From a virus: DNA of 40,481 nt. The position numbers were made by a program, and so were the translations under genes. How positions within the stretch are numbered: position 1 is the first letter of the stretch; the number at the start of each line of letters is the position of its first letter. Under the pieces are notes generated by a model. It saw nothing but the letters and a program-made list of their open reading frames with translations, was not told the origin of the DNA and searched no databases. Below, one piece after another: positions 1 to 40,481 of this stretch. The stretch spans positions 1 through 40,481 of IMG/VR virus record IMGVR_UViG_3300030102_003384, one strand, 5' to 3'.

Positions 1-837
1 ACAAAGCTTCAGGCTGTTCTTCATCACATTCGCCGCTAGGGTGTTTATGACTTGTTGTGAACAAGGCGCTACTATTAATAATTTTTTTCCTTCATTGATA
101 ATTGGTTTCAATATATTCTCAATGACAAGTATGTTGTTTATCTCTGCATCAGATACAAGGATATACACATCCTCCATGATACACTCATCCTTTTTCTGGT
201 CGTTGATAAACAGAGGTGATGAGTATCCTCTGTCTACCTTCAACCCATTCGTGGTCTCAAACCCAGTCTCAGAACCCTGAGACTTTTCCACTGTAACAAT
301 TCCGTTTTTACCCACTGATGTATACGTATCAGCTATTATCTTTCCTACATCACTATCATTGTTGGCTGATATAGTCGCTACATCGTGGAGTTTTTTATCT
401 GACACTTTGCGTGAACGCTTTTTGAGGTTCTTTACCACTCCTTCGGTTAAAGAAACCATGTCACGTAGTACTTGGGTTTTATTATCTGCATAGTCAAGCT
501 CTTCTATACCAAGGCGAACTAAGGCTTCTGTCAGGACTATAGCCGTAGTCGTACCGTCCCCTGCGTTGGCTGCAGTACGAGACGCTGCCTCTCTCATCAT
601 TTGCACAGCCAGGTTCTCTACTGGGTCAAGTAGCTGTATGGATTTTGCTACCGTCACTCCATCCTTAGTCACGGTAATTCCATGCGTATGACTGGCTGAC
701 TCTATTAGCACAGTATTACCCATAGGCCCAAGTGTAGACTTGACAGCCTTAGACATTTTCGATATCCCGTTTATTAGTTTTGACCTAGCTTCCTCTGCAA
801 AATGCAGGTCTTTTGGTGAGTACCCCCCTGTTTCCAT
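1..837 (-). CDS. groEL: Phage GroEL-like chaperonin, C-terminal part beyond window
   Basis: This is the N-terminal 279 residues of a group I chaperonin (Hsp60/GroEL), which folds proteins inside an ATP-driven double ring in the cytoplasm. The reading frame runs from an ATG at 837 off the left edge, so about half of the usual ~540 residues are visible. Family landmarks are the N-terminal KSTLGPMGNTV stretch, the TKDGVTVAKSI segment and the nucleotide-binding motif GDGTTT at residues 93-98. Identity with bacterial GroEL is clear but the protein is divergent, as expected for a phage copy. No GroES gene is visible. It is transcribed leftwards, away from the lipoprotein gene. A phage chaperonin probably helps fold virion proteins; that role is inferred. 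Confidence 0.93.
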   Translation of the reverse strand, partial: METGGYSPKDLHFAEEARSKLINGISKMSKAVKSTLGPMGNTVLIESASHTHGITVTKDGVTVAKSIQLLDPVENLAVQMMREAASRTAANAGDGTTTAIVLTEALVRLGIEELDYADNKTQVLRDMVSLTEGVVKNLKKRSRKVSDKKLHDVATISANNDSDVGKIIADTYTSVGKNGIVTVEKSQGSETGFETTNGLKVDRGYSSPLFINDQKKDECIMEDVYILVSDAEINNILVIENILKPIINEGKKLLIVAPCSQQVINTLAANVMKNSLKLC

Positions 838-853
838 TTGATTAGATTTTACT

Positions 854-861
854 CAAATATA
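854..861 (-). promoter_or_regulatory. Bacteroidetes-type -7 element for the chaperonin gene
   Basis: The minus strand reads TATATTTG, matching the Bacteroidetes -7 consensus TAnnTTTG, 17 nt upstream of the chaperonin ATG. No clear TTTG -33 box is seen. It lies back to back with the plus-strand -7 element at 867-874. Confidence 0.5.
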
Positions 862-866
862 TAAAT

Positions 867-874
867 TAACTTTG
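867..874 (+). promoter_or_regulatory. Bacteroidetes-type -7 element, predicted leaderless start
   Basis: TAACTTTG matches TAnnTTTG. The ATG of the lipoprotein gene begins 5 nt after the final G, where transcription itself would be expected to start, so the mRNA may be leaderless. The -33 box is not obvious. Confidence 0.5.
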
Positions 875-878
875 TAAT

Positions 879-1229
879 ATGAAAAAAATTCTCCTAATCT
901 TACTATTTCTTACCGGATGTGGCCTCTATGACTCAGAGGGTGTATACATAAACAAAAACACTCGATACGTCAAATACGACACGATTGCCGGTAAACACAT
1001 CATAATTAAATACGTTCCTGTATACAGATACAGCTCACCGTATTATAATCATTTCTATGACATACATAGATATCCTACGCCTTACAGGTATCAAAACCAT
1101 TACCCTAATTACTCATCGAGCAGCTCTACACGTAGCTATAGTAGACCAAGTAGCACACCGAGTGCGCCAAGCGCTCCTAGTGTAAGTTCACCAAATGGGG
1201 GTAAAAGTAAAGCGGGAAAGATTCAGTGA
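879..1229 (+). CDS. Small lipoprotein with Ser/Pro-rich tail
   Basis: A 116-residue predicted lipoprotein. Residues 1-14 form a short basic and hydrophobic signal peptide ending in the lipobox LTGC, so signal peptidase II should cleave before the cysteine and the protein should be membrane-anchored. The middle is rich in Tyr, Arg and His. The last ~45 residues are Ser/Pro-rich, with SAPSAPS-type repeats, like a flexible surface spacer. The stop codon overlaps the first GTGACGA heptamer of the repeat cluster that follows. Phage lipoproteins often act in superinfection exclusion; nothing in this sequence proves that role. I do not recognise the family. Confidence 0.75.
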   Translation: MKKILLILLFLTGCGLYDSEGVYINKNTRYVKYDTIAGKHIIIKYVPVYRYSSPYYNHFYDIHRYPTPYRYQNHYPNYSSSSSTRSYSRPSSTPSAPSAPSVSSPNGGKSKAGKIQ

Positions 1230-1418
1230 CGAGTGACGACTTTTTTTCTCTATATCTCTCTATATAATTTTTATATTTATTTTTTTCTTATATACGACCC
1301 CCTTCTTTTTCGTCATTTCGTCACTTTTAAAAGTAAATACTTAATAATTAATTAGTTAACTGGTGACGACCTTAAAAATTTTCGTCACTACTTCGTCACT
1401 TTGTTAAATTTTCGTCAC
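1226..1418. repeat. Cluster of TCGTCAC/GTGACGA heptamers
   Basis: Seven exact copies lie in under 200 bp: GTGACGA at 1226, 1233 and 1363, and TCGTCAC at 1318, 1382, 1393 and 1412. A one-mismatch copy is at 1310. The copies at 1363-1369 and 1382-1388 face each other and could form a hairpin. The rest of the stretch is A/T-rich and non-coding. Iteron, origin, operator or packaging site are all possible. Confidence 0.75.
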
Positions 1419-1430
1419 TTTAATAAATAG

Positions 1431-1455
1431 AAAAAGCTACCCTTAGAAGGTAGCT
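1431..1455 (-). terminator. Intrinsic terminator for the small minus-strand genes
   Basis: An 8-bp perfect stem, AAGCTACC (1434-1441) with GGTAGCTT (1448-1455), has a 6-nt loop. On the minus strand it is followed by a short T run. It sits just past the stop of the 1493-1723 gene. Confidence 0.8.
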
Positions 1456-1492
1456 TCTCCAATAAACACTAAAAACTAACTAACTATAAACT

Positions 1493-1723
1493 CTATGAGT
1501 CCATAAACCTTTCGAGCATCTTTGCTCGCTGAATCCCTTCAGCAATCTGCTCGCTATTCTTTTGAGCCTTAACCATCTTGCGAAGCTGTGCTGCTTTCTC
1601 AATTCCCATCATCCCATCAGGACGTGAGTTGATTAATCTCCCGTTTTGAACATACAACCCATCAACGAAGTTACTAACCTCTCCGTCTGTGATTGCCTTG
1701 TTCATATCTCTGAAATTTTTCAT
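1493..1723 (-). CDS. Hypothetical protein, 76 aa
   Basis: A small soluble protein with no signal peptide or membrane segment. The first half contains a GEVSNFVDGLYVQNGRLINS stretch that looks like short beta strands. The second half is predicted helical and rich in Lys, Arg, Gln and Met. It starts 1 nt after the stop of the upstream 46-aa gene and is followed by a clean intrinsic terminator, so the two form a short minus-strand operon. I do not recognise the family. Confidence 0.6.
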   Translation of the reverse strand: MKNFRDMNKAITDGEVSNFVDGLYVQNGRLINSRPDGMMGIEKAAQLRKMVKAQKNSEQIAEGIQRAKMLERFMDS

Positions 1724-1724
1724 A

Positions 1725-1865
1725 TCAATATTTTATAACGATGCTTATGAGTCCTAGAAAAAATGTTATCTCAGTCCAGTCATGCTCTGGGTCTGCAGCA
1801 TAATACTGCCATCCTAAAGCAAATCCTATTGAGATTCTATTGTGTATTTCTATATCCCAAGGCAT
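1725..1865 (-). CDS. Small Trp/Tyr-rich hydrophobic protein, 46 aa
   Basis: This short gene reads MPWDIEIHNRISIGFALGWQ and continues through YYAADPEHDW to a hydrophobic end (FFLGLISIVIKY). Small phage proteins with this pattern, an aromatic WQYY segment followed by an apolar tail, are widespread and often membrane-associated; that is from memory and not a database result. Support here is its tight spacing to the next gene (1 nt) and the TAACTTTG promoter element directly upstream. The plus-strand reading frame across this interval is judged a shadow. Function unknown. Confidence 0.65.
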   Translation of the reverse strand: MPWDIEIHNRISIGFALGWQYYAADPEHDWTEITFFLGLISIVIKY

Positions 1866-1868
1866 TTA

Positions 1869-1876
1869 CAAAGTTA
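1869..1876 (-). promoter_or_regulatory. Bacteroidetes-type -7 element, predicted leaderless start
   Basis: The minus strand reads TAACTTTG, and the ATG at 1865 follows only 3 nt later. This is the same arrangement as upstream of the lipoprotein gene, and it suggests a leaderless transcript for the 46-aa gene. Confidence 0.5.
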
Positions 1877-2242
1877 CAAAAAAATATGAGATGTTTAGAG
1901 TGTTTGGATAATATACGCATATACGACGCAGCCAGCCAAAAAAAAATCGGAAAATTTTTGCAAGCCCCCCCTGATTTTTTAACCTTTTTCTGCTGATTTT
2001 TTGCCGTTTTTTTGGGGATGTTTAAACGGCTCGTATTTGGTTTTTCCTTCCGCTCTCTTCTTCCTTCGTTTACCCTTTTCTATTGGACACGGGTAAACCT
2101 TCCCCCGTTTATACCGCGCCGACCCCCTCAAAAGAAAAATAAAATTAGGGGAAATTAAAGTTATAAGTTATTTAAAATCAGTTAGTTATAAAAAACTTTA
2201 CTAACTTTTTAAAATTTATGTCGAGCGTATTAATATTTATTA
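1877..2242. other. Non-coding divergent region with inverted repeats
   Basis: About 365 bp lie between the leftward genes and the rightward operon. It contains an 8-bp perfect inverted repeat, GTTTACCC (2068-2075) and GGGTAAAC (2091-2098), a GCCGTTT...AAACGGC pair around 2003-2029 that includes a GTTTAAAC palindrome at 2020, two copies of CTGATTTTTT (near 1969 and 1993), and pyrimidine-rich tracts. No convincing gene is seen. The composition would suit a replication origin or an early control region, but nothing proves this. Confidence 0.5.
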
Positions 2243-2250
2243 TATATTTG
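2243..2250 (+). promoter_or_regulatory. Putative promoter of the ribozyme operon
   Basis: TATATTTG matches the TAnnTTTG -7 consensus. It is the only good candidate upstream of the ribozyme-punctuated genes. No exact TTTG -33 box is present at 19-21 nt. Confidence 0.45.
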
Positions 2251-2398
2251 TTCAATAATTACTCTTGATTTATTCAAGATAATAGTATTCGAAAGAGGCG
2301 ACTCGATAGGCAGATTAGACCCTTGAAAGCCAATGAGACAAGCAGATGAAGTTGAACTTTGACATACTGAAAAAACATAGTTTTTAAAGTAATTAAAA
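2251..2398 (+). other. Structured leader of the ribozyme operon
   Basis: About 150 nt of untranslated sequence separate the promoter from the first ribozyme. Local hairpins are visible: CTTGA with TCAAG near 2263-2278, and AAGT with ACTT near 2349-2359. The segment is less A/T-rich than its surroundings. I could not match it to any riboswitch or ribozyme class. Confidence 0.35.
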
Positions 2399-2472
2399 AC
2401 AGGTTTGCGCCTGTCTAAATAGGTATTAAGCGCAAAGCGGTGCGGATGTGTTTAAACATATTTGCGCGTTAC
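2399..2472 (+). ncRNA. Pistol self-cleaving ribozyme A
   Basis: All pistol elements are present. P1 is ACAGG (2399-2403) with CCTGT (2410-2414). The P1 loop TTTGCG (2404-2409) forms the pseudoknot with CGCAAA (2431-2436). P2 is GTA (2423-2425) with TAC (2470-2472), followed by TTAAG (2426-2430). The conserved GCG is at 2437-2439. P3 has 11 pairs (2440-2450 with 2457-2467, including G-U pairs) closed by a TTTAAA loop. The family cleaves between G and U, here G2468 and T2469. That leaves a 24-nt leader before the ATG at 2493. The layout matches the published pistol architecture; activity is untested. Confidence 0.88.
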
Positions 2473-2492
2473 AAACTTTAAAATTAAAAATT

Positions 2493-2813
2493 ATGAATAC
2501 TTATATTAAAAATCTGGAAAAAGAAATTATAGAAATAGTGCAAGATGAAATTCTTGCAGGATACATTGAAGAGCGTGAATTTGAGGATAAAATAAGTGAT
2601 AGAGTTCACGAATTTGTTGATAATCATTTAATCTATTATGCAGACCAAATTAAAGTAATTCAAGAATTACATTTATACGATTTTTCGGAAATGGATAACC
2701 CTCAAAATATCGGACAAGTTGCATATTTTGGAATACTAGATGAATTATATAATTCGGGCGAAGTATTTTTTAAACATAATTATAAATTTACTTTGGCTGA
2801 TTTAGTCGACTAA
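2493..2813 (+). CDS. Hypothetical acidic protein, 106 aa
   Basis: A soluble, strongly acidic, mostly helical protein (MNTYIKNLEKEIIEIVQDEI...) with no recognisable domain. The ATG at 2493 is preferred over an in-frame GTG at 2448, because the GTG lies inside the P3 helix of ribozyme A and would be cut off by cleavage, whereas 2493 sits 24 nt after the cut. The stop codon (2811-2813) lies in the P1 loop of ribozyme B, so termination and ribozyme folding share bases. It is the first gene of the ribozyme-punctuated operon. Function unknown. Confidence 0.7.
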   Translation: MNTYIKNLEKEIIEIVQDEILAGYIEEREFEDKISDRVHEFVDNHLIYYADQIKVIQELHLYDFSEMDNPQNIGQVAYFGILDELYNSGEVFFKHNYKFTLADLVD

Positions 2814-2868
2814 GCGACTTTAAAGAGGTATTAGGCTTAGAGCGTCCCCGATATTTCGGGGGGTTTAC
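2804..2868 (+). ncRNA. Pistol self-cleaving ribozyme B
   Basis: P1 is AGTCG (2804-2808) with CGACT (2815-2819). Loop nucleotides CTAAG (2810-2814) form the pseudoknot with CTTAG (2836-2840). P2 is GTA (2828-2830) with TAC (2866-2868), followed by TTAGG. GCG is at 2842-2844. P3 is CCCCG (2846-2850) with CGGGG (2857-2861), flanked by a T2845-G2862 wobble like the one in known pistols. Predicted cleavage is G2863/T2864, 26 nt before the next ATG. Its loop is ATATTT instead of TTTAAA, and two nucleotides separate the cut from P2. The preceding gene's stop codon lies in the P1 loop. Confidence 0.87.
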
Positions 2869-2889
2869 AAACTTTAAAAATAAATAACT

Positions 2890-3507
2890 ATGAAAAAATC
2901 TAAATTAAGTCGTGAAAATTATCTAATTGAAGCGACTGACATAATGCGTAAATCTTTATTCAAGCCGAAAGGCTATAAAGTGCCTAAGGTTGAGTTATCA
3001 ATTTCGTGGGCGACTCGAGGCAATAGAAACAGAAAGGGCGACGCTAAGACGCTCGGACAATGTTTCAGGAAATTTGCTCACGCGGGTAATATAAACCAAA
3101 TTGTTATTACGCCAAATTATGACGGCTCAACAATTAAGGGCTCTATTGAAATTCTCGGGACTTTGGTACACGAGTTAGTCCACGCCGTTGACGATTGCGC
3201 TTCGGGGCACGGAAAAGCTTTTAAAGATTGCGCGCTTGCTGTTGGACTTTTACCCCCAATGAGAAGCACGCCCGAAAGCGAAGAATTGAAAAAGTGGTTA
3301 AGAGAAAATATTCTTGACAAACTCGGACTTTTCCCGCACAAAAAAGTAACCCTTAACGGCACAAAAAAGCAGACGACAAGAAACATAAAAGTTGCTTGCA
3401 ATTGCTGTGAATTTTCTTTCCGTACCTCAAGAAAAAATCTTGAGATGATGATAACGGATAATTGCCCAGCGTGTGATGACGGGGAAGGCTACCTATCAGT
3501 AGCATAA
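2890..3507 (+). CDS. SprT-like zinc metalloprotease domain protein
   Basis: This 205-residue protein has the SprT/Spartan-like signature: HELVH at 94-98 (HExxH, two zinc ligands plus the catalytic Glu) and a downstream GHGKAF (107-112) supplying the third His. A C-terminal zinc ribbon is built from C170, C172/C173, C192 and C195. Cellular relatives in the Spartan branch cut proteins crosslinked to DNA. Phage copies are common but largely uncharacterised. It sits between a pistol ribozyme upstream and a hammerhead downstream. Roles in clearing host proteins from DNA or in protecting replication are plausible guesses. The start ATG is 26 nt after the ribozyme B cut. Confidence 0.85.
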   Translation: MKKSKLSRENYLIEATDIMRKSLFKPKGYKVPKVELSISWATRGNRNRKGDAKTLGQCFRKFAHAGNINQIVITPNYDGSTIKGSIEILGTLVHELVHAVDDCASGHGKAFKDCALAVGLLPPMRSTPESEELKKWLRENILDKLGLFPHKKVTLNGTKKQTTRNIKVACNCCEFSFRTSRKNLEMMITDNCPACDDGEGYLSVA

Positions 3508-3509
3508 AA

Positions 3510-3574
3510 GTAAATCTGATGAGCTCTCAATGAGCGAAACTAACGGGCTGTTTAAACAGCCCTTAGTCATTTAC
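3510..3574 (+). ncRNA. Type I hammerhead ribozyme 1
   Basis: Stem I is GTAAAT (3510-3515) with ATTTAC (3569-3574). The core CTGATGA is at 3516-3522. Stem II is GCTC (3523-3526) with GAGC (3532-3535). The core GAAA is at 3536-3539. Stem III (3540-3567) has ten pairs, one bulge and a TTTAAA loop, plus the canonical A3539-T3567 pair. The cleavage triplet is GTC, with the cut after C3568. Every invariant hammerhead nucleotide is present, with an open stem I. The cut lies 26 nt before the ATG at 3595, and the ribozyme begins 2 nt after the SprT-like gene's stop. Confidence 0.94.
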
Positions 3575-3594
3575 AAATAATAAATTTTATAACT

Positions 3595-3882
3595 ATGAAA
3601 GCAAAAGTTAATTCTTTAATTAGTCCACGAAGTGGAAGACCCGTACCAAATCAATTTGAAATTGAGACCGACAAATATTATATTTTTCAAAGCTACAATT
3701 CAATAATAGCAAAGAAAGAAAGAGGTTTTATGGGAAAGGTAATATTAGACCCAAAATATTGGGATTATTCGGCAACCACTTTAAAATATCTAAAGCAATT
3801 TTTAGGTATTTCTTTAACTAAAAAAGAGATAGAAAGCTATATAAAGCAAGGTATTTATAAAACTAAAAACTTAAATAGCTAG
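3595..3882 (+). CDS. Hypothetical phage protein, 95 aa
   Basis: A basic, soluble protein beginning MKAKVNSLISPRSGRPVPNQ, then a beta-rich stretch with aromatic residues (YYIFQSYNSIIAK) and a DPKYWDYSATTLKYLKQFLG segment. I recall similar short proteins in phages and plasmids of Bacteroidetes, usually listed under domains of unknown function, so it looks like a real family, but I cannot give a role. It lies between hammerheads 1 and 2. The start is set by the ATG 26 nt after the predicted cut, within the same A/T-rich leader type as its neighbours. Confidence 0.72.
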   Translation: MKAKVNSLISPRSGRPVPNQFEIETDKYYIFQSYNSIIAKKERGFMGKVILDPKYWDYSATTLKYLKQFLGISLTKKEIESYIKQGIYKTKNLNS

Positions 3883-3883
3883 A

Positions 3884-3946
3884 GTAAATCTGACGAGTCC
3901 TAAGTGGACGAAACGGGGGTAATGTTTAAACGCCCCCGTCATTTAC
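3884..3946 (+). ncRNA. Type I hammerhead ribozyme 2
   Basis: Stem I is GTAAAT (3884-3889) with ATTTAC (3941-3946). The core CTGACGA is at 3890-3896; C at the variable seventh core position is allowed. Stem II is GTCC (3897-3900) with GGAC (3906-3909). GAAA is at 3910-3913. Stem III is a CGGGGG/CCCCCG helix (3914-3919 with 3933-3938) plus A3913-T3939, capped by a loop containing GTTTAAAC. The cut is predicted after C3940, in a GTC triplet, 25 nt before the ATG at 3966. Stems II and III differ in sequence from hammerhead 1 but keep pairing, so the structure is conserved by covariation. Confidence 0.94.
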
Positions 3947-3965
3947 AAACATTAAATTTATAACT

Positions 3966-4109
3966 ATGAATAAAACTAAATGGCACGGGCTTGAGCAACG
4001 CAAAGCCAATTACAGAACAAGAGAGTGGGTCAAGTCACTTTCTGACGCTGACGCCAAGCGTATGAATATAGACAAAGAAAAAGCAATTAAAAACTTTAAT
4101 AATGGATAA
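3966..4109 (+). CDS. Hypothetical protein, 47 aa
   Basis: A short basic protein, MNKTKWHGLEQRKANYRTRE followed by a helical segment rich in Lys, Asp and Ala. Three points support it: its ATG sits at the standard distance (25 nt) after the hammerhead 2 cut, the leader is of the shared type, and its end overlaps the next gene by 8 bp (ATGGATAA), typical of coupled translation. No domain is recognised. The Arg/Lys content would suit nucleic-acid binding, but that is speculation. Confidence 0.6.
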   Translation: MNKTKWHGLEQRKANYRTREWVKSLSDADAKRMNIDKEKAIKNFNNG

Positions 4110-4275
4110 ATTTAAAATCAATAAATATTTAATTGAAGCCCAAGATTATTTAGCAAGTATTGATATTCAAGAATGTCAAGAAACTGAAGATTCAATTTAC
4201 AGGGCTGAAAAGCTATTAGAAAAAATTCAAATAGAATTATTTTCAAATCGTTTGAGCGATTCAAAACCACATTAG
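4102..4275 (+). CDS. Hypothetical protein, 57 aa
   Basis: A small acidic, helical protein (MDKFKINKYLIEAQDYLASI...). It has no ribozyme of its own in front and overlaps the previous gene by 8 bp, so the pair would be translated from one processed mRNA. Its last ~10 codons and stop codon also form P1, the P2 strand and the start of the linker of pistol ribozyme C, so the DNA is constrained both as protein and as RNA structure. Function unknown. Confidence 0.6.
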   Translation: MDKFKINKYLIEAQDYLASIDIQECQETEDSIYRAEKLLEKIQIELFSNRLSDSKPH

Positions 4276-4314
4276 GCTCAAAGCGTCCGAGTTGTTTAAA
4301 CGACTCGGGGTTGT
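4246..4314 (+). ncRNA. Pistol self-cleaving ribozyme C, overlapping a coding end
   Basis: P1 is AATCG (4246-4250) with CGATT (4257-4261). The loop TTTGAG (4251-4256) pairs with CTCAAA (4277-4282) as the pseudoknot. P2 is ACA (4269-4271) with TGT (4312-4314), followed by TTAGG. GCG is at 4283-4285. P3 is TCCGAGTTG (4286-4294) with CGACTCGGG (4301-4309), including a starting T-G wobble and a TTTAAA loop. Predicted cleavage is G4310/T4311, 26 nt before the ATG at 4337. P1 lies inside the coding region of the preceding gene. P2 reads ACA/TGT here and in D but GTA/TAC in A and B, a compensatory change. Confidence 0.88.
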
Positions 4315-4336
4315 ATAACTTTAAAACAAACAAATT

Positions 4337-4579
4337 ATGAGTAATATGAGTTATTGCAGATTCGAAAATACTGCAAGCGATTTACAAGATTGCCTTGACG
4401 CTGTCGAGGAATTGATAAACTATAACGGAAAGAATAGTTATGGGGAAGCATTAAGCGAGAGCGAAAAAGAAGCGTTCGACGAGATGATTGAACTTACGGC
4501 TCAATTTAACAATTTAGCTACACGAGTGGCTGAATTGGTAGAAAGAGAGTATGAGAAATATCATTCGGAATTTGAGTAA
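4337..4579 (+). CDS. Hypothetical phage protein, 80 aa
   Basis: A small acidic helical protein starting MSNMSYCRFENTASDLQDCL. The SYCRFENT opening followed by a DLQDC helix is one I recall from many short phage proteins without known function. A second in-frame ATG at 4346 could also serve as start; the one at 4337 fits the 26-nt leader after ribozyme C better. No metal-binding or catalytic motif is evident; the two Cys are not arranged as a zinc site. Confidence 0.7.
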   Translation: MSNMSYCRFENTASDLQDCLDAVEELINYNGKNSYGEALSESEKEAFDEMIELTAQFNNLATRVAELVEREYEKYHSEFE

Positions 4580-4649
4580 ACTCGTATCGGCGAGTATAAA
4601 AAGACATTAAGCCGATAGCGTCCACTCTGTTTAAACGGGGTGGGGTTGT
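4580..4649 (+). ncRNA. Pistol self-cleaving ribozyme D
   Basis: P1 is ACTCG (4580-4584) with CGAGT (4591-4595). The loop TATCGG (4585-4590) pairs with CCGATA (4612-4617). P2 is ACA (4604-4606) with TGT (4647-4649), followed by TTAAG (4607-4611). GCG is at 4618-4620. P3 is TCCACTCTG (4621-4629) with CGGGGTGGG (4636-4644), including wobbles and a TTTAAA loop. Predicted cleavage is G4645/T4646, 26 nt before the ATG at 4672. P1 starts one base after the preceding stop codon. The pseudoknot sequence differs in every copy yet always pairs. Confidence 0.89.
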
Positions 4650-4671
4650 ATAACTTTAAACAAATATAACT

Positions 4672-4953
4672 ATGAAATGGAATGAAAAATATGAAATAAA
4701 TATTTCCAAAGAAGATTGGACTAAACTTTCTGATTCTGACAAAGAAGAATTTGCTATTAGTTTTTGGGCAGAAGAAGTCGACCAAGTTGTTGGAGACGAT
4801 AATATGGTTTCAGGTTGGTTGCAAGATATTTACGAAGCGACTTTGCGTGTGCAAGACGACTCAAACGGAAGCATACCAAGTGAAATATTAAACCAAGTCC
4901 AAAGAAAAGTAAATCTTATGCACAGAGTTGGCAAAGGTATTTACGCAAAGTAA
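4672..4953 (+). CDS. Hypothetical protein, 93 aa
   Basis: An acidic soluble protein (MKWNEKYEINISKEDWTKLS...), predicted mostly helical, with several Trp residues and no recognised domain. The start is placed by the conserved 26-nt leader after pistol D. Its stop codon TAA (4951-4953) lies inside stem I of hammerhead 3, so translating ribosomes and ribozyme folding compete for the same bases. Function unknown. Confidence 0.68.
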   Translation: MKWNEKYEINISKEDWTKLSDSDKEEFAISFWAEEVDQVVGDDNMVSGWLQDIYEATLRVQDDSNGSIPSEILNQVQRKVNLMHRVGKGIYAK

Positions 4954-5017
4954 ATCTGATGAGGTCTTATAGACCGAAAACAAGAGAATGTTTAAACGCT
5001 TTCTCTTGTTCATTTAC
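4950..5017 (+). ncRNA. Type I hammerhead ribozyme 3
   Basis: Stem I is GTAAAT (4950-4955) with ATTTAC (5012-5017). CTGATGA is at 4956-4962. Stem II is GGTCT (4963-4967) with AGACC (4971-4975). GAAA is at 4976-4979. Stem III pairs A4979-T5010 and ACAAGAGAA (4980-4988) with TTCTCTTGT (5001-5009), closed by a loop with GTTTAAAC. The cleavage triplet is TTC, with the cut after C5011, 27 nt before the ATG at 5039. The upstream gene's stop codon is part of stem I. Confidence 0.94.
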
Positions 5018-5038
5018 TAACTTTAAAACAAACAAATT

Positions 5039-5350
5039 ATGTATCATACAAAAGAAGAATTAATACAAGAAGAACTTGAAATTCATTTCATCTTCGATAG
5101 CTTAACTACGGCTGACGATTATGAGTTATGGTGGTTGGTAGAGACCGACCCTTTGGCAGATTCAAAGGTGTACTCTCATCCAATAGACCCCGAACATTTA
5201 TACTATTACGACCACGACTTTGAAGAGAAGTGTCAAACGATAGTAAGAGCGTCCGTTCATAACCCTAGAATAAGTTTTCAAAACTATTATTTTGATGACG
5301 AAGTCGTAGAGGAATGGGTCGCAGATGAAAAGGAAGAAATTGTTAATTAG
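5039..5350 (+). CDS. Hypothetical acidic protein, 103 aa
   Basis: A very acidic protein (MYHTKEELIQEELEIHFIFD...), rich in Asp, Glu, Tyr and His, without signal peptide or membrane segment. It is the last gene of the ribozyme array: it has hammerhead 3 upstream, but downstream has an ordinary intrinsic terminator whose hairpin loop carries the same TTTAAA. Highly acidic small phage proteins can mimic DNA to inhibit host nucleases or repressors; here that is only a possibility. Function unknown. Confidence 0.68.
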   Translation: MYHTKEELIQEELEIHFIFDSLTTADDYELWWLVETDPLADSKVYSHPIDPEHLYYYDHDFEEKCQTIVRASVHNPRISFQNYYFDDEVVEEWVADEKEEIVN

Positions 5351-5385
5351 TTTAGGTTTGTAACCCGACTTTGTCGGAATAAAAG

Positions 5386-5417
5386 AGAGGGTGTTTAAAC
5401 GCACCCTCTTTTTTTTT
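5386..5417 (+). terminator. Intrinsic terminator ending the ribozyme operon
   Basis: The stem AGAGGGTG (5386-5393) with CACCCTCT (5402-5409) encloses a loop containing TTTAAA and runs into nine consecutive T (5409-5417). It resembles stem III and P3 of the ribozymes upstream but lacks any ribozyme core. Confidence 0.9.
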
Positions 5418-5426
5418 GTAAAATAA

Positions 5427-5458
5427 TTTGGTTATTAAAAAGTAATTACATATCTTTA
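5427..5458 (+). promoter_or_regulatory. Bacteroidetes-type promoter
   Basis: A TTTG -33 box (5427-5430), 20 nt, and TATCTTTA (5451-5458) near the -7 consensus. It lies just after the terminator and 26 nt upstream of the ATG at 5485. The stretch TAATTACATATCTTT is shared exactly with the promoter at 7217-7247. Confidence 0.72.
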
Positions 5459-5484
5459 TCAAAATTATTCAATAAATACTAATA

Positions 5485-5730
5485 ATGAAACACGATATTT
5501 GGAAACTTAGAAGAGAGGCTAAGGCAGTAACTGAAAGGTCAGTTAAGACCATAGTCGTACAATATGTGTCAGCTATAACGGGTGTCGGTCAAGCTGATGT
5601 TATCAAGAACGCAGATAAGATTAAATTATCTGATATACTTGACGCTCAAATTAAAGAGCAGAGTTTGGTTTTCGATTGGGAAAGCTGGAGAGATTTACAA
5701 CTTGCGTGTAAAGATACCAACTTAACTTAA
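5485..5730 (+). CDS. Hypothetical protein, 81 aa
   Basis: A mixed-charge helical protein (MKHDIWKLRREAKAVTERSV...) that opens a new operon directly behind its own promoter. The central VSAITGVGQADVIKNADKIKL segment has the spacing of a small helix-turn-helix or helix-hairpin-helix, but similarity is too weak to name it. One untranslated base separates it from the next gene. Function unknown; early regulatory roles are common at this position. Confidence 0.65.
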   Translation: MKHDIWKLRREAKAVTERSVKTIVVQYVSAITGVGQADVIKNADKIKLSDILDAQIKEQSLVFDWESWRDLQLACKDTNLT

Positions 5731-5731
5731 G

Positions 5732-6025
5732 ATGAAAAAAGTAAAAAATTGTTCAGTACAATGGGACGGATTAGATGTTCATGCTTGGGTAGAATATCAA
5801 GCAGAACTAGGAGAGCCTAAGAAAAATCTTTTAATAAAAGATTACGATAATTTGACCGAGAGTCAAAGAGACATACTACTTAGTATGTGTGAGGAAGCGA
5901 TTGAAGAGTATGAGGATAGTATTATATCTCATATAAACGATTGTATCGCTGAGTTTGTTAGCACAAACCTTGACGCTATTGTAAAAGATTTAGTCAAAGA
6001 TAAAATTTGTAGCTATGCAGATTGA
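5732..6025 (+). CDS. Hypothetical acidic protein, 97 aa
   Basis: An acidic protein starting MKKVKNCSVQWDGLDVHAWV. The N-terminal half looks like a short beta sheet and the C-terminal half is a long Glu/Asp-rich helix. No recognised domain. It overlaps the following gene by 11 bp in another frame, which suggests coupled translation within an operon of six or more tiny genes. Function unknown. Confidence 0.65.
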   Translation: MKKVKNCSVQWDGLDVHAWVEYQAELGEPKKNLLIKDYDNLTESQRDILLSMCEEAIEEYEDSIISHINDCIAEFVSTNLDAIVKDLVKDKICSYAD

Positions 6026-6200
6026 TTCAAAACAAATCGAAAAGCTAGTAAAAGAGATAGAGCGTTTAAACAAGCCCTCTATAAAACTTGTTGATTCTCC
6101 AAAGAGAGAAATCAGGAAGGTTGATAACCTATTGTCTATGCAAGCGTGGGCAATGGAAGAATTATGGAAAGCACTAGAAATTAATAAAAATAAAAGATGA
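6015..6200 (+). CDS. Hypothetical protein, 61 aa
   Basis: A short Lys/Glu-rich helical protein (MQIDSKQIEKLVKEIERLNK...) with coiled-coil-like heptads in its first third. It overlaps the genes on both sides (11 bp upstream, ATGA downstream), strong evidence that it is translated. It carries a GTTTAAAC site at 6064. No function recognised. Confidence 0.62.
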   Translation: MQIDSKQIEKLVKEIERLNKPSIKLVDSPKREIRKVDNLLSMQAWAMEELWKALEINKNKR

Positions 6201-6361
6201 AAGTAAAACAATATTCAAGAGAGTATTACGAGTACATAGAGGAAAAGATAGTACCCTATGAAGATACTGAGGTACAGCTTCAATATTATAAAGGAGAAAT
6301 CGGTTATGATGAAGATTATGTAAAAGAACATTTAGAAAATAATAACATTAAATTAACTTAA
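6197..6361 (+). CDS. Hypothetical protein, 54 aa
   Basis: A small acidic, Tyr-rich protein (MKVKQYSREYYEYIEEKIVP...) of 54 residues. The ATG overlaps the previous stop as ATGA, and the next gene starts 1 nt after its own stop, so the frame is embedded in a compact operon. No domain or membrane segment is visible and I do not recognise it. Confidence 0.6.
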   Translation: MKVKQYSREYYEYIEEKIVPYEDTEVQLQYYKGEIGYDEDYVKEHLENNNIKLT

Positions 6362-6362
6362 A

Positions 6363-6617
6363 ATGGAAAAACAATTAAAGGTAACGGGTGTACGATACTT
6401 TAAAACTCGAAGAGGGTTAGGGTATGAGTGCACGACAAATATAAAAGGATTGCTGATTTGGAATGACGGCAACGGAGGTGGCACATATTTAGATTGCGAC
6501 TTTCAGAATATGAATAGAAGAGAACTCTATCAATACGAAGAGGAGTATTCGGAACTAGATTTAGAACATCTCATAAATGTATATGAGGGTGTGGATTTAA
6601 TAAATAAATATATATAG
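6363..6617 (+). CDS. Hypothetical phage protein, 84 aa
   Basis: A soluble protein starting MEKQLKVTGVRYFKTRRGLG, followed by a Gly- and Asn-rich loop (WNDGNGGGTY) and an acidic helical tail. The VTGVRYFKTRRGLGYE pattern is familiar to me from short phage proteins of unknown role. The beta-rich first half with basic residues could bind nucleic acid; this is speculative. It lies 1 nt after one gene and 2 nt before the next. Confidence 0.65.
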   Translation: MEKQLKVTGVRYFKTRRGLGYECTTNIKGLLIWNDGNGGGTYLDCDFQNMNRRELYQYEEEYSELDLEHLINVYEGVDLINKYI

Positions 6618-6619
6618 TT

Positions 6620-6913
6620 ATGGAAAGACACGACTACGATTTAAAACAAAGGGAAGATGATATGATAAACGTATTATCTGAAGATGTACACGCACGAGGT
6701 TATTCAGTAAACATAATTTTTGAATATAAAACTGAGAAGTATTTAGCGTGGGGACATTTAGAAGAAGACGGACAGCTTGGAGATTATTGGGGAGTAGATG
6801 TTCTTAATCAGGGAGAAGTTAGCTGGAAACATCCAAATAGGGATAAGCTAGAGGATATCGCACATAATTTAATGAGTGATTTTCATGTAACAAAAGATAA
6901 ACTTGAATTGTAA
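6620..6913 (+). CDS. Hypothetical protein, 97 aa
   Basis: An acidic protein of mixed predicted structure (MERHDYDLKQREDDMINVLS...), with a central aromatic stretch (WGHLEEDGQLGDYWGVDV). No catalytic motif or domain recognised. It is tightly packed in the small-gene operon; the next gene's ATG follows its stop by 1 nt. Confidence 0.63.
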   Translation: MERHDYDLKQREDDMINVLSEDVHARGYSVNIIFEYKTEKYLAWGHLEEDGQLGDYWGVDVLNQGEVSWKHPNRDKLEDIAHNLMSDFHVTKDKLEL

Positions 6914-6914
6914 T

Positions 6915-7130
6915 ATGGACGAAAGATTAAGTGAATTAGTATCGGATATATTTTTTGACTTTATATCTGAGATAGAAGGGTCAGAGTTATATGATGAATT
7001 TATCATACGACACAAAGACCACACGGAAAGCACCGAGCGTGCGAGCGAATTGTTTTATAAGATTGAAGATAAGATTCACGATTATACTTATGATTTGCTT
7101 TATGACAAAGAGCGTTTAAACGAACTCTAA
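6915..7130 (+). CDS. Hypothetical acidic protein, 71 aa
   Basis: An acidic helical protein, MDERLSELVSDIFFDFISEI and onward. The ATG at 6915 is chosen over an upstream in-frame TTG (6903), which would overlap the preceding gene needlessly. It is the last gene before the structured terminator and carries a GTTTAAAC site at 7114. The short acidic sequence gives no functional clue. Confidence 0.62.
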   Translation: MDERLSELVSDIFFDFISEIEGSELYDEFIIRHKDHTESTERASELFYKIEDKIHDYTYDLLYDKERLNEL

Positions 7131-7214
7131 AAGAGGGTCAGGCAGTTGATATGAAAGGGTCAACATACGAAAGACGATATAAAAATGTAATGCCTGAATC
7201 GTTCCTCTTTTTTT
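7130..7214 (+). terminator. Pseudoknotted terminator-like RNA element
   Basis: The outer stem is AAAGAGG (7130-7136) with CCTCTTT (7204-7210), ending in a T-rich run. Inside are a second stem CAGGCA (7139-7144) with TGCCTG (7191-7196), a small hairpin GTTGA (7145-7149) with TCAAC (7160-7164), and a possible pseudoknot GACGAT (7173-7178) with ATCGTT (7198-7203). It is far more elaborate than a simple terminator. It matches no ribozyme or riboswitch class I know. Confidence 0.6.
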
Positions 7215-7216
7215 AT

Positions 7217-7247
7217 TTTGTTATTCAAAAATAATTACATATCTTTG
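7217..7247 (+). promoter_or_regulatory. Bacteroidetes-type promoter
   Basis: TTTG (7217-7220), 19 nt, then TATCTTTG (7240-7247) followed by C: a full match to the Bacteroidetes consensus. It should drive the replication and recombination genes from 7261 on. Confidence 0.82.
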
Positions 7248-7260
7248 CATAAGATAATCA

Positions 7261-7452
7261 ATGAAAAAAAATATTTGTAGCGAGTGTAGAAGTCAAAATT
7301 TAGAAGTGATACAAGAAGAGTATCACGGAGAATATGCGACCCTCACTTACAAATGTTTAGATTGTGAAACTAAAACTACTAACTATTATGACATTATTTT
7401 CAACCCCCTTCAAAACTTTATTGCGTCGAATACGCAGAAAGAAGTTACATAG
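7261..7452 (+). CDS. Small zinc-ribbon protein, 63 aa
   Basis: This short protein opens with MKKNICSECRSQNLEVIQEE and has a second pair in YKCLDCETKT, giving a C-x2-C...C-x2-C zinc ribbon (Cys 6, 9, 32 and 35). Such ribbons bind nucleic acids or proteins. It is first in the replication operon, right behind a consensus promoter, so it is probably early. Its last 65 nt overlap the next gene in a different frame. The precise role is unknown. Confidence 0.7.
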   Translation: MKKNICSECRSQNLEVIQEEYHGEYATLTYKCLDCETKTTNYYDIIFNPLQNFIASNTQKEVT

Positions 7453-7675
7453 AGCCTATGTGTACGATAGTATGCTGGAGCAAAGAAACCAAGCAGTACG
7501 CTTATTAATATCGATTGACCCCAACACTGATGTAGAGGTCATTAGAAGGTCTACAAGAAAGTCTTATTTAATTTGCAGAGTTCCGCAAGGAGACATATAT
7601 TTACTTAAGGAAGCTAAGAAGAAGTTTTCTTTAGCTAAGAAGTACAAGAGAAGATTGCAGTTATTAAATTTTTAA
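7388..7675 (+). CDS. Hypothetical very basic protein, 95 aa
   Basis: Starting at the ATG at 7388, the protein opens MTLFSTPFKTLLRRIRRKKL and stays Arg/Lys-rich, ending in KKFSLAKKYKRRLQLLNF. A GTG at 7364 is an alternative start. The overlap of 65 nt with the zinc-ribbon gene is unusually long for this genome. The strong positive charge suggests nucleic-acid binding; no domain is recognised. Confidence 0.58.
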   Translation: MTLFSTPFKTLLRRIRRKKLHRAYVYDSMLEQRNQAVRLLISIDPNTDVEVIRRSTRKSYLICRVPQGDIYLLKEAKKKFSLAKKYKRRLQLLNF

Positions 7676-7676
7676 A

Positions 7677-7844
7677 ATGGAAGGGCAGATTCAAATGTAT
7701 CATCATAGATTGGAAGCAGTAATTAAAAGAGTCTCTGACACTCTTGTAAAGCTAGAGAAGTTAGAGTCATCATCAGGTAATATGTCTTACGACCAAGATA
7801 GATTGCTTAAAGAAATAATCAAAGACTTAAAAGAAATTCAATGA
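7677..7844 (+). CDS. Hypothetical coiled-coil protein, 55 aa
   Basis: A 55-residue helical protein beginning MEGQIQMYHHRLEAVIKRVS, with leucine heptads (LVKLEKLE) suggesting a short coiled coil. It starts 1 nt after the previous stop and overlaps the following ATG by 4 nt (ATGA). No domain is recognised. Confidence 0.58.
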   Translation: MEGQIQMYHHRLEAVIKRVSDTLVKLEKLESSSGNMSYDQDRLLKEIIKDLKEIQ

Positions 7845-8143
7845 AAGAGTATATATTTAAACAATACACCGAAAATATTTGTGCCCACTTGGGTATCAAT
7901 AGTTCTGATTTGTTTGTAAAGTCAAGGGAAGCGGGAGTAGTCGACGCAAGACAACTCCTGTTCTACCTTTGTCATGACAAAAGACAAATGGGATTTACAG
8001 AGATTAAATCTTACACGGACAAAGTAGGATTGGAACAAGATGTATCAAACATCAAGTACGCAGTAGATAGTTTTAAATCTAAGCTAGAAAAAGACCCCGA
8101 CCTTTTGCACATCATACAAAAGCTAGACAAGATTGAACACTAA
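7841..8143 (+). CDS. DnaA domain IV-like DNA-binding protein, 100 aa
   Basis: The segment VKSREAGVVDARQLLFYLCH resembles the start of DnaA domain IV, the helix-turn-helix that contacts DnaA boxes at origins, where a basic helix is followed by an ARQ(I/L)xxYL helix. There is no AAA+ ATPase domain, so it is a stand-alone DNA-binding module. Phages of Bacteroidetes often carry such proteins near replication genes. It could recognise the phage origin or host DnaA boxes. A second DnaA-IV-like protein is encoded at 14772. It overlaps the next gene by 11 bp. Confidence 0.6.
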   Translation: MKEYIFKQYTENICAHLGINSSDLFVKSREAGVVDARQLLFYLCHDKRQMGFTEIKSYTDKVGLEQDVSNIKYAVDSFKSKLEKDPDLLHIIQKLDKIEH

Positions 8144-8552
8144 TGAATTAGAGATAGTGTTTAAACAGGCTCGCTCTGAGTATGGTAGCGTGAACATAGA
8201 CGGCGACGGCTATCAAGCGTGTGTGTACTTAGGTGTTAAGATAACCAAAGACGATATGACAGGAGAAATAAAGATATACGACCCACAAAAGAGTGTCAAC
8301 TATTATGTTGAGATTGATAAAGGATTGTATTCTCTATTCATCAACAAAGGGTGGGTAGGTGCTGTCATTGATATTACTCTGCAAAAGTATACTGAGAAAC
8401 TTGATAGAGTAAAAGAAGGTATCTCCAATGAAATGAACGGAAACCAAAGTCCAAAGAGACTTAGGATTCTTAAGGAGACACGCGAACAAATTCTCAGAAA
8501 ATATTATAAACTAACTCAAAAATTAAATAATGAAAAAAAAGAAAACATTTAA
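8133..8552 (+). CDS. Hypothetical protein, 139 aa
   Basis: A soluble protein of mixed structure: a beta-rich first 70 residues (DGDGYQACVYLGVKITKDDM) and a long basic, helical, coiled-coil-like C-terminus. The only start codons in frame near the front are TTG (8133) and GTG (8157); TTG keeps the overlap with the gene before and is preferred. Other genes here also use TTG. No known domain. It lies two genes before the ERF annealase, so a recombination-accessory role is possible but unproven. Confidence 0.6.
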   Translation: MNTNELEIVFKQARSEYGSVNIDGDGYQACVYLGVKITKDDMTGEIKIYDPQKSVNYYVEIDKGLYSLFINKGWVGAVIDITLQKYTEKLDRVKEGISNEMNGNQSPKRLRILKETREQILRKYYKLTQKLNNEKKENI

Positions 8553-8670
8553 AGAAATAATGACTGAGAAATTCTTAGAAGAAGGAATTAGTCAAACATT
8601 TATTGACTCTAATATGGAGTTTATAGATGATGTAGAACCAAAAAAAACTGACAATGAAAAACCTGTATAA
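8530..8670 (+). CDS. Hypothetical protein, 46 aa
   Basis: A tiny protein, MKKKKTFKEIMTEKFLEEGI and onward, with a basic start and an acidic end. It overlaps both neighbours (23 bp upstream, 17 bp downstream) in other frames, a pattern seen through this operon. No function is recognised, and the overlaps make it less certain than its neighbours. Confidence 0.5.
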   Translation: MKKKKTFKEIMTEKFLEEGISQTFIDSNMEFIDDVEPKKTDNEKPV

Positions 8671-9211
8671 AGCACTCTTAAAATTTCAGGACGAAGTCCC
8701 TCAGATTGAAAAGAATACTGAGGGTTATGGCTACAAGTATGCTAAACTTGAAGACATAATTAAAACAACAAGACCTGTTCTTAAGGACAACGGGCTACTT
8801 GTTACGCAAGCGATATGTACTTGCCCTGAGTCTCAGTTACCTTCGGTAAGAACTACGCTTATACACGCAGAAAGCGGAGAGACTGACACAAGCTACACTC
8901 CTGTTGCAGAAGTAAAACTTGGGTCAATGAATATGTATCAAAGCATTGGTGCGGGTATAACTTATTATCGTAGGTACGCATTAGCGGGTATTTTAGGTAT
9001 CGCACCTGACGACGACATAGACGCAAATGATGAGGTTAAACCAACGAAAACCAAGATGACTAAGGGGAACTATGCGGTCATGAAAAAGAGCGCAGAAAAC
9101 CATAGGAAAAAGGGTAAGAAGTGGGAAGAGATAGTAGCTATTATGTCAGAGAATGTAATACTTGATACTAAGTTAGTTCAGGATATGAAAAAAGAAATGT
9201 ATGGAAAGTAG
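8654..9211 (+). CDS. erf: ERF-family single-strand annealing recombinase
   Basis: A 185-residue protein of the ERF superfamily, which anneals complementary single strands during phage recombination and genome circularisation. The family hallmarks are the N-terminal YGYKYAKLEDI block, the GAGITYYRRYALAGILGI core (about residues 98-115) and the following acidic DDDID. It lacks the long C-terminal extension of P22 Erf. It is directly followed by a PD-(D/E)XK exonuclease and an SSB-like gene, the usual three-part phage recombination module (annealase, exonuclease, single-strand binder). The stop overlaps the exonuclease ATG by 11 bp. Confidence 0.9.
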   Translation: MKNLYKALLKFQDEVPQIEKNTEGYGYKYAKLEDIIKTTRPVLKDNGLLVTQAICTCPESQLPSVRTTLIHAESGETDTSYTPVAEVKLGSMNMYQSIGAGITYYRRYALAGILGIAPDDDIDANDEVKPTKTKMTKGNYAVMKKSAENHRKKGKKWEEIVAIMSENVILDTKLVQDMKKEMYGK

Positions 9212-10001
9212 TAAGATAATAGAGAAGTTAAAAAGCGACAAGGATTACTACGGGAAATTTGGCTCTCAGTTTCTATCCAATAGTGATATCAAAGCCTTGC
9301 GTTCTGACATCAAGTCGTTTAGAAAGCCAGTGCGTTTAAACGAAGCCTTAGAAGCGGGCAGATATTTTCATCAGCTTTTATTAGAGGAGGACAAAGCAAA
9401 GAACTTTCCAATGGTGGACGCAAAGACAAGAAACGCAAAAGAATACAAAGAGTATTTAGAAGAAAACAAAGTCGAGTTTGTTTTAAAAACCAATGAAGCT
9501 ATGGCTATAAAAGACATAGCGGATTGGGTAATGGACGACAAGACTGCGTGTACTCAGTTCATCAGGGACTTATTAAATAACCCTGAGAGTTTGAGAGAGC
9601 AACCCACGATAGCTGACCTTCATGGTCATCAGTTCAAAGGGAAAGCCGACCTGATTACGAAAGATGAGTCGGGTCAATATGTTATAATAGATTTCAAAAC
9701 TACATCTAGTAATCCAAGTGATTTTACTAAGTGGTCTCTTGATTCTTGGGGGTACAATTCTCAAGCCTATCTCTACAAGGAGATGTTCGGTATGAACTTT
9801 AAGTTTATATTCATTGGGAAGAAACCAAAGGAAGATAGTGAGGGAAAGATTTATTATGATGTGTGTGAAGTAACTCCGTCAGAAGATACTCTTGAAATGG
9901 GTAGGATGAGAGTTATCGAAGCCTTAGCAGAGTACGAGAAGTATTATGGCGAAGGTGCAACTGAAGATGTGCGAGCGTCGTATGTCAAAAAAGTAATTTA
10001 A
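9201..10001 (+). CDS. PD-(D/E)XK exonuclease (RecB/lambda-exo-like)
   Basis: A 266-residue nuclease of the PD-(D/E)XK superfamily. The catalytic core is visible as FKGKADLI (about residues 146-153, metal-binding Asp) and VIIDFKTTS (about 162-170, the D-x-K signature), with a following Gln/Tyr motif (WGYNSQAYLYKE) typical of the PD-(D/E)XK exonucleases paired with annealases. An N-terminal helical region precedes it. It probably resects double-stranded ends to give single strands for the ERF annealase encoded just upstream. A GTTTAAAC site lies at 9334. Confidence 0.88.
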   Translation: MESSKIIEKLKSDKDYYGKFGSQFLSNSDIKALRSDIKSFRKPVRLNEALEAGRYFHQLLLEEDKAKNFPMVDAKTRNAKEYKEYLEENKVEFVLKTNEAMAIKDIADWVMDDKTACTQFIRDLLNNPESLREQPTIADLHGHQFKGKADLITKDESGQYVIIDFKTTSSNPSDFTKWSLDSWGYNSQAYLYKEMFGMNFKFIFIGKKPKEDSEGKIYYDVCEVTPSEDTLEMGRMRVIEALAEYEKYYGEGATEDVRASYVKKVI

Positions 10002-10011
10002 ATATATATAT

Positions 10012-10272
10012 ATGAGTAATCAAAGAAAGGTTATAGGAACTTTAAACATAAGTATCAACCTAGATAAGATACCAAAAGAAAAGATAGTCAAAGGAGACAA
10101 GGGAAGTTATGCTAACATGACTGCGCTTATCTTTGATAGCGACGACCAATATGGTAAGAACGCTACGGCTATGGTATCGAAAACTCCTGAAGAAAGAGAG
10201 TCTAACACGGACACTATTTATTTAGGTAATGGTTGGTACAACATCAAGAAAGAGGATACAATGCCTTTTTAA
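10012..10272 (+). CDS. SSB-like protein with acidic -PF tail, 86 aa
   Basis: A small beta-rich protein (MSNQRKVIGTLNISINLDKI...) ending KKEDTMPF. Bacterial single-stranded DNA-binding proteins end in a conserved acidic tip finishing in Pro-Phe (DDDIPF), which recruits partner enzymes; the tail here resembles it. The position straight after annealase and exonuclease genes supports single-strand binding. The OB-fold itself cannot be confirmed by eye, so this is an inference from the tail and neighbours. A hairpin plus T run follows. Confidence 0.5.
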   Translation: MSNQRKVIGTLNISINLDKIPKEKIVKGDKGSYANMTALIFDSDDQYGKNATAMVSKTPEERESNTDTIYLGNGWYNIKKEDTMPF

Positions 10273-10291
10273 TTAAATTTAATTTATAACA

Positions 10292-10348
10292 GGAGTGAGG
10301 AGAGTTTTTTCTTTTTCATATTAATTGGTTGTCTCCTCCTCCTTTTTT
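10292..10348 (+). terminator. Possible intrinsic terminator before the primase-helicase
   Basis: GGAGTGAGGAGA (10292-10303) pairs with TCTCCTCCTCC (10332-10342) with one bulged T, and six T follow (10343-10348). The 28-nt loop is long. Whether it terminates, attenuates, or controls translation of the gene starting at 10362 is unclear. Confidence 0.55.
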
Positions 10349-10361
10349 ATTTACAAACAAA

Positions 10362-12773
10362 TTGAAGAAAGAAGTAACGATATTTAAGAACATACTAGAA
10401 ACTGACGCTCCCTTTCATAGAGAAGTTATGTTTATTCTAAACAGAATAAAAAACGGAAGAAACAAAGAGTTAGTTAAGAGTATAAGAGCAGAGAAAGATA
10501 AGACCAAGAGGAACGAACTGAAAAAAAAGTTACCTTCGATTTGTTTTTCAGGAACATTTAACAAGCGTGCAGACGCTTCACTGGTTACACATAGTGGATT
10601 AATATGTTTAGATTTTGACGGGTATGAGAAGAAAAAAGATTTAGCAGAAGATAAAGCGAAGTTTCAAAAAAATAAGTTTGTCTTTGCCGTGTTTGTATCT
10701 CCATCAGGAAACGGATTGAAAGTATTAGTTCAGATACCTCAAGACGCAGACAACCATAAGAAATATTTTAATGCACTTAACAAACATTTTGCTTCTCCAT
10801 ACTTTGATTCTACATCTAAGAATGTGTCAAGGGTTTGTTATGAAAGTTATGATAATCAATTGTATGTTAACGAAGATAGTAAGCTATGGGAAAAGTTAGA
10901 AGAAGACGAGTACGAAGAAAAGCATTTAGCACAAGGACAACCTCTTCTAAAAATTTCAGACGAAAGCAAGCTAGTAGAGATTCTAGTGAAGTGGTGGACA
11001 TCTCGTTATCCCATGTCAGAGGGAAGCCGTAACAACAATGTGTATGTAATTGCACAGGCAATGAACGAGTTTGGTATAGCCAAGTCAACAGCTTTAATAA
11101 TATGTAATAACTATGCAACTAGCGACTTTCCTACGAGTGAGATTGAGACTACAATAAATTCTGCGTACAGCAAGACTCAATTGTTTAACACTAAATACTA
11201 TGAAGACACCGAGACGATAGATAATATTAAGCAGAGACTTAAAAGAGGCGAGCCAAAGAAGGATGTCAAAAAAGATTTAAAGAAAACAAACCTTCCTGAT
11301 GAAAAGATTGATGAAGTAATCAAGAAAGCAGAAGAGGGTAAAGACGAGGAGTTTTGGACTAAGAATGAGAAGGGTGTTATAAAGATAGTACCGCTGTTGT
11401 TTAAACGCTTCCTTGAAGACAACGGATTTCATAAGTACGCACCTGAGGGAAGTAAAAGTTTTATATTTGTAAGAGTAACCAACAACCTTATAGACCATAC
11501 AAGCGAGAAAGAGATTAAAGATTTCGTTCTTGACTACCTGTATCAGATTGAAGATGTGTCAATTTATAATTACTTTGCAGAGCAAACTAGGTACTTTAAG
11601 GAGGAGTTTCTCACATTAATTAACACAATTGATGTGTATTTCATAGAAGATACGAAGGATACATCTTATTTATATTTTAAAAATTGTGCCGTTCAGGTAA
11701 AGAAAACCAAGGTATCTTCCATAGATTATGTAGACTTGGACGGGTATGTTTGGAAAGACCAAGTGATAGACAGAGCATTTAAAGAGTGTCTCACAACGCA
11801 GTGTGATTACAGAACTTTCATCAATAATGTGTGTGCAGACAGCGAAAGTCGAACAAAGTCCATGGAGTCTACGATAGGATTTCTAATGCACGGACACAAG
11901 AACTTATCTTATTGCCCTGCTGTTATATTAAATGATGAAGTCATCTCTGATAATCCTGAAGGCGGAACGGGTAAAGGAATATTTATGAATGCACTAAGCC
12001 ACATGAAAAAGCTAGTGACTATTGACGGAAAAGCTTTTGCGTTTGAGAAGTCGTTTGCATATCAGTTAGTATCAGCCGACACTCAGATACTTTGCTTTGA
12101 TGATGTCAAGAAGTACTTTAGTTTTGAAAGATTGTTTAGTGTGGTAACAGAAGGGCTGACTCTTGAAAAGAAAAACAAGGACGCTATAAAGATACCATTT
12201 AGCAAAAGCCCTAAGATAGCTATCACCACAAACTATGCCATAAAGGGAAGTGGTAACTCCTTTGCTAGAAGAAAGTGGGAGTTAGAGTTATACCAACACT
12301 ATAACAAATCATTTACACCGCAAGATGAATTTGGAAAACTATTCTTTGGAGATTGGGATGATGATGAGTGGTGTGTGTTTGATAACTATATGATTGAGTG
12401 TCTTCAAATTTATCTGAAGGAAGGGTTAGTGGAGAGTGAGTTTGTGAATCTTAAAATCAGACAGCTATCCGCAGCAACATCCCACGACTTTATCGAGTGG
12501 TGTGGTTTAGTAAAAGACTCAGTATCAAATGACAAGTTAATGGAAGGTGTTAGAATATATAAGAATGAATTGTATTTTGATTTCATTAATGAGTATCCTG
12601 ACTATGGGCCGAAATCTAAAATGACTATAAGCAGACAGGTCTTTTACAAGTGGCTACACGCATACGCAGAGTATAAGACAGGGCAACCACCCATTGACGG
12701 AAAGGATAACACGGGTAGATGGATTGAATTAAAGTCGGTTGAGACCGAAGAAGAGGAGGATTTCTTGTTTTGA
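10362..12773 (+). CDS. VirE-N-type primase/helicase, 803 aa
   Basis: A large replication protein. The first ~190 residues match the VirE N-terminal (BT4734-like) domain common in Bacteroidetes mobile DNA, with SGLICLDFDGY and SPSGNGLKVLV blocks. The C-terminal half is a helicase-type ATPase: Walker A GGTGKG (11960-11977), an acidic Walker-B-like CFDD (~12091) and a sensor ITTNY (~12222), as in phage superfamily 3/D5-like helicases. It probably primes and unwinds at the phage origin. No ATG is suitably placed; TTG at 10362 is chosen, since an earlier TTG (10329) lies within the terminator-like hairpin. The stop overlaps the next gene's TTG. Confidence 0.82.
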   Translation: MKKEVTIFKNILETDAPFHREVMFILNRIKNGRNKELVKSIRAEKDKTKRNELKKKLPSICFSGTFNKRADASLVTHSGLICLDFDGYEKKKDLAEDKAKFQKNKFVFAVFVSPSGNGLKVLVQIPQDADNHKKYFNALNKHFASPYFDSTSKNVSRVCYESYDNQLYVNEDSKLWEKLEEDEYEEKHLAQGQPLLKISDESKLVEILVKWWTSRYPMSEGSRNNNVYVIAQAMNEFGIAKSTALIICNNYATSDFPTSEIETTINSAYSKTQLFNTKYYEDTETIDNIKQRLKRGEPKKDVKKDLKKTNLPDEKIDEVIKKAEEGKDEEFWTKNEKGVIKIVPLLFKRFLEDNGFHKYAPEGSKSFIFVRVTNNLIDHTSEKEIKDFVLDYLYQIEDVSIYNYFAEQTRYFKEEFLTLINTIDVYFIEDTKDTSYLYFKNCAVQVKKTKVSSIDYVDLDGYVWKDQVIDRAFKECLTTQCDYRTFINNVCADSESRTKSMESTIGFLMHGHKNLSYCPAVILNDEVISDNPEGGTGKGIFMNALSHMKKLVTIDGKAFAFEKSFAYQLVSADTQILCFDDVKKYFSFERLFSVVTEGLTLEKKNKDAIKIPFSKSPKIAITTNYAIKGSGNSFARRKWELELYQHYNKSFTPQDEFGKLFFGDWDDDEWCVFDNYMIECLQIYLKEGLVESEFVNLKIRQLSAATSHDFIEWCGLVKDSVSNDKLMEGVRIYKNELYFDFINEYPDYGPKSKMTISRQVFYKWLHAYAEYKTGQPPIDGKDNTGRWIELKSVETEEEEDFLF

Positions 12774-14002
12774 AGTTCAGGGATTATCAAATAGAGATAA
12801 TACAGAAGTCGGTCACGGTACTTGAGCAACACCATTTTTGTTATTTGTCTATGGAAGTTAGAACAGGTAAGACTCTGACTGCGCTCGGGGTGGCTGATAG
12901 GCTAGGCATAAAAAATTTATTATTTGTTACTAAAAAGATTGCTATTGGCTCGATAGAGGCGGACTACAAAAAGCTGAAACCTAACTATGACTTGGTTGTT
13001 ATTAATTATGAGAGCCTACACAAGGTAGAAGGTAAGTTTGATTTTGTAGTTCTCGATGAAGCTCATACTCTAGGTGCTTATCCCAAGCCTAGCAATAGAG
13101 CTAAACTTGTAAGAGATATTATATCCAAACAAAACCCTTATGTTATTCTTATGTCTGGTACACCAACACCAGAGTCTTTCTCTCAGATGTATCATCAAGT
13201 ATTTGCCTGTCCAAAGAACCCATTTAAACAGTATGTAAGTTTCTATAAGTTCTCAAAAGACTATGTTAATGTGGTTAAAAAAATTATAAATTCTAATCCT
13301 TTAAACAATTATGATGACGGGAAACAGGAGATACTCGATGAAATGAAACCATACATGATTAGCTACACGCAGAAGGAGGCAGGGTTTAAGTCAGAGATAA
13401 ATGAGCATGTACTAAAAGTTAAGATGAGCGACCTGACATATAGGTTTGTTAAAGAGATGAGACAACATGGCATAATTGAGGGTAAGAAAACTGAAGAAGT
13501 TATACTTGGAGACACAGGAGTAAAGAAGATGTCTAAGATTCATCAGCTTTTTTCAGGCACAGTCAAAATGGAAAGCGGAAAAGCTATGGTAACAGACTTA
13601 TCAAAAGCGAAGTTTATACGCACTGAATTTAAAAATAAGAAGATTGGAGTATTTTATAAATTTAAAGCTGAATATGACGCTTTAAAACAGGTGTACGGGG
13701 ATGATTTGACTGATGATTTAGATGTGTTTAAACAGACTCATAAAAATATAGCACTTCAGATAGTGAGTGGGCGTGAAGGAATCAGTTTAAAAGAGGCTGA
13801 TTGCCTTGTGTATTACAACATAGATTTTTCAGCTCTGAGTTACTGGCAGTCTCGTGACAGGATGACAACCAAAGACTCAAAAGTTAGTGATGTGTATTGG
13901 ATATTTTCAGAGAATGGAATTGAAACTAAGATATATAAAACTGTGACCAAGAAAAAAGATTACACCCTCAGACATTTCAAAAAAGATTTACTAAGTTTAT
14001 AA
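12770..14002 (+). CDS. SNF2/superfamily 2 DNA helicase, 410 aa
   Basis: A compact superfamily 2 ATPase of the SNF2 type. Motif I is EVRTGKTL (about residues 28-35), motif II DEAH (about 95-98), motif III SGTPTPES (about 126-133), and the second RecA-like lobe has the VSGREGISL and YWQSRDRM blocks (motifs V and VI). Phage enzymes of this kind remodel DNA forks or assist recombination. Translation seems to begin at a TTG overlapping the primase-helicase stop (TTGA), so the two are probably coupled. A GTTTAAAC site lies at 13726. Confidence 0.88.
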   Translation: MKFRDYQIEIIQKSVTVLEQHHFCYLSMEVRTGKTLTALGVADRLGIKNLLFVTKKIAIGSIEADYKKLKPNYDLVVINYESLHKVEGKFDFVVLDEAHTLGAYPKPSNRAKLVRDIISKQNPYVILMSGTPTPESFSQMYHQVFACPKNPFKQYVSFYKFSKDYVNVVKKIINSNPLNNYDDGKQEILDEMKPYMISYTQKEAGFKSEINEHVLKVKMSDLTYRFVKEMRQHGIIEGKKTEEVILGDTGVKKMSKIHQLFSGTVKMESGKAMVTDLSKAKFIRTEFKNKKIGVFYKFKAEYDALKQVYGDDLTDDLDVFKQTHKNIALQIVSGREGISLKEADCLVYYNIDFSALSYWQSRDRMTTKDSKVSDVYWIFSENGIETKIYKTVTKKKDYTLRHFKKDLLSL

Positions 14003-14004
14003 TT

Positions 14005-14217
14005 ATGAAAGAACAAAAATTAATAGAGATGATGAACAAGCTAGACAAGCTTGACAACATCATGCAAGAAGTCATCAAAGAGATGATGAACATCAGAAGC
14101 CTATCGGTTGGAACGCTTGAAGCTCTTAAGAGAATGAAAGGTTACGATAAAGCTATAGAGCAGTTAAAGAAGGACGCAGCCAAAGACAAAGAGAAGGCTG
14201 AAAAAGAAAATAAATAG
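14005..14217 (+). CDS. Hypothetical coiled-coil protein, 70 aa
   Basis: A short, highly charged helical protein (MKEQKLIEMMNKLDKLDNIM...) with leucine/isoleucine/methionine heptads over the first 50 residues and a Lys/Glu tail. It is likely an oligomerising coiled coil, placed 2 nt after the helicase gene. It could be an accessory subunit, but there is no motif to say of what. Confidence 0.6.
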   Translation: MKEQKLIEMMNKLDKLDNIMQEVIKEMMNIRSLSVGTLEALKRMKGYDKAIEQLKKDAAKDKEKAEKENK

Positions 14218-14232
14218 TTTTAAATTTGTAGT

Positions 14233-14472
14233 ATGACAGAGCAACAGATTCAGACAAAGAAAATAAAAGAGCTGGAAGCTGATGGTTACTTTGTTATTAA
14301 ATTAATTAAGACTAATAAAAACGGTATACCAGATGTGCTTGCGCTACACCCAGACTATGGTATTGAATTTTACGAGATAAAAACCAAGAAGGGTAAAGTG
14401 TCTAAGCTTCAGGAGTACCGAATGAAAGAACTAAAAGAATATGGATTTACCGCAGAGGTCTACAGGGGATGA
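14233..14472 (+). CDS. VRR-NUC domain nuclease, 79 aa
   Basis: A minimal VRR-NUC protein, a stand-alone branch of the PD-(D/E)XK nucleases. The active-site pattern is GIPDVLAL (Asp34), YEIKTKKG (Glu48, Lys50) and the trailing KLQ (Gln60). Phage stand-alone VRR-NUC proteins are small and may form dimers that cut branched DNA, so it may resolve recombination or replication intermediates. It lies among the replication genes, consistent with this. Confidence 0.85.
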   Translation: MTEQQIQTKKIKELEADGYFVIKLIKTNKNGIPDVLALHPDYGIEFYEIKTKKGKVSKLQEYRMKELKEYGFTAEVYRG

Positions 14473-14485
14473 GTACTACTATGAA

Positions 14486-14794
14486 ATGGAAGAAAACTTT
14501 TTAGAAGAACTGGAAACGCTTCCTCCCTTATATAGTGCTGGAATCATTATGCAGTTAGATAAGCTAGCTACAGAAATGTATAAAGAGAATCTACACACGA
14601 AAAAACCTAAGAGGTTTGGATTGGTTGCAGGTGTAGTCCCACTTGGCGATGCTTTATTTTTCAGCGTAGAATATTTAAATTCCAAAAGTATGTTCCCTTT
14701 GTTTTATAAATTCAATATCATATCTTCGGATGAATACTTAGATTATTTAAACCTAAACAAAACTATTAACTATGAAAACGACCCGACAAGTTAA
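14486..14794 (+). CDS. Hypothetical protein, 102 aa
   Basis: An acidic N-terminus (MEENFLEELETLPPLYSAGI) is followed by an apolar central segment (RFGLVAGVVPLGDALFFSVE) that is borderline for membrane association, and a polar tail. The start at 14486 is preferred to an in-frame ATG at 14441, which would overlap the nuclease gene by 32 nt. The end overlaps the next gene by 23 bp. No domain is recognised. Confidence 0.6.
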   Translation: MEENFLEELETLPPLYSAGIIMQLDKLATEMYKENLHTKKPKRFGLVAGVVPLGDALFFSVEYLNSKSMFPLFYKFNIISSDEYLDYLNLNKTINYENDPTS

Positions 14795-15194
14795 AGACTT
14801 ACAAACAATAAAAAATTATGTCAATAAATATATGAAGCTTGATATAAGCACACCTGTCAGACAGAGACCTTATGTTTATGGAAGAGCTATGTATTATCAG
14901 CTTAGTAAAAGCTTTACCACCCATTCCCTTGCTGATATAGGTGGGGTAGTAAACAAAGACCACGCTAGTGTGTTGCATGGTTTGAAAACATTTAAAAACT
15001 TTAGAGCTTGGAACGAAGATTATTTACTGCAATTATATCACGAGATAAGACTTGCGCTTAAGAGCGAGTTCTTGTTTGCTAACCCTTATCTTACAAAAAC
15101 CGATGAAGAAAAGTTTTATTTCTTGCTTCATCACTACATCACACTAAAACAAAAATATCAAAATTTAAAAACAACTAAGGAAAAAATTTCCTAA
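14772..15194 (+). CDS. DnaA domain IV-like DNA-binding protein, 140 aa
   Basis: The central region reads RPYVYGRAMYYQLSKSFTTH, then LADIGGVVNKDHASVLHGLK, which matches the DnaA domain IV layout: a helix with R.....MYL-like spacing, then the signature (I)G..xxxDHxxVLH that contacts DnaA boxes. There is no ATPase domain. A C-terminal ~50-residue helical tail is extra. It may bind an origin or act as a transcription factor. This is the clearer of two such proteins in the window (the other is at 7841). Confidence 0.75.
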   Translation: MKTTRQVKDLQTIKNYVNKYMKLDISTPVRQRPYVYGRAMYYQLSKSFTTHSLADIGGVVNKDHASVLHGLKTFKNFRAWNEDYLLQLYHEIRLALKSEFLFANPYLTKTDEEKFYFLLHHYITLKQKYQNLKTTKEKIS

Positions 15195-15215
15195 CTTTAA
15201 GTAGCATTGATACTT

Positions 15216-15443
15216 ATGTCTTATAACATTGATGACATTGAAAAGATTCTAAACTTCACGAGCTGGAGTAAAAAAAGGAAAATAGATACTCTTTTTGAAA
15301 TCGACGCAGACCTTTATTGTAATTTAGGTAGCGACTCAAGTAAGACAGAAGTAGACAAGGTACATAAACAGTCTCGTAAAATATACAAGGCTATTAAAAC
15401 TATCGATGAGTACACAGGAAGGTTATTGTTAAGAGAGCAGTAA
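15216..15443 (+). CDS. Hypothetical protein, 75 aa
   Basis: A small charged helical protein (MSYNIDDIEKILNFTSWSKK...). The ATG at 15216 is chosen over an in-frame TTG at 15207. Upstream TAACTTTA is close to a -7 element but lacks a -33 box. No domain is recognised. Its middle (KKRKIDTLFEIDADLYCNLG) is similar in feel to small phage proteins of unknown role. Confidence 0.6.
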   Translation: MSYNIDDIEKILNFTSWSKKRKIDTLFEIDADLYCNLGSDSSKTEVDKVHKQSRKIYKAIKTIDEYTGRLLLREQ

Positions 15444-15453
15444 ACCTTATAAG

Positions 15454-15642
15454 ATGAATATAACACCGCTAGAAAAAAAGCGCCTTCAAAACATTAACTT
15501 TATAATGGAGGATATTCACGACTCAGTTAATCAGATTTATGAAACATTGGTAGACCAAGAGTATGATGAAACTCGGAAGTCTATACTGACTCTTAATAGT
15601 AAATTAAAGACTATTAACGAATCAATAAACGATGAGATATAA
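15454..15642 (+). CDS. Hypothetical helical protein, 62 aa
   Basis: A short, probably coiled-coil protein (MNITPLEKKRLQNINFIMED...), rich in Asn, Glu, Lys and Ile. It starts 10 nt after the previous gene and overlaps the phosphoesterase gene by 11 bp. No recognised domain or function. Confidence 0.58.
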   Translation: MNITPLEKKRLQNINFIMEDIHDSVNQIYETLVDQEYDETRKSILTLNSKLKTINESINDEI

Positions 15643-16348
15643 AGATTTTAGACCACGATTAAAAGGAGATAAAAAAATTGCATACGATAACCTAACTAAA
15701 AACGAGAGAAGAATCTTAGTAGTGGGAGACCTGCATGCACCATTTGAACTTGACGGATACTTAGAGTTCTGTCAAGAAACTTACGCAAAGTATTTATGTA
15801 ACCAAGTAATATTTATTGGAGATATTATAGACAACCATTACAGTTCTTATCACGAAACTTCCTCTGACGCACTTGGAGGAGCTGATGAACTGGAGTATGC
15901 GATACGCACAGTAGAGGATTGGAACAGAGCTTTTCCAAAAGCTGATGTGATTATAGGAAACCACGACAGAATGGTAATGCGGAAAGCTCAGACCTCAGCC
16001 ATACCAACTATGTGGATTAAGTCTTACAATGAAGTGCTGGGAACTAAATGGAACTGGGTAGAAAGAATAGTGTATGACAACGTACAGTACATACACGGAG
16101 AGGGTGGAACGGCTAGAACAAAAGCAAAGAACGATATGATGTCTACTGTACAAGGACACATACACACGCAAGCTTACATCGAATGGATGGTAGGCAGGAA
16201 CTTTAGAGTCTTTGGTATGCAGGTAGGGTGTGGTATAGATACTACATCATACGCAGCTGCTTACGCAAAGCATTTTAAAAAACAAGCTATTGGTTGTGGT
16301 GTAGTTCTCGGTGGACACACAGCTATTAATTGTCTAATGAATCTGTAA
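15632..16348 (+). CDS. Calcineurin-like metallophosphoesterase, 238 aa
   Basis: All motifs of the calcineurin-type phosphoesterase superfamily are present in order: GDLH (32-35), GDIID (63-67), GNHD (109-112), HGE (155-157) and GHIH (175-178). These build the two-metal centre that hydrolyses phosphomono- or diesters. Phage members include protein phosphatases (lambda type) and DNA-end or nucleotide processing enzymes. The substrate cannot be told from sequence. It closes the rightward replication operon. Confidence 0.9.
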   Translation: MRYKDFRPRLKGDKKIAYDNLTKNERRILVVGDLHAPFELDGYLEFCQETYAKYLCNQVIFIGDIIDNHYSSYHETSSDALGGADELEYAIRTVEDWNRAFPKADVIIGNHDRMVMRKAQTSAIPTMWIKSYNEVLGTKWNWVERIVYDNVQYIHGEGGTARTKAKNDMMSTVQGHIHTQAYIEWMVGRNFRVFGMQVGCGIDTTSYAAAYAKHFKKQAIGCGVVLGGHTAINCLMNL

Positions 16349-16431
16349 TGAAAAATCCTAAACTAAATTTTGTGATAGTGATTGTAATAAATAGTCTTTT
16401 ATTATACTTACTACTTACATTCCTTTTCTGA
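16348..16431 (+). CDS. Possible single-pass membrane peptide, 27 aa
   Basis: A 27-residue frame starts at the overlap TAATG with the phosphoesterase stop: MKNPKLNFVIVIVINSLLLY and six further apolar residues, i.e. a basic start then one transmembrane helix. It overlaps the 3' end of the leftward 59-aa gene by 17 bp. It may be a real micro-protein or chance in a convergent junction. No terminator is seen here. Confidence 0.35.
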   Translation: MKNPKLNFVIVIVINSLLLYLLLTFLF

Positions 16432-16594
16432 TTTTACGCCTACGTCTGCGCTGACTAATCTTTGTTTTAGATTTAGAGCGAGAGTTTAAACGAGCTGGCA
16501 AACGGCCCGGAGGTGTTTCATCTTCCCACTCTTTTGCCATCTCTGGCTTATTAGCGTACATCCATTTTCTTTGTGCTTGACTTTTAAAAGGCAT
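16415..16594 (-). CDS. Small conserved phage protein, 59 aa
   Basis: The protein begins MPFKSQAQRKWMYANKPEMA, then KEWEDETP, and ends in a very basic tail (QRRRRRKIRKGM). The MPFKS-AQ-R-M-ANKPE-A--WE-ETP pattern is a widely occurring short phage protein of unknown function, so this is confidently a gene. It starts 2 nt downstream of the stop of the 1693-aa virion gene and is the last gene on the leftward structural operon. The basic tail suggests contact with DNA. A GTTTAAAC site lies at 16484. Confidence 0.75.
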   Translation of the reverse strand: MPFKSQAQRKWMYANKPEMAKEWEDETPPGRLPARLNSRSKSKTKISQRRRRRKIRKGM

Positions 16595-16596
16595 AA

Positions 16597-19500
16597 TTAT
16601 TTAACGCTGTCTTTAATTCTTTTTAAATTGTAATTTATAATTGAACCAACTTCTGCTGGTAAAGCTCCTGATATATATAAAGGCCATAAAACGGCAGTTA
16701 CTTGAGCTAACTCAAAGTGGTCATCATCTAAATCTTTTCCATTGTAAGTTCCAGAAAGCATAGTTTTTATAATGTCAAATGGTTGAGTCAATGACTTCTC
16801 TATAACAATACTACCTAAACCTAAATCTTCTAATAATGTTTCACTACTAGTATAAAATTCAAATGGATTTTCGTCATCTGATATAGATGCAATAAGAGCG
16901 TTTAAACCTCTTCTTACTCCATCATCAAGAGGTGGGAGTGGACTCAATACATCAGCTGCAATATTTCCAAGCCTACCTTTTAACCTATTTGCTGTTTGCT
17001 GTTCAAGTTTTCCCGGGTCTTCTTCTGGTGCTCCCAGCATATTTGAGAGAGCTGCTGTACCCATTGTAAGACCTAACCCAATAGCATTAAACACAGCAGT
17101 TTCTACAGCCAGTCCTCCAAGTGAACGAGCAGCTGTAAGCCTGTCTTGTGTTTTAGAGTTTTTATTAGTCATAGTATTTAAATCAGAATACATTCTACTT
17201 TTCTGATTTAATAAAAAGTTAGAAAAAGGAATGAAAAATTTTGTTAGCAATCTAGTTGTGGTATCATCACTTCTAAACCACGCTCCTTGTAAATCTCTTT
17301 GTGAAACGTTTTGTTGTCTATCTACCTGTTGCTGCGCATAGTTTCCAGCCTCAGTATCTACTTCATGGTTAGCCCAATCGAACCCTTCTGCAAAAACATC
17401 AACACCTTTTCTTTTCATTTCTCTTCCATAGTAAGCTACCCACGATGCGTTAGCCGCTATCTTATCTGGATTTATAAGCATTTGTTTTAACCACCAGTTT
17501 TGTAATTTGTCTAGCTCTCCTACCATCTTTCCACTTTTACTTCTCGCTTGCTTTTCTAATTTAGTATTGTATGAATCAAGCAATGCTTCAGCTTCTATAC
17601 CCCTGTTAGCTATATCATAAGGAAGCTTTGTAATCCATTCTCTTAAAGCTTTGTTAGAGGTGAATTGTCTAACTGCATCAAAAGTATTTCTTCCCCCAGC
17701 ATTAACAGCTGTGTTTGAAAGTGGAACTAACTGCTTTGGGTATTGACCAACACTACCTAATGTTCTTGATACACCAAGTGTTATTAATCTGTTTAACTTT
17801 CTTGCATCTCTTCTTGATTGTTCTGATATATATTTGTTTCCTCTTTTGTCATTAACATATTCTTTTATTCTATTTAAAAAAGATTCCCTGACAGCTTTAT
17901 CAGGAATGATTTGTTTAAACGCATCTGAATCGGTGTAACCTTTTAATTGCTGTATACCTTCAGCGGTATCCATGTCAATTAAAGCTTTTCTTATTTTAAA
18001 TATTTGCTGCGAATCAAAATCTAAATTTACGTAACGTTTTTTACCAGTTTGTTTTAAACTTTGAAGTCTTTGATTCTTTTCAAGAACTCCTGTTTTTTTA
18101 TCATATATTTTTCTTTTATTAAGATTAGGATTATCAAATATTGGGGAATCTAAATCAGGAGCATCAATACCTTCCAATAAACTATACGTATCAGATACAT
18201 AATTAGGGTCGCTATCTAAAGCAACATTATATAAATCTAAAGCATGGTTTTTCAAATCAGGATATATTTGAGACCACTCATTTATTATAAAATCAACAGC
18301 TTCTACATTTACTCCATCTACCTTATCTTTAACATCCTGAATTGTCACCGCTTCTTTTAAAATCTTATCGTAAACTTTTTCGTAATCCTCTCCCTTTTGT
18401 TGTTCAATAGGGCTTCCGTTTTTTAAAGCTTCAAATGATTCTACTACTAAATCTTTTCTTCTTTGAAACTCTTCTTGTTGTTCAGCTGGTGTACCTTCAA
18501 TAGTTCTGTTTATAAAACCATACATCCCTCTTTCGGTTACATTTTCAGGTGAATAAAAATCTTCACCGTTCGCCTTTTTATTATAAAATTTAGCGTGATA
18601 CAAATCACCGATAGCTGTTGCTACTCTTTCACCGTTAGCCGAACCATTTATAACTTTTTGTAGACCACTATTTTCAAAGAATGTACGTGAGTCTCGTTGG
18701 TTACCAAACATAAACTCAGACATTATAGGAAGTGAAGCAATGTTTTTACCCCAGTATAAACCTGTGGATGTACCAAGCATTTTGTCTACGACATTTTTAA
18801 TTTCACTTGACCTTAAATTATTTGAGTTATCTAACGCAGCAAATTCACCCCCTTGGTATTTTGATGTGGTAGCTAGCATACCGCCTGACTCACCATTTAC
18901 AGCAAAGTTTACTATAGCGTCAATGGCTTTAACTTTATCAGGCGTAGATAATTTAGTAACATCTATCTCCATAAAATCTTTTACAATTCTTTTTTGTCGT
19001 GGTGTTAGATTTATCTTCTGTCCGCTTTCTGAGAAAGTATCAACACCAGTTTCTAATTGGTTTTGTATTATAGTTTTATAAGTTTTAAATGCGTTCTCAG
19101 CTGCTGTATTTATTATTTGTTCTTTGCCTGTAATCTGACTTATTTCATTAGTTATAAATTCATCGGGACTTCTAACCTCCTCGTTGTAAGCGTTTCTTAA
19201 AACCTCGTTTACTTCATTCATTGACAACTCTTCAGCTGACACCCCAGTCAATTCTTGAAAAGCATCTTGTTTAAGCTGTGCAACTTTTATTTTTTCAGAT
19301 TCTAATTCTTTCTGTGTATACTCTGTTATATCATTAAGAACAAATGGAGCAGCTACATCAGCTCCTCTTTTAGTTAATCTCGTTGGCTTTAACCCTTCCG
19401 TTATTTGACTTGCCTTATCTACATACTCTTTTAAGTCTGATACCTCTAATGGGTTAATATCTAAAAATTCTTCAGCTGCAATAACAAGGTTAGCGTCTAA

Positions 19501-21678
19501 TCTTTTTCTTCCCTTTCTAATTTGTCCTTTTATTTTTTTAACCAGACTGTTTCCTTCTTTATATAAGTCTTTTCTTTCTTGTGTGTCAAAAGTTTTAATC
19601 ACATCCTCAAGTTTGTTTCTTACTTTTCCTGCATTATCAAAAGTAGATTTTTGTATACCTGTTTTCAATCTAGCGATTGTTCTTTTTGATACATCAGTGT
19701 TTTGTGACAACTTATCTACTAAGTCAAGAAAAGCTTTCTTTCTTGCCTCTGAGGTATTTAATGGTTTAGCTATACTTTTAAATATAGTTTCTTTTTGTTC
19801 TATAATATTTTCACTGTTAGTGTTTTCTATAACTTCAGTAATCTGATTGTCTACAGCAACTGAAACTTCTTCTCCTCTTTTTTTAAACCTTTTAGCTGGT
19901 GGTTTACCTTCAATCTGTCTACCTGTATCCTCTACTCTTCTTTGTATCTGTTCTTCTATAGTTAAAGATTCCTGTTCCTCAACAGTTTCTTCATCTAAAC
20001 TTGCCTCAGTTACATCAGGTTTTCTTTGCTCTTTGGTTATATCTAACTTTTCTTTTATCTCTTCTGATTTTGAAGGAACTTCCTCTGTCACTTCATCTAA
20101 ATTTATTTCTATAGATTCTTCAGTATCTAACCCATACAATGATGTTAATTCTTTATCAATTTCTTCCAACCTTAACTGCGAACCTTTATCTCTATTGCCA
20201 AATAATTTCTTAGCTTCTATTTCAAGCTCTATAACTTTTTCTCTAATGTTTGCTGGTAAATTTGGCAGAGTTGCTTGTCCTTCTAATATAACTTGCTCTC
20301 TTATTTTTAAATCATCTTTTCTTTTTTTAGCAAGCTCTAACAACTCTGGGTCATTTTCAATTTTTATTTTTGCTTTTGCAAAATCCTCATCAGTATAATT
20401 ATTTATAGCTTCTTCAATTTTTTCTCTACTTACAATACCATCATTTATATTATACTTAGGTTGTCCAAGTAATTGTCCATAAGCAAAAGAAAAAGGTGCG
20501 GTGGCTGTTCCTGCTACTCCTTCAAACCCTATTTCTCTTACATCAAGCTCTTGACCTACAAGACCTCTCGCTACTGTCTCTCCCAAAGCCCCACCAACAC
20601 TTTCTATTCCCCCAGCTTTAATTAATTTTTTAGCGTCCAGTCCCGCTTTTTGTAATCTTGTTGCTCCTTTAGCGGCTGAACCCATACTTTTTACTGCTTT
20701 ACCCGCTATACCTGAAGTATATCTATCTATAATACCAATTGTCAAACCTCTTCCCGCAGCCTTTCCTCTTATTCTAGTCATAGCCTCAGGGTCATTTATA
20801 ACTTCCATGACAGCTTCTTCGGTAAATTCTTTGCCATTCTTAGAAACTTCTTCCTGTAAAAACTCTCCAAAAGATAATGCTGTTTCTAGTGTCCCTCCGG
20901 ATGCTCCTAATGCAAATGGTAAACTAGAAATAAAACCTCCAATAGCACCGGGTATAGCACCAACACCTCCTGCGGCAGCACCAGCTGTAGCACCCGCTCC
21001 TGTTCCTGTAGCTATTGCTCCCCCAGCAGCAGCTAATGAAGCTGGATTCATCATGGCTGTAACTGAACTTACAAATAATTGTGGTATAATTTGCCCTCTA
21101 TTCTGAAGCAATGCTTTTATAAAACCAAATACACCTCCGCCTGCCTCTTCAAAGTCAGCATTAAACTTTCTCATTTCGTCAGACTCTGGAGAATCAGCTA
21201 AAGCGTTTTGAGCTTCTATAAAAGCCTGTACGTTTTCTGAGGTGACGTTAGTTCCTTTTCCAAATATTTTAAGAGCATCATCAACTGCTTGACCTTGCTT
21301 GACTCCTTGCTCAGCAGCTCTGTATATATCTCCGAAAAAATCTGTAACAAAATTTTTACCTAAAGTTCTCTCAATAGCTGTGTCTTCTTCTCTTGAAATA
21401 ATCTCACCAGTGGGTAAAGGTCTAAAAGTTTGAGGTTGCTCCAACAAACCATCTTCCGATTCTGAAACCAATTCTGGTTGGGAATCGCCTTTTTTTTTTA
21501 CTGAGAATTTTTCTTGAAAAACTTCTATATCTTGAGTAAACAAACCATCTCTATTTACGACATCATAAACTTTTTCAACATAAACTGGGTCATTAAATTG
21601 CACTTGAAAATCCTCGAATGATTTTGTATAATATCCGTCTCTAATTAAAACGTCGTACAATTTTTTTAATTCATTCAT
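16597..21678 (-). CDS. Giant internal virion/ejection-type protein, 1693 aa
   Basis: This very long protein has the build of a podovirus inner-core or DNA-ejection protein. Two tandem repeats open it, each about 28 residues, with the pattern YDV(L/V)xRDG followed by (F/V)Q(V/E)xF. A Gly/Ala-rich apolar stretch near residues 200-265 looks membrane-active, long charged coiled-coil regions fill the middle (about 400-800), and a second apolar segment (GLAVETAVFNAIGLGLTMGT) lies near residue 1510. It follows two other Ala/Gln-rich virion-type genes with 4-nt spacing, as T7 genes 14-15-16 do. Assignment rests on architecture and position, since I see no enzymatic motif. Confidence 0.68.
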   Translation of the reverse strand: MNELKKLYDVLIRDGYYTKSFEDFQVQFNDPVYVEKVYDVVNRDGLFTQDIEVFQEKFSVKKKGDSQPELVSESEDGLLEQPQTFRPLPTGEIISREEDTAIERTLGKNFVTDFFGDIYRAAEQGVKQGQAVDDALKIFGKGTNVTSENVQAFIEAQNALADSPESDEMRKFNADFEEAGGGVFGFIKALLQNRGQIIPQLFVSSVTAMMNPASLAAAGGAIATGTGAGATAGAAAGGVGAIPGAIGGFISSLPFALGASGGTLETALSFGEFLQEEVSKNGKEFTEEAVMEVINDPEAMTRIRGKAAGRGLTIGIIDRYTSGIAGKAVKSMGSAAKGATRLQKAGLDAKKLIKAGGIESVGGALGETVARGLVGQELDVREIGFEGVAGTATAPFSFAYGQLLGQPKYNINDGIVSREKIEEAINNYTDEDFAKAKIKIENDPELLELAKKRKDDLKIREQVILEGQATLPNLPANIREKVIELEIEAKKLFGNRDKGSQLRLEEIDKELTSLYGLDTEESIEINLDEVTEEVPSKSEEIKEKLDITKEQRKPDVTEASLDEETVEEQESLTIEEQIQRRVEDTGRQIEGKPPAKRFKKRGEEVSVAVDNQITEVIENTNSENIIEQKETIFKSIAKPLNTSEARKKAFLDLVDKLSQNTDVSKRTIARLKTGIQKSTFDNAGKVRNKLEDVIKTFDTQERKDLYKEGNSLVKKIKGQIRKGRKRLDANLVIAAEEFLDINPLEVSDLKEYVDKASQITEGLKPTRLTKRGADVAAPFVLNDITEYTQKELESEKIKVAQLKQDAFQELTGVSAEELSMNEVNEVLRNAYNEEVRSPDEFITNEISQITGKEQIINTAAENAFKTYKTIIQNQLETGVDTFSESGQKINLTPRQKRIVKDFMEIDVTKLSTPDKVKAIDAIVNFAVNGESGGMLATTSKYQGGEFAALDNSNNLRSSEIKNVVDKMLGTSTGLYWGKNIASLPIMSEFMFGNQRDSRTFFENSGLQKVINGSANGERVATAIGDLYHAKFYNKKANGEDFYSPENVTERGMYGFINRTIEGTPAEQQEEFQRRKDLVVESFEALKNGSPIEQQKGEDYEKVYDKILKEAVTIQDVKDKVDGVNVEAVDFIINEWSQIYPDLKNHALDLYNVALDSDPNYVSDTYSLLEGIDAPDLDSPIFDNPNLNKRKIYDKKTGVLEKNQRLQSLKQTGKKRYVNLDFDSQQIFKIRKALIDMDTAEGIQQLKGYTDSDAFKQIIPDKAVRESFLNRIKEYVNDKRGNKYISEQSRRDARKLNRLITLGVSRTLGSVGQYPKQLVPLSNTAVNAGGRNTFDAVRQFTSNKALREWITKLPYDIANRGIEAEALLDSYNTKLEKQARSKSGKMVGELDKLQNWWLKQMLINPDKIAANASWVAYYGREMKRKGVDVFAEGFDWANHEVDTEAGNYAQQQVDRQQNVSQRDLQGAWFRSDDTTTRLLTKFFIPFSNFLLNQKSRMYSDLNTMTNKNSKTQDRLTAARSLGGLAVETAVFNAIGLGLTMGTAALSNMLGAPEEDPGKLEQQTANRLKGRLGNIAADVLSPLPPLDDGVRRGLNALIASISDDENPFEFYTSSETLLEDLGLGSIVIEKSLTQPFDIIKTMLSGTYNGKDLDDDHFELAQVTAVLWPLYISGALPAEVGSIINYNLKRIKDSVK

Positions 21679-21682
21679 ACTA

Positions 21683-23221
21683 CTAATCTAATTCTCCAGA
21701 GCCTACTACATCTATTGAGCCATCCTGATTTACGTCAATTACTCTAGTATATAATTTATCTAATGTTTCTTCAGGTAAAATCATTAATTGTTTTAGTATT
21801 TCATCAAAGATTCCCATTCCGCTTTTTCCGGCTAAATCTATAGTGACTGTTCTTGTTCCTCCATCCTCTTTAGGAACTTTTATTTTAACGCTTTGTTTTA
21901 AAAACTTAGCTGAATCTGCTGAAATCCCCATCGATGAAAGAAGATTGTTTAAAGTTTTGGCTACTTGATTATCTTTGTCGGTAAAAGAAAACATTTCACC
22001 AACAAACACCGCAGCTTCAATTGGAGCAGCTAATTGATTAGTTAAATATTCTTGTATCTTAGGTAACTTTTTCTTAAAGTCTTCTGATGTTGTCACTTCT
22101 TCACTTTCAGTACGAGCTTCTATATACTTTTGGTCTGCTTTACTTTTTTCTATTGATTGTTTTAATTCTTCTAATTTAGTGTCAGTTACTTCTTTAGTTA
22201 AGTATTTAGCAGCACTCACGCTTTTAGTGGCTCTACCTCTTACTTGTTCAACAATATAGTTTTCCGCTTCTTGTCTTTGTGCGTCGCTAACTAAAGGAGT
22301 GTCATTGTTATCTACATATAAAACTGAAGTATCTTCTTGAAGTTTAGATATATAAGCATCTCTTTCTTCTTTAGTTTCTAGTTCATAATAATCTGTAGGT
22401 AAAGCTTGTATTCTGTATCCAGTTTTATCTCTCATTAAAATATCAAACACATGTGTGTTTTGTTGAACTGCAGACTTAGCTCTTTGTCTTATTATGCTTT
22501 CATCAAATTCAATAGTAACTTCACCAGTTTCTTCATTAGTAACTTGTTTTAAGAATTGACCTTTTTGTTTACCACCAAACTGGTCTTCAAACTCAACTGC
22601 TGGAGTCTCTAGAATTGAATTAATTTCACCCTCTGTATCAAAAGCTGTTTGTTGATTCACGCTTCTCCTTAAGAACTGTGACATATCTACTACCTCTTTT
22701 TCCCCGTCTTCGTTAAGAACAAAGAAAGTGGTCTCCCCACTTACAGGGTCAATCATTGAAGATATGCCCTCAAGGTTAAAGAGTCTTTGATTCTTTTCGT
22801 TTTGCCAGTTTGTTAATGCAGCTCCATCACCCGCAGCAAGCTCTGCCATAGTATCATACCCTTCAACATAAGCTTTAGCTCCTGCCATCATACCGGTTGC
22901 TCCGCTTGTTACTGTTCCTCTAAATGTAGTGAACTCTTGCTCAGTTATATCACCTCTCTTAAGCTGATTCATTTTATCGAGCATAGCTTTTGATATCAAT
23001 GTTGTGTATTCTCCCATGAACTTCTGATACCTAGTATCTCCACCCATAGGTCTCTCCATTAACATCTTAGTGAACTCCTTTTGGTCTTCGGCTATCTTAT
23101 CTCTTCTACCTTGCCTGTCTTTTTCAATACCTTTTAAAGCCTCGGTAGCATCTTTTGTGATTTGCCCCCAGTCTATCTGAGTAGGCTTATCGTCTCTTAT
23201 ATATCCAAAACCAACTGCCAT
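21683..23221 (-). CDS. Probable internal virion protein, 512 aa
   Basis: A charged, largely helical protein with no membrane segment (MAVGFGYIRDDKPTQIDWGQ...). It is rich in Lys, Glu and Gln and ends in an acidic DVNQDGSIDVVGSGELD segment that resembles a calcium-binding DxNxDG loop. It is flanked 3-4 nt on either side by the genes for the Ala-rich protein and the 1693-aa protein, so it is best read as the middle member of a T7-like set of three ejection proteins. That role is inferred from gene order. Confidence 0.6.
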   Translation of the reverse strand: MAVGFGYIRDDKPTQIDWGQITKDATEALKGIEKDRQGRRDKIAEDQKEFTKMLMERPMGGDTRYQKFMGEYTTLISKAMLDKMNQLKRGDITEQEFTTFRGTVTSGATGMMAGAKAYVEGYDTMAELAAGDGAALTNWQNEKNQRLFNLEGISSMIDPVSGETTFFVLNEDGEKEVVDMSQFLRRSVNQQTAFDTEGEINSILETPAVEFEDQFGGKQKGQFLKQVTNEETGEVTIEFDESIIRQRAKSAVQQNTHVFDILMRDKTGYRIQALPTDYYELETKEERDAYISKLQEDTSVLYVDNNDTPLVSDAQRQEAENYIVEQVRGRATKSVSAAKYLTKEVTDTKLEELKQSIEKSKADQKYIEARTESEEVTTSEDFKKKLPKIQEYLTNQLAAPIEAAVFVGEMFSFTDKDNQVAKTLNNLLSSMGISADSAKFLKQSVKIKVPKEDGGTRTVTIDLAGKSGMGIFDEILKQLMILPEETLDKLYTRVIDVNQDGSIDVVGSGELD

Positions 23222-23224
23222 ACC

Positions 23225-23938
23225 CTATATACCTCCTGTTCTCATTCTTTTTTTTCTTTTTGGCTCTGGAAATATTGAAGTGTAATCTATTCCTTTTTTT
23301 TCTAAAAAAGCTTTTCCTGCTGCATCACCATCTCTATTAGCAATTCTCTGAGCTCTTCTTCCAAGTCTACCTTCTCTACCTTCAGCAGTATCAGCATATA
23401 ATCTTCTATTTTCCATAGCACCTAAACCAACGTCTACTAACCCTTCTACTCCTGCTTGCATAGACGCAGCACGTGCCGCTCTTGCATCTGCTGCTCGCAT
23501 TTGTTGTCCCTGAGCTTCTCCTAAGTCCAAACCTACTCTTTGTTGTTGTAGTCTTGCATCTTCTTGTGCTTTTAATAAATCTAAATCCGCCATTTCTTGA
23601 GCCATATCTGCACGTACCTGAGCCTGAGCTGCTTGTTGTGCTTGCACCACTCTACCTGCTGTAGCCGCTGCACCCCTTGGGTCGCCCTCTACACCCGCCT
23701 GAAGTGCTGATGCACCTTGTTGAAGTAAAGCTTCTCTTTCAAGTTCATAAGGTTCTTTAGCAATAGATAAACCACTTAACATGTTTACCTCTAATTTTTT
23801 CTTTGCTTCTGCTAATGCTTTGGCTGCTGCTTTGTTTGCGTCACGCTCAGCTTGAGCTTGCTTACCTGCCTGAATAAAGCTAAAGGCTGAACCAGCTGCT
23901 GACATTCCCAATGCTGCGATAGTTGTAAATGCTGCCAT
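23225..23938 (-). CDS. Ala/Gln-rich internal virion protein, 237 aa
   Basis: The first ~25 residues (MAAFTTIAALGMSAAGSAFS) form an apolar helix; the rest is a very Ala/Gln/Arg-rich helical region to residue ~175 and a basic end (PKRKKRMRTGG). The combination of an N-terminal hydrophobic helix with an Ala/Gln coiled coil is typical of T7 gp14-like internal virion proteins that insert into the host envelope on infection. Gene order supports that, with two longer ejection-type genes directly downstream. Confidence 0.68.
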   Translation of the reverse strand: MAAFTTIAALGMSAAGSAFSFIQAGKQAQAERDANKAAAKALAEAKKKLEVNMLSGLSIAKEPYELEREALLQQGASALQAGVEGDPRGAAATAGRVVQAQQAAQAQVRADMAQEMADLDLLKAQEDARLQQQRVGLDLGEAQGQQMRAADARAARAASMQAGVEGLVDVGLGAMENRRLYADTAEGREGRLGRRAQRIANRDGDAAGKAFLEKKGIDYTSIFPEPKRKKRMRTGGI

Positions 23939-23939
23939 A

Positions 23940-24350
23940 TTATATTTTTTTTATCATTTCGTGTGTGTAAGAATCTCCCTTTATGTATCCTAATTCTTCG
24001 TATGTTTTACTTAAACCTTCATGTCTTAAAAGCGCATATATATAATTACTTCCATTTTCCTGACAGATGTTTGTTAGAACAGCTATCAAAAACTTAACCG
24101 CCTCGTGCCTTAACTGGGTGTCCTCTATTTTTTTGTCGGATATAATCCAGTCTACCCACGAAACTTTTGAGTTGGTCATGTACATAAACCCAGCACAAAT
24201 AGGCTTTTCGTTATGTGTAACCATCAATCCTCCTACCCCATCATTCGGTAAAAAATCTTTAGGCGGCGGTTGCCAATCCCAATCTTTCCACCATCCTACC
24301 AATACATCATCATAGTCAGAAGGACTTAATTCAATTATATTAAAATCCAT
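23940..24350 (-). CDS. GNAT-like acetyltransferase, 136 aa
   Basis: A small protein with the outline of a GNAT fold: a short N-terminal strand-helix part (MDFNIIELSPSDYDDVLVGW), a central pair of strands (GGLMVTHNEKPICAGFMYM), a helix with acidic/basic charges, and a C-terminal YEELGYIKGDSYTHEM strand typical of GNATs. The acetyl-CoA loop is not crisp. Homologues of this kind sit among virion genes in other marine phages (from memory). The ATG at 24350 is chosen because a TTG at 24359 overlaps the -7 promoter element. Substrate unknown. Confidence 0.58.
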   Translation of the reverse strand: MDFNIIELSPSDYDDVLVGWWKDWDWQPPPKDFLPNDGVGGLMVTHNEKPICAGFMYMTNSKVSWVDWIISDKKIEDTQLRHEAVKFLIAVLTNICQENGSNYIYALLRHEGLSKTYEELGYIKGDSYTHEMIKKI

Positions 24351-24355
24351 TCTAT

Positions 24356-24364
24356 GCAAAGATA
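24356..24364 (-). promoter_or_regulatory. Bacteroidetes-type -7 element before the acetyltransferase gene
   Basis: The minus strand reads TATCTTTGC, a perfect TAnnTTTG plus C, 5 nt upstream of the ATG at 24350. The transcript would be leaderless or nearly so. No exact -33 TTTG is seen. Confidence 0.6.
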
Positions 24365-24370
24365 CTAATT

Positions 24371-26137
24371 TTACGGATAGCTTTTCATTACATCGCTCTC
24401 TACAGCAAACAGTTCCGTCTTATTAGTGTTAAAGTTTACAATAGTAAATATACAATAATGACCTAATAAACCATGTGATTCAGCTTCAGAACTTTTAATA
24501 AACATAATATATGGGTCGTTAGATGGAAAAGCAACAGCTCCTGTATAAGTAGTGCTAACAAAAATTTTATTGATTCCGTTTTGTAAATCCACCTGTATGT
24601 TTGTTACTACCCCACCAAAATTTAAATCAGTATACTGAGGTAAAGAATGGTATATATAATCTCCAATACTAATTATACTACCTATGGAAACTAGGGGGTC
24701 GGTTGAAAAGCTAAGCGTTGTTAACCCTCCATCAACAGATACGTTAGTTGTTTTACCAATACCATTTGCTGACCTCAAAGCATATTGTCCTTGAAGCGCA
24801 GGAACATTTCCTTCTTGTCTTACATAAGCAAACCAGCTACCCTCTTTCTTTTCAAACCATCCATCTTCAATGATACCGTTTTGCTGTATGTCTGTTTCCA
24901 TATACGCTTGCCACGCATTATCAGACTCTAAGTTTATTGTTTTAAATATTTTATTTTCTAATGGATTAATGTTAAACACACTTGATATTTGTGAGTTGAA
25001 CTGCTCTCCATAGTAGTTGTTTCTAAGTTCATTACTATTGTGTCTATATAGATTACCTCCTTTAAATGTGTAAAAAAAGTTATTCATACCAATCATATAG
25101 TCTGGATTGAACGAGTAAAATGATGGCCACCCCTCTGAGTTATCACTATATGATAATGTCCACTCTGTTTTTACCGGCGACGGTATAGGGGGAACAACAC
25201 TTGTAGGCGCTGGCGTAGGTGAAGGTGCAACCGGTGTTGGGTCTGTTGGTGATGGACACGTTGATTCGTATACCAAATTGTTTTCACCACCCATATACCC
25301 ATGGAAATAACATGCGTAACTTACTGCTCCAAAATCACCATTTACATTTATAGTTACATCTCCGTAGTAGTATGTGTATGAGTATCCGTCTGGCCCTACT
25401 TTTGTTCCAGCATTATATTGACCGGTGTATGATATTAATGACTCTAATCCATTGTTTAATATTGCAATAGGATGAGCTGAAGGCACACCGCTTAATGTGT
25501 ATTGACCTAGCTGAACTTGGTATTGTCCATAAGCTCCATTAATTACATATAACCTAACTATACCTGCGCCTTGAAGCGATAAGTCTGCCTCTGATACGGT
25601 TACAGTATTAGTTTGTATTAAACAATATTCTGGTAAAGTAGCTGGAGTTGGAGGAGCTGGCGGTGTAGGCGGTGTAGGAACAGCTAAACATGTAGCACAA
25701 TCTGCAAACTCTGGCAGACTAGATACGTTTATGTTTGTTACTGTCGAAACAGTAGTTCCATTTTCCCAACAAATAGAATTATATCTTAATACTGTAGGCC
25801 ATGCAGAGTATCCTGTTGCCGCTCTAAAAACTTGTTTTTCAGAAGCATTACTACAATTTTGATATTCTTTATATTCATATCCAACTATAGGTGTGGGGTC
25901 TGCTGCTCCACAGTTAGTCGTACAATTTTGATTAATATCATTCCAAGAACCATACTGCGAATTAAGAAGTACTGTAGACCCTTTAGACAAACATAAATCT
26001 TCTGTTCTGTTTTCGTCTAGTTCATAAGTATATTTAGTTCCATCACAACACTCTACAGTCCACGTACAAGTGTCTGCTCCTATTGGACAGGAAAATCTTA
26101 TAGTTCTACAAGCTGATGATGAACTTGAATATGACAT
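24371..26137 (-). CDS. Cys- and Pro-rich fibre-like virion protein with cupredoxin-like domain, 588 aa
   Basis: A modular surface protein. Residues 1-80 are Cys-rich. Residues ~86-150 are a YEYKEYQNC...QVFR...CATC module also found in the 826-aa protein. A Pro-rich linker (153-169, PTPPTPPAPPTPATLP) leads to a beta-rich domain (~171-294) with a possible type I copper set: His222, Cys276, His279 and Met282 (C-x2-H-x2-M). A second linker (295-322) of SP/TP/AP repeats precedes a beta-rich C-terminal domain of unknown fold. It is probably a tail fibre or adhesin. Its promoter is at 26156-26163. It directly follows the hydroxylation/glycosylation cassette, whose target is probably these linkers. 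Confidence 0.72.
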   Translation of the reverse strand: MSYSSSSSACRTIRFSCPIGADTCTWTVECCDGTKYTYELDENRTEDLCLSKGSTVLLNSQYGSWNDINQNCTTNCGAADPTPIVGYEYKEYQNCSNASEKQVFRAATGYSAWPTVLRYNSICWENGTTVSTVTNINVSSLPEFADCATCLAVPTPPTPPAPPTPATLPEYCLIQTNTVTVSEADLSLQGAGIVRLYVINGAYGQYQVQLGQYTLSGVPSAHPIAILNNGLESLISYTGQYNAGTKVGPDGYSYTYYYGDVTINVNGDFGAVSYACYFHGYMGGENNLVYESTCPSPTDPTPVAPSPTPAPTSVVPPIPSPVKTEWTLSYSDNSEGWPSFYSFNPDYMIGMNNFFYTFKGGNLYRHNSNELRNNYYGEQFNSQISSVFNINPLENKIFKTINLESDNAWQAYMETDIQQNGIIEDGWFEKKEGSWFAYVRQEGNVPALQGQYALRSANGIGKTTNVSVDGGLTTLSFSTDPLVSIGSIISIGDYIYHSLPQYTDLNFGGVVTNIQVDLQNGINKIFVSTTYTGAVAFPSNDPYIMFIKSSEAESHGLLGHYCIFTIVNFNTNKTELFAVESDVMKSYP

Positions 26138-26155
26138 AAATCAATTATTGATTTA

Positions 26156-26163
26156 CAAATTTA
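26156..26163 (-). promoter_or_regulatory. Bacteroidetes-type -7 element before the 588-aa fibre gene
   Basis: The minus strand reads TAAATTTG, matching TAnnTTTG, 18 nt upstream of the ATG at 26137. The spacer holds a palindrome (AATCAA...TTGATT) that could be an operator. It overlaps the stop codon of the epimerase gene. Confidence 0.5.
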
Positions 26164-27126
26164 CGAATTATTTACTTGACTTTTAATCCAAGCGTATGTT
26201 AATGCCACTCCCTCTTTAAGTGGTCTAGCATAATCGACAATGCTAACCTTCTGTCTAAAAAGATTATTATCACTATTTCTACCTCTGACTCCAAGCGGCC
26301 CAGGAATATGAACTTTGTTTAATTTTTTATCTTCAACCTCACACGCATAATCAACTAGCGTATTTATAGAAACCATCTCTTCGCTTCCTATGTTTATTGG
26401 CCCTTCAAATTGCACTGCATTATTACAGAAATCTAATGTAGCTTTTATACAATCATCAATATAAAGAAAGCTTCGTGTTTGCTCACCGTCTCCCCATATT
26501 TCTACTTTGTCTTTAGCTGTGATAACTTTTCTACATATAGCTGCTGGTGCTTTTTCTTTTCCCCCTTGCCATGTTCCTTCAGGCCCAAAAACGTTGTGGT
26601 ATCTAGCCACACGAACTTTAGTTGCATTGTCTCTAGCAAGAGCTCCATACAATCTTTCACTAAATAGTTTTTCCCACCCATACTCTGAGTCTGGATTTGC
26701 TGGATAAGCTGAAGACTCTTCACAGTTAGGGTTGTCTGCATCCATCTGATTATGCTCTGGGTATATACATGCGCTACTACTAAAGAATACCATAGGTATA
26801 TTTTTTTCTTTAATTATCCGTGCTACGTTTAAGTTTATTGTAGCACTATTAAGCATTACATTCAAGTCGTTTTCTCCTGTAAAAATGTAGCCTGCTCCTC
26901 CCATGTCTGCAGCTAACTGATATATCTCATCTGTATCAGAAGAGATACAGGTGTTTAATAAATAGTAATCAGTAGCATCTACTTTACAAAATTCATCTGC
27001 TTCCGTCTTACTAAACTCAGGGTATTTAACATCTACTCCGGTAACATAATGACCTATAGATTTTAATTTTCTAACTAAATGTGAGCCAATAAAACCACCA
27101 GCTCCTAACACTACAATTTTTTTCAT
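26161..27126 (-). CDS. GDP-mannose 3,5-epimerase-like sugar epimerase, 321 aa
   Basis: An extended short-chain dehydrogenase: NAD-binding GAGGFIG at residues 8-14, catalytic Cys120 in SSSACIYPE, Tyr149 and Lys153 in YGWEK, and Lys192 in GGKEKAPAA. The blocks LAADMGG, FGPEGTWQGGKEKAPAA, WGDGEQTRSF and IPGPLGVRGRNSDN are close to plant GDP-mannose 3,5-epimerase, and all four catalytic residues sit at a constant offset of 25 from my recollection of the Arabidopsis enzyme. That enzyme makes GDP-L-galactose from GDP-mannose. It is transcribed with, and downstream of, the two glycosyltransferase genes (4-bp overlap), so it probably supplies their nucleotide sugar. Confidence 0.85.
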   Translation of the reverse strand: MKKIVVLGAGGFIGSHLVRKLKSIGHYVTGVDVKYPEFSKTEADEFCKVDATDYYLLNTCISSDTDEIYQLAADMGGAGYIFTGENDLNVMLNSATINLNVARIIKEKNIPMVFFSSSACIYPEHNQMDADNPNCEESSAYPANPDSEYGWEKLFSERLYGALARDNATKVRVARYHNVFGPEGTWQGGKEKAPAAICRKVITAKDKVEIWGDGEQTRSFLYIDDCIKATLDFCNNAVQFEGPINIGSEEMVSINTLVDYACEVEDKKLNKVHIPGPLGVRGRNSDNNLFRQKVSIVDYARPLKEGVALTYAWIKSQVNNS

Positions 27127-27950
27127 TCTTTAAATTTTAATATATACTGTGCCCACTCGCTTGCGCTTTTGGGAGATTCTCTTTTATCTAATACTTCTAC
27201 AAAGTTATGAATATATCCTTCTAATTTATTTTCCTCTGAAACTAATGTACGATATTTCTCATCACTGCCTGGCGTGTTGTTCCTGTAGTTGTGCCACACC
27301 AAAGCATTTCTCATAAATTCAACTTTGTGTCCATACATATAAGCCATACAGCTAGTTATCTCTTGGTCTAAAAACGGGTGAAGATATTCATTATACAATG
27401 ACAACTGAGTAAAAGCTCCAGTCGAAAAAGTATTAGAGCCACTAACAACCGCAGTCTCTTTGAAATCATCTTGTACCCCTATACCTTTTCCTCTCATGTG
27501 ATAATCATCTGTTAAATGTGATATAACATTATAAGTGTTATGAGGTCTTTCTTTTGTATAATAATCATAGTCCTCATCAAAATCAAAGTTAGGTGGAAAC
27601 CCTGTCAACACTACATTTTCGCCTCTTGACAACAAAGCATTTATATATAGTTCGTCCCAATCCTTTTTAAACCTGCAATGACTATCTACAGTAAGACAAA
27701 AATCTTCGCCTTCATATAACTCTTTATATATCTCGTTGCGATGGTATCCTGTTCCTTTTCCAAACGTATATGGAGTAAACTTATATCTTACATTTGAAAT
27801 GTTATTTAAAAAATTAGCTGGTGTTTTTGTTTGTTCGCTTACACCTATGTAAACTCTTTTAGGATATTTTGCTTTGGTAAAAGCGTCGTTTATTGTATTG
27901 ATTAAATCAGGGTCTTTGTACGCAGCAATATTTATAAATATTTTATTCAT
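27123..27950 (-). CDS. GlcNAc-type glycosyltransferase, Skp1 Hyp-GlcNAc-transferase-like, 275 aa
   Basis: The protein opens MNKIFINIAAYKDPDLINTI, then VYIGVSEQ, GTGYHRNEIY and TVDSHCRFKKDWD. The IAxYxDP start and the DSH metal/sugar motif (residues 89-91, in place of DxD) are the hallmarks of the GlcNAc glycosyltransferase family (PF11397) that contains the Dictyostelium Skp1 GlcNAc-transferase, which attaches GlcNAc to a hydroxyproline. There is no signal peptide, so it is cytoplasmic like that enzyme. It overlaps the flanking cassette genes by 4 and 8 bp. With a prolyl hydroxylase two genes upstream, the acceptor may be phage hydroxyproline. Confidence 0.8.
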   Translation of the reverse strand: MNKIFINIAAYKDPDLINTINDAFTKAKYPKRVYIGVSEQTKTPANFLNNISNVRYKFTPYTFGKGTGYHRNEIYKELYEGEDFCLTVDSHCRFKKDWDELYINALLSRGENVVLTGFPPNFDFDEDYDYYTKERPHNTYNVISHLTDDYHMRGKGIGVQDDFKETAVVSGSNTFSTGAFTQLSLYNEYLHPFLDQEITSCMAYMYGHKVEFMRNALVWHNYRNNTPGSDEKYRTLVSEENKLEGYIHNFVEVLDKRESPKSASEWAQYILKFKE

Positions 27951-29004
27951 CCCAATAGTAACGGTATAGATGTTGCCAACTCCACTCTTCTTCTTCCCAT
28001 GGATATTTATCGTACATTAATTCTACTTTATCAAAATTACATCCTACTCTAGGGTTTGTAAACATCCCTAAGCTTGCTCTGTTTACATGAATGTAATCTG
28101 TAAAGGTAGACATTACGCTTCCTAAAAACTGAAAGGAGTAACTAGGAATTAGTTGGTCATATATAGTAGCGGTCAGGGGTGTTAAGTCTTGTATAAAATC
28201 ATCTAAGAAATAAATCTTATAATCTTTTCTCAAAAAATCAAATATAGATTTATCTTTTTCATCAGTTGCAATGTAGAGTGGTAATTCTTTTTTAAACAAA
28301 TGCCTATCCAAGTACAAGGGTATATCGTGCAGCAATCCAACAGTCTCTGGTCTGGTGTCTATAAAATCTCCACGTCTCACATGAATGGAGTTATATTCGC
28401 CGAGGTCTTTTCTAACTAAATCTATTTTATTTATATGTTCATCTTTAAATTTAAAACCATGAAGCATTTTATTTTTTATATCTTTTTGTTTTTCTAACGT
28501 TGAGCCGTACACACTGTGATAAAAATGACCAAATAGATTACGAGGGAAGTGAATAAACTTATCCTCGTGTTTCAAGTTATATTGTTTTCTGCCTTGAGAA
28601 AATTGTGTAAAGTCAATAATATCTTTTACTTCATGAGTTAAAACAAAACCTATGCAACTAGACAAAGGATGTAATTCTTTATACTCACCGTTAAACAACA
28701 TTATTTTTGCTATGTTATCTACACCACTAAAATATGTTTTGCCATTTAAAGCTGCGTATTCAGGTATATCATAATAATTAACTGTGTTAAAAGTTTGTTT
28801 AAACACCTTCTCATCCCATATATCAAATGGATTTATGTATGTTTCTTTTTTATCCCAAGGATTTATAGCGTTAAAATAAATACCAGGTGGTATAATAAAT
28901 TTTCTACCAGTGATTTCTGATATAGCTAAACCTATTTCTAAAGACATCCTTACGTTAGCAAATCCTGCCCACCAAGGTTCGATAGAAATATATTTATCCG
29001 ACAT
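27943..29004 (-). CDS. Fucosyltransferase-like (GT-B, HxRRGD) protein, 353 aa
   Basis: Starting at the ATG at 29004, the N-terminal region resembles fucosyltransferases (ISIEPWWAGFANVRMSLEIG, then a FIIPP strand), and IHVRRGDF (residues 207-214) is the conserved GDP-fucose-binding motif of O-fucosyltransferases and alpha-1,2/1,6-fucosyltransferases. The later SVMSTFTDYIHVNRASLG segment fits the same fold. An in-frame upstream start would overlap the dioxygenase gene by 107 bp; 29004 leaves an 11-bp overlap and is preferred. The donor may be GDP-L-galactose, since the cassette carries the 3,5-epimerase and no fucose synthase is visible here. Confidence 0.75.
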   Translation of the reverse strand: MSDKYISIEPWWAGFANVRMSLEIGLAISEITGRKFIIPPGIYFNAINPWDKKETYINPFDIWDEKVFKQTFNTVNYYDIPEYAALNGKTYFSGVDNIAKIMLFNGEYKELHPLSSCIGFVLTHEVKDIIDFTQFSQGRKQYNLKHEDKFIHFPRNLFGHFYHSVYGSTLEKQKDIKNKMLHGFKFKDEHINKIDLVRKDLGEYNSIHVRRGDFIDTRPETVGLLHDIPLYLDRHLFKKELPLYIATDEKDKSIFDFLRKDYKIYFLDDFIQDLTPLTATIYDQLIPSYSFQFLGSVMSTFTDYIHVNRASLGMFTNPRVGCNFDKVELMYDKYPWEEEEWSWQHLYRYYWDE

Positions 29005-30295
29005 AATCCCAGTCTTTAAGCTTATAGTGTACGTAAAAGTTTCTAAAATGTGTACCTCCAAAGACTTCATTCCTTCCGTGTTCACACACGGCTGACTCAT
29101 AAAGTATCATATCTCCAGGCTGAGCATATACTTTATACCATTCTCCGTCATGTCCCTGAATATCCAAAGGCCAGTCATCAGACTCTGGTTTGTTAGAACA
29201 ACCGCAAGCTAAATCTTTGTCTACTATAATTATAGAACTTATGTGGTGCGTAGCTATTCTGTCTACATGAGAAGTTAATGTTGCTCCTTTTGTGTAGGAA
29301 CGAATACCATATATAAATGATTTTAATAATGGCTCATTTACCCAGTCTTGATGAGTTTTCAAAAGTTGGTCGTGTATCATTGTTCTTACAGTAGGCAAAT
29401 GGTCAAACGACATAAGCTCAGAACCTCCTCCTACAATAAACTGTTCTTTACCTACAAACTCTTCTTTTTCTAATTTATCTTTAAGTAGCTCATAAGACTC
29501 TCTGATTAAATTCCATGTATCTGTGGGACATTTTATCAAAGCAAAACCATTATCAGTAAATCTTGGAAAATCTTCTGCGTTGCTAAATGATTTCACGGCA
29601 GGTTTTTCTTTTATTTCATTTACTTGATTAGCTTTGACAATGTAAGATTTGTTTTGCATTTCTTCTATAATCTTAGGCTCTTCTACTTTTTGAACAGTCT
29701 TTTCAATTTTAGAATCATTAAACATTTTTTCATCTCCAGCTCCATCCCAACTATTTTCTCTCCACCAAGAAGTAACTATATATTTTTTCCCTTCATCCAC
29801 GGTAACACCTTCATGTAAATATTGTTCTTGTAACTTTCCGTCTTTCATGTTTTCCCACCATAAAGCTTTACCTATTTCAGGCTCTACGGTTTTGTTTAGT
29901 TTGGGAAAATGTGTGCCCCCTCCTTTGTACCCCTCGTTTAAATAAATCATTAAGGTGTGTGTTCTGTTACCTGATGCTTTACAGTGCATATCGTAAGCAG
30001 GGCCACTAAAAAAATCATTATGTGGTTTAAAATATTGTCCTGGCTCATACAGCTGACCTTGAAGAGCTTCTCCTTTATTAACATCTAAATTTAAATGACT
30101 GGCTATTTTTGTTTTGATATTCCATACCAGACCACTGTTGCCATCTAAGTTAGAAGTGCTTGACGTTCGGTGGTCTGTTACATCTGAGCGGTCAGTTCCA
30201 CCAACAACAACAGATGAGCGACTATGATTTGCATCAATCATAGCAATTAGTTCCTGACACTCGTCAGGTGTTAGAAAGTTTTTTATTTCTTGCAT
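28994..30295 (-). CDS. Tandem 2OG-Fe(II) dioxygenase, N-terminal prolyl 4-hydroxylase-like, 433 aa
   Basis: Two complete dioxygenase domains are fused. Domain 1 (about 1-185) reads YEPGQYFKPHNDFF, with His92 and Asp94 as iron ligands, distal His161 and 2-oxoglutarate-binding Lys171, exactly the prolyl-4-hydroxylase layout. Domain 2 (about 245-430) repeats it as SHVDR (His343, Asp345), His406 and Arg418. A charged ~50-residue linker joins them. The reaction is O2- and 2-oxoglutarate-dependent hydroxylation. Adjacent genes encode glycosyltransferases and fibre proteins full of S/T/A-P repeats, so domain 1 probably hydroxylates those prolines. It is driven by a promoter at 30316-30346. Confidence 0.88.
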   Translation of the reverse strand: MQEIKNFLTPDECQELIAMIDANHSRSSVVVGGTDRSDVTDHRTSSTSNLDGNSGLVWNIKTKIASHLNLDVNKGEALQGQLYEPGQYFKPHNDFFSGPAYDMHCKASGNRTHTLMIYLNEGYKGGGTHFPKLNKTVEPEIGKALWWENMKDGKLQEQYLHEGVTVDEGKKYIVTSWWRENSWDGAGDEKMFNDSKIEKTVQKVEEPKIIEEMQNKSYIVKANQVNEIKEKPAVKSFSNAEDFPRFTDNGFALIKCPTDTWNLIRESYELLKDKLEKEEFVGKEQFIVGGGSELMSFDHLPTVRTMIHDQLLKTHQDWVNEPLLKSFIYGIRSYTKGATLTSHVDRIATHHISSIIIVDKDLACGCSNKPESDDWPLDIQGHDGEWYKVYAQPGDMILYESAVCEHGRNEVFGGTHFRNFYVHYKLKDWDYVG

Positions 30296-30315
30296 TAGAT
30301 TTAATTAAATTTAAT

Positions 30316-30346
30316 TAAAGTTATAAATAAAAAATTGAAAGACAAA
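30316..30346 (-). promoter_or_regulatory. Promoter of the hydroxylation/glycosylation cassette
   Basis: The minus strand has TTTG (30343-30346), a 19-nt spacer and TAACTTTA (30316-30323), one mismatch from TAnnTTTG. It lies between the 826-aa fibre gene and the dioxygenase gene. Confidence 0.6.
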
Positions 30347-30349
30347 AGA

Positions 30350-32830
30350 TTATGGACAAGTAGTACTTGTACATGAGCTTGTAAATGCTGCTCCGTTCCA
30401 GTATCTGTAGAAGCTTCCCGTGTTATAATAACCAGGCAATGCTAATCTATCACAATTACTTGTTCTATCAAGTCTTGTTGCAGTACAGAAATCTGTTGTG
30501 TTCATATAGAATGTTTGGTAGTTAGCACATAGTATATCTCCTACTGTTGCTACTAACTCTAAGCTAACTGCGTTACATGCAGCACTTGGCGCAGGTGTTG
30601 GAGCTGGCGCAGGCGTTGGACTAGGCGTCGGACTAGGCGTCGGACTCGGTGTTGGTGTTCCTGCGTTACACTGAGCACATGATGCGTGTGTTGATACTGG
30701 CGCATTTCCATTTATACCAGCTGGTATGTCTTGTATTTCATAACAATGTCCGTCTGCCATTAATGCTGCTGAACCAACTGCTAATACAGAAGATGACACT
30801 AATTCAGTGTATGTATTTGCGCCACCGTCACATCTTGTAATAGCGTAGTAGTAATTAGATACTACAGGTGCTGGCGTAGGACTCGGTGTAGGACTCGGTG
30901 AAGGAGTCGGACTTGGAGCTGGCGTTGGAACTGGTGCTGGCGTAGGTGCACCTGTACATCCAGTAAAGTTATTAAACGCACAACCTCCAGTTGTTGTAGC
31001 TGTAAGTGTAGCTGTACAAACTGGGCTTATTCCTGTTGTTGCAGTTATTTCAAAACATTGCGTTCCATTCCATGTAGGACAACTTCCACCACCTCCGGAC
31101 AATCTCACCGCTAAACCATTAATTAATCCACTACTTCCATTTATTGTAATATCATAAGACAATCCAGTTATACAATCTTGGACTCTAACATTCTGAGTTG
31201 CTACAGGCGCTGGTGTTGGTGCTGGTGTAGGCGTTGGTGCTGCACAGCTAACTTTTGCATTTACAGTTCCAGAAGAGTTAATAAGAAGTGCATAATCAGG
31301 TTGCGCTTGACCCTGAACATTTGATACACCATACCATAATAACCCACCGTTAAATACAGTTGATTGTGATGAGTTAGCATACATGGTATCTCCAGTTTGT
31401 ATTAATCCAACGTTTGCTCTACTTGTAAACATGTAAGAACTTGTAGCTATACCACAAGCAGCTGTATCAGTTGCAGAACCATTCTGTGCAAACGCTGTGC
31501 TAAATGTGCTTGGACTTTCACAATCAAAACAATTATTAAAGCTTGTTAGAGACTCAACGCTTATGCTAGAGCTTCCAGTAGTAGATTGTGGGTTTGAGAA
31601 ACATAAATCATTTCCACTTACATTATATCTAACTACACTTGGCCAGCTTGAAGTTGTAGTAAGTTTTCTAAATACCTGCGTTGTGTTAGTGTAACACTCA
31701 GTATATTCATTGTATTCATATATAGGAGTCGGAGCACAACCACCACAACTACTGTAAGCTGAATTAACAGTTACTGTAGAATCATAAGTTGTCGCCGCAC
31801 TATCTATTATTTCCCAACATGTAGCGCCAGTAAACTCTGGATTTGGCCCTGCAGCCGCTCCAGTTATTTCTATTGATTGTGAGTTTATATATCCAGACGT
31901 ACCTGAAATTCTCACTTTATATGTTGGCGATGTTGTACCACACTGTCTTATTTCAACATCTTGAGTAGGCGCAGCAGTCGGCGCTGGCGCTGGTGTTGGA
32001 GGAGTCATACAATTAACTATTGCATCTACTGCTCCCGTAGAATTAATCAATAAAGCAAAACCACTATCTAAATTAGGATACTTTCCTGTAGTGTCAGTTA
32101 CCCCGTACCATTTCAAACCACCATTAAATATGTTAGTTAATCCTGCATTTGTATACAATACGTCTCCTACTTGTATTGACGCCACATTAGCTCTTGATGT
32201 AAACATAGAAACTGATGTCTGAGCCAGACACGCTGCTCCTGATGAGCTTTGTCCTGCGTTTACATTATCCGTTGAGAATATTTGAGTTGATGCTACTGGT
32301 ACAGGTGATGGCGTAGGACTAGGGCTTGGTGTTGGGCTTGGTGTTGGTGTTACACATGAAGCACAATTAGCAAACGAAGGTAAACCTGCTGCATCCACTG
32401 TTGAAGTAGAACCTGTAGCTGACGGGTTTTCCCAACATACTCCGCTATAAACCAATACATTAGGGAAACTACCACCTGAAACTAATCTAAATACTTGTGT
32501 ATTTGTACTACTACATTGATTATATTCTCTATAATCATAAGTAACAACTGGTGCAGGAGTCGGACTAGGGCTAGGCGTAGGACTAGGGCTAGGCGTAGGA
32601 CTTGGTGTTACTGTTGGCGCTGGTGTTGGTATAGGGCTAGGTGATGGAGACAAACAATTAGGACACGAAGTCTCTGCAAATAATACTCCAGAAGCTTGCT
32701 GTCTATATATTGATTGGTCAGAATACCATCCATCAGGAGCAAAAGTAGTTAGCGCTGCATCTAAATACAACGCAGTAGCAGTTGAAAAACTTACTGAACT
32801 ATAATAATATGTTCCTGTTGTTGCCGCCAT
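30350..32830 (-). CDS. Modular Cys- and Pro-rich fibre-like protein, 826 aa
   Basis: A large surface protein made of disulphide-rich modules separated by linkers of PSP, PTP and PAP repeats. At least three module types recur: one with YDYREYNQC...QVFR...CASC (two copies), one with AACL...SMFTSRANV...FNGGL(K/L)WYGV...INS(T/S)G (two copies) and one with V..C...Y.I.I.G.SG..(two copies). Linkers up to 35 residues long (around nt 32650-32550, 32340-32290, 30950-30870 and 30655-30590) are S/T/A-P repeats like plant arabinogalactan glycomodules. It is probably a tail fibre or host-recognition adhesin. The cassette for prolyl hydroxylation and glycosylation lies immediately downstream. No enzymatic motif. 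Confidence 0.75.
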   Translation of the reverse strand: MAATTGTYYYSSVSFSTATALYLDAALTTFAPDGWYSDQSIYRQQASGVLFAETSCPNCLSPSPSPIPTPAPTVTPSPTPSPSPTPSPSPTPAPVVTYDYREYNQCSSTNTQVFRLVSGGSFPNVLVYSGVCWENPSATGSTSTVDAAGLPSFANCASCVTPTPSPTPSPSPTPSPVPVASTQIFSTDNVNAGQSSSGAACLAQTSVSMFTSRANVASIQVGDVLYTNAGLTNIFNGGLKWYGVTDTTGKYPNLDSGFALLINSTGAVDAIVNCMTPPTPAPAPTAAPTQDVEIRQCGTTSPTYKVRISGTSGYINSQSIEITGAAAGPNPEFTGATCWEIIDSAATTYDSTVTVNSAYSSCGGCAPTPIYEYNEYTECYTNTTQVFRKLTTTSSWPSVVRYNVSGNDLCFSNPQSTTGSSSISVESLTSFNNCFDCESPSTFSTAFAQNGSATDTAACGIATSSYMFTSRANVGLIQTGDTMYANSSQSTVFNGGLLWYGVSNVQGQAQPDYALLINSSGTVNAKVSCAAPTPTPAPTPAPVATQNVRVQDCITGLSYDITINGSSGLINGLAVRLSGGGGSCPTWNGTQCFEITATTGISPVCTATLTATTTGGCAFNNFTGCTGAPTPAPVPTPAPSPTPSPSPTPSPTPAPVVSNYYYAITRCDGGANTYTELVSSSVLAVGSAALMADGHCYEIQDIPAGINGNAPVSTHASCAQCNAGTPTPSPTPSPTPSPTPAPAPTPAPSAACNAVSLELVATVGDILCANYQTFYMNTTDFCTATRLDRTSNCDRLALPGYYNTGSFYRYWNGAAFTSSCTSTTCP
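32562..32597. repeat. Tandem 18-bp DNA repeats in a proline-rich linker
   Basis: Two perfect adjacent copies of GGACTAGGGCTAGGCGTA (plus strand) start at 32562 and 32580, followed by a decaying third. Similar 12-bp GGACTAGGCGTC repeats lie at ~30619-30650. They encode PSP/TP units and would allow linker length to change by slippage. Confidence 0.8.
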
Positions 32831-32841
32831 TTATAATTTTA

Positions 32842-32849
32842 CAAAGTTA
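32842..32849 (-). promoter_or_regulatory. Bacteroidetes-type -7 element before the 826-aa fibre gene
   Basis: The minus strand reads TAACTTTG, 11 nt upstream of the ATG at 32830, just beyond the stop of the 1666-aa gene. It suggests separate transcription of the fibre gene. Confidence 0.5.
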
Positions 32850-32854
32850 ACCAT

Positions 32855-35800
32855 TTATACTGAACATCTTGAATCTCCACATCCTGAAACCACAACTGTT
32901 ACCTCTCCATTTGTACCTGTACCTCCAGTAGCATATAGTGAAGCACATCCTACCACTGTTCCTCCGCTTGAATATTGTACTTCGTTTCCTACTACTACTC
33001 CTAACGTTGTGTTTGCTTTTAAATATACTGCTTGCAAGTTAACACAATCTATACCAATGAAATAATTATAAGTTGGTATTGATGGTGCTGGCGTCGGAGA
33101 CGGTGTTGGGCTTGGCGCTGGTGTAAATGTACAATCACAACATGACTCGAAGAAACTTCCTGATGAAAAACATAATTGTTGACCTATAGAATTTCTTAAA
33201 TCATATATTAAATATAACTTGCTACCTCCAGCTGGCATTACGAAATCAGCAGTATAAAGATTAGGAGCTCCAGTGCTGTTAATAGGAGTTGCTTGTACTG
33301 AAGCAGCTAATAAAATGTTTATATCTGTGGAGTTGTTTTCATATAAAGCGTCAGTCCTTAAATATCTAAACTCGTTTTCTGTTGGGTCAAACACATAATT
33401 ATCAAAGTTAATTTTATTACTTCTCATCGTTATAGTAGCTCCATCTGGAGGTATTATGTTTGAACCTTGAGGGCCTTCTAACTCTCTGTATTGAGAAACT
33501 ATTGGGTCGTTAGGACTAGCTAAAAATGTAACTAAATCGGTTTGCGTAGGTGAACTTACTGTGTTGTTTGTCCAGTTAAATTCAGTATGTATAAATTGAC
33601 CTGCATTAGCATTAGTTGTTAATGTTACACTGTATACGCTAAACAATTCTTCTTCAGGACACTTAGCTGTTACTTGAATTGTATCCGCTACTGACGAATC
33701 TGTTGATATTATTATAACTACTTCACTTGGAGTTGGGTTTGGTTTTGGAAACTTTAAAGTTCCGCTTTGATATACAACACCAGTGGTATATGTAACACCA
33801 TCATATATAGCTTGTATCGTATAGCCCACTCCTGATGCTTGACCTTCGGTTTCAATATCTACCCCTCCTTCAGTTACAATTTGCTGTTCAGTTCCCTCTG
33901 TCACAATTAAGTCAGAATTTTCAAAAGGTATAACGTAATCTATTTCTACAAAGAATAATTTTGAAGGTGGGCCTACATCTTCTCCTATATCTACACAATA
34001 AACAAATTCTTGATTAGGTAAAACAGTTATATTTTTAGTAACACCACAGGCTGTACAAAGCTCAGTCTCTGGTTTAACAATAGTGTTAGAGGTAAATACA
34101 TACTCGTGCATATACGGGTCATATCCTCCCAGTTTCTGAGTGGCTGAAGCTTCGGCAAATAAATCTCTAAACCAACTTCTCATACCTTGGTTAGATATTA
34201 CTGATAATGTTTCATCTTGCGCAGAACTTCCTGTCAGTTTTACAACAACATTTCTTTTTGCATCTGAAAAATATTTATTAGCTCCAAATTCAGCAAAACT
34301 TTCTGGGTGATTACTAATACCGTAATCTTCGATACGAGCTATTTGTGTTCCTAAAACTTCAGGTACTGAGGTAACATCACCACCACCCGTAGAATCTGAT
34401 AGTAAGTTTTTACCAGCTAGCACGTAAGATATTTTATCTTCTTGCAGCACAAGAATATCGGTTTCTCTTGCAAACAAAATTTCTACATCTCCATACGTTT
34501 CCTCTAATGGTTTAAAATTCAACAGGCCTAGGTTAAATTCATTTAATCTATTTACATTAGATTCATCGTTAAAGACACCACTGTAAGTTAAATCTGCAAA
34601 CCTATGAGCTGCTTTATATTCTTCATTCGATGTGGTAAATATTCTATTCCCTAACGTAACCTGCTTTCCTTTTATAGAGTCTTTTATTTTATTACTTTCT
34701 ACACCATTTCCAAAAGTGTAACAATTGAAAAACCCTGTGTTTACTATAGCAGATTTATTAATAACGCCAAATGAATCTTTAGATTGATTTTGAACATTAC
34801 CTAAATGTAAGTCTCCGTTTATATCAAAAGACTCATTGTTTTCATACCACACATCTGGCAATGCCTCTTCTGGTTGTGTTTCAAACACATAAGTTGAGTC
34901 TGCTCTATATACTGTAAAGTTTACTTCAACTCTGGATAATCTATGAGACATGTTAGAACCTCCGTTATAACATGAACTTGAGCCTGATACTAATAAATAA
35001 ATTAAATTATTACCGCTTGGGTCTTGAGTGCTAGTATCTTCATATAACCTGTAGTAAAATTTTTGATTCGGACTTGTTGCTGTGCTGTCAAAATAAGCTG
35101 CAGAAGCTATTTGAGCTCCAGTTAACTGACCTGTATATATAATTGATGTAGCATAAGGAGGGCTAGCTTGTGAGTTTGCAGGGGTAATATAATCATTAGA
35201 TATTGTTACATCATCAGCTTTATCTTCTACACCTTCATTTAATATTTGCTCAACATTATCACCTTCCCACCATTCTTTCATATTGGCATAGTTCCTTGTT
35301 GATGTCAATGTTTTAGTAAGCGTATAATTTTTTTTCATACAAGCAGCATCTACATCTTCTGGGACTCCTTGTCTTGTAAACTCAATACTCATTTGTATTC
35401 TAGTTCCTACCGGTACATCATAAACATTAAAAGCTGTAGTACTTCCAGAGGTATTTACTCCTGTAAATAAAGGATAAGCTACTACTGGATAAGTATCCTG
35501 CGCGCCTCTTGCAGTTGATTTATATGGTCCTGTACTTATAATAGCATCCGTTCCTTCTTGAGCAACAAAATTGGAAGCGTTAATTTTCATGTACGTTCCA
35601 CCAAACACCTCTACCTCTGCACCTGCAGCGTCAAATATTTTTATAAACCCTGCTGGTTGATTTTCTTTTTCTAATACAGTTGCTATTGTACAATTATTTC
35701 TAACACCGCTAGCATCTGCTTTTACTATTAAACTATCACCAGCTTCTACTTTTGCAGCGTTTTCTCCATCTAGTAAAAAATAACTGGAATTAGTTCCAGA

Positions 35801-37855
35801 CTCAGCATACACAATGTTACTATATATAGTTTGATAGTTAGTAGCTGTAGGTTTTATAACAAATTTATATTTAGTTGCCCAGCTTGGCGCTATTTGGTTT
35901 GTAGGTATTTCAACCTGAATGTAGTTTCTTTTGTCAGATAAACCACATGGCAGGTTAACAGAATTTAATGGACTTACTTGAGCAGTGGAAGCTCTATTGT
36001 AATCATCCATATACACCATTCCTATTTCATAACCTCTATTACTATGTAAACTTTCTATTGTAGGAGATGTTTGAGCTGTTACTGCAGCGCTTGAAAATCT
36101 CCAATATGCAATCATAGGATTTACCCCAGACACATTATATATAGCTGCGTTTAACTGTATCTCTATACTTTTTGCAGATGGCCCATTTATACTCAAACCT
36201 AATGGCTCTCCTTTAGCAGGAGCAACAGCAGTTGCAGAAGTTCTACCTGTTTGGTTCAATGTGTTATAATTAGAATCAAAAGCTTGAGGTATTGTTTGGT
36301 TAAATACATCTGTCAACGTAGAACCATTACCTGCGTTAGCTACAGTTTGAATACTTGTTGCTGTTCCAATTTTTTCTTGGAAGTCAGTGTCAGTAGCTAA
36401 ATCATAAATTGTTGCATAACTTTTTATTAATGTATAACTCCATGTTAAAAAGTAAATTTCTGTTGGAGGCACGACAGCTGGCCCTGTAGAAATATGGTCT
36501 GCGCCGTAAGCAATTCCAAAAGTAAAAGTAATGGTTGTGCCTGCGACTAACTGACTAGGAATTTGAGCTCCTGTAATCGGACTTACTCTAGCTTCTAATA
36601 AAGAAAAATCAATACTTATCTCACTGTCATCTACATTTTGAGTGTGTCCGGTTGCTGGAGTAAAATCTATTGTATATGTATCGCCCAGTGTTGCGTTATC
36701 TGGAACACTAGTATAATTAATGTCTTCTGATTTTGTAGTGGCTGTAAACTCAAAATTAACCCTTGACCCTGCTGCAGTTTTAAAATCATAACCCTCTACA
36801 TAGTTACCATATACCAATCTGTTACCCATTAATGTTTGAGCTTTTGCTTTTTGCGGTACGTTATCAAAAGTTCTAAATATTTCTGAGTCAGGTAAGACTG
36901 AAAATATTTTTCTATTTGTAAATGCTCTAGTTTGATTTGCGTTGTCTAACCATCCATATTCTTTTTTATTAAAACTTTCAATAATTTTAATTGTGTCAGA
37001 ATTGGCTTCCTTAAAAACAAGTTGCACCTCAATAACTTTGCTGCTTCCTGTGTTAAAAGTAATATTACATGCGTTGGTAATATTAACCATGCCTTCATTC
37101 AAATAGCTGTTTGAACTAAAATCAAATTGACCTGGCGTAAATGAAGGTTCTGAAAATTGAGAAATAGCAGAATACTCATTGTTTTCGTATTTATATCTGT
37201 AACCAAAACAAATAAACTTATCTTCAAGATAAGCATCTGTAATACCTGTTACATTAAAAGGCTCTATAGTTGGAGCGCTAGTCGGTGGTTTTTTTATTAC
37301 AAGTATATCGTCTTGATTAAAATCATCTGTTAATACCGCTGGCCTAGGGTCTCCATAATTTTTATTAATATTTATAACTCTTGGAGGGTTAGTGTTGTCA
37401 GTAAAAAACAAAAGGTTTTCTATTTTGTCAACACCAGTTATTAAAAAGTTTGGATTGAAGTTTAGTGTAGTGTTTATACCATTTCCATCATCTATACTAA
37501 TAACGTGATAAATAAGCTCTCCAGTTTCTACATCATAAGAAACTATCATATCTAATTTACCTGTAGCTCCTTGAGTAAATGCTGGGTCGTGGACAAACCA
37601 ATATATTACAAGCTGAGCTCCATCTTCAAAAGCACCAATACATTTTGCCTGAGAACTTAATTTAGTTCCATCTACGTATTGAAGTTCTGTTAATGGTATA
37701 TTACCTTTAGAATTTTCAACCGCTCCTATTTCTGATTCTTCAGTAGAACCTAGCCTTACATTCAAAGCATCTACATACTCTCCATTCGGGACAAGCCTTT
37801 CATCAAGGCTTTTATTCATACGCCCTCTTATAAAATTTCTTTGAATGTTTGCCAT
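32855..37855 (-). CDS. Large tail protein (tail-tube B-like), 1666 aa
   Basis: A very long, beta-rich structural protein. The opening MANIQRNFIRGRMNKSLDER and a following LVPNGEYVDALNVRLG block are, from memory, found in podovirus tail proteins of the T7 gp12 (tail tube B) position, and several short strand repeats in the first ~500 residues suggest a propeller-like body. The last ~100 residues switch to a Pro-rich linker (PSPTPSPTPAPS, ~nt 33120-33070) plus a Cys-containing module like those in the 826-aa protein. Much longer than T7 gp12 (~800 residues), so it may combine tube and nozzle or fibre functions. It starts 1 nt after the gene before it. Confidence 0.68.
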   Translation of the reverse strand: MANIQRNFIRGRMNKSLDERLVPNGEYVDALNVRLGSTEESEIGAVENSKGNIPLTELQYVDGTKLSSQAKCIGAFEDGAQLVIYWFVHDPAFTQGATGKLDMIVSYDVETGELIYHVISIDDGNGINTTLNFNPNFLITGVDKIENLLFFTDNTNPPRVININKNYGDPRPAVLTDDFNQDDILVIKKPPTSAPTIEPFNVTGITDAYLEDKFICFGYRYKYENNEYSAISQFSEPSFTPGQFDFSSNSYLNEGMVNITNACNITFNTGSSKVIEVQLVFKEANSDTIKIIESFNKKEYGWLDNANQTRAFTNRKIFSVLPDSEIFRTFDNVPQKAKAQTLMGNRLVYGNYVEGYDFKTAAGSRVNFEFTATTKSEDINYTSVPDNATLGDTYTIDFTPATGHTQNVDDSEISIDFSLLEARVSPITGAQIPSQLVAGTTITFTFGIAYGADHISTGPAVVPPTEIYFLTWSYTLIKSYATIYDLATDTDFQEKIGTATSIQTVANAGNGSTLTDVFNQTIPQAFDSNYNTLNQTGRTSATAVAPAKGEPLGLSINGPSAKSIEIQLNAAIYNVSGVNPMIAYWRFSSAAVTAQTSPTIESLHSNRGYEIGMVYMDDYNRASTAQVSPLNSVNLPCGLSDKRNYIQVEIPTNQIAPSWATKYKFVIKPTATNYQTIYSNIVYAESGTNSSYFLLDGENAAKVEAGDSLIVKADASGVRNNCTIATVLEKENQPAGFIKIFDAAGAEVEVFGGTYMKINASNFVAQEGTDAIISTGPYKSTARGAQDTYPVVAYPLFTGVNTSGSTTAFNVYDVPVGTRIQMSIEFTRQGVPEDVDAACMKKNYTLTKTLTSTRNYANMKEWWEGDNVEQILNEGVEDKADDVTISNDYITPANSQASPPYATSIIYTGQLTGAQIASAAYFDSTATSPNQKFYYRLYEDTSTQDPSGNNLIYLLVSGSSSCYNGGSNMSHRLSRVEVNFTVYRADSTYVFETQPEEALPDVWYENNESFDINGDLHLGNVQNQSKDSFGVINKSAIVNTGFFNCYTFGNGVESNKIKDSIKGKQVTLGNRIFTTSNEEYKAAHRFADLTYSGVFNDESNVNRLNEFNLGLLNFKPLEETYGDVEILFARETDILVLQEDKISYVLAGKNLLSDSTGGGDVTSVPEVLGTQIARIEDYGISNHPESFAEFGANKYFSDAKRNVVVKLTGSSAQDETLSVISNQGMRSWFRDLFAEASATQKLGGYDPYMHEYVFTSNTIVKPETELCTACGVTKNITVLPNQEFVYCVDIGEDVGPPSKLFFVEIDYVIPFENSDLIVTEGTEQQIVTEGGVDIETEGQASGVGYTIQAIYDGVTYTTGVVYQSGTLKFPKPNPTPSEVVIIISTDSSVADTIQVTAKCPEEELFSVYSVTLTTNANAGQFIHTEFNWTNNTVSSPTQTDLVTFLASPNDPIVSQYRELEGPQGSNIIPPDGATITMRSNKINFDNYVFDPTENEFRYLRTDALYENNSTDINILLAASVQATPINSTGAPNLYTADFVMPAGGSKLYLIYDLRNSIGQQLCFSSGSFFESCCDCTFTPAPSPTPSPTPAPSIPTYNYFIGIDCVNLQAVYLKANTTLGVVVGNEVQYSSGGTVVGCASLYATGGTGTNGEVTVVVSGCGDSRCSV

Positions 37856-37856
37856 T

Positions 37857-38777
37857 TTATTTTATCCACTTATCTTCACCTCTAAGATTCATAAGCAATC
37901 TACTTGGGTGAATGTTACTTAATCTGATTTTAGCATTTCTTAATAAAGCTTGTTTGTTTTTTCTTGCTCTATTAACGATATACTCTTGCACTCCAAATTT
38001 ACTATTTAAAATAGCATATTGTATGTAAGCATAAATGTATTCTTCAAATAATTTATTTACACTAATTTGTGAGTCATCACCATTTTCCATACCATCGGAT
38101 ATATATTGTAAAACACATTGTTGGTTGGCCATGGTAGAATCAAAATTAATAACACCAGCTTTTTTATCTATAGTAAATGTAGGATTTATGTTAGCTGTTT
38201 CAGTTTCCAAACCATATCTAGCTCCTATTCTGTAATTATATATATCGGCATCGTAATTATAAACGTTAGGGTTTACGTTTTCATCTATCTCATCATTTAA
38301 ATATATACTTCTAAGCGAGCCATCTTTTCTTTCGGTATCTAAATTAGAATCAACAACTGTTGCATTATTATCACTATCATAAGTAAATGAAGCTGTAGCA
38401 GATTGAATAAAAGAAACTGCTGATTGCACTTGAATATTTTCGGTTAATTCTCTTAACACGTTATCTTTTAATAAATAAAGCTTTACCCAGTTTACATAAT
38501 CAGGAGGTAAAACAAATCGCAGGTCATCATATACTTTTAATTCCAAAGCTTTTATTTCTTTAAAAGCATCATAATTAAGTTCTTGTATACCACGTTTTGC
38601 GTGAAATAATATTTTAAATCTATTTGAGTTATTTATTAAGGCATGATTGCCAGCATACATCAACTGAAAATTTTTAATAATATCTTCTAAACTAACGTAT
38701 TGATATGAACCCCAGTTAGAATCAGTAGGGTTTACACCGTCATTTGTATAATATTTTTTTTGATTTATATAAGCCAT
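37857..38777 (-). CDS. Tail-tube A/adaptor-like structural protein, 306 aa
   Basis: A soluble virion-type protein with an N-terminal region rich in Asn and Tyr, then a helical part (HAKRGIQELNYDAFKEIKAL) and a strand LRFVLPPDYVNWVKLYLL. The (L/V)PPDYVxWxK pattern is frequent in phage adaptor and tail-tube A proteins that link connector and tail. It lies immediately upstream of the tail-tube-B-like gene, the usual order in T7-like tails. The function is inferred from that order and the motif. Confidence 0.55.
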   Translation of the reverse strand: MAYINQKKYYTNDGVNPTDSNWGSYQYVSLEDIIKNFQLMYAGNHALINNSNRFKILFHAKRGIQELNYDAFKEIKALELKVYDDLRFVLPPDYVNWVKLYLLKDNVLRELTENIQVQSAVSFIQSATASFTYDSDNNATVVDSNLDTERKDGSLRSIYLNDEIDENVNPNVYNYDADIYNYRIGARYGLETETANINPTFTIDKKAGVINFDSTMANQQCVLQYISDGMENGDDSQISVNKLFEEYIYAYIQYAILNSKFGVQEYIVNRARKNKQALLRNAKIRLSNIHPSRLLMNLRGEDKWIK

Positions 38778-38779
38778 AA

Positions 38780-39511
38780 TTAAATATCAGTTCTATTTTG
38801 TTGTTGTTCTTCCACTTGTCCAAACTGAAACACGTCAGCTTCTCTTATTGATATACCAGCGTACTGTAATATCTTAGCTACTAAATTATTTGAATCATCA
38901 ATAGGTAGCTCAAAGTCTTGATAATCATTTTGCGTCTGGTCAAACAAAGGTTCGCCTCCATAAAGGGTTACGTATGTCCACTTAGGGTCTTTTGGATATC
39001 TTACATATTGAGCTTGAACATCATTTAACCCATTAAAAGTATTAGGATAAATTGTAATCTCTGAAGCTTCTTGTGTATAAGCAGGAAATATAGTAGAAGG
39101 AGATGTAAGCAGTGAACTATTTAACATAGTTATTTTGCTGTGTGTAACCTTCTCTGCTTCTCCTTTTAAAACACCTCCAGAAAAACATAAAACTTTATTA
39201 AGTAAATAATAATCAGAACCTGTTGTAGATTGTGATGGTAAAAAGAAAACATTTTGTGTTTTCTGAGTTAAAAAAGATGTAATAGAAAAAGTGTCTATTA
39301 CTTCTTCGTATCCTTTTTTAATATCAGCATATCCTGTTCCCGATATTCTAGCGTTTTCTTCATTTATTTGCTGATTATATCTTATAAAATATTCGTCAAA
39401 TATATCTAGCTGAGCTTGTTTTGCAAACAAGTTAAAATCACTGGGCGATATATAACCGTAATTATTCTTGTTGATAATAGCAAGTACAGTATTTCTTACA
39501 GAATTTATCAT
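38780..39511 (-). CDS. Structural protein, probably neck/tail adaptor, 243 aa
   Basis: A mixed alpha/beta protein starting MINSVRNTVLAIINKNNYGY. The NKNNYGYISPSDFNLFAKQAQ start recurs, in my memory, in marine phage structural proteins of undefined role. No catalytic motif, signal or membrane segment. It is the first gene behind a promoter (39527-39534) and runs into the tail-tube-A-like gene with a 2-nt gap, which favours a head-tail joining role. That is inference only. Confidence 0.55.
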   Translation of the reverse strand: MINSVRNTVLAIINKNNYGYISPSDFNLFAKQAQLDIFDEYFIRYNQQINEENARISGTGYADIKKGYEEVIDTFSITSFLTQKTQNVFFLPSQSTTGSDYYLLNKVLCFSGGVLKGEAEKVTHSKITMLNSSLLTSPSTIFPAYTQEASEITIYPNTFNGLNDVQAQYVRYPKDPKWTYVTLYGGEPLFDQTQNDYQDFELPIDDSNNLVAKILQYAGISIREADVFQFGQVEEQQQNRTDI

Positions 39512-39526
39512 TTGAAAATCTTTTTA

Positions 39527-39534
39527 CAAAGATA
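39527..39534 (-). promoter_or_regulatory. Bacteroidetes-type -7 element for the tail operon
   Basis: The minus strand reads TATCTTTG (consensus TAnnTTTG), 15 nt upstream of the ATG at 39511 and directly after the terminator at 39541-39570. No exact TTTG -33 is visible. Confidence 0.55.
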
Positions 39535-39540
39535 CATAAA

Positions 39541-39570
39541 ATAAAAAAGCACCTAGGATTTAGGTGCTTT
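39541..39570 (-). terminator. Intrinsic terminator after the 93-aa gene
   Basis: A 10-bp perfect stem, AAAGCACCTA (39546-39555) with TAGGTGCTTT (39561-39570), has a 5-nt loop and, on the minus strand, is followed by a T-rich run. Confidence 0.9.
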
Positions 39571-39603
39571 CTCGCTGTCGATAGTAAAGGAAGGATTAAA
39601 TCG

Positions 39604-39885
39604 TTATGCGACTGCAATTCCACTTACAGCATAAGGTAGGTCATCTACACTATACGCTGGGTTTGTCCAAGAAGTAGTTAGTGCTGCCACAACTGCGTCT
39701 TGAATTGCATCTCTTTCCGTTTCATCTCCCGCACCTGCTGTTGCGTGAGTAATAGTGGTTACTTGACCACCTCTATAAGTAATTGTTACTGTAGTAGTAG
39801 ATGCTTGCTCTATTAATACAATTCCGCTAACGGCTACCAATTGGTTTTGCTCATTAGTTACTGGGATATTTAAAAATTTTTGCAT
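39604..39885 (-). CDS. Small virion-type protein, 93 aa, own transcription unit
   Basis: A beta-rich, neutral protein starting MQKFLNIPVTNEQNQLVAVS, with a Thr/Val-rich strand region and THATAGAGDETERDAIQDAV. Short proteins with this opening and the THATAGAGDE block recur in marine phages near capsid genes (from memory; role unknown). It has its own promoter (39914-39922) and a strong terminator (39541-39570), so it is a monocistronic, probably abundant, virion component such as a decoration or minor capsid protein. That role is inferred. Confidence 0.65.
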   Translation of the reverse strand: MQKFLNIPVTNEQNQLVAVSGIVLIEQASTTTVTITYRGGQVTTITHATAGAGDETERDAIQDAVVAALTTSWTNPAYSVDDLPYAVSGIAVA

Positions 39886-39913
39886 TGTAAAAAAATTAAT
39901 AGTTAAACTTACG

Positions 39914-39922
39914 GCAAAGTTA
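39914..39922 (-). promoter_or_regulatory. Bacteroidetes-type -7 element for the 93-aa gene
   Basis: The minus strand reads TAACTTTGC, a full match to TAnnTTTG plus C. It overlaps the stop codon of the upstream gene, 28 nt before the ATG at 39885. No exact -33 TTTG. Confidence 0.62.
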
Positions 39923-40481
39923 CGAATTTTTTGCTAACGCTTTTAAATGCTTATAAGACTCTAAACCTTCGTCGCTTTCAAAATAACTTGCAATAATAAA
40001 AAGCGGGTCTTCCCCGTATGGTATATTACACATCTTCTTTTTATTAGAGGCTGTATTAAACCACACTTCTTTTTTATTATTTCTAAGCTGTATTAAGTTT
40101 TTATCTAATATGTTTTGAATAGTAGCGTTAAACTTAAGAGCAGGGTCTTTTAATAAATTCATAAAACCTGCTGGTTGTTGCTTAGCAAAAATTAATATAT
40201 CTCTTTTGAGTTCTGCAGTCGTAACTTTAGAAACATCTTTTTGAAATAACACTCTAGCTACGTTTTCAACTTGTTCAACCGTTAACTGTCTAGCTTCTAT
40301 TAAAGCATCTACTTCTAAGTTTAAGTCTTCTACAAGCTCTGCAGCTTCTTTTGCTTTATTAACCTCAACAAATACTCTTCCTTTCCCTGGATGTAAGTCC
40401 ATGAACTTTTGAAGTACTTGATTATTTTTAGGTACGTGTAAGAATCCATCTTCAAATACAATTGGCTCAACAATAGCATTG
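39920..40481 (-). CDS. Structural/scaffold-like protein, 5' end beyond window
   Basis: The frame is open to the right edge, so the true start lies outside. The visible 186 residues begin NAIVEPIVFEDGFLHVPKNN and continue VLQKFMDLHPGKGRVFVEVN. The (L/F)xVPxxxxxLQxFxxxHPxxG pattern is common to short phage proteins encoded next to the major capsid gene. The remainder is helical and charged. An internal ATG at 40402 would give 160 residues but cuts through this conserved N-terminal block. Function unknown; the position at the head of the virion operon suggests capsid assembly. Confidence 0.62.
   Translation of the reverse strand, partial: NAIVEPIVFEDGFLHVPKNNQVLQKFMDLHPGKGRVFVEVNKAKEAAELVEDLNLEVDALIEARQLTVEQVENVARVLFQKDVSKVTTAELKRDILIFAKQQPAGFMNLLKDPALKFNATIQNILDKNLIQLRNNKKEVWFNTASNKKKMCNIPYGEDPLFIIASYFESDEGLESYKHLKALAKNS

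Follow-up and report, generated by a model that had tools for sequence, protein, structure and literature searches.

The first operon of a phage represented by an IMG/VR virus record carries a serial array of seven small self-cleaving ribozymes, four of the pistol class and three that we assign to the type I hammerheads, which precede nearly every gene of that operon. This array probably serves as self-cleaving mRNA punctuation, which is the best-supported reading because the unit is bounded, the seven ribozymes are co-oriented, their helices show compensatory changes, and the same junction design recurs in unrelated phages. To our knowledge, no natural role has been proven for most small self-cleaving ribozymes of bacteria and phages. 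That two unrelated classes share one kind of slot and one leader across seven junctions is strong evidence of selection on the cut and its products.

Genomic setting of the ribozyme array

The window (the whole stretch of DNA analyzed here) covers 40,481 of the 40,979 bases of the record. Early genes occupy the + strand from 2.4 to 16.3 kb and encode, among others, an ERF recombinase, a PD-(D/E)XK nuclease, a BT4734-like/DUF5906 primase-helicase, and a helicase. Structural genes occupy the - strand from 16.6 to 40.4 kb and include one for a protein with a crAss-like muzzle domain. The host is likely a member of Bacteroidota, since the closest annotated-phage matches of the primase-helicase that name a host are from phages of Flavobacterium, Polaribacter, Maribacter, and Bacteroides. 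The segment from 2243 to 5416 is the predicted first early transcription unit of this double-stranded DNA phage, probably one of Bacteroidota. It consists of genes g1 to g8, leaving aside one more pair that overlaps, and the seven ribozymes, all on the + strand, between a putative promoter and a terminator, as follows.

2243 to 2250, + strand: putative promoter of the array unit, TATATTTG, matching the Bacteroidota -7 box TAnnTTTG; a good -33 TTTG is not seen
2399 to 2473, + strand: pistol 1 (RF02679, 50.6 bits), pseudoknot TTTGCG/CGCAAA, predicted cut 2468/2469
2493 to 2813, + strand: g1, 106 aa, unknown; leader 24 nt
2804 to 2868, + strand: pistol 2 (RF02679, 60.3 bits), predicted cut 2863/2864; shares its first 10 nt with the end of g1
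2890 to 3507, + strand: g2, 205 aa, SprT-like protein (phrog_6361; Pfam SprT-like match below the cut-off); leader 26 nt
3510 to 3574, + strand: type I hammerhead 1, predicted cut 3568/3569; custom covariance model match at 3516-3568, E 1e-4
3595 to 3882, + strand: g3, 95 aa, phrog_21575; leader 26 nt
3884 to 3946, + strand: type I hammerhead 2, predicted cut 3940/3941; custom model E 1.6e-11, RF00163 32.2 bits
3966 to 4109, + strand: g4, 47 aa, with homologues in L180, L182, and L183; leader 25 nt
4102 to 4275, + strand: g5, 57 aa, overlapping g4, with its last 30 nt inside pistol 3
4246 to 4315, + strand: pistol 3 (RF02679, 58.9 bits), predicted cut 4310/4311
4337 to 4579, + strand: g6, 80 aa, phrog_8760; leader 26 nt
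4580 to 4650, + strand: pistol 4 (RF02679, 66.3 bits), predicted cut 4645/4646; begins directly after the g6 stop
4672 to 4953, + strand: g7, 93 aa, with its TAA stop within stem I of hammerhead 3; leader 26 nt
4949 to 5018, + strand: type I hammerhead 3, predicted cut 5011/5012; custom model match at 4950-4997, E 0.007, stem III misaligned
5039 to 5350, + strand: g8, 103 aa; leader 27 nt
about 5381 to 5416, + strand: intrinsic terminator ending the array unit, a hairpin with a GTTTAAAC loop followed by a T run
5427 to 5458, + strand: promoter-like TTTG-N20-TATCTTTA ahead of the next unit, similar to a TTTG...TATCTTTG match at 7217

We infer the promoter at 2243 from its -7 box. The terminator region (5370-5418) folds at -19.4 kcal/mol (z -5.4). 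Its GTTTAAAC loop is shared by 6 of the 7 ribozyme hairpins, and no T run follows the latter. Weak Rfam matches to RatA, L20 leader, Yfr19, and Bp1_162 were rejected, as all of them fall on the terminator. The next unit (5485-6913) is tightly packed, with gene spacing of -11 to +3 nt, and the structural descriptor found no ribozymes there; thus, both designs are used side by side in one phage.

No DNA similar to the array was found in annotated phages, and PADLOC gave no matches on the array genes. A peptide-pattern scan of viral contigs detected no relatives of the SprT-like g2 protein; a protein search revealed distant ones in phages.

Pistol ribozymes

All four pistols score above the RF02679 gathering threshold of 34.5 bits, and a comparison of the whole window with Rfam produced no other family above threshold. 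In an alignment of 19 sequences, 100% of the cells in P1 and the pseudoknot are paired, with compensatory changes in 8 of 10 pairs; none of 500 shuffles did as well. Early candidates inside genes, obtained with a loose pistol pattern, were dropped once the P3 hairpin and the cut site were demanded. A loose pattern run on genome contigs matched across all phyla, and we took those matches to be mostly chance.

Hammerhead ribozymes

Rfam serves hammerheads poorly. Its type I model (threshold 34) matched only the element at 3884-3946, at 32.2 bits and thus below threshold; the HH9 model gave 18.9 bits at 3510-3576, and the third hammerhead was missed by the Rfam models. The same type I model yielded one weak match in seven loci rich in hammerheads that fit the descriptor, and the Rfam hammerhead model gave no matches, insensitive as it is, in records of 50 relatives. 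For this reason, we trained a custom covariance model on 24 hammerheads taken from other phages, with none from the window. It finds exactly three places in the 40,481 bases, which are the three claimed hammerheads. Its source sequences were collected by core pattern and structural descriptor, and the model therefore owes nothing to the window but does depend on how a hammerhead is defined.

The core motif CTGANGA...CGAAA occurs 3 times in the window versus 0.21 expected, and the structural descriptor picks out exactly the seven ribozymes. In all three hammerheads the core (CUGANGA, GAA, A15.1-U16.1, and H17) is complete, and each has three stems, of 6 to 7 bp (stem I, open), 4 to 5 bp (stem II), and 5 to 10 bp (stem III). 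Judging by core and structure, we keep the assignment of these elements as type I hammerheads despite the subthreshold Rfam score, because the Rfam model is insensitive and the model from other phages finds all three. Thus, the claim in the first-pass annotation of four pistols and three type I hammerheads within 2.6 kb holds, with pistol scores of 50.6 to 66.3 bits; of the Infernal search with Rfam models that it proposed, the pistol half succeeded and the hammerhead half fell short.

Among hammerheads of other phages, 96% of the positions are paired and 13 of 16 pairs show compensatory changes. The pistol covariation is the cleaner result, since the descriptor used to select these hammerhead rows itself demands pairing. 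An example comes from the hammerhead before the MGTRSLTH gene in L026 and L065, where the core is kept and stem I changes from GATTAG/CTAATC to ATTATAA/TTATAAT. When the full transcript is folded, stem I of the hammerheads has a pairing probability of 0.01 to 0.30, versus 0.72 to 0.99 for stems II and III; therefore, hammerhead cleavage may be partial or may need tertiary contacts.

Layout of the junctions

Pistol ribozymes cut between G and U, and hammerheads cut after H17. By these rules, the predicted first product nucleotides are 2469, 2864, 3569, 3941, 4311, 4646, and 5012, in agreement to the base with the seven 5' ends originally proposed. With start codons at 2493, 2890, 3595, 3966, 4337, 4672, and 5039, the leaders are 24, 26, 26, 25, 26, 26, and 27 nt long, and the 24- to 27-nt distance claimed for all seven cuts is correct. 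The leaders are similar in both classes: those of pistol 3, TTGTATAACTTTAAAACAAACAAATTATG, and hammerhead 3, ATTTACTAACTTTAAAACAAACAAATTATG, are identical in their last 24 letters. On the upstream side, the stop codon of the previous gene usually touches or overlaps the ribozyme body, with stop-to-ribozyme gaps of -30 to +2 nt in the window.

Surveyed loci have the same layout, with median cut-to-ATG distances of 24 nt for type I hammerheads and 26 nt for pistols, versus 53 nt for random positions, and median stop-to-ribozyme gaps of -1.5 and 0 nt, respectively. In type III hammerheads, the median cut lies 66 nt before the ATG (n = 15), so that the uniform cut-to-start distance proposed in the first-pass annotation is valid for the window but not as a general rule. 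Measured from the 3' end of the ribozyme, the distance to the ATG is 18 nt for type I hammerheads, 22 nt for pistols, and 21 nt for type III hammerheads (only 15 of the latter). What is constant is room for the ribosome next to a structured element, not the position of the cut itself, and the 24 to 27 nt of the window are a special case.

Recurrence in other phages

To survey IMG/VR, we scanned it with two core patterns and one pistol pattern, added relatives of the primase, and ran the structural descriptor on all loci. The descriptor found 178 ribozymes in 370 loci (3.8 Mb), counts that are seed-biased and do not represent frequencies. Ribozymes other than the fetched seeds account for 68 of the 178, versus 2.7 per shuffled set, and all 57 nonseed ribozymes that have a neighboring ribozyme are on the same strand as that neighbor. 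At least two ribozymes are present in 40 IMG/VR loci, some of these multiribozyme contigs overlapping in content. Long arrays include six hammerheads in L026, five each in L045 and L065, four pistols in L151, and three in L149. Mixed arrays are found in L157 (two pistols, both confirmed by Rfam, between two hammerheads), in L461 (pistol and hammerhead), and in L100 (pistol and type III hammerhead), which adjoins a chaperonin gene, as in the window, and has a g2 homologue. In L157, Rfam also places a Twister-P5 2.4 kb downstream. The class is swapped at g6, which is preceded by a pistol in the window and has homologues with a hammerhead in L049 and L255. Among the primase relatives, only about 8 of 80 loci, many of them partial, have a ribozyme. 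No long array was found in cultured phages; Psychrobacillus phage Perkons has a single pistol within the 12 kb examined. The survey suggests that the array design recurs broadly among uncultured phages and that most cases of it escape the curated type I hammerhead model.

Rearrangement of cassettes and anti-restriction genes

The sister phages L149 and L151 are 94 to 99% identical over shared flanks and differ by a swap of two genes, with the alignment breakpoints at the pistols. Two genes preceded by a pistol in L149 lack it in L151 and keep the leader. Given these breaks in gene order at ribozymes and the ribozyme-less orthologues, the ribozymes also behave as cassette linkers. L178, whose primase is 85% identical, is the closest relative of the window; it has one pistol at the syntenic place, followed by different genes, including ArdC. 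A hammerhead is followed by ArdC in L049 as well, and the pistol of Perkons has ArdA 2 kb away. These few cases suggest a link between ribozymes and anti-restriction genes.

Proposed mechanism and alternative explanations

The array transcript, with its nine small open reading frames and seven ribozymes, has seven predicted cuts that would produce seven mRNAs, one of them with two genes. Each ribozyme, beginning at or overlapping the stop of the upstream gene and ending some 20 nt ahead of the following start codon, would cut the RNA upon emerging. The upstream product would be an mRNA closed just past its stop by a strong hairpin, P3 in the case of a pistol and stem III in that of a hammerhead, and would end with a 2',3'-cyclic phosphate. 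The downstream product would be an mRNA with a 5'-hydroxyl and an A/U-rich leader of 24 to 27 nt. The resulting seven mRNAs might be translated and decay independently, in place of the tight gene overlaps of the next unit, and processing of this kind could proceed without any host nuclease. The expectation of single-gene mRNAs stands for six of the seven; genes g4 and g5 overlap and would share one mRNA, and hence not every gene has its own ribozyme. Because any junction would work alone, the combination of ribozyme, leader, and gene may constitute an exchangeable cassette.

Such punctuation into seven mRNAs would explain the bounded unit, the orientation, the placement, and the class swaps. 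Counter-evidence comes from junctions that dispense with ribozymes, as in L151 compared to L149, from the low pairing probability of hammerhead stem I, and from the small share of primase-relative loci with a ribozyme. The gene swap with breakpoints at pistols in that pair, the near identity of leaders between unrelated phages (pistol 3 of the window and L151), and the sporadic presence of arrays among relatives would also be expected if the ribozymes persisted mainly as repeated homology islands for the swapping of early genes, with cleavage having little effect on expression. We consider this unlikely as the main explanation: alone, it does not account for the compensatory helix changes, and these changes, the unvarying orientation, the fixed placement relative to stop and start codons, and the substitution of one class for another ahead of a retained leader all point to selection on the RNA product. 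As an evolutionary consequence of the arrays, cassette exchange is probably real.

Two further explanations were weighed. The cuts lie about where the edge of the 30S footprint is expected, and cleavage might remove upstream RNA that would otherwise sequester the next start site. Folding did not support such unmasking, as the predicted accessibility of the seven leaders hardly changes with the cut (mean unpaired probability of 0.52 to 0.74 before it versus 0.60 to 0.84 after it, with two leaders worsening), which makes it very improbable. Least probable of all are circular or religated mRNAs, in which RtcB or a reversal of the hammerhead reaction would join the 5'-hydroxyl end to the 2',3'-cyclic phosphate end. 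The end chemistry is suitable, and stem I (GUAAAU/AUUUAC) is common to the three hammerheads, so that the leader from one could pair into the next; however, g3 is the only gene whose mRNA has a hammerhead on either side, which limits the hammerhead route to 1 of the 7 mRNAs, and a Pfam scan of the window proteins revealed no RNA ligase. Such products were sought in earlier work and not found (PMC3088659).

Punctuation thus remains our preferred reading of the array. A broader form of this reading holds that early operons of phages generally use ribozyme punctuation, that any small self-cleaving class (pistol, hammerhead I or III, perhaps twister) can fill the slot between stop and start, and that early genes are acquirable, shufflable cassettes, often beside ArdC and ArdA; it is a tentative proposal that we currently rate somewhat below even. 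If true, each early gene would be an independent expression cassette.

Comparison with known systems

Known pistols (RF02679; PMC4604425) have the same fold, pseudoknot, and cut position as those of the window. They are prevalent in Firmicutes and occur near phage genes and, through the strategy of their discovery, near other ribozymes; their serial use between genes is not described in the literature covered. A variant hammerhead, HHphage, of haloviruses HF1 and HF2 is situated 13 nt upstream of an early gene's start codon, and a transcript 5' end has been mapped within 3 nt of its cut (PMC3088659). Unlike the array of the window, it is a single ribozyme at its site, with a variant core and an archaeal host.

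The closest precedent is the work of Perreault et al. in 2011 (PMC3088659), which describes clustered hammerheads in prophages and proposes the same mRNA processing, cleavage of an Agrobacterium hammerhead triple having been shown in vitro and in E. coli. As in the window, several ribozymes in those clusters flank single phage genes or short gene blocks, and ardA is found beside them, which is echoed by the ArdA gene near the Perkons pistol. The window likewise presents seven + strand ribozymes among phage genes, from a putative promoter to a terminator. Those clusters differ from it in consisting of hammerheads only, in tested arrays that are short, neither seven in series nor mixed with pistols, and in having no common leader or contact with stop codons described in the text covered. 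The first-pass annotation regarded a mixed serial array used as punctuation as undescribed. Clustered phage ribozymes and the processing idea were already present in that 2011 report; the mixed array is not described in the literature searched, and what appears to be new is seven ribozymes in series, of two classes, with a leader common to both. The array makes the 2011 processing hypothesis directly testable in a single transcript.

Palindrome of the window and leader of the array

The palindrome GTTTAAAC occurs at 18 sites in the window, from position 2020 to position 28797, where about 1.8 would be expected, and is the most over-represented of all 8-bp palindromes in this sequence. Six ribozyme hairpins have this palindrome as their loop, as does the intrinsic terminator at the end of the array transcription unit, and further copies lie within genes. 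The L100 locus, which encodes a pistol and a type III hammerhead ribozyme, carries 11 copies in 10.9 kb (0.54 expected), and there are no copies in L178, the nearest relative of the window. It seems possible that GTTTAAAC serves as a signal at the DNA level. Upstream of the first pistol ribozyme lies a presumed 5' leader of about 140 nt (positions 2257 to 2398 of the window), which, together with this pistol, folds better than shuffled sequences (z = -2.4).

Ribozyme arrays in other phage loci

Among the orthologous hammerheads of L026, L031, L044, L045, and L065, the core is conserved and stem II mostly so, whereas the stem III loop is instead occupied by unrelated inserts of up to ~60 nt. 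The Rfam type I hammerhead model RF00163 recovers almost none of the phage hammerheads detected in this analysis; therefore, annotation based on this model will overlook such arrays. The L157 contig combines three ribozyme classes within 3.5 kb, encoding on one strand (8079 to 11606) a hammerhead, two pistols, another hammerhead, and a Twister-P5, with Shine-Dalgarno-like leaders. In L410 (6226 to 11139), six hammerheads are spread over 5 kb, and all share a leader of similar sequence, whose length, 44 to 45 nt, exceeds that in the other arrays.
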